From Pseudoselenomonas ruminantium (GTDB taxonomy: Bacteria; Bacillota; Negativicutes; Selenomonadales; Selenomonadaceae): 35,520 nt of DNA. The translations under genes and the position numbers were made by a program. Shown here one piece after another: positions 1-35,520 of this stretch. Where the stretch lies: positions 14,561 to 50,080 of the forward strand of contig NZ_FOQK01000024.1 of the NCBI RefSeq assembly GCF_900113715.1, written 5' to 3'. The notes under the pieces were generated by a model. The model saw only the letters and a list, made by a program, of their open reading frames with translations, was not told the origin of the DNA and made no database searches. Within the stretch, counting starts at the first letter, position 1. Each line of letters starts with the position of its first letter.

Positions 1-420
1 AGAAAGAAGCACTACCCCGTTCGCCCCTATCATCCGTATGAGCAGGTTTGTACGAACCGTTTCTCTCGTAACAAGCATATCGCTGTAATTCGTAGCCTAA
101 TGCCGGAACAAAGCAGGCTTATCCAAACGTAGTAGAGGGCGGGGGCGGGTACACTTTCTTCGCAGCGGGAGCGATTTGCCCGAACGCAGTGAGGGATGGC
201 CCGCAGTACGTACTTCCTAGAATGATTCGATGTATTGGCGTGCCGCCGGCCTGCCCGGCACATGTATCTGGATACGTACTAAAGCAACCGCGCGGGTCAT
301 TTAGCGGGAGCGGAGAAAAAGTGCACCCGCCCTCACCCAAGCTGAGCTGTAACGAGTTTATTTTAACCACGCACGGACAGTCAAACTGCAATTTGGGCCG
401 GAGTTTTTGTGAGCGGAATA
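1..420. other. No recognisable gene; unexplained segment at window edge
   Basis: All six frames are broken by stops, and the short open frames here resemble no protein family I know. I see no tRNA or rRNA signature. There is a short GC-rich inverted pair near 239-262 (gtgccg and cggcac arms) and a near-palindrome near 51-64. The base composition looks random compared with the coding DNA that follows. It could be intergenic DNA, a decayed region or an assembly edge; I cannot tell which. Confidence 0.4.
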
Positions 421-427
421 TACAGTA

Positions 428-466
428 AAAAACGCTGGGAAATGACGTGCATTTCCCAGCGTTTTT
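428..466 (-). terminator. Rho-independent terminator of the GGDEF gene
   Basis: A perfect inverted repeat with 17-bp arms (428-444 and 450-466) encloses a 5-base loop. The arms begin and end in A and T runs, so it can work in both directions. It abuts the stop codon of the minus-strand diguanylate cyclase gene (466-468). Confidence 0.85.
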
Positions 467-2664
467 CAGTGCTGATAAATCCGATAGCTATCGCGGCAGC
501 TTTCTTTGACGTCGTAGAGTGCGCGGTCGGCGCGACGGAATATGCTGTCGAGATTATGGCGGTCATTGCCACTGCCTGCGGGGCTGATGGCGACGCCGAT
601 GCTGGCGGTTACATTGCCTGGCGTACCGGAGACGATTAAACCACGAGTCTGTTCAAGGATGAGTTCGGCAAGCATGCTGGCATAAGCCTCGCAGTCACCC
701 TTGTCCTCCTGCACGATGAGCAGGGTGAATTCGTCGCCGCCGAAGCGGCCGATATGCGTGCGGGGCGGCAGGATGTCGTAAAGCATGCTGGAGAATTCGA
801 CGAGGATATCGTCGCCGCGCTGATGGCCGTAGGTATCATTGGCTTCTTTGAAGTGGTCGAGGTCGATGATGAAGAAGGCGGCTGACCAGTTATCCGGGAT
901 CTTTTCCAAAATCTGCTGGCACTGGGCAGTCATGGCGGCCTTGTTGAGGCAGCCGGTCAGATGGTCGGTCTCCGCGTTATGCTTGTAGTTATCGCGGTCT
1001 TCCTGCAGAATCTCCACCGCGTCAAGGGCCTGCTGGAGCTCGAGTTCACGCGCGCGGAGGACGCGGTTCTTTTCCTGCTCCAGGCGGTTGCGGTACATCA
1101 GGAAGATGGCCGTGGCCAAGATGGTGAAGACAATCAGCAGGCCGATGGTCAACGACAGCGGGTGCTGGCTCAGCAGATAGCCAAAGGAGACGTCCGGCTC
1201 ACTGTTGCGTTGTATGATTTGTGCCAGCTGGTTCTGCGGCAGGCCCAAGAGTGCTGTATTGACTGTGCGGCAGAGCGTTTCGGGCGCGTCCGCGCGGAAC
1301 ATCAGGCAAAGGGGGACGGAAACCGTGGTGCTTTCGAGCACTTTGAGCTGGAAGTGCAGCAGCACGTTCTTGTTTTTGGACAGGTATGGCTGCGGCAGAT
1401 AGGTGCAGTCATATTGTCCCTGTTCGACGGCGTAGAGGCATTCCTCGGGGTCAGCCAGCTCGGTCACTTTTGCCTGCGGATTGAGGCGCTGGAAGAAATC
1501 CCGCAGGCCAGTAAAGCAGGTTGGCAGGACGATGTGTTCTGGGCGGGCGGAGTCGCTGCGGGTCCGGGCAATGATCGGTGTGAACGGCAGCCAGAGAATA
1601 TTATTGGAAAATTGCATGAATTGCAGCTTGGGATCGTTGACATAGACGGCAAACATTGCTTCAGCATCATGCGTGTGCAACATGCGTATCGCATCATCGT
1701 ATGAGTCAGCAATGCTGGGCTGGAAAACGATTCCTGTGGCATTCATCAGCAGCGTCAGGATGTCTGGTGCAATGCCGTAGATATTGCCGAAGTCATTGTT
1801 CTTCTGGACAAGCGGGGCAAAGGCGCCCGGGAAGATCACGCGTACGGTCGGCGCCGTGCGGATATAGGCCTGCTGCTGCTCGGAGTAGCGGGCCATCTTG
1901 TAGATGCTTGGATCGAGGTATTCCCGTTCCAGACGTGTCTCGAACGAAGGATTCGTCATCTCGATATTCAGGATGGCCTGATTCAGCTCGCTCATCAGTG
2001 TGGTATGGGCCGGAGTGGTCAGGTATTGCTGGGGGATGGTGGTCACGAAGGAAACCCAGCGTTCGGTGCCCGTCAGGTTGAATACGGTGCTGGCCATGAG
2101 CTGGATCTCCCCCTTCTGGAGGGCGGCATTGAGCGCATCGCCTGATGGGTAGGTGCGCAGGGTTACGGACCAGCCGTTGGCGTTGATGTAGAATTGCAGA
2201 CGGCTCTTGATGTCGTCGCTGGCGAGCAAGCCGATGGTGGAGCCGTTGATGGTAGCGGCATAGTCGGCATCGATGGACGTATTATCGCCGCGGGCATAAA
2301 GGCCGAGCACAGCATAGCAGGAGTAGCCATCGGAGAAAAGAAAGTTTTCGTCCGCGAAAGCGGCGCTGCATACCGGTGCGACGAGATCGAGACGGCCGTC
2401 GCGCAGCCGCTGCAGGCAGTCCGCAGCCGATCCGTGGTAGATCTCGTATTGCCAATGCGTGATTTTGGCGATTTCTGCTAGATAGGCGGTGTTATAGCTG
2501 GCCAGCAGCCGGATGGCATCGTTGGCCGGGCCGGGGCGCCGGTCGTTGGCAATGCCGACACGGATGATCTGGTAGGCAGGCGGCTCCGCCAAACCTTTCG
2601 CGGGCAGCAGGGCCAGCAGTATCAGGCTCAGCAGCAGGCAGCTTAGCTTCTGTACAAAATACAT
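466..2664 (-). CDS. Membrane diguanylate cyclase with tandem periplasmic solute-binding sensor domains
   Basis: Predicted to make cyclic-di-GMP from two GTP at the inner membrane in response to a periplasmic ligand. The 732-aa protein has a signal sequence (about 1-26), two SBP_bac_3/Venus-flytrap-like domains (about 30-490), a membrane segment (about 503-525), a charged coiled linker and a C-terminal GGDEF domain (about 565-732). The active-site loop is intact (RFGGDEF, GGDEF at about 642-646). The upstream RxxD inhibitory site appears absent: the aligned residues read PPRT. I chose the ATG at 2664, preceded by AAGGGG, over a TTG 39 bases upstream that overlaps the previous gene. It lies 13 bp downstream of the EAL gene and so is probably co-transcribed with it. 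The domain calls are from motifs; the ligand is unknown. Confidence 0.9.
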   Translation of the reverse strand: MYFVQKLSCLLLSLILLALLPAKGLAEPPAYQIIRVGIANDRRPGPANDAIRLLASYNTAYLAEIAKITHWQYEIYHGSAADCLQRLRDGRLDLVAPVCSAAFADENFLFSDGYSCYAVLGLYARGDNTSIDADYAATINGSTIGLLASDDIKSRLQFYINANGWSVTLRTYPSGDALNAALQKGEIQLMASTVFNLTGTERWVSFVTTIPQQYLTTPAHTTLMSELNQAILNIEMTNPSFETRLEREYLDPSIYKMARYSEQQQAYIRTAPTVRVIFPGAFAPLVQKNNDFGNIYGIAPDILTLLMNATGIVFQPSIADSYDDAIRMLHTHDAEAMFAVYVNDPKLQFMQFSNNILWLPFTPIIARTRSDSARPEHIVLPTCFTGLRDFFQRLNPQAKVTELADPEECLYAVEQGQYDCTYLPQPYLSKNKNVLLHFQLKVLESTTVSVPLCLMFRADAPETLCRTVNTALLGLPQNQLAQIIQRNSEPDVSFGYLLSQHPLSLTIGLLIVFTILATAIFLMYRNRLEQEKNRVLRARELELQQALDAVEILQEDRDNYKHNAETDHLTGCLNKAAMTAQCQQILEKIPDNWSAAFFIIDLDHFKEANDTYGHQRGDDILVEFSSMLYDILPPRTHIGRFGGDEFTLLIVQEDKGDCEAYASMLAELILEQTRGLIVSGTPGNVTASIGVAISPAGSGNDRHNLDSIFRRADRALYDVKESCRDSYRIYQH

Positions 2665-2677
2665 GGTAAAACCCCTT

Positions 2678-5365
2678 TTAGGACTCAGTGGAATGTTCTT
2701 CAAGAAATGCTGCGAAATTTGCTAAAGGCATGGGGCGGGCAAATAGGAAGCCTTGCCCGAACCGGCAGCCAATGGCCAGCAGTAGTTTTTCCTGCTGGCG
2801 GGTTTCGATGCCCTCGGTCAATACTTTCATATTGAGGCTCTTGCCTAGTTCGACGATGTGACGCAGGATGGTCAATGACCGTGGCGATTTTTCCGCGGCC
2901 AGCAGCATAGTGCGGTCGATTTTCATGACATCCATGGGGAGGTTCTGCAGCATAGCAATCGAAGAATAGCCGGTGCAGAAGTCATCCATCGAGAGGCAGA
3001 AGCCCATATGACGAAGCTGGGCGACAATAGTGGCCGCATCGTAGCGGGCATCGTTGGCGTTGTAGTCGATAAAAGCGGTTTCGGTGAGTTCAAGCTCAAT
3101 ACTGCCGTTTGGCAGCTGATATTTATCGGCGATGTCCTGCATATGCGCCAGGTAGTTTTCCTCGGTGATATGCAGGCCGGATTGATTGACGGCAATCGGC
3201 ACAATGGCTTCGCCACGAGCCAGTCGTTTCTGCTGGTACTGGCAGACCGTTTCGAGCATATAGTAGTCGAGCTGGACGGCAAACCCATTGTGTTCAAATA
3301 GGTGCATGAATTTTGCTGGCATAAGGAAACCAAGCTCAGGACTTTGCCAGCGTACAAGAGCTTCAGCGGCTACAATTGTCTGGGTCTCGATGTCGTATTT
3401 CGGCTGCAGGTAGACCTGGAATTCGCCATTCTTGAGCGCCTTGCCCATAAGGTCCTCCATCTGCTTGCGATAGAGCAGGCGCTCGCGCAGCGAGGTGTTG
3501 TAGGTGCTGATCTCCTTGTCGTGGGATACGCTTTCGGCGTAGGCCAGCATGGCGTTGTCCAGAAGCGCCGCAGCGTTGATTGGCCCGGTCGTGGGGATGG
3601 CGCAGAGCCCGATATGGTAGCGGATGATCATCGGGGTGCCATTGACGCTGCAGGTGCTGGCATCCTGGGCCAGCTTGGCTGCGGACTGCTCCATGGTAAA
3701 GCCTGCGGGCAGGCGGCAGAGCACAGCCAGAGAAACCGTGTCCAAAGACATGGCATGTGTGAGCAGCCAGTCGTTTTGGGCGCGTGCCTGCTGGATAAGA
3801 CCAAGCAAGGCTTGATTGAAGGTCTTACGTGTGTAGAGCTCGCGCAGGAAAGCGATATGCTGGGCGGAGAGTACGAGCAGGAACAGCTTGCCGTGCTCGC
3901 GTTCTTCGCGGTAGCGGTCGATATTGGCTGGCAGGTTGTTGACGAACCAGCGCAGATTATACATGTTTACTTCCTTGATGTAGTGTGCTTCGCGATAAAG
4001 TGCTTCATTATGCCGTTTGTTAAGCTGCATGATGAGCAGCAGGACGATAATGATGGCAAGCAGCAAGGTTGAGCAACAGACGAGCGTGCCAATCGGGTTG
4101 CGGTAGATTAGTGCGGGCAGAGTATCCCGCCCCTGGATAGTATAGACCTGCCGGTTGATGATGCTCGAAGTCTGGTGCGGATCAATATGCGTGATTTCTT
4201 TGTTGAGGATACGGATAAGGATAGGATCAGCTTTTTGGCTTACGGCGATAGAGACATCGTGGGAAAAGACGACATTGCTGTTCGTATACAGATTGTAGTA
4301 GTTGCCCAGATGGATGTCAGCTTGTACTGTGATGGATTTTGCAAAAGTGATATCGGCCTGGCCGCTGTTGACGGCAAACATGCACTCCTGTACGGTGTCA
4401 TAATAGCGCAGCTGCTCAGGCGGATACATGGATTCGATGTATTTATGGGCGTAGAAATGGCCGCGCGGACAAGCGACAATCGGTGTAGACGGCAATTCTT
4501 GATCCTTGCGCAGGACGGCGACATAGTTGATGGTCAGATAGGGGAGCGTAATATCGGCGTTATGCTGATGGGCCCAGTTGTAGTCAGAGTAGAAGTCGGC
4601 CACCATAGTGATATCACCATCGGTTAATTGCTGCATCATGCGAGCATGGTCGCTATTGGGCAGGACTTCAATGCGGATACCGAGGTCTGAGGCGATGAGT
4701 GCCATGATATCTGAGATGACGCCTGCATGGGTGCCATCGCCGAGAAAATATGTATACGGTGGCTGGCCCGGGGAAGCCATCGCGTAGATGACTGGATGTT
4801 CGGCCAGATATCGTTTTTCTGCCGGAGTCAGGCTGAGCGCACCCTGTTCGCCAGCATCCCGGTATTTTTCGAGCAAGCGGAGCGTGTAGAGTGGTGCGAT
4901 GCTGCGGAGCTGGTCCAGGCTGTCATCGACGGCCTGAGCGAGGGCTTGATTCCGCGTGCTGATTTCAAGCCAGCCAATGCCGCGGGCCAGCGGTATTGTG
5001 CGGATTCCGGCTGGTGGCGAGATGATATCATCGGGCATAGCGTAGTTTCGCAGATTGTCGCTTTGGGCGATGATATCGATGGCGCCGCTTTGCAGGCGCG
5101 TCCGGTTTTCACTGGCTGTTCCCGGTATGTAGATGACGTTTGCGCCAATATGGGTAGCAAGCGTTTCGATGGATTCGTAGAGCATGCCGTGATAATGATT
5201 ATGGGCATCCCGTGTCAGATGACTGGCCGATTCGGTATAGCCGACGCGCAGCGTCTGGCGCTCATAGGCAGAAGCAGCAGGCAGCAGCGTCAATAGCAGG
5301 CCAAAGGTAAAAAGTGCGGCCAAAAGCCGGCGGCATCTGGTGGCAAATGATCGTGATGATTGCAT
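2678..5365 (-). CDS. Membrane cyclic-di-GMP phosphodiesterase (EAL) with tandem periplasmic sensor domains
   Basis: Predicted to hydrolyse cyclic-di-GMP to pGpG. The 895-aa protein has a signal peptide ending near ASA-33, two SBP_bac_3-like periplasmic domains, and a membrane segment (about 422-446). A GGDEF-like region without a GGDEF motif (about 480-620) follows, then an EAL domain (about 636-890). Catalytic landmarks are present: EALVRW (EAL 668-670), VNQSG, ELTET, DD at 794-795, the MKID lysine and TEGIET. The loop normally written DDFGTG reads DDFCTG, an unusual Gly-to-Cys change. The ATG at 5365 with AAGGGATG upstream was preferred to an upstream TTG. It has the same sensor architecture as the adjacent cyclase, so the two are probably an opposed synthesis and degradation pair. 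The degenerate GGDEF may be a regulatory module, which is inference. Confidence 0.9.
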   Translation of the reverse strand: MQSSRSFATRCRRLLAALFTFGLLLTLLPAASAYERQTLRVGYTESASHLTRDAHNHYHGMLYESIETLATHIGANVIYIPGTASENRTRLQSGAIDIIAQSDNLRNYAMPDDIISPPAGIRTIPLARGIGWLEISTRNQALAQAVDDSLDQLRSIAPLYTLRLLEKYRDAGEQGALSLTPAEKRYLAEHPVIYAMASPGQPPYTYFLGDGTHAGVISDIMALIASDLGIRIEVLPNSDHARMMQQLTDGDITMVADFYSDYNWAHQHNADITLPYLTINYVAVLRKDQELPSTPIVACPRGHFYAHKYIESMYPPEQLRYYDTVQECMFAVNSGQADITFAKSITVQADIHLGNYYNLYTNSNVVFSHDVSIAVSQKADPILIRILNKEITHIDPHQTSSIINRQVYTIQGRDTLPALIYRNPIGTLVCCSTLLLAIIIVLLLIMQLNKRHNEALYREAHYIKEVNMYNLRWFVNNLPANIDRYREEREHGKLFLLVLSAQHIAFLRELYTRKTFNQALLGLIQQARAQNDWLLTHAMSLDTVSLAVLCRLPAGFTMEQSAAKLAQDASTCSVNGTPMIIRYHIGLCAIPTTGPINAAALLDNAMLAYAESVSHDKEISTYNTSLRERLLYRKQMEDLMGKALKNGEFQVYLQPKYDIETQTIVAAEALVRWQSPELGFLMPAKFMHLFEHNGFAVQLDYYMLETVCQYQQKRLARGEAIVPIAVNQSGLHITEENYLAHMQDIADKYQLPNGSIELELTETAFIDYNANDARYDAATIVAQLRHMGFCLSMDDFCTGYSSIAMLQNLPMDVMKIDRTMLLAAEKSPRSLTILRHIVELGKSLNMKVLTEGIETRQQEKLLLAIGCRFGQGFLFARPMPLANFAAFLEEHSTES

Positions 5366-5454
5366 AGGAACATCCCTTCTTCCCGTGTCGATCAAAAATC
5401 TATCCGTAGGCCAATGGTTGTTCGCTTATAGGCGGATAGTCCTAGCGTTTTCTA

Positions 5455-5485
5455 TCTATAATCCTATCATAATATCGCAGTTCAA
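5455..5485 (-). promoter_or_regulatory. Possible promoter of the EAL-GGDEF operon
   Basis: On the minus strand a TTGAAC-like -35 (5480-5485) is followed 18-19 bases later by a TATAGA/TTATAG-like -10 (5455-5461), about 90 bp upstream of the EAL start. The spacing is slightly long, so this is only a candidate. The 346-bp gap between the EAL start and sufC holds this and the suf promoter, and nothing else I can recognise. Confidence 0.35.
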
Positions 5486-5608
5486 GCGAGCAAATCTTTT
5501 CCTATAATGAAGAAAACTGACGAAGAAATAGGCTGCGAACGAGATAGTTTTTATCGATGATATATATTCTCAATTATGTGTGAAATTTATTGTTCGTGAG
5601 CCTTTCTA

Positions 5609-5637
5609 TTGACTTTTTGCATGAAAGCACATACAAT
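5609..5637 (+). promoter_or_regulatory. Sigma-A-type promoter of the suf operon
   Basis: TTGACT (5609-5614) and TACAAT (5632-5637) are separated by an ideal 17 bp, about 70 bp ahead of sufC. Both hexamers are one base from consensus. I see no clear IscR- or Fur-type operator, so regulation cannot be named. Confidence 0.75.
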
Positions 5638-5711
5638 GAAAACATCAATCCCGAGTAAAATACTAAGGATTAAACAACGAACCGTTTTTTCATAGAAGGA
5701 GAGTTTATATA

Positions 5712-6470
5712 ATGGCAGAGAAGCTTTTGGAAATCAAGAATCTCCATGCGGGCGTGGAAGATAAAGAAATCCTCAAAGGATTGAATCTTTCCGTCAACAA
5801 GGGAGAGGTTCATGTCATCCTCGGCCCGAATGGCTCGGGCAAATCGACACTTATGAATGTCATCATGGGGCACCCGAAGTATCAGGTTACGGAGGGTACG
5901 ATGACGTTCGAAGGTGAGGATATGACGGAACTAAAAACTTTCGAACGTGCGCGCAAGGGCCTCTTCCTGTCGTTTCAGACGCCGGAGGAGATTCCGGGGA
6001 TTACGGTCGAGAACATGATCCGTACGTCCAAGCAGACCATCACGGGGAATAAGGTCAAGATTTTGCCATTCCGTAAGGAAATGAAGGCGCAGATGCAGGA
6101 GCTCAAGATGAAGCCGGAGTATGCGCAGCGCTACATGAACGTCGGTTTCTCAGGCGGTGAGAAGAAGCGCAACGAAATCCTGCAGCTCCTGATGCTGCAG
6201 CCGAAGCTCGCACTGCTCGATGAGACGGATTCGGGCCTTGATGTTGACGCCGTCCAGATTGTCTCTGAGGGCGTAGCCAAGTTCCATACCGAAGAGAATA
6301 GCTGCCTGATCATCACGCATAACACGCGCATCCTCGAGAAACTCAAGGTCGACAAGGTACATGTACTGATGAACGGCCAGATTGTCGAAGAGGGTGGCGC
6401 TGAGCTCATCGAGGACATCAACAGCCGTGGTTTCACGCATATCCTTGAAGCGCAGCCGGAAGCAAAGTGA
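5712..6470 (+). CDS. sufC: SufC Fe-S assembly ATPase
   Basis: Cytoplasmic ABC-type ATPase of the SUF system, which drives conformational change in the SufB-SufD scaffold during Fe-S cluster assembly. The 252-aa length is normal for the family. Visible motifs are Walker A GPNGSGKST (about residue 38), the signature FSGGEKKRNE and Walker B LALLDETDSGLD with its catalytic region. The ATG at 5712 follows a strong AGAAGGAGAG site. It is the first gene of a five-gene operon, with sufB starting 10 bp after its stop. Identification is firm. Confidence 0.97.
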   Translation: MAEKLLEIKNLHAGVEDKEILKGLNLSVNKGEVHVILGPNGSGKSTLMNVIMGHPKYQVTEGTMTFEGEDMTELKTFERARKGLFLSFQTPEEIPGITVENMIRTSKQTITGNKVKILPFRKEMKAQMQELKMKPEYAQRYMNVGFSGGEKKRNEILQLLMLQPKLALLDETDSGLDVDAVQIVSEGVAKFHTEENSCLIITHNTRILEKLKVDKVHVLMNGQIVEEGGAELIEDINSRGFTHILEAQPEAK

Positions 6471-6480
6471 GGCGTTCCTG

Positions 6481-7890
6481 ATGGCAGAGAAGAAAAAAAC
6501 ATATATCGAAGATATCGAGCGCACGCTTTATGATATCAAGGATGTCGATCATTCGGTCTATAAGGCCCATAGCGGACTTACGGAGGATGTAGTCCGCGAT
6601 ATATCCACGCGCAAGAAAGAGCCGCAGTGGATGCTGGATTTCCGCTTGAAATCCCTGGAGGTCTACAATTCCCTGGAGCTGCCCACCTGGGGGCCGAGCC
6701 TTGAGGAGCTCCACATGGACGATATCGTCACTTACGTCCAGCCAGATGCTAAGATGACGGGCAGCTGGGAAGAGGTGCCGGAGGATATCAAGGATACCTT
6801 TGACCGCCTGGGCATCCCGGAAGCCGAAAAGACGTCGCTGGGCGGTGTCGGTGCGCAGTACGATTCGGAGGTCGTTTATCATTCCATTCAGGAAGACATG
6901 GTCAAGCAGGGCGTCATCTACACCGATATGGAAACGGCTGTCCGCGAACATGAAGAAATCGTCAAGGAATACTTCATGACGCTGGTTCCGCCTAAGGATC
7001 ATAAATTTGCGGCCCTGCATGGTGCGGTCTGGTCGGGAGGATCCTTCGTCTATGTACCGGCTGGCGTCCATGTGGAGATGCCGCTGCAGAGCTATTTCCG
7101 TCTCAATGCAGCTGGTGCCGGCCAGTTCGAGCATACCTTGATTATCGTGGAACCGGGCGCAAGCCTGCACTTTATCGAAGGCTGCTCGGCACCGAAACAC
7201 AATGTCACGAATCTGCATGCCGGCTGCGTGGAGCTTTTCGTCAAGGATGGGGCGCGCTTGCGCTACTCTACCATCGAGAACTGGTCGCGCAACATGATGA
7301 ACCTCAATACGAAGCGTGCTTTGGTGGAAAAAGACGGCATCATCGAATGGGTATCTGGTTCCTTTGGTTCCCATATTTCGTGTCTCTATCCATGCAGTGT
7401 CCTGCACGGGGAAAATGCCCGCTGTGAATTCACGGGCGTTACTTTTGCTTCGAAGGGGCAGAACCTCGATACAGGCGCCAGCGTCATCCACGCCGCACCC
7501 CATACGTCAGCGAACATCAACACGCGCACGATCTCGAAGGCAGGCGGCATGGCAACCTACCGCAGTGCCGTCAAGGTCACGAAGAATGCTCCCTATGCAA
7601 AATGTTCGGTCAACTGCGAGTCGCTGATGCTGGACAATCTTTCCCGCAGCGATACACTGCCGGTCATGGACATCGAGGGTGATGAGGCCGACATCGGGCA
7701 TGAGGCCAAGATAGGCCGCATCAGTGATGAGGCGATCTTCTATCTCACCTGCCGCGGCATTGATGAGGAAGAAGCCCGGGCAATGATCGTCCGCGGCTTT
7801 GTCGAGCCGATTGCCAAGGAGTTGCCGCTCGAGTATGCGCTCGAAATGAATAATCTGGTAAATATTGAGTTGGAAGGGACTATCGGCTAA
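6481..7890 (+). CDS. sufB: SufB Fe-S scaffold protein
   Basis: Core scaffold subunit of the SufBCD complex, which receives persulfide sulfur and assembles Fe-S clusters. The protein has 469 residues, typical for SufB, with the C-terminal SufBD beta-helix and a terminal LPLEYA helix region like that of E. coli SufB. By eye, the cysteine of the NCESLML motif aligns with the E. coli SufB catalytic Cys405 region. The start is the ATG at 6481, just after sufC, preceded by a GTGAGG site. An open frame extends upstream into sufC but lacks a better start. The stop overlaps the sufD start (TAATG). Confidence 0.96.
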   Translation: MAEKKKTYIEDIERTLYDIKDVDHSVYKAHSGLTEDVVRDISTRKKEPQWMLDFRLKSLEVYNSLELPTWGPSLEELHMDDIVTYVQPDAKMTGSWEEVPEDIKDTFDRLGIPEAEKTSLGGVGAQYDSEVVYHSIQEDMVKQGVIYTDMETAVREHEEIVKEYFMTLVPPKDHKFAALHGAVWSGGSFVYVPAGVHVEMPLQSYFRLNAAGAGQFEHTLIIVEPGASLHFIEGCSAPKHNVTNLHAGCVELFVKDGARLRYSTIENWSRNMMNLNTKRALVEKDGIIEWVSGSFGSHISCLYPCSVLHGENARCEFTGVTFASKGQNLDTGASVIHAAPHTSANINTRTISKAGGMATYRSAVKVTKNAPYAKCSVNCESLMLDNLSRSDTLPVMDIEGDEADIGHEAKIGRISDEAIFYLTCRGIDEEEARAMIVRGFVEPIAKELPLEYALEMNNLVNIELEGTIG

Positions 7891-8723
7891 TGGATGATAA
7901 AATTTTTTCTGAGATTCCGATGCGCACCTGGCGCTGGCTGGGCGTCAATGAAGCCCGGGTTCCGGAAAACCTCAGTGATAACGTAAAGAAAAAACAGATT
8001 CTCGTGGAAGCCGGACAGAAGGATGAAGTTGTCCTGGTAAACCGCGAGGGTGGCCAGCTGGAAGTACAGGTACATATCGCCGACGGTGGTGAGCTGCATC
8101 TGGTGAATGCGCAGCTGGTGCCTGATGATACGGCAGCTACCAGCCGCGTGAAAGTTTACGTGGGCAAGGGGGCTAAATTCAGCTATACTACGGTGGAAGC
8201 TGGTGCACGTCATACGGCGGCCGAGCTTACGGTGGATATGGCTGGCGATGACAGCGTTAGTGATATTTGGGGGCTTTATTTCGGCGATGGCGAAAGCAAA
8301 ATCGACCTCAACTACGTTATTCGCCAGAAGGGGCGCCGTACCGATGCCAACATGCAGGTTCGCGGTGCACTGTTAGGAACCAGCGATAAGATATTCCGCG
8401 GCACCTTGGACTTCCTCGAAGGTTCCAAGGGATCTGTGGGCCGCGAGAATGAGGAAGTGGTCCTGCTTTCGCCAACAGTTCGCAACCGCAGCGTTCCGGT
8501 CATGCTCTCCCATGAGGATGACGTGGATGGCCACCATGCCGTAAGCGTTGGCAAGATTGACGAAGGCAAACTGTTCTATCTCATGAGCCGTGGCCTCGAT
8601 ATGGCCGATGCCCAGCGCTTGATTGTGGAGGCATCCTTCAATCCGGTCTTGGACCGCATTGAAGACGAGGAGCTCAAAGCGGAGATTGACAAGGTATTGA
8701 TGGGGAGGCTCGCAAATGGCTGA
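7890..8723 (+). CDS. sufD: SufD scaffold subunit, short form
   Basis: Partner of SufB in the SufBCD scaffold. At 277 aa it is clearly shorter than E. coli SufD (about 420 aa): the conserved C-terminal SufBD core is present and most of the N-terminal helical extension is missing. The DDVDGHHAVSVGKID stretch aligns by eye with the E. coli segment holding the functionally important His360, and the second histidine is conserved. The start ATG shares one base with the sufB stop, so translation is probably coupled. The order between sufB and sufS supports the name. Confidence 0.88.
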   Translation: MDDKIFSEIPMRTWRWLGVNEARVPENLSDNVKKKQILVEAGQKDEVVLVNREGGQLEVQVHIADGGELHLVNAQLVPDDTAATSRVKVYVGKGAKFSYTTVEAGARHTAAELTVDMAGDDSVSDIWGLYFGDGESKIDLNYVIRQKGRRTDANMQVRGALLGTSDKIFRGTLDFLEGSKGSVGRENEEVVLLSPTVRNRSVPVMLSHEDDVDGHHAVSVGKIDEGKLFYLMSRGLDMADAQRLIVEASFNPVLDRIEDEELKAEIDKVLMGRLANG

Positions 8724-9951
8724 TGCACAGGAATTCCTAAAGGATTTCCCCTTGCTTCATGGGGAAATCGATGGCAGGCATATCGCTTATCTCGATAATG
8801 GTGCGACGACGCAGAAGCCGCAGCAGGTGATCCAGTCGATCTGCGGCTACTATGGCGGCTGCAATGCCAACCCGCATCGCGGGGCTTATGCGCTTTCGGT
8901 CAAGGCGACAGATATCTACGAATCGGCGCGCAAGCGCACGGCACAATTCATCAAGGCGGACCGTTCCGAGGAAATCGTCTTCACGAAGAATGCCACAGAG
9001 GCGCTGAACCTGGTGGCATACAGCTATGGTCTTGCGAATGTCGGGGCTGGCGACGAAATCGTCATCAGCGTTTCGGAGCATCACAGCAACCTGGTGCCTT
9101 GGCAGTTCGTTGCCAAGACCAAGGGGGCGACGCTAAAATACATCTACCTTGAGGAAGATGGCAACCTCTCGCAGGAGGATATCGAGACGAAGATCACGGA
9201 GCGCACGAAAATCGTAGCGGTCACGCAGGTATCGAATGTCCTCGGCCTCAAGAATGATGTCAAGAGCATCGTCAAGAAAGCCCATAGTGTCGGAGCTGTC
9301 TGCATTATCGACGGCTCACAGAGCGTGGCGCATATGGCCGTCGATGTACAGGAGCTGGATTGCGACTTTTTCGCCTTCTCGGGCCATAAGATGCTCTCGC
9401 CGATGGGCATTGGCGTGCTCTATGGCAAGTACGAGATCCTTGACAAGATGGAGCCCTTCCTGCGCGGTGGCGATATGATCGAATACGTGCAGGAACAGGA
9501 ATCGACTTGGGCGGAGCTGCCGGCGAAATTCGAGGCAGGTACGCAGAACGTCGGTGGGGCGGCAGGTCTTACGGCGGCTATCGACTATCTCGAAGCAATC
9601 ACCTTCGACCGCATCGAAGCCATCGAAAAAGACCTGGTGGACTATGCTCTGCCGCAGCTCAGAGAGCTCCCCTATATCGAGCTCTACGGCTGTGACAGCA
9701 CGCGGGATAACAAGACGGGCATCATCGCGTTCAACATCAAGGATGTCCATCCCCATGATGTGGCGACAATCCTCGATAACGATGGTGTCGCTGTACGTGC
9801 GGGCCATCACTGCGCCCAGCCGCTGCATCGTTATCTCGGCCAGAATGCCAGCTGCCGTGCGAGCTTCTATCTCTACAACACGCGCGAGGATATCGACCGC
9901 TGGATAGCGGCGCTGAAAAAGGTACGGGGGGTATTAGGTTATGGCGCTTGA
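8716..9951 (+). CDS. sufS: SufS cysteine desulfurase
   Basis: PLP-dependent group II cysteine desulfurase that takes sulfur from L-cysteine and passes it, as persulfide, to SufU. The 411 aa match the usual length. The PLP lysine lies in the SGHKML motif after the DGSQSVAH segment, and the catalytic cysteine in RAGHHCAQP. The C terminus has the typical YNTREDID segment. The start overlaps sufD by 8 bases and has GGGGAGG upstream. The sufU start overlaps its end by 11 bases. Confidence 0.96.
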   Translation: MADAQEFLKDFPLLHGEIDGRHIAYLDNGATTQKPQQVIQSICGYYGGCNANPHRGAYALSVKATDIYESARKRTAQFIKADRSEEIVFTKNATEALNLVAYSYGLANVGAGDEIVISVSEHHSNLVPWQFVAKTKGATLKYIYLEEDGNLSQEDIETKITERTKIVAVTQVSNVLGLKNDVKSIVKKAHSVGAVCIIDGSQSVAHMAVDVQELDCDFFAFSGHKMLSPMGIGVLYGKYEILDKMEPFLRGGDMIEYVQEQESTWAELPAKFEAGTQNVGGAAGLTAAIDYLEAITFDRIEAIEKDLVDYALPQLRELPYIELYGCDSTRDNKTGIIAFNIKDVHPHDVATILDNDGVAVRAGHHCAQPLHRYLGQNASCRASFYLYNTREDIDRWIAALKKVRGVLGYGA

Positions 9952-10384
9952 TGACGTATATACGGAGGTACTCGGGGAGCACAGCCGCAATCCCGACCAC
10001 AAACATCACCTGAGCTGCGCGACCTGCTCGGTGAAGGGCCGCAATCCGAGCTGCGGCGATGAGATCACGCTGGAACTGCAGGTGGAGGACGGCATGGTCA
10101 AGGATGCGGCCTTCACGGGCATTGGCTGTGCGATCTCCCAGGCCAGCACGGACATCATGGCGGAGCTGATCCGCGGCAGATCCGTCGAGGAAGCCCGCGG
10201 GCTGGCGCAGAAGTTCATCAGCATGATCAAGGGTGAGATCACGGATGAAGAAGAGCTGGAGGAGCTGGATGAAGCCCTGGCGCTCAAGAATGTCTCGCAT
10301 ATGCCGGCTCGTGTCAAATGTGCGGTTTTGGCTTGGCATACGCTGGATGATGCCTTGAAATCCGGAAATAATAACAAACAGTAA
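9941..10384 (+). CDS. sufU: SufU zinc-dependent sulfurtransferase
   Basis: Acceptor of persulfide sulfur from SufS, characteristic of Firmicutes SUF systems. The 147-aa protein has the three zinc-ligand cysteine motifs NPSCGD, GIGCAIS and RVKCAVLAW. An additional CATC pair occurs just before the NPSCGD motif; related clostridial-type proteins often have a cysteine here. It is the last gene of the suf operon and overlaps sufS, followed by DnaA-box-like repeats that may also fold into a terminator. Confidence 0.95.
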   Translation: MALDDVYTEVLGEHSRNPDHKHHLSCATCSVKGRNPSCGDEITLELQVEDGMVKDAAFTGIGCAISQASTDIMAELIRGRSVEEARGLAQKFISMIKGEITDEEELEELDEALALKNVSHMPARVKCAVLAWHTLDDALKSGNNNKQ

Positions 10385-10387
10385 TAC

Positions 10388-10485
10388 TTATCCACAAAAT
10401 GTTGGGGATATCCACGGCATAACTGTGGATAAAGGCGACGTTTTGTGGATTTTTCCTGTGGATATGTGTAAATAAATGTGGATAA
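10388..10485. promoter_or_regulatory. Cluster of DnaA-box-like sequences
   Basis: Within about 100 bp there are three perfect TTATCCACA boxes: 10388-10396 (+), 10424-10432 (-) and 10477-10485 (-). There is also one single-mismatch box (10457-10465, -) and two with two mismatches (10408-10416, +; 10444-10452, -). The perfect 9-mer is the classical DnaA consensus. The cluster fills the sufU to flavoprotein gap, and its last box lies just before the Shine-Dalgarno site. DnaA control of the downstream gene, or titration of DnaA, is inference. Confidence 0.65.
10391..10454 (+). terminator. Possible terminator of suf operon built from the same repeats
   Basis: The arms 10391-10402 and 10438-10449 pair over 12 bp with one G-U, followed by five T. 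An inner 7-bp perfect pair (10409-10415 with 10425-10431) extends the hairpin. This offers a structural explanation for part of the DnaA-box cluster, though it does not explain the two outermost minus-strand boxes. Confidence 0.45.
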
Positions 10486-10502
10486 AGGAAGGAATAAGCA
10501 CA

Positions 10503-11006
10503 ATGGCAATGAAAGAAGTCAAACCAGAAGCATTCAACGAAAGCGTGTTCCAGGTAATCGGCAAGGACTGGTTGCTCGTCACTGGCGAAGCTGAGGGCAA
10601 GGCAAATGCAATGACGGCCTCATGGGGTGGCATGGGCATCATGTGGGGCAAGCCCGTGGCATATATCTTCATCCGTCCGAGCCGCTACACCAAGGAGTTC
10701 ATCGATAAGGCCGAGGGGCTGACGCTGTCAGTATTTGCGGAGGACCGCCGCAAGATGATGAGCTACTTCGGTACTGTTTCGGGCCGCGATGAGGACAAGA
10801 TTGCCAAGGCTGGACTTACCGTACGCCATGACAATGGCCGCACGTACTTTGATGAAGCGCGCGTGACGATGCTCTGCCGCAAGCTCTATGCGCAGGAGCT
10901 CAAGCAGGAGTGCTTCATCGACAAGGCTTGTGATGAGAAATGGTACAACGATGATTATCATACGATGTATATCGTCGAGATCGACAAGATCCTCGTGCAG
11001 GAGTAA
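10503..11006 (+). CDS. Flavin reductase-like FMN-binding protein
   Basis: A 167-aa cytoplasmic protein of the flavin reductase-like/flavoredoxin split-barrel family. The N-terminal part has the typical ANAMTASWGGMGIMWGKPV pattern in which Thr/Ser and backbone atoms contact FMN, followed by IRPSRYT. These proteins use NAD(P)H-derived electrons, or pass electrons in anaerobes; the partner is unknown here. The ATG at 10503 with AAGGAAGG upstream is preferred over an upstream GTG-type frame extension. The Crp/Fnr gene starts 3 bp after its stop, so the two are one unit. Confidence 0.85.
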   Translation: MAMKEVKPEAFNESVFQVIGKDWLLVTGEAEGKANAMTASWGGMGIMWGKPVAYIFIRPSRYTKEFIDKAEGLTLSVFAEDRRKMMSYFGTVSGRDEDKIAKAGLTVRHDNGRTYFDEARVTMLCRKLYAQELKQECFIDKACDEKWYNDDYHTMYIVEIDKILVQE

Positions 11007-11009
11007 GTG

Positions 11010-11714
11010 ATGGCAGCGATGGCGGAAGTGAAGGAACAGCTTATCCCTGTGCTGCAGAAATGCTCGCTGACAGATGGGATGAGCGAGGCGGAGATCCGCG
11101 AGCTGCTGAGCCTGGCGCAGGTGCGCATCAGGGATTATGCCAAGGGAGATATCGTTTTCCATGAGGGTGAAGTGCCGCACTGCATCTATATCCTGCTGGC
11201 TGGTGAGGTACATATCCTCAAGGACACGTTCTCGGGACGGCAGATCTTCCTTTCGGAAATCGCCGAGGCTGGGGATATGTTTGGCGAGGTCTACGAGGTA
11301 CTGGAACAGCCTTATGACATGTATGTTGAGGCGGTGAAGCCGACCCGTGTGCTCGAGATTGCGAGCCGGCTGCTGTCGTTTGATGCAGGCGGCGAGCTCA
11401 CGCAGAGTGCGCTTTTGGTGCAACGCAATCTCATGCGCATCTTCGCGCGCAAGGCGTACTTCATGGCTGGCAAGCTCAAGGTGCTCGCCAGTGGCAGCCT
11501 GCGTGAGAAGATCGTGCGCTTCCTGTTCCAGCACCTTGGCGGCGATGGCTGCATAGAGCTGGCAGTCAGCCGCGAATTCCTGGCGGCGTATCTGGCGGTC
11601 ACGCGGCCGTCTCTTTCCCGCGAACTTTCGGCTATGCAGCGCGAAGGGATACTGGCTGTTGATGGCAAGACCATCAAAGTCGTGGATATGGAGCGCTTTG
11701 AGGCATATCTCTGA
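11010..11714 (+). CDS. Crp/Fnr-family transcription regulator
   Basis: A 234-aa DNA-binding regulator. Residues about 20-140 form the cyclic-nucleotide-binding-like sensor barrel (GDIVFHEGEVPHCIYILLAGEV, GDMFGE), followed by a long dimer helix and a C-terminal winged helix (SREFLAAYLAVTRPSLSRELSAM). It has no N-terminal cysteine cluster, so it is not a classical Fe-S FNR, and the effector is unknown. The ATG at 11010 has AGGAG with good spacing; a GTG directly before it is less likely. Co-transcription with the flavoprotein suggests a redox or stress theme, which is inference. Confidence 0.88.
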   Translation: MAAMAEVKEQLIPVLQKCSLTDGMSEAEIRELLSLAQVRIRDYAKGDIVFHEGEVPHCIYILLAGEVHILKDTFSGRQIFLSEIAEAGDMFGEVYEVLEQPYDMYVEAVKPTRVLEIASRLLSFDAGGELTQSALLVQRNLMRIFARKAYFMAGKLKVLASGSLREKIVRFLFQHLGGDGCIELAVSREFLAAYLAVTRPSLSRELSAMQREGILAVDGKTIKVVDMERFEAYL

Positions 11715-11740
11715 GAGGTGTGCGGGAAAAATCTGCATAG

Positions 11741-11777
11741 AAAAACGGGACATGCTGTGGGGGCATGTCCCGTTTTT
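11741..11777 (+). terminator. Rho-independent terminator after the Crp/Fnr gene
   Basis: Perfect 15-bp arms (11741-11755, 11763-11777) with a 7-base loop and flanking A/T runs. The AT-rich 190 bases that follow, up to 11966, show no gene. Confidence 0.88.
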
Positions 11778-11966
11778 CGAGAGAATTAGAGATTTAGGAA
11801 TCGAATGTATGTAAATTCTTCTGGGGAAGAAGAATTACCAATAGGGAAGTTCACAAAGATGTGTGTATTCGCTTTCCTGCTCACAAACTAAAGTATAGAC
11901 CTGCTTTTTTAAAAAATCATATGCTAAACATTAGATTGTGATTATATTCGCAGAGGAAAGGCCATA

Positions 11967-12209
11967 TCAGGTATTCTTGGCGATGACGGCACCGACTACT
12001 GCACCGATGATGGCGGCAGTATTGCGCTCACCCTCGGAATATTTCTTCGGATGGGAGCGGTGCGAGAGTTCCTGAACCTCATAGCGGGGGCCGAACTCCT
12101 GATGATGGCGCGGACTGGCCTCGGAGACCGTGGCACTGAAGATGCCAAGGCTTACGAAACTGGCCAGAACGGCAGCCGTAGTGACTTTCAAGCATTTCTT
12201 GTTGAACAT
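11967..12209 (-). CDS. Small exported protein with C-terminal glycine-zipper-like helix
   Basis: An 80-aa protein with an N-terminal signal peptide (about 1-31, cleavage near SEA-S), a His/Arg-rich middle, and a C-terminal segment AAIIGAVVGAVIAKN that resembles a glycine zipper. The ATG at 12209 is preceded by AAGGAG. I do not recognise a named family. Proteins of this type are often periplasmic or outer-membrane-associated. It is monocistronic on the minus strand and divergent from the menaquinone operon. Confidence 0.7.
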   Translation of the reverse strand: MFNKKCLKVTTAAVLASFVSLGIFSATVSEASPRHHQEFGPRYEVQELSHRSHPKKYSEGERNTAAIIGAVVGAVIAKNT

Positions 12210-12296
12210 GGTATGTTCATCTCCTTTTCGTAGAATAGTCTTTGAACATCTCAGTCCCTGAGAACGGTGTATGTGTCGTTCCTGACTACAGTTAAC

Positions 12297-12324
12297 AGTA
12301 TAGAGCTGCTGGCTTAGAAAACAA
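12297..12324 (-). promoter_or_regulatory. Possible promoter of the small exported protein
   Basis: Minus-strand TTGTTT (12319-12324) and TATACT (12297-12302) are separated by 16 bp, leaving a leader of about 80 bases. The leader contains a 5-bp inverted pair (ctcag/ctgag). Confidence 0.4.
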
Positions 12325-12397
12325 GGTGGAGGCTGTTAAAAGTTGATTAAGGAAACTATTATTTTCTACTGAGAAGATGAAAACGAACGATAAATAC

Positions 12398-12426
12398 CTG
12401 CAAATGTAACCGAGAGATGTTATAAT
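12398..12426 (+). promoter_or_regulatory. Extended -10 promoter of the menaquinone operon
   Basis: A perfect TATAAT (12421-12426) is preceded by TGT (12418-12420), an extended -10, with a weak CTGCAA at the -35 position (12398-12403). It lies about 55 bp before the TTG start of the first mqnE-like gene. Confidence 0.65.
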
Positions 12427-12481
12427 TAATAGATATGTATAGAGACGGCTTTCCTATATTATAGATTTTGGAGGGAATGGA

Positions 12482-13579
12482 TTGTTAGCAGCGGAAACCT
12501 ATCGGGATATCGAGGCAAAGATCATGGGCGGGGAGCGGCTCAGCCGTGAGGACGGCATCCGCCTGTTCCACTGTCCGGACATTGCCTGGCTCGGCGCTAT
12601 GGCCGACCATGTCCGCAAGGAAAAATGCGGTGATATCGTTTATTACAATGTGAATTGTCATGTGAATCTTACGAATATCTGCACGTCACACTGTAAGTTC
12701 TGTGCGTTCGGCCGCGACGAGGATGACAAGGGTGCCTATGCGATGAGCAAAGAGCAGGCCATCGCCGTGGTGCGGGATGCGATGCAGGATCCGGATCTGG
12801 CGGGGCTCCACGTTGTCAGCGGTCTGCATCCGACCTGGACGTTCGAGCACTATCTCGGCATCGTCAAGGCACTGCATGAGACATTCCCGCAGCTCTACAT
12901 CAAGGGCTTCACGGGAGTGGAAATCACGCATTTCAGCGAGATCTCGGGGCTGTCCATCGAGGAGGTACTCGTGCGCCTGCGTGATGAAGGCGGCCTGCAG
13001 GCCATCGCGGGCGGCGGTGCTGAAATCCTCTCGGACCGTGTGCGCGGGGAGCTTTGCCCAGGCAAGGCGTCGGCCGACCAGTGGCTCGAGGTCGCGCGTA
13101 CGGCGCACAAGCTCGGCATCAAGTCGAACGCGAGCATGCTCTACGGCCACATCGAGACCATCGAAGAGCGCGTCGACCATCTGCTGCGGCTGCGGGAGCT
13201 GCAGGATGAGACGGGGGGCTTCCAGACCTTTATCTGCTTCCCGTTCCTGCCGAAGAATACGGAGCTGGGGCAGTCGGTCAAGCAGACGAGCATGTGGGAC
13301 GATTTGCGCACCATGGCGATCTCGCGCCTGATGCTCGACAACTTCACGAATATCAAGGCGTACTGGGTCATGCTGACCGTGCCGGTCGCACAGGTTGCCC
13401 TGGGATTTGGCGCCAACGATATCGACGGGACGGTACACAAGGAGACAATTCTGCACGATGCTGGCGCGACGAGCCCGACAGCGCTATCGGAGAACCAGAT
13501 CATCCGCATTGTCAAGGAAGCTGGGCGTATTCCTGCTTCCTGTGACTGCAATTTCAACATCATCCGCAAGTTTGAGTGA
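12482..13579 (+). CDS. mqnE: MqnE-family radical SAM enzyme (aminofutalosine synthase), copy 1
   Basis: Radical SAM protein of the futalosine menaquinone pathway. MqnE joins SAM to 3-enolpyruvylbenzoate to give 6-amino-6-deoxyfutalosine. The 365-aa length is normal, and the [4Fe-4S]-binding cysteines C67, C71 and C74 are present (CTSHCKFC). The segments VSGLHPTWTF, GHIETIEERVDHLL and LQDETGGF fit MqnE better than MqnC. The start is a TTG with GGAGGG at good distance; an ATG 4 bases upstream hits a stop at once. Compared with copy 2, the conserved LPGGGAEI loop reads AIAGGGAEI. This may be a true MqnE or a diverged paralogue with another substrate. Confidence 0.82.
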   Translation: MLAAETYRDIEAKIMGGERLSREDGIRLFHCPDIAWLGAMADHVRKEKCGDIVYYNVNCHVNLTNICTSHCKFCAFGRDEDDKGAYAMSKEQAIAVVRDAMQDPDLAGLHVVSGLHPTWTFEHYLGIVKALHETFPQLYIKGFTGVEITHFSEISGLSIEEVLVRLRDEGGLQAIAGGGAEILSDRVRGELCPGKASADQWLEVARTAHKLGIKSNASMLYGHIETIEERVDHLLRLRELQDETGGFQTFICFPFLPKNTELGQSVKQTSMWDDLRTMAISRLMLDNFTNIKAYWVMLTVPVAQVALGFGANDIDGTVHKETILHDAGATSPTALSENQIIRIVKEAGRIPASCDCNFNIIRKFE

Positions 13580-13602
13580 GCCGGAAGGCAGGAGGAAGCT
13601 CC

Positions 13603-14697
13603 ATGGAGATAAAGGAGAATATCGCCGCGGCCCGTGCCAAGGCCGAGCGCGGTGAGCGCCTTAGCCTTGGGGACGCGCTGGCACTCTACGAGGACAATGA
13701 TATCTTGTTCCTCGCAGCCTGCGCGCGCAAGGCTAAGGAGAAGAAGAGCGGCCGGAAGGTGTTTTACACCGTCAACCGCCATATCAATCTGACGAATGTC
13801 TGCAGCGCGAACTGCCCGCTCTGTGCGTTCCAGGTCGAGGACGGCGACAAGCGCGGTTTTACGCTGGAGTCCGAGGACATCGCGCGTATCGTTGCCGAGG
13901 CGCAGCAGGTCAGGAATCTATCGGAAATCCATATCGTCTCGGCGCTGCATCCCGACAAGCCGTTTGCTTATTATGTTGATGTCGTGCGGCAGGTCAAGGC
14001 AGCGCTGCCACAGGCCGATGTCAAGGCGTTCACGCCGGTCGAAATCGTGAATTTCGCGAAGCTGACGGGGAAATCCATCCGTGAGGTGCTTGAGATCCTG
14101 CAGGCAGCGGGGCTTGACAGCCTGCCGGGCGGTGGCGCTGAGATCCTTGCTGACCGCGTGCGGCAGATCATCTGCCCGAAGAAGGCGACGACTGCTGAGT
14201 GGATCGAGACGATGAAGACGGCGCACAGCCTGGGCATCCGCACGAATGCATCGATCATGTACGGCCATGTAGAGACCATCGAGGAACGGCTGCAGCATCT
14301 CATCACCATCCGCGATATCCAGGATGAGACGGGCGGGTTCCAGGCCTTCATGCTGTTCCCGTTCCATCCGGGCAATACGAAGCTCGGCGAGGAATACGGC
14401 CTGCGGCGCGTGGGCTCGTGGGAAGACTTGAAGATGATGGCGCTATCAAGGCTGATGCTTGACAACATCGACCATATCAAGGCCTTCTGGATCATGCTGA
14501 CGATGCCGATTGCCCAGCTGGCGCTGGGCTTTGGTGCTGACGATCTCGACGGCACGATCGGCGAGGAGAAAATCATCCATGCCGCAGGGGCGAAGACGAA
14601 TACTGGTATTACGCGGGAGATGCTCGAGAAGATGATACGGGAGACCGGCTATGAGCCTGTCGAGCGCGATACGTTCTATCATGAGGTGAAAGCATGA
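13603..14697 (+). CDS. mqnE: MqnE-family radical SAM enzyme (aminofutalosine synthase), copy 2
   Basis: Second MqnE-type enzyme (364 aa) with cluster cysteines at the same positions as copy 1 (C67, C71, C74; CSANCPLC). It keeps the canonical LDSLPGGGAEIL loop, the GHVETIEER segment and the C-terminal ERDTFY ending. The two copies share length and layout, so they are ancient or local duplicates. Which one makes aminofutalosine cannot be decided here. The ATG at 13603 follows AGGAGG; a frame extension upstream has no good ribosome site. Its stop overlaps the mqnC start (ATGA), so translation is coupled. Confidence 0.82.
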   Translation: MEIKENIAAARAKAERGERLSLGDALALYEDNDILFLAACARKAKEKKSGRKVFYTVNRHINLTNVCSANCPLCAFQVEDGDKRGFTLESEDIARIVAEAQQVRNLSEIHIVSALHPDKPFAYYVDVVRQVKAALPQADVKAFTPVEIVNFAKLTGKSIREVLEILQAAGLDSLPGGGAEILADRVRQIICPKKATTAEWIETMKTAHSLGIRTNASIMYGHVETIEERLQHLITIRDIQDETGGFQAFMLFPFHPGNTKLGEEYGLRRVGSWEDLKMMALSRLMLDNIDHIKAFWIMLTMPIAQLALGFGADDLDGTIGEEKIIHAAGAKTNTGITREMLEKMIRETGYEPVERDTFYHEVKA

Positions 14698-15722
14698 CGA
14701 GACTGACACCAGCGCAGGGCGAGGCGCTGCTGCTGCACGGCGATCCGATCGAGCTCGGGCAGCAGGCAGATGCGGCGCGCCGCAAGCTGTTTGACAATAC
14801 GGTTACATTCATCGTTGACCGCAATATAAACTATACGAATGTATGCAAGAACGAATGCAAATTCTGTGCGTTCTTCCGCCGCAAAGAGCACAAGGATGCC
14901 TATCTGCTCTCCTATGAGGAAATCCTGGATAAAGTCCGCGAGACAGCGGAGGCCGGTGGTACGCAGGTCATGATTCAAGGCGGGTTGCATCCTGATCTTG
15001 GCATCGAGTACTATGAGAAGATGCTGCGGCTTATCAAGGAGAATTTTCCGCAAATCACGATTCATTCGTTCACGGCGACGGAAATCCAGTACTTTGCCCA
15101 GCAGGCAGGGCTGTCGATTCTCGATACACTCAAGCGCTTGCAGGCAGCGGGGCTTTCGAGCCTGCCGGGGGGCGGGGCGGAGATCCTCGTCGATGAGGTA
15201 AGACGGCGGGTCAGTCCGAAGAAAATCATGACCGACGACTGGCTGCATGTCATGGAATGCGCACATAGCATCGGCATGGAGAGCACGGCGACGATGGTCA
15301 TCGGCTTTGGGGAGACGATGGCCCAGCGCATCGAGCATATGGAAAAGATTCGCCGGTTGCAGGACAAGACGGGCGGTTTCCGCGCATTCATCACCTGGAC
15401 CTATCAGCCTGGCAATACCGAGCTTGGCGGAGAAAAAACGACGGGCTGGGACTACATGCGGACACTGGCGCTCACGCGTCTCTATATGGATAACGTCAAG
15501 CATATCCAAGGCTCGTGGGTCACGCAGGGCGAGCGCATTGGCCAGTTGACCCTGGGATTCGGCGCTGATGACCTGGGCAGTATCATGCTTGAGGAGAATG
15601 TCGTGCGTGCTGCGGGTACGCGCTATGAGATGAGCATCAATAAGATGGCGGAGCTGATTCGCGGCGCTGGCAGGATGCCCGCCCAGCGTGATACGGAGTA
15701 CAGGGTAATCCGCCGGTTTTGA
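14694..15722 (+). CDS. mqnC: MqnC cyclic dehypoxanthinylfutalosine synthase
   Basis: Radical SAM enzyme that cyclises dehypoxanthinyl futalosine in menaquinone biosynthesis. The 342-aa protein has the cluster motif C51, C55, C58 (CKNECKFCAFFR) and MqnC-type blocks: GGTQVMIQGGLHPDL, LPGGGAEIL, GFGETMAQRIEHM, SWVTQG and the diagnostic LGSIMLEENVV near the C terminus. The start overlaps the stop of the preceding gene by four bases. Clear separation from the two MqnE-like neighbours gives good confidence in the name. Confidence 0.93.
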   Translation: MTRLTPAQGEALLLHGDPIELGQQADAARRKLFDNTVTFIVDRNINYTNVCKNECKFCAFFRRKEHKDAYLLSYEEILDKVRETAEAGGTQVMIQGGLHPDLGIEYYEKMLRLIKENFPQITIHSFTATEIQYFAQQAGLSILDTLKRLQAAGLSSLPGGGAEILVDEVRRRVSPKKIMTDDWLHVMECAHSIGMESTATMVIGFGETMAQRIEHMEKIRRLQDKTGGFRAFITWTYQPGNTELGGEKTTGWDYMRTLALTRLYMDNVKHIQGSWVTQGERIGQLTLGFGADDLGSIMLEENVVRAAGTRYEMSINKMAELIRGAGRMPAQRDTEYRVIRRF

Positions 15723-15733
15723 GGAGATAGAGT

Positions 15734-16585
15734 ATGAGTGAAATCAAGATACCGAAAGCCGACTATGCCGTCGTGGGCGGATCGGGCACGCTTTCGAGCA
15801 ACTTTCCGGCGAATTTGCCGGATGAGGACGTTGAAATCCTTGCTGATAACCTGCACTTTGAGACGCCCTATGGCATGAGCCCGGCCATCCGCTTGTTCCG
15901 GGTGGGGCAGAAGCGTGTATTGACCGTCAAGATGCATGGCTGGCGCTCGGGGGTCACGCGCGCTGATGCGAGCCGTCAGGTATTCTGGACCTTCCGCGAA
16001 GCAGGCGTCAAACGCATCATTTCCGAGGGCGGTGTTGGCACGGTCAACAAGCTCTTGGATTTGCGGGATTTCATCATCCCCGATGATTACCTTGACCTTT
16101 CGGTGCGCAAGGATGTCATGCTTGATGGCCGTTACCTGCTCATCATGCGTGATGCCCTGTGTCCTGAAATGCGGCAGGCATTGATTCAGGCGACGAAAAA
16201 ACGCTTTACTGGCCGCGTATTCACGCGCGGTACTTATGCGGTAACGGATGGCCGGCACTTTGAAAGCCCGGCTGAGGTCGCGATGATGAACGGCCATGCC
16301 GATATCGTCGGCCAGAGCATCGCGCCGGAGGTCTACCTGGCCCGTGAAATTGGCGCCTGCTATGCGGGACTTTACTTTACGGTCAACTATGGCGAGGGCA
16401 TTCGCGAGAAGTGGTCACATCAGGATATGGCGGATATCTTCTATGACGATGCGCCGATGATTGGCGAAATCATCCTTGAGACCATCCGGAACGTTGCGGC
16501 TGATGACCGGCATTGCGAGTGCTTGGATCTTCGCAAGGAAACCTTGCTCAAGGACGTCTATAACGAAGTATCGGCCAAGGGCTGA
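15734..16585 (+). CDS. Purine nucleoside phosphorylase / MTAP-family protein; candidate futalosine nucleosidase
   Basis: A 283-aa protein of the PNP/MTAP fold, with the GGSG phosphate-loop start, the ISEGGVGTVN strand and a C-terminal APEV region. By-eye alignment places Glu (HFES) and Asn (TVNY) where human PNP has Glu201 and Asn243. MTAP, which is adenine-specific, has other residues there, including Asp220. This predicts a 6-oxopurine base such as hypoxanthine. The PNP phosphate-site Ser33 and Ser220 equivalents seem kept, while the Arg84 position looks changed. Being last in an mqnE-mqnE-mqnC operon, it may release hypoxanthine from futalosine in place of MqnB. Ordinary purine salvage is the alternative. 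Confidence 0.75.
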   Translation: MSEIKIPKADYAVVGGSGTLSSNFPANLPDEDVEILADNLHFETPYGMSPAIRLFRVGQKRVLTVKMHGWRSGVTRADASRQVFWTFREAGVKRIISEGGVGTVNKLLDLRDFIIPDDYLDLSVRKDVMLDGRYLLIMRDALCPEMRQALIQATKKRFTGRVFTRGTYAVTDGRHFESPAEVAMMNGHADIVGQSIAPEVYLAREIGACYAGLYFTVNYGEGIREKWSHQDMADIFYDDAPMIGEIILETIRNVAADDRHCECLDLRKETLLKDVYNEVSAKG

Positions 16586-16602
16586 CTGAATAATCGAATG
16601 TG

Positions 16603-16634
16603 GAAGGGCTGTGCAGGAATATGCACAGCCCTTC
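16603..16634 (+). terminator. Hairpin terminator after the mqn operon
   Basis: Perfect 13-bp arms (16603-16615, 16622-16634) with a 6-base loop. The T tract after it is weak, so termination may be partial. Confidence 0.65.
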
Positions 16635-16684
16635 TTGAATAATGAGGTAGAATCAGACGGTTATGAAACAAAGGAGGCTGGGGA

Positions 16685-18016
16685 ATGAAGAGGCATTTTC
16701 GATTGGGTTGTTTGGTGTTCCTGCTCTGCTGGCTGGTGCTGGCGTCGGCAGCGGCTGCTGCCGAGCGGGATTTTGTGGTACAGGGGGATATCGTCTATAC
16801 CCCCGTCTGTGGAGAAGCGAAAATCCTGCCGCAGGGCTATCTGGTGGTAAAGGACGGCAAAGTACAGGGCACCTATGCAGCGCTGCCCGCAGCCTATGCG
16901 GATCTGGAAAAGCAGGATTGCCGCGGTCAGCTCATCATGCCGGGTTTCTGCGATTTGCATGTGCATGCGGCGCAATACCGGCAGATTGGGCTGGGGATGG
17001 ATGAGTCTTTGCTGACGTGGCTGGAAAAGTATACGTTCCCCGAGGAGCAGAAGTTTTCCAATCCCGCCTATGCCGAACGCGTATATGAGGACTTTGCTGC
17101 CGAGCTGGCGAAGTGCGGGACGACGCGGGCCGCGGTTTATGGAACCATCCACCGCCAGAGCGCCGAGATACTGGCCCAGAAACTGGCCAAGCGCGGGCTG
17201 GGCGCCTATGTCGGCAAGGTCAATATGGACCGCAATGCCCCCGAGTATCTATGCGAAACAAGCGAGGCTTCTTTGGCGGAAACCGAGCAGTTTGTCCATG
17301 CACCAGTCTGGACGGATTTGGTGCGGCCCATCTTGACGCCGCGGTTTGCGCCATCGGTGACGCCAAAACTCTTGCAGGATCTCGGCGACCTAGCGCGGCG
17401 AGAGAATCTCCCGGTGCAGACGCACCTTTCTGAGAACAAGGGGGAAATCCAATGGGTCGCAGAGCTCTTTCCCGCCATCCGTGACTATCCGCAGGTTTAT
17501 GCGCACTATGGTCTCTATGGAACGACGCCAACGTTGATGGCGCATTGCATCCATATGGATATGGAGCAAATCAAAGACCTGGTCCGTCATGGTGTATATC
17601 CTGTTTTCTGTCCCGAATCCAATCTGAACCTTACCAGCGGCATCATGCCTGTGCGCAGGTTCCTGATGGCGGGGGCGAAGGTGGCACTGGGCAGCGATGT
17701 CGGTGCCGGGCATGATCTGTTCATGCCCCATGTCATCGTGCGGGCGATACAGGTTTCCAAGGTGCGGGCGATGGAGCAGCCTGAGGAAAAGGCCTTGACA
17801 CTGCCCGAGGTGTTCTATCTGGCCACGAAAGGCGGCGGTTCTTTCTTTGGAAAGGTCGGCAGCTTTGAGCCGGGGTATGATGCGGATCTCTTGATTGTAC
17901 GGACGCCGGCGGCACTGGCGGATCGTTCCGTCATGGAGCGGTGGCAGTATTTCATCTATCATGGTACACCGGAAGATATCACGGCCCGGTATGTAGCTGG
18001 CCGCTATGTCCGCTAG
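16685..18016 (+). CDS. Guanine deaminase-like amidohydrolase with signal peptide
   Basis: Amidohydrolase-superfamily zinc enzyme strongly resembling guanine deaminase (guanine to xanthine). The 443-aa protein has metal ligands in HVH (about 91-93), THLSEN, MAHC and the catalytic-type GSDVGAG. It also has the guanine-deaminase blocks AAQYRQ, LEKYTFPEEQKF, VGKVNMDRNAPEY and TPRFAPS. An N-terminal hydrophobic stretch ending in ASAAAAAE looks like a Sec signal peptide without a lipobox. The ATG at 16685 follows AAGGAGG, so this leader is real. Export is unusual for this family. Because related COG0402 enzymes deaminate aminofutalosine, its place next to the mqn operon is suggestive, but an exported enzyme would not meet that cytoplasmic substrate. 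Confidence 0.82.
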   Translation: MKRHFRLGCLVFLLCWLVLASAAAAAERDFVVQGDIVYTPVCGEAKILPQGYLVVKDGKVQGTYAALPAAYADLEKQDCRGQLIMPGFCDLHVHAAQYRQIGLGMDESLLTWLEKYTFPEEQKFSNPAYAERVYEDFAAELAKCGTTRAAVYGTIHRQSAEILAQKLAKRGLGAYVGKVNMDRNAPEYLCETSEASLAETEQFVHAPVWTDLVRPILTPRFAPSVTPKLLQDLGDLARRENLPVQTHLSENKGEIQWVAELFPAIRDYPQVYAHYGLYGTTPTLMAHCIHMDMEQIKDLVRHGVYPVFCPESNLNLTSGIMPVRRFLMAGAKVALGSDVGAGHDLFMPHVIVRAIQVSKVRAMEQPEEKALTLPEVFYLATKGGGSFFGKVGSFEPGYDADLLIVRTPAALADRSVMERWQYFIYHGTPEDITARYVAGRYVR

Positions 18017-18032
18017 TCCTCCGGAGCGCCAG

Positions 18033-18077
18033 AAAAAGCCTATCAAGCAGCGATGGCAGCTGCTTGATAGGCTTTTT
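18033..18077. terminator. Bidirectional terminator between convergent genes
   Basis: Perfect 19-bp arms (18033-18051, 18059-18077) with a 7-base loop, A-run on the left and T-run on the right. It serves the deaminase-like gene and the convergent zinc-ribbon gene, whose stop begins at 18078. Confidence 0.9.
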
Positions 18078-18620
18078 TCAGTGCTGGATGACTTTGATGA
18101 TAGCCGCGAGGACCAGCAGCATGACGAGTGCATAGATGATGCCGATGGCAATGGACCAGGCATGGCCTTTGCCGGTAAGCGTCTCACGATGGTGGAGATA
18201 GATCGGCGGGCAAAGGACGATGGCCAGATAGTACCAGGCAGACATGCGTAAGCCGACTTGCTTGAGGTAGCTCTTGTCTACGCAGTACATGATGAGGCTG
18301 GACAGTGCTGCGATGCGCTGCAGCAGGTGGTTCTCCTGCCCCGCGGCGAGGATGCCGAGGACGATGGGTAGGACGACGGCCAGACGGCAGAGGGTCCATC
18401 CCTTGTCCAACAGAGCTGTCTGCTCCGGCGTGAACGAGACCATCATGCCCGGCCATACGGCCATCCCACTGGCCTGCGGCGGATACGGTATGGTTCCGGC
18501 CGGCGGCTGCGGTGCAAACTGCGGTTGAGCCGGCTGCTCTTGCTGAGCGCAGGTTGCGCCGCAATTGGTGCAGAATTTTGCGTCAGCGGGTAATTGCTGC
18601 CCGCAATTCATACAGTACAT
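18078..18620 (-). CDS. Zinc-ribbon membrane protein
   Basis: A 180-aa protein beginning with a four-cysteine zinc ribbon (CMNCG and CTNCG, residues about 3-21). A Pro/Gln-rich linker and about four hydrophobic segments follow (about 80-178). The ribbon faces the cytoplasm if the first membrane segment is oriented normally. The function is unknown. The ATG at 18620 has a GAGGA site upstream. It is divergent from the PrsW-like gene, which starts with the same type of ribbon, suggesting a shared process. Confidence 0.75.
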   Translation of the reverse strand: MYCMNCGQQLPADAKFCTNCGATCAQQEQPAQPQFAPQPPAGTIPYPPQASGMAVWPGMMVSFTPEQTALLDKGWTLCRLAVVLPIVLGILAAGQENHLLQRIAALSSLIMYCVDKSYLKQVGLRMSAWYYLAIVLCPPIYLHHRETLTGKGHAWSIAIGIIYALVMLLVLAAIIKVIQH

Positions 18621-18724
18621 AAAAATTCCTCATTTCTCAAAACGGACTACAAGCTAGACTTGTTCTTTATATAGAATACACATGGTTTGTTTGACGGCAA
18701 TTAATCTTCAATTAGATAACCGTT

Positions 18725-18743
18725 AAATCGATTAAAATCGATT
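18725..18743. repeat. Tandem AAATCGATT repeat in a divergent promoter region
   Basis: Two copies of AAATCGATT (18725-18733, 18735-18743) start exactly 10 bp apart, one helical turn. Each contains the palindrome AATCGATT. They sit between the divergent zinc-ribbon genes, just downstream of a TTGACG -35-like hexamer (18691-18696). This is a plausible operator; no regulator can be named. Confidence 0.5.
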
Positions 18744-18817
18744 GCTATTCATTTTTTTTAATGATATGGTAGGGAGCAAGCAAATGATTTGATTTGAGAA
18801 TCAGGGAGGGGTTCATG

Positions 18818-20005
18818 ATGTTCTGCGCGAATTGCGGCTCGCATCTGGACGGGGATGAGAGATTCTGTGCTGCCTGTGGGCAGCCAGTGATGGCTCAGAT
18901 GCCGCCGCAGCAAGCAACGCAGCCAATGACGTACCAGCAGCAGGTACAATACCAGCAGCTGCTGTATCAGCAGGGGATGATGCCGCAACCCTATCTGTGG
19001 CCACGGCCGCAGGAAAAGGGGACGCTGGCAACCTTCATCGACAATGTCAATCGTATGACCGGGGGAACGGAACACGTTGATCTCAAGATGAAGGACCTGG
19101 TGGAAAGCGTATTCCGCCAGCATACGAAGCAAGAGGCTGAGGAAATCTTCATTTATGGCACAGCTACGACGACACCGCCAGAACGGTATATATCGGCGGC
19201 TTGGCCGCATCCGTGGCTTTATTCACGCGTCTTTCTCGTGCTGGCCATCACGATGGCCTGCCTGTTGTTCATGACACAGGCCTTGGGCAACCAGCTGGCT
19301 GCGCCGGGGGTCATATTCATCGGGGCTTTGGCGGTGCCGTTTTCTGCCTTGATTTTCTTTTTCGAGGTCAATGCACCGCGGAATATCAGCATCTTTGAAA
19401 CCACGCAGATATTCTTCATTGGTGGCGTCATATCGCTCATCATGACGATGCTGGTCTACGGCTTCATTGGCTTTGAGAAGCTGAACAATACGAGTACCTT
19501 TTTGGTCGGCTTTGCCGAAGAAGTCGGCAAGCTTATCGTCATCGCCTACTTTTTGCGCGGTGCCGAAAAGAAGTATATCCTGAACGGTCTGCTGATCGGT
19601 GCGGCAGTCGGTGCAGGCTTTGCCGTCTTTGAGACGGCGGGCTATATCGCCAAGACAAACAGTCTGGCCGTGCTTTACCTGCGCGCAGCCTTGGCGCTCG
19701 GTGGTCACGTGGCTTGGGGAAGCCTCACGGGCGCGGCCCTGGCAATGGTCAAGGGCAGCCAGCCCCTGCGCGCGGATCACTTTTTTGACTTCCGGTTTCT
19801 GAAGTTCCTGCTGGTCTGCATCGTCTTGCATGGTCTTTGGGATATGCCACTGCTCTCGCATATCCTGCCGCTCATCACGCAGGCCGGGCTCATGGTGCTG
19901 GTCTGGATCTTTGTATTGGTCATGCTGCATGCTGGCCTGCGGCAGATTTCTGCGCAGCAGGCGCAGGCACAACAAGCCGTGCCGCAGGAAACGCCAGGCG
20001 CCTGA
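18818..20005 (+). CDS. PrsW-family intramembrane protease with N-terminal zinc ribbon
   Basis: A 395-aa multi-pass membrane protein. The N terminus is a zinc ribbon (CANCG and CAACG), followed by a Gln/Pro-rich linker and a soluble stretch. A membrane domain with about eight segments follows. It carries the PrsW/CAAX-like metalloprotease motifs: EEVGK near 234, a conserved Glu in VFETAGY near 270, and HGLWD near 338. PrsW enzymes make site-1-type cuts in anti-sigma factors; the substrate here is unknown. Two ATGs lie three bases apart. 18818 has the better distance from GGAGGG, and 18815 is possible. Confidence 0.85.
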   Translation: MFCANCGSHLDGDERFCAACGQPVMAQMPPQQATQPMTYQQQVQYQQLLYQQGMMPQPYLWPRPQEKGTLATFIDNVNRMTGGTEHVDLKMKDLVESVFRQHTKQEAEEIFIYGTATTTPPERYISAAWPHPWLYSRVFLVLAITMACLLFMTQALGNQLAAPGVIFIGALAVPFSALIFFFEVNAPRNISIFETTQIFFIGGVISLIMTMLVYGFIGFEKLNNTSTFLVGFAEEVGKLIVIAYFLRGAEKKYILNGLLIGAAVGAGFAVFETAGYIAKTNSLAVLYLRAALALGGHVAWGSLTGAALAMVKGSQPLRADHFFDFRFLKFLLVCIVLHGLWDMPLLSHILPLITQAGLMVLVWIFVLVMLHAGLRQISAQQAQAQQAVPQETPGA

Positions 20006-20098
20006 GCAAACGGCATTCAGATTGTGGATTTAGGTTTTGATATTTTGGGGATTGTGGGACGACGATGAAAAGATTTGACGAATGATGGAGGAACAACT

Positions 20099-20974
20099 AT
20101 GTTTTGCAAAAATTGTAACACCCCACTGCCAGATGATGCGAAATTCTGCAAGAACTGCGGCACGAAAGTGATGGCAGAGACGAAACCGCAGGCAGCGGCC
20201 AGTACAGAGGGTGCAGGTACGGCCAGCGGCACGGATGTGGTCCCTGAGGCGCAGATGTCGAAAGTCACACCGCCTCCCCAGCCACAGCCAGTCATGACGG
20301 CGCAACAGCCAAACGTGACGCCGCAGCCGAATGTGCCTCCGGTGCCGCCGCAGATGAATATGCCGGGCGGCTATTATCCGCAGCCACAGAACCGCGCCTC
20401 CACAGGCAAGATCGTAGCAATCACGCTGGCCGTTGTCGCTGTACTCGGTCTGGGCTTTATGGCCGTGAGCTCGTCGAGCGCCAATGACAAGCCCGAGGTG
20501 ACACAGACTGATCCGGCAGAAAAGGGCGCTGACCAGCCGGGCACGGAGACGCAGCAGGCAGGGGTGCTGTCGCTCAAGCACAAAGACCGCAAGCTCATGA
20601 ACAACGAGACGAACGAGCTGATCCTGATGCTGAAGGATGCTCGGATTTCCATGGATGCTGCGGGCCATCCGCAGCTGTGCCTGCTCTATACGAACAAGCT
20701 GGCAAAAGGCTTTTCCAGCCTGGAGCTTTCCGTGCGGGCACTCGATCAGGCCGGCGAGCCAATGAAGAGCCCTGTGACTGGACATTCCTTCCAGAGTGTC
20801 GAGGTGCGTCAGGTAGTAGCTCCAGGCGCGTCGACTTCGAAGGCGGATGTCATTCCGCTGGCGGAGCTGCCGCAGGCTGAAAAATATCAGATCACTTTCC
20901 GTTGCATCAATTTCCAGGACAACAGCTTCCTGATGTTCAAGGGCAGCAATAAACCGACGGTCCTCGTCGAGTAA
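20099..20974 (+). CDS. Zinc-ribbon protein with single membrane segment and extracytoplasmic domain
   Basis: A 291-aa protein with an N-terminal zinc ribbon (CKNCN and CKNCG) and a long Pro/Gln-rich linker. One transmembrane segment (about 103-124) and a C-terminal domain of about 150 residues follow; the C-terminal domain is predicted to lie outside the cytoplasm. I recognise no family in that domain. The ATG at 20099 follows GGAGG. It lies 93 bp after the PrsW-like gene on the same strand. The topology, with a cytoplasmic ribbon and an outer sensor-like domain, would suit a PrsW substrate, which is inference. Confidence 0.78.
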   Translation: MFCKNCNTPLPDDAKFCKNCGTKVMAETKPQAAASTEGAGTASGTDVVPEAQMSKVTPPPQPQPVMTAQQPNVTPQPNVPPVPPQMNMPGGYYPQPQNRASTGKIVAITLAVVAVLGLGFMAVSSSSANDKPEVTQTDPAEKGADQPGTETQQAGVLSLKHKDRKLMNNETNELILMLKDARISMDAAGHPQLCLLYTNKLAKGFSSLELSVRALDQAGEPMKSPVTGHSFQSVEVRQVVAPGASTSKADVIPLAELPQAEKYQITFRCINFQDNSFLMFKGSNKPTVLVE

Positions 20975-20989
20975 GAGCATAGCAACAAC

Positions 20990-21018
20990 AAAGGCCACGG
21001 CAGTTGCCGTGGCCTTTT
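20990..21018 (+). terminator. Rho-independent terminator
   Basis: The arms 20990-21002 and 21005-21017 are a 13-bp inverted repeat followed by T residues, just after the zinc-ribbon gene. Confidence 0.85.
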
Positions 21019-21083
21019 CGATTGCGGGAAAGCAAGGGATACGCTAAGATATAAGAAATAGATGTAAATTTGAGGTGATTGCA

Positions 21084-21365
21084 ATGGTAAAGCTGACAGG
21101 CTACTACCAGCTGCCGGGCGCACTGCCGCAGCCGGTAGATTTTGAGGATTTGTTCGACAAATCATTTATGCGCAAGTATACAAACTATCGTACTTTCGAG
21201 AAATTCCTGCAAGGCGGTAAGTTCTATATCGCATCCCAGCAGGACTTCGAGGAACTGCCCGAAGATCAGATGGATAGACACGTGGTGAAGGCTACACGGT
21301 TTGGCAGCTGGAAGGAAATGATTGATTTTGCGACGGATATCTATGCACGGAAACAGATGCTTTAG
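21084..21365 (+). CDS. Small hypothetical protein
   Basis: A 93-aa soluble, acidic and aromatic-rich protein with no signal peptide or membrane segment and no motif I recognise. The ATG at 21084 has GAGGTG at a good distance; a GTG nine bases upstream overlaps that site and is unlikely. It is flanked by terminators and so is probably its own transcription unit. Confidence 0.65.
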   Translation: MVKLTGYYQLPGALPQPVDFEDLFDKSFMRKYTNYRTFEKFLQGGKFYIASQQDFEELPEDQMDRHVVKATRFGSWKEMIDFATDIYARKQML

Positions 21366-21447
21366 TCAATAACGCGCTAACAATAAAAGAGACGGTGAAA
21401 ACACAGTCAAAATAAATGCGATCATAATACGTCCATATCTTTAGGGA

Positions 21448-21557
21448 TATAATGGGAGAAATTAGAGGGAACAGAAATATTATTCCCTGTTCGTCATCTG
21501 TTGAACTGTCAATAAAGAGGAGCCTGACCGTTTATAACGTGGTCAGGCTCCTCGTAT
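21448..21557 (+). ncRNA. Candidate short leader or small RNA with terminator
   Basis: A perfect TATAAT (21448-21453) without a good -35 is followed by a 6-bp hairpin (21466-21471 with 21483-21488). A strong terminator with 13-bp arms then follows (21517-21529, 21541-21553), with a GTATTATTTT tail. No ORF fits between them. The layout fits a transcript of about 100 bases or an attenuator ahead of the Tat-exported oxidoreductase. It may simply be the distal terminator of the small gene upstream. Confidence 0.35.
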
Positions 21558-21656
21558 TATTTTCAGCAAGTCAGGCAGGATTATAGTCAAAAAAGAAGAA
21601 TTATTTCAGCAGATAAGAATACGCAGAGAAACAGGTGACAGACAGGGAGGTGCAAC

Positions 21657-23180
21657 ATGGAAAAATCTTTTTCAATTCCGATTTCTCGCCGGGCCTTTAT
21701 GAAGCTGGTGGGAATGGGAACTGTGGGGGTGCTCGCGGAAACCGCTATGCCGAGCGGCAAAGCTGCAGCAGCTTCGGCAGGAGTGCATGGCGAAGGCTTG
21801 CCTACTCTGCTGACCGCTGATGTCTGTGTAGTTGGCGGTGGTGCGGCAGGAACGGCTGCGGCTGTCAATGCTGCACGCAGGGGGGCAAAAGTGGTGCTGG
21901 TGGAGCGTGGCATTCTGCTGGGAGGCCTGCAGACTTTGGGTTGTGTCTATCCATGTATGCCAACCTTTGTGCATGGCAGCGATACGCCGTATATAAATGA
22001 GCTGAATAAACGCATGGAAAAGCAGGGCGCCTCTCCCCTGCTGGGGGTGGATGCCGGTGAATGGTTTTACGGCGATGGCAAGGGACTCTACGCTCCGGAA
22101 GTCCTTTCCCTGGTGTATGAAGAAATGTGCGGAGAAGCGGGTGTGGAGATTCTCTATGACGCTTCTCTGGTAGGTGCCGTCACAGAAAATGGCAGGATCA
22201 AAGAGTGCGTGGTGCATACTGTAGAAGGGTTGGGAAAGGTTCGGGCCAAAACCTTCATAGATGCCACGGGGGATGCTGCTTTGGCCCGCTATGCCGGGGT
22301 TCCTGTGGAGAAAGGCTCTGATGAGACAGGCAGGAATCAGCCCATGAGCCTGCGCTTTGAAATGACGGGGGTGGATGTGGAAAAAGTTTTCCATTTCTTT
22401 GATGGTGTCTTGCAGGATGAGCGCATGGCGGCGCCCCTGAAGGAGAGATTTCAGGAAGATGTAGCCCACGGATGTCCGCCCTATCTTGAATTTGCCAAAA
22501 TCCCCAAGAATGAGCATTTCTTCAAGGAAGCTGTGGCAAATGGAGATCTGACTGAGGATGATATCTTGTATATCCAGGGCTTTTCTATTATCGGCAAGTC
22601 CCATACCATGTCTTTGAACTGCCCTGAGATGCCCCCCCTGGCCTACAGTTCTACAGATGCCGTTTCTCGCAGCAAGGCTGTCAGTTTTGGAAGGCTGATG
22701 ATGCACAGGCTGGCTGGTTTCTTCATCAAGCGCATTCCCGGCTTTGAAAAAGCATATATCAGCAAGGAGGCCAGCATGCTGGGAGTGCGTGAGTCCTGGC
22801 GCATCCGTGGGAAATACCGTTTGGATGCGGAGGATTATTTCGAGGCACGCCACTTTTCCGATGCGATTTGCCGCACAGCCTATCCCATTGATATACACGA
22901 TGTGAAGCTGAATGTCAGCAAGAAAATTGCAAGGGACGCGTACTATGAAATCCCCTATCGTGCGCTGGTGACCAATGAAATAGAAAATCTGATTGTGGCA
23001 GGGCGCTGCATCAGCGGCAGTTTCGCCGCCCAGGCTTCCTTCCGTATACAGCCCACCTGTATGAGTATGGGAGAGGCAGCCGGTATCGCGGCAGCTTGGG
23101 GACTATCGCGGAACATTCCCGTAAATGAAGTTAAATGGGAGGATATACCTGCTGAAAAACGCAGTTATGTAAGCCAATAA
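21657..23180 (+). CDS. Tat-exported FAD-dependent oxidoreductase
   Basis: A 507-aa flavoprotein. A twin-arginine signal (SRRAFMK, residues about 10-16, with a hydrophobic stretch and Ala-rich end) shows export of the folded, FAD-loaded enzyme. The Rossmann motif VVGGGAAGTAAAVNAARRG (about 61-80) and VLVERG mark the FAD site, and GRCISG and the C-terminal MGEAAGIAAAW segment match the FAD_oxidored family. I see no heme or Fe-S motif. The substrate is unknown. The ATG follows GGGAGGTG. A role in anaerobic electron transfer is inference. Confidence 0.85.
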   Translation: MEKSFSIPISRRAFMKLVGMGTVGVLAETAMPSGKAAAASAGVHGEGLPTLLTADVCVVGGGAAGTAAAVNAARRGAKVVLVERGILLGGLQTLGCVYPCMPTFVHGSDTPYINELNKRMEKQGASPLLGVDAGEWFYGDGKGLYAPEVLSLVYEEMCGEAGVEILYDASLVGAVTENGRIKECVVHTVEGLGKVRAKTFIDATGDAALARYAGVPVEKGSDETGRNQPMSLRFEMTGVDVEKVFHFFDGVLQDERMAAPLKERFQEDVAHGCPPYLEFAKIPKNEHFFKEAVANGDLTEDDILYIQGFSIIGKSHTMSLNCPEMPPLAYSSTDAVSRSKAVSFGRLMMHRLAGFFIKRIPGFEKAYISKEASMLGVRESWRIRGKYRLDAEDYFEARHFSDAICRTAYPIDIHDVKLNVSKKIARDAYYEIPYRALVTNEIENLIVAGRCISGSFAAQASFRIQPTCMSMGEAAGIAAAWGLSRNIPVNEVKWEDIPAEKRSYVSQ

Positions 23181-23221
23181 CACGGCTAATCAAGATTTTT
23201 TGCTGTGTAAGGGGAAATATC

Positions 23222-23407
23222 TTGAGGTCAGAGGTGTTGGCATGGAACCTCTCCGGTATAGCCGCTAAACTGCAGACGGAAGGCCCAGACTATGTATATC
23301 TAAAGGCTTTCTTGCAGGAACTGGCGGATAACGGCATCGTTTATGAACTACAGGATAAACAGATAAGGTCATTACCTGCAATCAGAGAGTCGTGGCTGGA
23401 TTTATAG
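23222..23407 (+). CDS. Doubtful small ORF
   Basis: A 61-aa open frame starting with TTG, with AAGGGG seven bases upstream. It has no recognisable domain. The C-terminal half (leucine-rich, charged) looks protein-like, so this could be a small protein or the tail of a lost gene. Downstream, from 23408 to 23703, I see only a terminator and an operator-like palindrome. Confidence 0.3.
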   Translation: MRSEVLAWNLSGIAAKLQTEGPDYVYLKAFLQELADNGIVYELQDKQIRSLPAIRESWLDL

Positions 23408-23469
23408 CTGAAATTTTGGAATGGCACAGAAAAATGAATTGGAAGAAGTTTTGAACTGCTGATGATTTT

Positions 23470-23514
23470 GCCTGGTACTGATTTCTAAGGAGAACAGTAT
23501 CGGGCATTTTTTTA
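23470..23514 (+). terminator. Rho-independent terminator
   Basis: A 12-bp stem (23470-23481 with 23496-23507, two G-U pairs) with a 14-base loop, followed by seven T. Confidence 0.75.
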
Positions 23515-23640
23515 TTTTGCGGCAGGCGTTTGGCCATATCTATCCATTCTAGAGCATAGGCAAGGATAGAGAACAGGATTTTAGCTGATTTTATCGAATA
23601 ATGGAAATAAGTATAAACAAAAACGCAAAATAAGGATTAT

Positions 23641-23657
23641 GTTCGCTCATAGCGAAC
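23641..23657. promoter_or_regulatory. Operator-like palindrome before the PTS gene
   Basis: GTTCGCT and AGCGAAC form a perfect 7-bp inverted repeat around a 3-base centre. It is followed directly by TATAGT/TATATA -10-like sequence and lies 46 bp before the PTS start. The size and position suit a repressor site of the GntR, LacI or RpiR kind. No such regulator gene is in the window. Confidence 0.55.
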
Positions 23658-23703
23658 AGTATAGTATATAGCTGAGAAAGAAAAATAGGGTAGTAATCAG
23701 AAT

Positions 23704-25104
23704 ATGAGAGAGAATGTAATGGGAAAATTGTTTGCAAACTTACAGCGCATCGGCAGGGCGTTGATGCTGCCGATTATGGTACTTCCAGCTGCGGCCCTGT
23801 TGCTTCGGTTCGGTGCGCCGGATGTCCTTGATATCCCCTTTGTCACCAGGGCCGGTGGCGCAGTCTTTGATAACCTTGCGCTGCTCTTCTCCATCGGTAT
23901 TGCCGTGGGACTTGCCAAGGACAGCAATGGCGCGGCAGGCCTTGCGGGCTGCATCGGCTATCTCATCCTGACCTCGGCACTCACGGCCCTTGATGCGACT
24001 CTTAACATGAGTGTGTTTGCTGGTATCATCAGCGGCATAGAGGGAGGCATTTTGTATAACCGCTTTCATACCGTAAAATTGCCGGAGTTTTTGGGGGCGT
24101 TTTCCGGCAGCAGGTTTGTGCCTATTGTGACGGCGGGTGTATCCATCCTGCTTGCGGCGATTTTCGGCGTTATCTGGGGGCCGTGTCAGGAGGTTATCCG
24201 TACTGTCGGCGAATGGATTGCCGGTGCCGGGGTATTCGGCACGTTTACCTACGGTGTATTGAATCGGCTGCTCATTCCCGTGGGGCTTCATCATATCATC
24301 GGCAGCTATATCGGGTATATGTTCGGCGAATACATCAACCCGGTTTCAGGGGTGGTGGTGACGGGTGATATCAATCGCTTCTTTGCCGGAGATCCTACGG
24401 CGGGAATGTTCATGGCGGGCTTTTACCCCATGATGATGTTCGGCCTGCCGGCGGTGGCTCTTGCCATGTATCACGCAGCCAAGCCAGAAAACCGTCCAAA
24501 GATTGGCGGCATGCTCGCCTCGGTGGCCTTCACCTCCTTTTTGACCGGGATTACTGAGCCAATTGAATTTTTGTTTATGTTCGTGGCTCCTTCTCTCTAT
24601 GTCATACATGCCCTGCTTACAGGCCTGTCCCTGGCAGTCACCTACTCGCTGGGAGTACTGGATGCAGGGGCATTTTCGCCGGGCTTTATAGATTATGTCC
24701 TTAGCTGGGGCCTGGCTACGAAGCCTTGGCTGATTATCCCCATCGGGATTGGTATTGGTGCAGTGTATTATGTGGTTTTCAGTTGGATGATTCGCCACTT
24801 TGATATACCTACTGTCGGACGCTATGATGAAGGCATAGAAGCAAATGTTGACGCTGAAAAGCGCAGTGACTTCTCAAAGCAAATTCTTGCCGCTCTCGGA
24901 GGAACTGCCAATTTGGCAGAAGTGTCCAACTGCATAACACGGCTGCGCATTGTAGTAAGTGACAGTGCAAAAGTTGACCAGCAGGCACTGAAATCTATAC
25001 CGGGAGTAAAAGGAGTCATTAGCAAGGACAAGGCCGTGCAGGTGGTTATCGGCTTGCAAGCAGAGCACATTGCAAATGAAATCAAGGAGGAAATAAAAAG
25101 ATGA
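23704..25104 (+). CDS. nagE: NagE-type PTS permease, EIIC-EIIB (N-acetylglucosamine)
   Basis: Phosphotransferase permease that imports and phosphorylates an amino sugar. The 466-aa protein has an EIIC membrane domain very like E. coli NagE throughout (LLRFGAPDVL, GDINRF.AGDPTAGMFMAGF, FLTGITEPIEFLFMF). A C-terminal EIIB domain carries the phospho-acceptor Cys at about 410 (NCITRLR). The EIIA domain of E. coli NagE is absent and must come from elsewhere. GlcNAc is the likeliest substrate; MurNAc or a related sugar is possible given the NamZ gene nearby. The ATG at 23704 has a weak ribosome site, and 23719 is an alternative. Confidence 0.9.
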   Translation: MRENVMGKLFANLQRIGRALMLPIMVLPAAALLLRFGAPDVLDIPFVTRAGGAVFDNLALLFSIGIAVGLAKDSNGAAGLAGCIGYLILTSALTALDATLNMSVFAGIISGIEGGILYNRFHTVKLPEFLGAFSGSRFVPIVTAGVSILLAAIFGVIWGPCQEVIRTVGEWIAGAGVFGTFTYGVLNRLLIPVGLHHIIGSYIGYMFGEYINPVSGVVVTGDINRFFAGDPTAGMFMAGFYPMMMFGLPAVALAMYHAAKPENRPKIGGMLASVAFTSFLTGITEPIEFLFMFVAPSLYVIHALLTGLSLAVTYSLGVLDAGAFSPGFIDYVLSWGLATKPWLIIPIGIGIGAVYYVVFSWMIRHFDIPTVGRYDEGIEANVDAEKRSDFSKQILAALGGTANLAEVSNCITRLRIVVSDSAKVDQQALKSIPGVKGVISKDKAVQVVIGLQAEHIANEIKEEIKR

Positions 25105-25181
25105 AAAGTTTTTTGCCAGCAAGGAAGAAGATTGGTCAGAATGTAAGGACTAACTGCATTTTGAAATATCGGCAGCTTTAA
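25101..25181 (+). other. Tiny ORF overlapping the PTS stop
   Basis: A 26-codon frame overlaps the PTS stop by ATGA and ends at TAA 25179-25181. It is basic, with no recognised motif. It may be a leader peptide or chance; the rest of the 135-bp gap holds only the ribosome site of the next gene. Confidence 0.2.
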
Positions 25182-25239
25182 CGGAAATCCTATATCCGAA
25201 TAATAAAGGCATTTCCCAAAATCAGGAAGGATTAAGAGA

Positions 25240-26898
25240 ATGAGAATAGGAAAAAATAGGATTTTTGCAAGCGCGGTGGCAGCAGGCCTGTTTGTAGTCA
25301 GCAGTCATGGCTATGCAGCCAGTCTGACCCAGGCACCGGAACCTGTGGCAGGTGCCTATGTGGATATGTATCGGCAGTCGGTCCCGAAAGGAACACCAGC
25401 TGCCGGTAATCCCGTGGGAAGGATTTTATTGCATTTCCTTGATTATTGGCAGCCAGGAGAAAATGGGCAGCCGGGAAAAGAACTGGCTCCAAAAGTTCTG
25501 CAATATGATTTGGCATGCATACGCTGGTTCAGCAGCCATCGCACAGCGGAACAGGAGCAAGAGGATGTGTATTATGCCCATAATCCAACGGATTCGGTTA
25601 GAGTGAAGGGGCTTGGAAGTGATGAAGCGGCTTACCAGGCTGCCGGTGAAAAGGTGGCACATATTGCGCAGCTGGGCGAGTTGATGGCGAAGTTTGATAC
25701 GGAAGGATTGGCTCGGACGAAGATGGCTTTCCGTTATCCGCGGCCTTTCCGCCTGGATGATTGCATACTACTGAATCCGCAATTGGCAGAAAATGCGAGA
25801 GCGCACAAACCGGAAACGGATTTTGGCTTTTCGAGTGGTCATACCTTCCGGGGCTATATGGCGGCTTTGGGCTATGCCTACGTATTTCCTGAACGCTATC
25901 AGGCTTTTCTGAAGGTGGCATCGGATATTGGCTTCAGCCGCAACCGGGCGGGGATGCATAACTGTCTGGATGTTATGGGCGGTCGAATGGTAGGGACGGC
26001 AACTGCGGCAGCCATGTTCTGTGATCCGGAAAACCGCCAACTGTTACTGGAGGCGCGGACTGAAGGAGATGTGTTTCTGTGGTCACTGGAGAACAAAAAT
26101 AAAACGGTCGTGACTGATGCGGACGAACGCGCTTATGAGGAGCGTCTGACCTACGGATTCGCACCAGTGGGAGCTGTAAATCAGCCCATGCGGGTGCCGA
26201 AAGGCGCCGAGGTTCTGCTTGAGACACGTTTCCCGTATCTTTCAGCGGAGGCGCGGCGGTTAGTGCTGGCAACTACCGGCCTGCCTTCCGGTTACCCGTT
26301 GCTCGATGATGAAGAAGGCTGGGGGCGGCTTAACCTTTGGCGGGCAGCCGATGGCTTTGGAGCACTGCCGTCCGATGTTCGGGTTACGATGAGGGCTGAA
26401 AATCAGGGTTTTTCTGCGCGCGATTGCTGGCGCAATGATATCCATGGCGAGGGACAGTTGGTCAAAGCCGGTGATGGTGTGCTGGTACTGTCCGGAGCTA
26501 ATAGCTATACGGGGGGCACCCGGATTGAAGGTGGCTCCATCTGGGCAGAAAACCGTACAGCGCTGGGAGCTGGCAAGGCCGAGGTTTCGGCAGGCAAATT
26601 ATATGAGAACACGGAAGGTCCGTTAGAACTAGCTGGTCTGCATATGGAGAAGAAAAGCGAGTTGGTATTAACTGTCCGTAAGCCGGCAGATATCGTTTGC
26701 ATAAATGGAGCGGCAAAATTCACCGGTACATTGCTGGTAAAACTCGCAGCTGACTGGAAACCACAGACACAGCCGTTGATTCAATGTAACGATTCGCATA
26801 GGGGAGATTTTGTCCAGGTAAGACTGGAAGGCGTACCTGACGGGGTGAAGGTGCGGACGTTATGGCAGGGTAAACAGTTCTTGCTTAAAGTGGATTAA
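25240..26898 (+). CDS. Exported PAP2/class A acid phosphatase with autotransporter-type repeat
   Basis: A 552-aa protein with a signal peptide (ending near YAA-27). All three PAP2 phosphatase motifs are complete: KMAFRYPRP (K-x6-RP, about 160), SSGHT (about 199) and SRNRAGMHNCLD (SR-x5-H-x3-D, about 233). The C-terminal third has a passenger-associated beta-strand repeat (LVLSGANSYTGGTRIEGGSI, about 415-435) but no beta-barrel. It probably removes phosphate from a small phosphoester in the periplasm or at the surface; the substrate is unknown. The ATG follows AGGAAGG. Fusion of PAP2 to this repeat without a translocator is unusual. Confidence 0.85.
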   Translation: MRIGKNRIFASAVAAGLFVVSSHGYAASLTQAPEPVAGAYVDMYRQSVPKGTPAAGNPVGRILLHFLDYWQPGENGQPGKELAPKVLQYDLACIRWFSSHRTAEQEQEDVYYAHNPTDSVRVKGLGSDEAAYQAAGEKVAHIAQLGELMAKFDTEGLARTKMAFRYPRPFRLDDCILLNPQLAENARAHKPETDFGFSSGHTFRGYMAALGYAYVFPERYQAFLKVASDIGFSRNRAGMHNCLDVMGGRMVGTATAAAMFCDPENRQLLLEARTEGDVFLWSLENKNKTVVTDADERAYEERLTYGFAPVGAVNQPMRVPKGAEVLLETRFPYLSAEARRLVLATTGLPSGYPLLDDEEGWGRLNLWRAADGFGALPSDVRVTMRAENQGFSARDCWRNDIHGEGQLVKAGDGVLVLSGANSYTGGTRIEGGSIWAENRTALGAGKAEVSAGKLYENTEGPLELAGLHMEKKSELVLTVRKPADIVCINGAAKFTGTLLVKLAADWKPQTQPLIQCNDSHRGDFVQVRLEGVPDGVKVRTLWQGKQFLLKVD

Positions 26899-26959
26899 GT
26901 TTTTTAGAGGAAAGGAACTTCTGTCGCTTTATGCGTACTGTGGCGAAGGGATGTACATA

Positions 26960-28183
26960 ATGAGAAAACATTGTTTGTGTATGTTGTTTATCATCGTATG
27001 TTTCTTGCTAGGTCAGAGTACCTTGGCAATCGGTGCTGCCGTTATTCCCGGGGATGCTCGGTCAGAGGAATATTTGCCACTGCTCGCAGGCAAGCGGGTG
27101 GCGTTATTTTGTAACCATACAGCCAAAATCGGCGAAGAACATCTTTTAGATTTGCTCTTGAAGGATGGCCAGCAGGTGACAGCCCTTTTTTCTCCGGAGC
27201 ATGGAATCCGCGGGGATATTCCGGCGGGGGATTCCGTAGATAGTAGTACGGATTCAAAAACAGGGATTCCTATCCTGTCGCTTTACAATGGAGACACCGT
27301 TATCCCCGCTGAGAAAGATATGTCAAAATTCGATGTGCTGGTCATTGATATTCAGGATGTGGGGCTGAGATATTACACTTATTATATAACCGTCTGCGAT
27401 CTCATTGAGGCTTGCTCTATTTATGATAAAGCGGTCATTTTGCTGGATAGGCCGAATCCCAATGGGCATTATGTAGAGGGGCCGTTGCTGGATATGAGCC
27501 TGAGAAGTCATGTCGGACGGCTCCCTATACCCACGGTACATGGTATGACATTGGGGGAACTTATGAACATGGCTATCGGCGAAGGTTGGCTGAACCTTAG
27601 CAATAAGCTAAAATTTACTGTGATTCCCTGCCTGAACTATAATCACCGGACAGCTTACACGCTGCCGGTGCCGCCATCCCCGAACCTTCCCAATATGAAG
27701 TCCATCTATCTCTACGCCTCACTTTGTCCCTTCGAGGGCACGACGGTAAGTGTCGGGCGGGGGACGGAGCATCCCTTCCAGTGTTTCGGTGCTCCGGAAC
27801 TGCAGGGGAAATACGGCTATAGCTTTACGCCCACCAGCATTAAAGCAGCACATTCTCCCTTACGGGAGGGAGAAGTCTGTTACGGTGTAGATTTCAGTCA
27901 GGAAAACGAGCTGAAATTGCGGGCGAAAGGTATGGATCTATCCTATGTGGTGGAGGCATATAAAATCTTCCACAGGCAGGGAGCGGGAGAAAAGTTTTTT
28001 ATGAAATTTAATTCCAAGAGGTTTGGCAGAGAGATGGTGTATTTTGATTTGCTCATGGGCCAAACCTATGTACGGGAGGCTATTATGGCCGGAAAGAGTG
28101 CCCAGGAAATCAGTGCTATGTGGCAGGACGATGTAAAGCGTTTCAAGGAACAGCGGCGTCCCTATCTATTGTACGCCGAATAA
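26960..28183 (+). CDS. namZ: NamZ-type exo-beta-N-acetylmuramidase (DUF1343)
   Basis: A 407-aa exported protein of the DUF1343 family, whose characterised B. subtilis member NamZ releases MurNAc from non-reducing ends of peptidoglycan fragments. It has a signal sequence (about 1-25), the conserved SPEHGIRGD block near 80, DIQDVGLRYYTY, LDRPNPNG and SVGRGTE..PFQ.FGAPEL. The length is normal. I prefer the ATG at 26960, nine bases after AAGGG, to the ATG at 26951, which abuts that site. It lies in a block with an amino-sugar PTS and a serine hydrolase, so wall salvage is the natural reading. Confidence 0.9.
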   Translation: MRKHCLCMLFIIVCFLLGQSTLAIGAAVIPGDARSEEYLPLLAGKRVALFCNHTAKIGEEHLLDLLLKDGQQVTALFSPEHGIRGDIPAGDSVDSSTDSKTGIPILSLYNGDTVIPAEKDMSKFDVLVIDIQDVGLRYYTYYITVCDLIEACSIYDKAVILLDRPNPNGHYVEGPLLDMSLRSHVGRLPIPTVHGMTLGELMNMAIGEGWLNLSNKLKFTVIPCLNYNHRTAYTLPVPPSPNLPNMKSIYLYASLCPFEGTTVSVGRGTEHPFQCFGAPELQGKYGYSFTPTSIKAAHSPLREGEVCYGVDFSQENELKLRAKGMDLSYVVEAYKIFHRQGAGEKFFMKFNSKRFGREMVYFDLLMGQTYVREAIMAGKSAQEISAMWQDDVKRFKEQRRPYLLYAE

Positions 28184-28276
28184 AATCATCCCCACTTTTT
28201 TTATGTGGTTCGACCATTCCATGCTGCCCCCAAACAGCGCAATCAGCCTTGGATTGTAGCCAAACTGCAGAAATAA

Positions 28277-28605
28277 CGAGGTTGTCAAGAAAATGGTATT
28301 GGCAAAGAAAAGGCGCGGGTTTTGGCGCATTGCATAGAGGAGTTGGGGGTAAATATTATCCGCCATGGCTTTAACGATGGCAAGCCTCACGCTATAGATG
28401 TACGTATTTTAGCCAAAGAGAAGGAAATCATTCTGCGGATAAGGGATGATTGCCGCCCCTTTAACCCTGTCAATTATTACAGAATATATGAACATGAGAT
28501 GACAATTGGGAAAAAAATATAGGCCTCCGCATGGTCATAAAGATGACCAAAAGCATCAAATATGTGAGCACAATGGGAACAAATAATCTGGTTATAAAGA
28601 TTTAG
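28277..28605 (+). pseudogene. Remnant of an HATPase_c (anti-sigma/regulator kinase-like) domain, frameshifted
   Basis: From 28277 one frame reads as a histidine-kinase-like ATPase fold: ENGIGKEKARVLAHCIEELG, NIIRHGF, then RIRDDCRPFNP. After a run of seven A (28511-28517) it reaches a stop. The next frame continues with IGLRMVIKMTKSIKYVST and ends at 28603-28605, a typical end for this domain. One extra A would restore the frame. Upstream, an in-frame stop (28274-28276) and no start show loss of the N-terminal part. The rest of the gap to 28772 holds only a 9-bp hairpin (28671-28679 with 28690-28698). Confidence 0.7.
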
Positions 28606-28772
28606 CAGAATCTTTATTTGAAAACGATTGTAATTTACTAATAAATATGTTGCTATGCATTTACGAGAAAAATCCTGCTAACATAAAAAAGCAGGATTAA
28701 AGTCATAAATAGCGAAGTATACCAACAGGTGATTTATATAACAAGTCGTTAAAAGGCAAGGAGGATATTGGC

Positions 28773-29438
28773 ATGCAAAAGAAGATTATGATGGCGGCAA
28801 CTATTGCAGCTTTGAGCTTTAGCTTTAGCTTTGGTGGTATGGCGCAGGCAGCGGTTAGTAAGGCGCCGCAGACAGCTGTGCAAAAAGCGGTACCAGGTCA
28901 GGATTCGAGTGAAGATAAAAAGCTGGCTTCGCAGCGTTTTGTCAGTTCAAAACTCATTCAGTCAAAACTTGACTATCAGATTTGCCTGCCGCGCTGGTAT
29001 GATTCCGGAAAAAGCTATCCGCTGATTATTGTCATCAATGATGTGAATGGGGAAACCGACGGCAAGGCTTTACTGAAACAGCCGGATGGTGTCAGCGCCT
29101 GGGTGGATGAACTGGAAAGGAAGCAGCAGTATGCTATCGTTCTGACGGTTCAATCAACGAAAGACTTTGAGGCGCGTGTCGGTCGTCTTTCTAATACTGA
29201 GGGTATGAATATTCTGCGCTCATTGCTGCAGGATGTGCGTCAGAACTATGCGGTCAACAAGAATGCCATTTATGGCATTGGCGAGAATAGAGGGGCCTGG
29301 GCCATACAGCTTATTAGCGAGGAGCTGCCCGGCTATTTCAAAGCAACCTATCTCGATGAAAAGACCGCCGACGGGAAAGCAGATAACAAAGCTATTCATG
29401 ACTGGTTGATGAAAGAAATGGCAGCACAAGCCAAATAA
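28773..29438 (+). CDS. Exported esterase-like alpha/beta-fold protein lacking the nucleophile serine
   Basis: A 221-aa protein with a signal peptide (cleavage near AQA-27). It resembles the esterase/PHB-depolymerase-like hydrolases: SKLDYQICLPRWYDSGKSYP then LIIVINDVNG (oxyanion strand). The nucleophile elbow normally GxSxG reads GENRG (170-174), with Asn in place of Ser. It is therefore probably non-catalytic, perhaps binding. The ATG follows AAGGAGG. It sits between the decayed ATPase gene and the autotransporter; no operon partner is evident. Confidence 0.65.
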   Translation: MQKKIMMAATIAALSFSFSFGGMAQAAVSKAPQTAVQKAVPGQDSSEDKKLASQRFVSSKLIQSKLDYQICLPRWYDSGKSYPLIIVINDVNGETDGKALLKQPDGVSAWVDELERKQQYAIVLTVQSTKDFEARVGRLSNTEGMNILRSLLQDVRQNYAVNKNAIYGIGENRGAWAIQLISEELPGYFKATYLDEKTADGKADNKAIHDWLMKEMAAQAK

Positions 29439-29448
29439 GCAAACAAGT

Positions 29449-29491
29449 CGCTGAATTAACGGGCTGTATGTCCGTTTAGTTCAGCGGTTTT
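29449..29491 (+). terminator. Imperfect hairpin terminator, related to the one at 34.64 kb
   Basis: The arms 29449-29462 and 29472-29486 pair with one bulge or mismatch, followed by TTTTACTTT. The stem sequence GCTGAATTAACGGG is nearly identical to the left arm of the terminator at 34639-34694. Confidence 0.65.
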
Positions 29492-29614
29492 ACTTTGCCA
29501 TCATGAGATTTTTCGGTTCACAAAAGGAAATGTCTTAAATTTATCGAACTTATATAGATACACACTTTTTTATAGTGAACATATTGGGATATTGGTTGAA
29601 CAGGGAATAAAAAG

Positions 29615-32600
29615 ATGAAAAAGAAAAATTTCAAGTCGGAGGGGAAACTGGCATATTATATAGCCGCTGCTTTGCTTACGTCGGTATGCTTGGGGGTAAA
29701 TGCGCCTGCTTATGCGGCCGAGGCTGATTTCCAGACAGATGAGTATAAAGCCAGCAATGGGCTGGAGCTTATCAACGCCGCCACGGCGTACAACAAGGGT
29801 TATAGCGGCAAGGGAATTACTCTTGGCGTATGCGATTCACCGACAAATTTTGCCCATCCGGAATTTTCTTCGAAAAATCTTGCCCGGATGATTCGGGATT
29901 CCTGGATGGTCGGGGGAAAGCCGGGCGTATATGATTGGGACGTCTTAAGACATGGCACCCATGTAGCGGGCATTGTGGGAGCGAGCAAGAACGGTGTTAG
30001 CATGCATGGCGTAGCTTATAATGCCGACCTGGTCGGTGTGCCTGCAGGATATGACCTGACGGCAAGAGGGTCCACAGACTTCAGCGATCCTTTTGCGCCC
30101 TTCTACGCAAGAGATAATGTCAAAGTCATCAACAATTCCTGGACAGATCCGGTGTATTTTGATGAAGTCCTTAGCGGGAGTGTACCCGAAATGCTAAATA
30201 ACGCCAACAGTTTAGATGATTTTTCAGAAAAATTCATGGCCTATTTAGCGGAGTTTGACACGAGTCATAGTAAGCAGGTAGCGGCTTTAGGGGATGCTAC
30301 TGCACGTGGCAAGCTGCTCGTTTTTGCCGCGGGCAATGCAGGCCATCCCACACCGTCAATTCAGTCAATGTCTGGCTGGTTTTATGATGCTGCGCAAACG
30401 AACTTAATCAATGTCACGGCGCTCAACAATAATTTTGACAACTATAGTAATGGGATTTTTTACAGAAACGGCATGACGCGTCAGGCTGATGGTACCATAA
30501 GCGGCAATTGGCTGATGACCTTTTTCTCTGACGGCGCGAAATATGCGGAAGAATATACCTTAGCGGCACCGGGCAGTAATATTTTGTCCACCAATGCCAA
30601 CTTTGCCGCCGAGCCAGTAAAATACATATATGATTCGGGCACCAGTATGGCGGCACCCTTTGTAACGGGAACTGCAGGCCTGGTGCAGGAAGCCTTTCCC
30701 TACATGAGTGGCAAGGAAATTGCCGATACGCTGCTGTCCACTGCCAACAATAATATTACGGTGAATAAAGGTTATTTCGTGACGCGTCAGAATGATAACG
30801 GTAGGTTAAACTACAATGTATTTTACTTTGACGGCAACCCTCGCACCGCCGAACAGATTCAAAGCGATATTAACGCCTATTATGCTGATGACTTGCCCTA
30901 TGGATATACCCAGCCTGACTATGCGCCGATTGCTTATTACAACGTGCCGTTACAGGCCTTTATCGGTCAGGGCGTGGTAGATGCGGGCAAAGCGGTAAAC
31001 GGGCCTGGGGCGCTCAATGCCCGGCGGCTTGCGCCTACGGATGTTACGGATGCTTATTCTGCCGACAACAGCCGCACTGTTATGTACCCCATTGATACGA
31101 AAGGTTATGATTCCACCTGGTCAAATGACATCAAAGAAATCAAGGTGGGCAAGATTGTCGCTGACAGTACGGAGGCAGACTTGAGGGAACGTTACAATTA
31201 CTATAATACCAATTGGATTTCCAATGATAACGCACCTTCAGGAGCTGCGCTATTAACCAAATTGTATGTGGAAGCGTATAACACCAATGTGGAAAATAGC
31301 GGTATGGAGGGACTGCATGTCGGTCTTATTAAAAGCGGCGCGGGGCGTTTGTCTCTGACCGGGAACAACACTTACGCAGGGGCGAGCGTGGCCAAAGGGG
31401 GAATACTTTCCATTGACGGCTCGGTGGCAGGTGATGCTTACAGTGTAGATAACGGCACCATTGCCGGGCGCGGCACTATCGGCGGCACGCTGTACAACCG
31501 TAATATCGCCGGAGCTGGGGACGCTACGGGCACTGGTAATCTCACCATGAAAAATCTCGTCAGCACGGGAACGCTCGTTTCTCATGTGACGGTTGGCGAA
31601 AGCCCTCGCTTTATCGTGCAGGATACGGCAGACATAACGGGCAGCAAGGTGCTGCTAAATAACGCGCTCCCCGGTGAGAATCGTGAGGTACTGACGGCGG
31701 GAACGGTGCAGGGAAATGTTACCAACACGGCTGATAAACCGCAGGCAACTACGGGGATGCTTAGTACCTACGCCCAAGCGGCGGGCAATACATTGACGGC
31801 AACGGCGATTGCTGCCAATAATCTTGGAAATGTTGACGGACAGCAGACCGAAACCTATCAGGCCATGAACCGCGTGTATCAAAATTTGCCTGATGCCCGG
31901 CGCGAAGAAATGCGAGCTCTTTATAACTTAGCGTCTGACAGCGCCAAAGAGGCCCTGACGGATATCGGTTCATCAAGGGCAGGTGAAACTCTCAGCGTCG
32001 TGCAGACGAATACGCTGGTTTCCCATGTCATTTCTGACAGGTTGAATACGGCTTTTTCCATGGAGCCGGTCAACGTGCGTATCCGCGGCAATAACCTGGC
32101 TGACGGTGGCCGGGACAATGGTATAGATGTACCGGTGAAACTGCCCGTTGCTACCGAAAATGGGGCATGGGTAAAATTCATCAAAAACTGGGGCGACCTA
32201 AAAGGTGGGGCAAATTACCACGGCAGCGCCATTTCCGGCGGTTATGACAAAGCCTTCGGGAAAAATACGCGCGGTGGTCTGTTTGTGGCGTACAATACGC
32301 TGAATCTGGGCAAAGATACATCAGCTTCAAATATCTACGACACCCGTATTGGTATTTATGGCGGTTATCACAAGGGCGCAAGAGATGCTTACTGGTATGC
32401 TGATTACGGCTGGCAGCGGAACAGCCTGCGCCGTGGACTGTCTCATTTGGGAATAGAGACGATGGCCGATTATCGCAGCTATATTGCCGAAATCGGCGGC
32501 GAATATAAATATGACCTGCATGCCGAAGATGGCAAGATTTGGCATGTCAGCCCCTACGTCAATACGCAGCTTTCGTATATGCGGCAGGATGGTTACAATG

Positions 32601-32953
32601 AGCAGGGGGCAGGCGTATTCAATCAGCAGGTTTCCGCTAAAAGCAATATTTATTTTGCCATGGGGATGGGCGTAGAGTGGAAACGCTATTTGGGTGCGGG
32701 CAGCTACTCTATGCGTCTGGGGGTAAAACATGCTTTTAGCGGTGCTGACCCGAATCTGAAGTTCAACTACGAAGGCGACAATGGACGCAGTTATACACTT
32801 AACAACAATCAGGATAAGACGCATGTCATTTTGGGCATATCTGGCGAAACTGAATTTACCAAAGGCTGGCAGGCTGGCGGCGATATCAGGCTGCAAAAAG
32901 GGGCACATGATAAAGATTTAGCTGCCAGCATTATGTTACGCCGTGTTTGGTAA
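29615..32953 (+). CDS. Subtilisin-like autotransporter protease
   Basis: A 1112-aa surface protease. It has a signal peptide (ending near AYAA-35) and an S8 peptidase domain (about 45-400). The triad is Asp74 (VCDSP), His113 (HGTHVAGI) and Ser344 (GTSMAAP), with the oxyanion Asn in AAGN. A passenger beta-helix region has an autotransporter repeat (about 570-600, GAGRLSLTGNNTYAG). A C-terminal beta-barrel (about 845-1112) ends in an aromatic residue (RVW), as required for outer-membrane insertion. The ATG has a weak AGGGA site. The architecture is that of type Va serine-protease autotransporters, so the cell has an outer membrane. Confidence 0.93.
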   Translation: MKKKNFKSEGKLAYYIAAALLTSVCLGVNAPAYAAEADFQTDEYKASNGLELINAATAYNKGYSGKGITLGVCDSPTNFAHPEFSSKNLARMIRDSWMVGGKPGVYDWDVLRHGTHVAGIVGASKNGVSMHGVAYNADLVGVPAGYDLTARGSTDFSDPFAPFYARDNVKVINNSWTDPVYFDEVLSGSVPEMLNNANSLDDFSEKFMAYLAEFDTSHSKQVAALGDATARGKLLVFAAGNAGHPTPSIQSMSGWFYDAAQTNLINVTALNNNFDNYSNGIFYRNGMTRQADGTISGNWLMTFFSDGAKYAEEYTLAAPGSNILSTNANFAAEPVKYIYDSGTSMAAPFVTGTAGLVQEAFPYMSGKEIADTLLSTANNNITVNKGYFVTRQNDNGRLNYNVFYFDGNPRTAEQIQSDINAYYADDLPYGYTQPDYAPIAYYNVPLQAFIGQGVVDAGKAVNGPGALNARRLAPTDVTDAYSADNSRTVMYPIDTKGYDSTWSNDIKEIKVGKIVADSTEADLRERYNYYNTNWISNDNAPSGAALLTKLYVEAYNTNVENSGMEGLHVGLIKSGAGRLSLTGNNTYAGASVAKGGILSIDGSVAGDAYSVDNGTIAGRGTIGGTLYNRNIAGAGDATGTGNLTMKNLVSTGTLVSHVTVGESPRFIVQDTADITGSKVLLNNALPGENREVLTAGTVQGNVTNTADKPQATTGMLSTYAQAAGNTLTATAIAANNLGNVDGQQTETYQAMNRVYQNLPDARREEMRALYNLASDSAKEALTDIGSSRAGETLSVVQTNTLVSHVISDRLNTAFSMEPVNVRIRGNNLADGGRDNGIDVPVKLPVATENGAWVKFIKNWGDLKGGANYHGSAISGGYDKAFGKNTRGGLFVAYNTLNLGKDTSASNIYDTRIGIYGGYHKGARDAYWYADYGWQRNSLRRGLSHLGIETMADYRSYIAEIGGEYKYDLHAEDGKIWHVSPYVNTQLSYMRQDGYNEQGAGVFNQQVSAKSNIYFAMGMGVEWKRYLGAGSYSMRLGVKHAFSGADPNLKFNYEGDNGRSYTLNNNQDKTHVILGISGETEFTKGWQAGGDIRLQKGAHDKDLAASIMLRRVW

Positions 32954-32975
32954 TCAAATCGAAGAAATGGATGCG

Positions 32976-33004
32976 CAAACGTTCACGAACTATGGTGACG
33001 TTTG
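32976..33004 (+). terminator. Hairpin after the autotransporter gene
   Basis: The arms 32976-32986 and 32995-33004 pair over 10 bp with one bulged T and an 8-base loop. There is no T run, so it may be an mRNA 3' stabilising structure and not a terminator. Confidence 0.4.
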
Positions 33005-33046
33005 AAGAAATATGAACAAGAACATGAAATGAGGTGAGTTGAATCG

Positions 33047-34633
33047 TTGAAAAGAATATTTATGCTCGTATTGGCTGCCCTTTTATTGCCCTGGTGCTCT
33101 GCTCAGGCGGGAGGCAGGATACTGTTTATTCCTCATGATGACAGGCCGATTTCCTATCATCAGACAGTAGAAGTGGTGGAGGCAGCCGGTTATGAGCTGG
33201 TGTTGCCGCCCAAGGAGCTTTTGAGTAATGCTACCAACATGGGGCATCCGCAGGAACTATGGCAATGGCTGCGGGAAAATGCACCCAAAGCAAAGTCGGC
33301 TATAATAGCGTCGGATTCTATGCTTTATGGGGGGCTGATACCTTCGCGAAAGCACGAGGTCAGTCAGGCAGAGATTACTGAACGCTTGGAGAATTTTAAA
33401 CGGCTGCGGCAGGATAATCCCCAGCTGCGTATCTATGTCTTTGATTCGCTTATGCGCACACCGTATCAGGGGTGGGCAGGCAATATCGAGGAGCCTGCTT
33501 ATTATGAGCAGTACGGTGCGGCTATCTTTCAGTACACCAGTCTGCTGGACAAGAGGGAGATAGCTAAGCTTTCCGTTGCAGAAAAAAGGAATCTGCAGGC
33601 ATATGAAAAAGCTATCCCGCAGGAGTGTCAAAAGGATTGGTTTGGCAGACGAGCAAAAAATCTGGCTGCTACCAAAGCGTTGATGGATATGGCGGTATTG
33701 GGGACTATCGACTATCTGATCTTGGGAAGAGATGACAATGCCCCTTTGTGTCAAACGCATCGGGAAAATCGGGAGATTTTGGCTTATGCAGAGCAGAAGA
33801 ATTTGCCCAAGAGCAAATTTCAATCCATGCCGGGGATTGATGAATTCAACATTTTGCTTCTGAATCGGGCCATCAATGATATGACGTGGAATATTCCCTT
33901 TGTTTGTGTTCGCTATTCGCCGGGCAAGGGCGGGGATACCGTTCCAGATTTTTCCGATGAGAAGATTTCCAAATCGGTAGAAGCAGCGCTGAATATTGCC
34001 GGGGGGCTGCAGGTGAGAACTCCCAAGCGGGCAGACCTGCTGCTGCTTGTCAATACGGAGGAAAAAGGCAGAACCATTGAAACCCATAACGGCTTACCTA
34101 CGGAGGCGGATTTTGTGCCGGATTTGAAGGCGGATAAAGGTACAGAAGCTTTCGCCAAAATGGTTGAAGATGCTGTAAATGCCGGCTATCCTGTGGGGGT
34201 GGCGGACATAAAGTATGCCAACGGCGCAGACAATGCCCTGGTGAATATTTTGGAACAAAAGAAGCTGCTGTTCAAGCTCAAGACATATTCCGGCTGGAAC
34301 ACGGCCACCAATTCAACGGGCTTTGCGCTGGGCACGGGGATGCTGGCGGGGAAAATGACCAACGCTGCCAAGGATTACCTGCTGGCGGTGCGCTATCTGG
34401 ATGATTGGGCGTATCAGGCCAATGTGCGCGCACATGTGGGCACGGAACTGGTGAGAACTTTCGGCAGTTACAAGTATTACTACAATCTGGATGACAAGCT
34501 CGCTTTTGCGGAAAAGCGCAACACGGAGCTTATGCGGGATTTTGCCAGAAAACATATGCCCAATATTTCTGCAGATTTTACCGTCAAGAACCCATGGCTT
34601 AGGATGTTCGAATGTGATGTGGTCTTTCGATAA
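33047..34633 (+). CDS. Exported DUF4127 family protein
   Basis: A 528-aa protein of the DUF4127 family. It has a signal peptide (ending near AQA-22) and the family start ILFIPHDDRPISY. SNATNMG, ASDSMLYGGLIPSR, LGRDDNAPL and the C-terminal NVRAHVGTE follow. The biochemical role is unknown to me. The start is a TTG with GAGGTGAG upstream; an in-frame ATG five codons later would shorten the leader. The flanking serine hydrolase and nearby NamZ suggest a role in envelope carbohydrate or muropeptide processing, which is inference. Confidence 0.8.
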   Translation: MKRIFMLVLAALLLPWCSAQAGGRILFIPHDDRPISYHQTVEVVEAAGYELVLPPKELLSNATNMGHPQELWQWLRENAPKAKSAIIASDSMLYGGLIPSRKHEVSQAEITERLENFKRLRQDNPQLRIYVFDSLMRTPYQGWAGNIEEPAYYEQYGAAIFQYTSLLDKREIAKLSVAEKRNLQAYEKAIPQECQKDWFGRRAKNLAATKALMDMAVLGTIDYLILGRDDNAPLCQTHRENREILAYAEQKNLPKSKFQSMPGIDEFNILLLNRAINDMTWNIPFVCVRYSPGKGGDTVPDFSDEKISKSVEAALNIAGGLQVRTPKRADLLLLVNTEEKGRTIETHNGLPTEADFVPDLKADKGTEAFAKMVEDAVNAGYPVGVADIKYANGADNALVNILEQKKLLFKLKTYSGWNTATNSTGFALGTGMLAGKMTNAAKDYLLAVRYLDDWAYQANVRAHVGTELVRTFGSYKYYYNLDDKLAFAEKRNTELMRDFARKHMPNISADFTVKNPWLRMFECDVVFR

Positions 34634-34638
34634 ACAAA

Positions 34639-34694
34639 CGAAAAAGCCGCTGAATTGACGGGGTGTGTGCCCAGTTAATCCAGTGGCTTTTTCG
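34639..34694. terminator. Bidirectional hairpin terminator between convergent genes
   Basis: Long imperfect arms (cgaaaaagcc at the left, ggctttttcg at the right) form a stem with A and T tracts usable in both directions. It lies between the DUF4127 gene and the convergent serine hydrolase, and is related to the hairpin at 29449. Confidence 0.8.
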
Positions 34695-34710
34695 AGGTCA
34701 TTCGGTTTTA

Positions 34711-35520
34711 TCAGCGGACAAAAACATTGCGGCAGATAGCATCGCCGAGGGTTTCTTCCCAGATGTAGTTGTTGCTGAATTTACCAGCACTGCGTGTGTC
34801 TTCGTCCTCTTCAATGGCTTCGCCGTTCATGATGTAGACAAAGCCATCTTTGGTGTTCGGACGGATGGCCAGCATGGAGAGCAGACCGAAAGCTTCACCG
34901 GTGTGTCCTACCAGGTCGATTTCCGTATCTTTACAGAAGCGGGCTGTGCTTTTGCCGTCCATCTGGTAAATGCCCAAACCATAGGAGAGAATCGTGCCGC
35001 CATAGTTGTTGCCGTTCTTGATTTTGTCGTCATAAATCCATTCGCGCCCAAGCATGGTCTTAACCGAAGCCGGAGAGAGAATCTGTTTGCCCTTGTAGCT
35101 GCCATCATTAAGCAGCATGGAAAGCGCATGGGAAAGCTCCTCACAGGAAATCCGCAGGCCGCCTGCCGGGGAAAATACCGTAGCATTGGTGCCGGGAACA
35201 TAATCCTTCAGACTGTAGGTGTCCTGGAAATTTTCGGCATAAGGATTCTGCAGGGCAACCGTATCTTTTTTCGGCTGTCCCTGGGGATAGCCATCCTGCG
35301 TAGCGCGCCAGGGACCATTTTCATTCCAGACGCCGGCAGCATCTTTTTTCTGGTAAACTGCACCGAGTTTCTTGAATTCCTTCTGGCTGAAATTACTGGG
35401 CAGATAGTCCGCTTTTATATCCAGCTGTTTTAAGATATGGCTCTTTTGATACTGGTCAAAGCGTTCGCCTGTAACTTTTTCGATGATGGTTCCTAAAAGG
35501 CCATAATTCAGATTACTGTA
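34711..35520 (-). CDS. Beta-lactamase-fold serine hydrolase (class C/PBP4-type), N-terminally cut by the window
   Basis: The minus-strand frame stays open from the window end to a stop at 34711, giving 269 residues. It shows the YSN motif (YxN, within the first residues visible) and GHTG near the C terminus (KTG/HTG box). The SPAGGLRISCEELSHAL block is typical of the PF00144 beta-lactamase/esterase family. The SxxK nucleophile region lies beyond the window. Relatives include esterases, D-amino-acid peptidases, and the AmiE-type wall amidase that accompanies NamZ in Bacillus. Assignment within the family is open. Confidence 0.85.
   Translation of the reverse strand, partial: YSNLNYGLLGTIIEKVTGERFDQYQKSHILKQLDIKADYLPSNFSQKEFKKLGAVYQKKDAAGVWNENGPWRATQDGYPQGQPKKDTVALQNPYAENFQDTYSLKDYVPGTNATVFSPAGGLRISCEELSHALSMLLNDGSYKGKQILSPASVKTMLGREWIYDDKIKNGNNYGGTILSYGLGIYQMDGKSTARFCKDTEIDLVGHTGEAFGLLSMLAIRPNTKDGFVYIMNGEAIEEDEDTRSAGKFSNNYIWEETLGDAICRNVFVR

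What the first reader, a model, noticed from the sequence alone, without database searches (positions are those of the whole stretch)
10388..10485. Cluster of three perfect and three near-perfect DnaA boxes downstream of sufU
Perfect TTATCCACA occurs three times in 98 bp, with three degenerate copies. Chance density of a 9-mer is far lower. It lies between sufU and a redox flavoprotein, with no dnaA, dnaN or gyrase gene nearby. It could regulate the flavoprotein/Crp unit by DnaA, or titrate or reactivate DnaA like datA or DARS sites. Part of it can also fold into a terminator-like hairpin, which gives a rival explanation.
Basis: partly seen in the sequence, partly recalled or inferred. Interest (0 to 1): 0.6.

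Follow-up and report, generated by a model that had tools for sequence, protein, structure and literature searches.

The report
Origin-proximal DnaA-binding cluster after sufU
A short stretch after an iron-sulfur operon in a Selenomonas-like bacterium carries a precisely spaced set of predicted binding sites for DnaA, the protein that starts chromosome copying; related genomes keep it, mostly near the replication origin where that could be measured, and it probably helps control when copying starts.

Summary
In detail: three perfect TTATCCACA (10388+, 10424-, 10477-), one 1-mismatch copy (10457-) and four 2-mismatch copies. It is one of ten groups of two or more perfect boxes within 200 bp in this genome, two of them flanking dnaA. 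The site lies behind sufU in 22 of 22 genomes of the genus. The first two boxes face each other exactly 36 bp apart in 24 of 24 relatives that carry a cluster near the flavoprotein (27 examined). Where measurable it lies 47-121 kb from dnaA in Selenomonas/Mitsuokella, and equally spaced sites lie 23-38 kb away in Anaerovibrio. It persists where the flavoprotein gene is displaced or missing, so it is not simply that gene's operator. Most degenerate copies are pairing partners of perfect ones in a long hairpin (RNA z -6.4), a possible suf terminator/attenuator. Anaerovibrio sites fold much less, and Mitsuokella lacks the T-run, yet both keep boxes. Best reading: an oriC-proximal DnaA-box cluster, like those of Bacillus subtilis, overlaid with a terminator-like hairpin. 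Titration or recharging of DnaA is open. DnaA binding was not tested.

The parts
10388..10396 (+). DnaA box 1, TTATCCACA, perfect; first of the head-to-head pair
   Evidence: identical in 20 of 20 distinct sequences (the search pattern required all but its first letter; 43 of 44 loci passed)
10424..10432 (-). DnaA box 2, perfect; starts 36 bp after box 1, facing it
   Evidence: start-to-start spacing 36 in 24 of 24 relatives with a cluster upstream of the flavoprotein, up to one mismatch per box
10477..10485 (-). DnaA box 3, perfect; near the ribosome-binding region of the flavoprotein gene
   Evidence: position and presence vary between relatives
10457..10465 (-). one-mismatch DnaA box (ATATCCACA)
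   Evidence: not present in all relatives
10403..10411 (-). weak box (2 mismatches) at +15; sits where the 16 g2/g3/g5 sites have a 7-9 of 9 box at +15/16
10408..10416 (+). weak box (2 mismatches); pairing partner of box 2 in the hairpin
10444..10452 (-). weak box (2 mismatches); pairing partner of box 1 in the hairpin; a perfect box in Mitsuokella L061, L076
10467..10475 (-). weak box (2 mismatches)
10390..10450 (+). long imperfect hairpin (terminator/attenuator-like)
   Evidence: -32.9 kcal/mol, z -6.43, 0 of 200 shuffles as good
10451..10454 (+). T-run directly after the stem
   Evidence: at least 3 T in the first 5 bases in 18 of 20 sequences; 1 of 5 in the two Mitsuokella
9941..10384 (+). 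sufU (NifU_N), upstream neighbour
10503..11006 (+). flavin-reductase-like protein, downstream neighbour (an ATG at 10476 in the same frame is possible)
11007..11714 (+). Crp-family regulator

Best explanation
The site is an oriC-proximal DnaA-box cluster, a chromosomal platform on which DnaA assembles on two convergent boxes 36 bp apart plus flanking boxes. It most likely lowers free active DnaA soon after initiation (it is duplicated early because it lies near oriC) and so helps to time initiation, as the six DnaA-box clusters of Bacillus subtilis are thought to do. In Selenomonas and Mitsuokella the same DNA also encodes a long hairpin at the end of the suf transcript. This probably ends or attenuates transcription and so keeps suf read-through from sweeping DnaA off the site. 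SHOWN here: the boxes, their fixed geometry, conservation independent of the downstream gene, proximity to dnaA in the relatives where it could be measured, and a predicted hairpin. INFERRED: DnaA occupancy, titration, termination, insulation.
For: Boxes present. The organism's DnaA has the standard box-binding domain (PF08299), and the same 9-mer clusters on both sides of dnaA. Site in 22 of 22 genus genomes behind sufU. TTATCCACA-N27-TGTGGATAA in 63 of 189 family genomes and 20 of 22 of the genus, reversed control 0. In the single-contig relative G146 all 9 groups of two or more boxes within 200 bp (2 of them at dnaA) lie within 410 kb of dnaA in a 2.83 Mb genome, this site at 121 kb. Site-dnaA distances: 121 kb G143, 82 kb G149, 47 kb G144 (with G146, 4 of the 13 genomes had both on one contig); 77 kb G041; 28, 28, 29, 23, 38 kb in Anaerovibrio-type G004, G005, G007, G015, G019 (6 of 13 genomes informative). 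Site kept without an adjacent flavoprotein. Precedents: joint deletion of six B. subtilis clusters causes early initiation (passages in PMC5295017, PMC13220808); box clusters near oriC repress untimely initiation in B. subtilis and Streptomyces (passage in PMC4585315); E. coli datA lies behind an operon whose terminator/attenuator and DnaA binding attenuate read-through (abstract of PMC10950094).
Against: No binding or phenotype data. The distance to oriC could not be measured in the window's own fragmented genome, nor in 9 of 13 and 7 of 13 relatives. Of 30 sufU loci fetched from other genera, 25 lack the cluster, 4 have it and 1 has no downstream sequence, so at this locus it is limited to a few genera. 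The strict three-box pattern has no match in the window's own genome. [quoted passage not shown] subtilis (PMC5295017), so the titration precedent itself is modest. The terminator scan did not flag the hairpin, and hairpins of similar strength occur in 2 of 10 other clusters of the genome, so convergent boxes by themselves can make such stems.
Confidence: 0.62

Rival explanations
1. DnaA regulates the downstream flavin reductase/Crp unit by binding in its 5' leader.
For: In 20 of 22 genus genomes the flavoprotein follows the site closely; box 3 sits next to the ribosome-binding region; in 7 of 16 g2/g3/g5 sites and in L066-L068 the flavoprotein is near the site, in several of these without sufU nearby.
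Against: Another gene (HAD-like, below Pfam's cut-off in L053) between site and flavoprotein in L053 and L054; no flavoprotein in L182, where the Crp gene follows; 9 of 16 g2/g3/g5 sites show no flavoprotein within the fetched locus, mostly 1.5 kb each side; no promoter-like match in the intergenic region.
Confidence: 0.14
2. It is only the suf operon's intrinsic terminator; the boxes are by-products of its inverted repeats.
For: z -6.43; the 20 distinct sequences lie 3.9 to 10.2 s.d. below shuffles; arms fit their own partner better than exchanged ones (0 of 20000 label shuffles; relatedness inflates this); covariation score 0.101 against 0.071, 1 of 500 shuffles.
Against: Box letters do not covary although paired, and the two T of box 1, outside the stem in 18 of 20 folds, are kept (selection by the search pattern noted above); the T-run is lost in L061 and L076 where the partner becomes a perfect box; g2/g3/g5 sites keep boxes with a much weaker fold, z -0.9 to -4.7; pairs changed on both sides are no more than in shuffles; RNAalifold covariation term only -0.13; terminator scan negative.
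Confidence: 0.1
3. DnaA acts on the nascent RNA or on the transcribing polymerase here (attenuator like the proposed E. coli his 'rDnaA box' case, or a DnaA roadblock).
For: Boxes lie inside a hairpin in a probably transcribed gap; precedents PMC10989985 (passages) and PMC10950094 (abstract).
Against: The his precedent is itself put forward as 'possible'; g2/g3/g5 sites have only a weak stem; nothing tested here.
Confidence: 0.07
4. A single-strand hairpin with DnaA boxes that loads the helicase (ABC-primosome type), for instance at stalled forks.
For: A hairpin holding a DnaA box suffices for DnaA-dependent DnaB loading in vitro (passages in PMC6127211); strong predicted hairpins also occur in two sister clusters, the dnaA-dnaN gap and C51.
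Against: The stem is weak in g2/g3/g5 sites and in 8 of 10 sister clusters; no evidence of ssDNA exposure. (Odds raised from 0.02.)
Confidence: 0.03
5. Chance or composition.
For: TTATCCACA outside clusters is only moderately above letter permutations.
Against: Triples by chance 0.002 per genome; fixed 36-bp spacing across genera.
Confidence: 0.01

Closest known systems
oriC-proximal DnaA-box clusters (DBCs) of Bacillus subtilis
   Same: Several clusters of DnaA boxes outside oriC and near it; box clusters on both sides of dnaA
   Different: Fixed 36-bp convergent pair, an overlaid hairpin, different host lineage and neighbour genes; no phenotype known here
E. coli DARS1/DARS2
   Same: One box opposed to the following ones; conserved spacing. 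The boxes I take as the DARS1 core (bioD-uvrB gap): + at 0, - at 14, - at 26; g2/g3/g5 sites: + at 0, - at 15/16, strong - at 36
   Different: In the window the +15 box is weak (7 of 9) and the next strong box is at 36, not 26; no IHF/Fis analysis
E. coli datA
   Same: DnaA-box cluster downstream of an operon with a terminator/attenuator, negative regulator of initiation (PMC5295017 passages, PMC10950094 abstract)
   Different: Essential datA boxes all point one way and need IHF (PMC5742627 passages); here the strongest conserved pair is convergent
Intrinsic transcription terminators
   Same: Stem followed by a T-run at the 3' end of an operon
   Different: Up to 27 pairs, AU-rich base; T-run lost in Mitsuokella; stem weak in g2/g3/g5

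Membership tests
oriC-proximal DnaA-box cluster (B. subtilis type) | several DnaA boxes clustered outside oriC | tested here: met
oriC-proximal DnaA-box cluster (B. subtilis type) | close to oriC | tested here: met
   47-121 kb in the 5 relatives with sufU site and dnaA on one contig; not measurable in the window's own genome, where dnaA is on another contig
oriC-proximal DnaA-box cluster (B. subtilis type) | bound by DnaA in vivo | not testable with these tools
   needs ChIP-seq
oriC-proximal DnaA-box cluster (B. subtilis type) | deletion of the set gives early initiation | not testable with these tools
   needs mutants
DARS | box I opposed to boxes II and III | tested here: met
   + at 10388, - at 10424 and 10477
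DARS | core spacing (measured on DARS1: 14 and 26 from box I; same in DARS2 by the review) | tested here: not met
   weak box at 15, strong boxes at 36 and 89
DARS | ADP release from DnaA | not testable with these tools
   biochemical assay
datA | essential boxes all in one direction | tested here: not met
   the conserved pair 10388/10424 is convergent
datA | IHF-binding site | not tested
   no search for IHF or HU sites was made
intrinsic terminator | stable stem followed by a T-run | tested here: inconclusive
   stem z -6.43 and T-run in 18 of 20, but the pattern scan did not report it
conserved RNA structure | compensatory changes | tested here: inconclusive
   positive but modest; covariation term -0.13; the box positions do not vary and say nothing either way

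The most novel reading that the evidence does not exclude
A family-specific DnaA-recharging (DARS-like) or DnaA-inactivating module outside the Proteobacteria: a head-to-head architecture with + at 0, - at 15/16 and - at 36/37, reused at separate chromosomal places (behind sufU or its Anaerovibrio counterpart, and the '46-bp' site of Selenomonas). In Selenomonas the sufU copy has been welded to a transcription terminator, so that iron-sulfur-operon transcription and DnaA activity are coupled.
Probability: 0.12. Interest if true: 0.75.

Novelty: new variant of a known kind. Interest (0 to 1): 0.5.

Why it matters
The control of DnaA is best known from E. coli and B. subtilis. A set of clusters with fixed geometry in a whole family gives defined, easily mutated targets to test titration against DnaA recharging. 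It may also show one short DNA under selection both as DnaA boxes and as an RNA hairpin. Two searches of the open-access library, for Selenomonas with 'DnaA box' (0 papers) and Negativicutes with 'DnaA box' (2 papers whose listings concern other subjects), found no description of such sites; subscription papers are mostly not in that library.

Tried and rejected
Flavoprotein operator as the main function: set aside on displaced or absent flavoprotein. Pure terminator: set aside on box conservation and on loss of T-run or weakening of the stem in relatives. datA membership: box direction not met. DARS membership: orientation met, spacing not met. I first looked for DARS1 between uvrB and ybhK from memory: wrong place, only one 2-mismatch copy in that gap; a primer from PMC4585315 then led to bioD and the bioD-uvrB gap. 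The idea that the many isolated boxes are a signal in themselves: weak. The 36-bp pair also marks other places (g6: between an mscS-like and an nrdG-like gene), so the pair alone does not prove orthology; and the +15/16 box reaches 7 of 9 in 0 of the 13 g6 sites. My first impression that sister clusters have no strong stem was wrong: 2 of 10 (the dnaA-dnaN gap, -27.1 kcal/mol, and C51, -30.6 kcal/mol) fold about as well as the window site (-33.5); those z-scores are the best of several windows with single-base shuffles and so are inflated.

Caveats on counts: one search examined 44 loci (window, L044-L063, L076, L154-L175) and kept 43; its search pattern asked for most letters of box 1, for GTGGAT in box 2 and for a near-fixed partner of box 1, so their invariance is partly by selection. 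The one dropped, L060, differs (ATATCCACA as box 1, still 36 bp to a perfect - box). The 43 give 20 distinct rows; 24 of 27 relatives have a cluster within 300 bp of the flavoprotein start; L053, L054 and L069 do not; L053 and L054 have it about 1.3 kb upstream. In some searches the 16 g2/g3/g5 sites (of 30 loci fetched; one, L139, was left out) were turned towards the side with more internal boxes and had perfect outer boxes by selection. The seven 46-bp sites were copied from the listing, which was cut. One search covered 37 genomes, 35 had a sufU match, 30 loci were fetched.

Full report
OBSERVATION. One search finds exactly three perfect TTATCCACA in the 35,520-base window, all between 10388 and 10485, plus one 1-mismatch copy at 10457. 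One search adds four 2-mismatch copies at 10403, 10408, 10444 and 10467. The site lies between sufU (NifU_N domain) and a flavin-reductase-like gene that is followed by a Crp-family gene. Random placement of 90 boxes in a 2.83 Mb genome gives a triple within 200 bp 0.002 times per genome. The cluster is real.

GENOME CONTEXT. The genome (3.11 Mb, 52 contigs) has 75 perfect boxes against 6 for the reversed word. Ten groups of two or more perfect boxes within 200 bp can be read from that list: the window site, two on C36 (16.1 and 19.6 kb), one on C37, five on C46 (27.4, 58.9, 60.5, 69.6, 76.1 kb) and one on C51 (31.4 kb); a looser group with one perfect box is on C15. dnaA is on C46 (DnaA with N-terminal, AAA+ and box-binding domains), between the 58.9 and 60.5 kb groups, as in a bipartite oriC (the neighbouring dnaN named by reading its sequence). 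The C37 group lies in a plasmid-like Rep_3 region. In the single-contig relative G146 (2.83 Mb) all nine groups of two or more perfect boxes within 200 bp, two of them at dnaA, lie within 410 kb of dnaA, this site at 121 kb; they hold 27 of the 90 boxes, and 60 boxes stand more than 500 bp from any other. Where dnaA and the site share a contig the distances are 121, 121, 82 and 47 kb in Selenomonas (G146, G143, G149, G144: 4 of 13 genomes) and 77 kb in G041 (genus g8). Equally spaced sites of g3 lie 28, 28, 29, 23 and 38 kb away (G004, G005, G007, G015, G019; with G041, 6 of 13 genomes informative). In G146 and G143 the site is on the dnaN side of dnaA, in G144 and G149 on the other side, which suggests that nearness outlived an inversion.

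CONSERVATION. SufU is present in 22 of 22 genomes of the genus, and all 22 carry the site behind it; 20 of 22 have the exact TTATCCACA-N27-TGTGGATAA, the other two one mismatch in box 2. Among 27 flavoprotein relatives from named genomes, 24 have a cluster within 300 bp of the start codon and in 24 of 24 a + box is followed at exactly 36 bp by a - box (up to one mismatch each). Family-wide the 36-bp pair occurs in 63 of 189 genomes with 0 for the reversed control. Of 30 sufU loci fetched from other genera, 4 have the cluster (G041, G040, G002, G184), 25 do not and one (L192) has no sequence downstream. So at sufU it belongs to a few genera of the family.

NEIGHBOURS CHANGE, THE SITE STAYS. In Selenomonas ruminantium HD4 and S137 (L053, L054) another gene, HAD-like but below Pfam's cut-off, lies between the site and the flavoprotein (only the L053 copy was scanned). 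In G184 (L182) there is no flavoprotein and the Crp gene follows. In 16 sites of g2, g3 and g5, 7 have the flavoprotein within the fetched locus and 9 do not; several lie beside an aminopeptidase-like or transporter-like gene instead (names from reading the sequences). This argues for a chromosomal locus rather than the operator of one gene. The counter-evidence is that the flavoprotein stays near the site in several genomes without sufU nearby (L066-L068, L129, L132, L134, L137, L140).

GEOMETRY. In g2/g3/g5 a second - box (at least 7 of 9 letters) sits at +15 or +16 in 16 of 16 sites; in the genus/Mitsuokella set a weak one (7 of 9) sits at +15 in 19 of 20; seven '46-bp' sites elsewhere in Selenomonas have it at +16 with the outer box at +37; the 13 g6 sites do not have it. 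A pattern for this three-box order is found in 31 of 380 genomes of the class, all 31 within the window's family (189 genomes), none in the other 191, and none in the window's own genome, whose +15 box is too weak; reversed control 0. The boxes of the E. coli bioD-uvrB gap, which I take as the DARS1 core, are + at 0, - at 14, - at 26; the review PMC5742627 (passages and one section read) says that box I opposed to II and III with constant spacing is the common feature of DARS1 and DARS2. The resemblance is in orientation; the spacing differs.

THE HAIRPIN. 10390-10450 folds at -32.9 kcal/mol, z -6.43. The 20 distinct sequences all fold at -24.7 to -41.7 kcal/mol, z -3.9 to -10.2. Box 1 pairs with the weak copy at 10444 and box 2 with the one at 10408, which explains two of the degenerate copies; the one at 10403 overlaps the latter through the GGATATCC palindrome. 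Support for selection on pairing is moderate. Arms of the same sequence fit better than exchanged arms (mean -32.8 against -29.9, 0 of 20000 shuffles). The covariation score is 0.101 against 0.071 (1 of 500) and 90.4% of cells pair (shuffled 89.0%, 4 of 500), but pairs changed on both sides number 3, no more than in shuffles (450 of 500 reach this), and the RNAalifold covariation term is only -0.13. The sequences are related, which inflates these tests. Box letters do not vary, including the two T of box 1 that lie outside the stem in 18 of 20 folds, with the selection caveat told under Tried and rejected. A T-run follows the stem in 18 of 20; in the two Mitsuokella sequences it is replaced by the end of a perfect DnaA box. 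The 16 g2/g3/g5 sites fold much less (z -0.9 to -4.7). Of ten other clusters in the genome, two (the dnaA-dnaN gap and C51) have windows that fold about as strongly as this one, so strong stems are not unique to this site and convergent boxes can produce them. The simple terminator scan did not report the hairpin, and no promoter-like site was seen in the gap. I read the hairpin as a secondary addition in the Selenomonas/Mitsuokella branch, probably a suf terminator or attenuator, laid over a DnaA site; this order of events is inference.

MECHANISM. B. subtilis has six DnaA-box clusters outside oriC whose joint deletion causes early initiation (passages in PMC5295017 and PMC13220808; the original paper is not held), although one of these reviews also says that clusters with significant regulatory roles have not been identified there. 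E. coli and Salmonella accumulate boxes towards oriC, a layout said to favour titration (PMC12371093, abstract and one introduction passage). The E. coli datA locus lies behind a tRNA operon whose terminator/attenuator and DnaA binding limit read-through into it (PMC10950094, abstract). By analogy I infer that this cluster sequesters or inactivates DnaA after its early duplication and that the hairpin shields it from suf transcription. Binding, direction of the effect on initiation, and termination are all untested.

VERDICT. A real, conserved DnaA-box cluster, oriC-proximal where that could be measured, with an unusual fixed geometry and an overlaid hairpin: a new variant of a known kind of site.

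Noticed in passing
G000:C36:16114-16147 (L034:8115-8148): A triad + at 0, - at 13, - at 25 of perfect boxes, close to the E. coli DARS1 spacing (0, 14, 26); G150 has the same spacing.
   Followed up: partly
L040:9461-9504 (G000:C15); L141-L153: DnaA boxes between an mscS-like gene and an nrdG-like gene; in genus g6 this place holds a 36-bp pair around a CCTAGG-type palindrome. Gene names by reading the sequence.
   Followed up: partly
L036:9593-9636 (G000:C37): Tandem DnaA boxes beside short direct repeats and a Rep_3 initiator gene: a likely plasmid origin.
   Followed up: partly
L033:6195-7416 (G000:C46): Two perfect boxes upstream of an FtsZ-family gene, about 16 kb from dnaA.
   Followed up: partly
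L032:8879-8956 and L035:9838-9915: Two other DnaA-box clusters (dnaA-dnaN gap; C51 next to panC/panD-like genes, named by reading) also fold into strong predicted hairpins (-27.1 and -30.6 kcal/mol).
   Followed up: partly
G146:C1: Isolated TTATCCACA are strand-polar: 50 of 60 have TGTGGATAA on the leading strand, against 66% for letter permutations in a 400 kb sample (binomial P 0.0025).
   Followed up: partly
G000:C22:109076-109555 and C11:153476-153946: Two further matches to the DnaA-type ATPase domain, open frames of 348 and 288 aa (the second match with one TAG inside), not examined.
   Followed up: no
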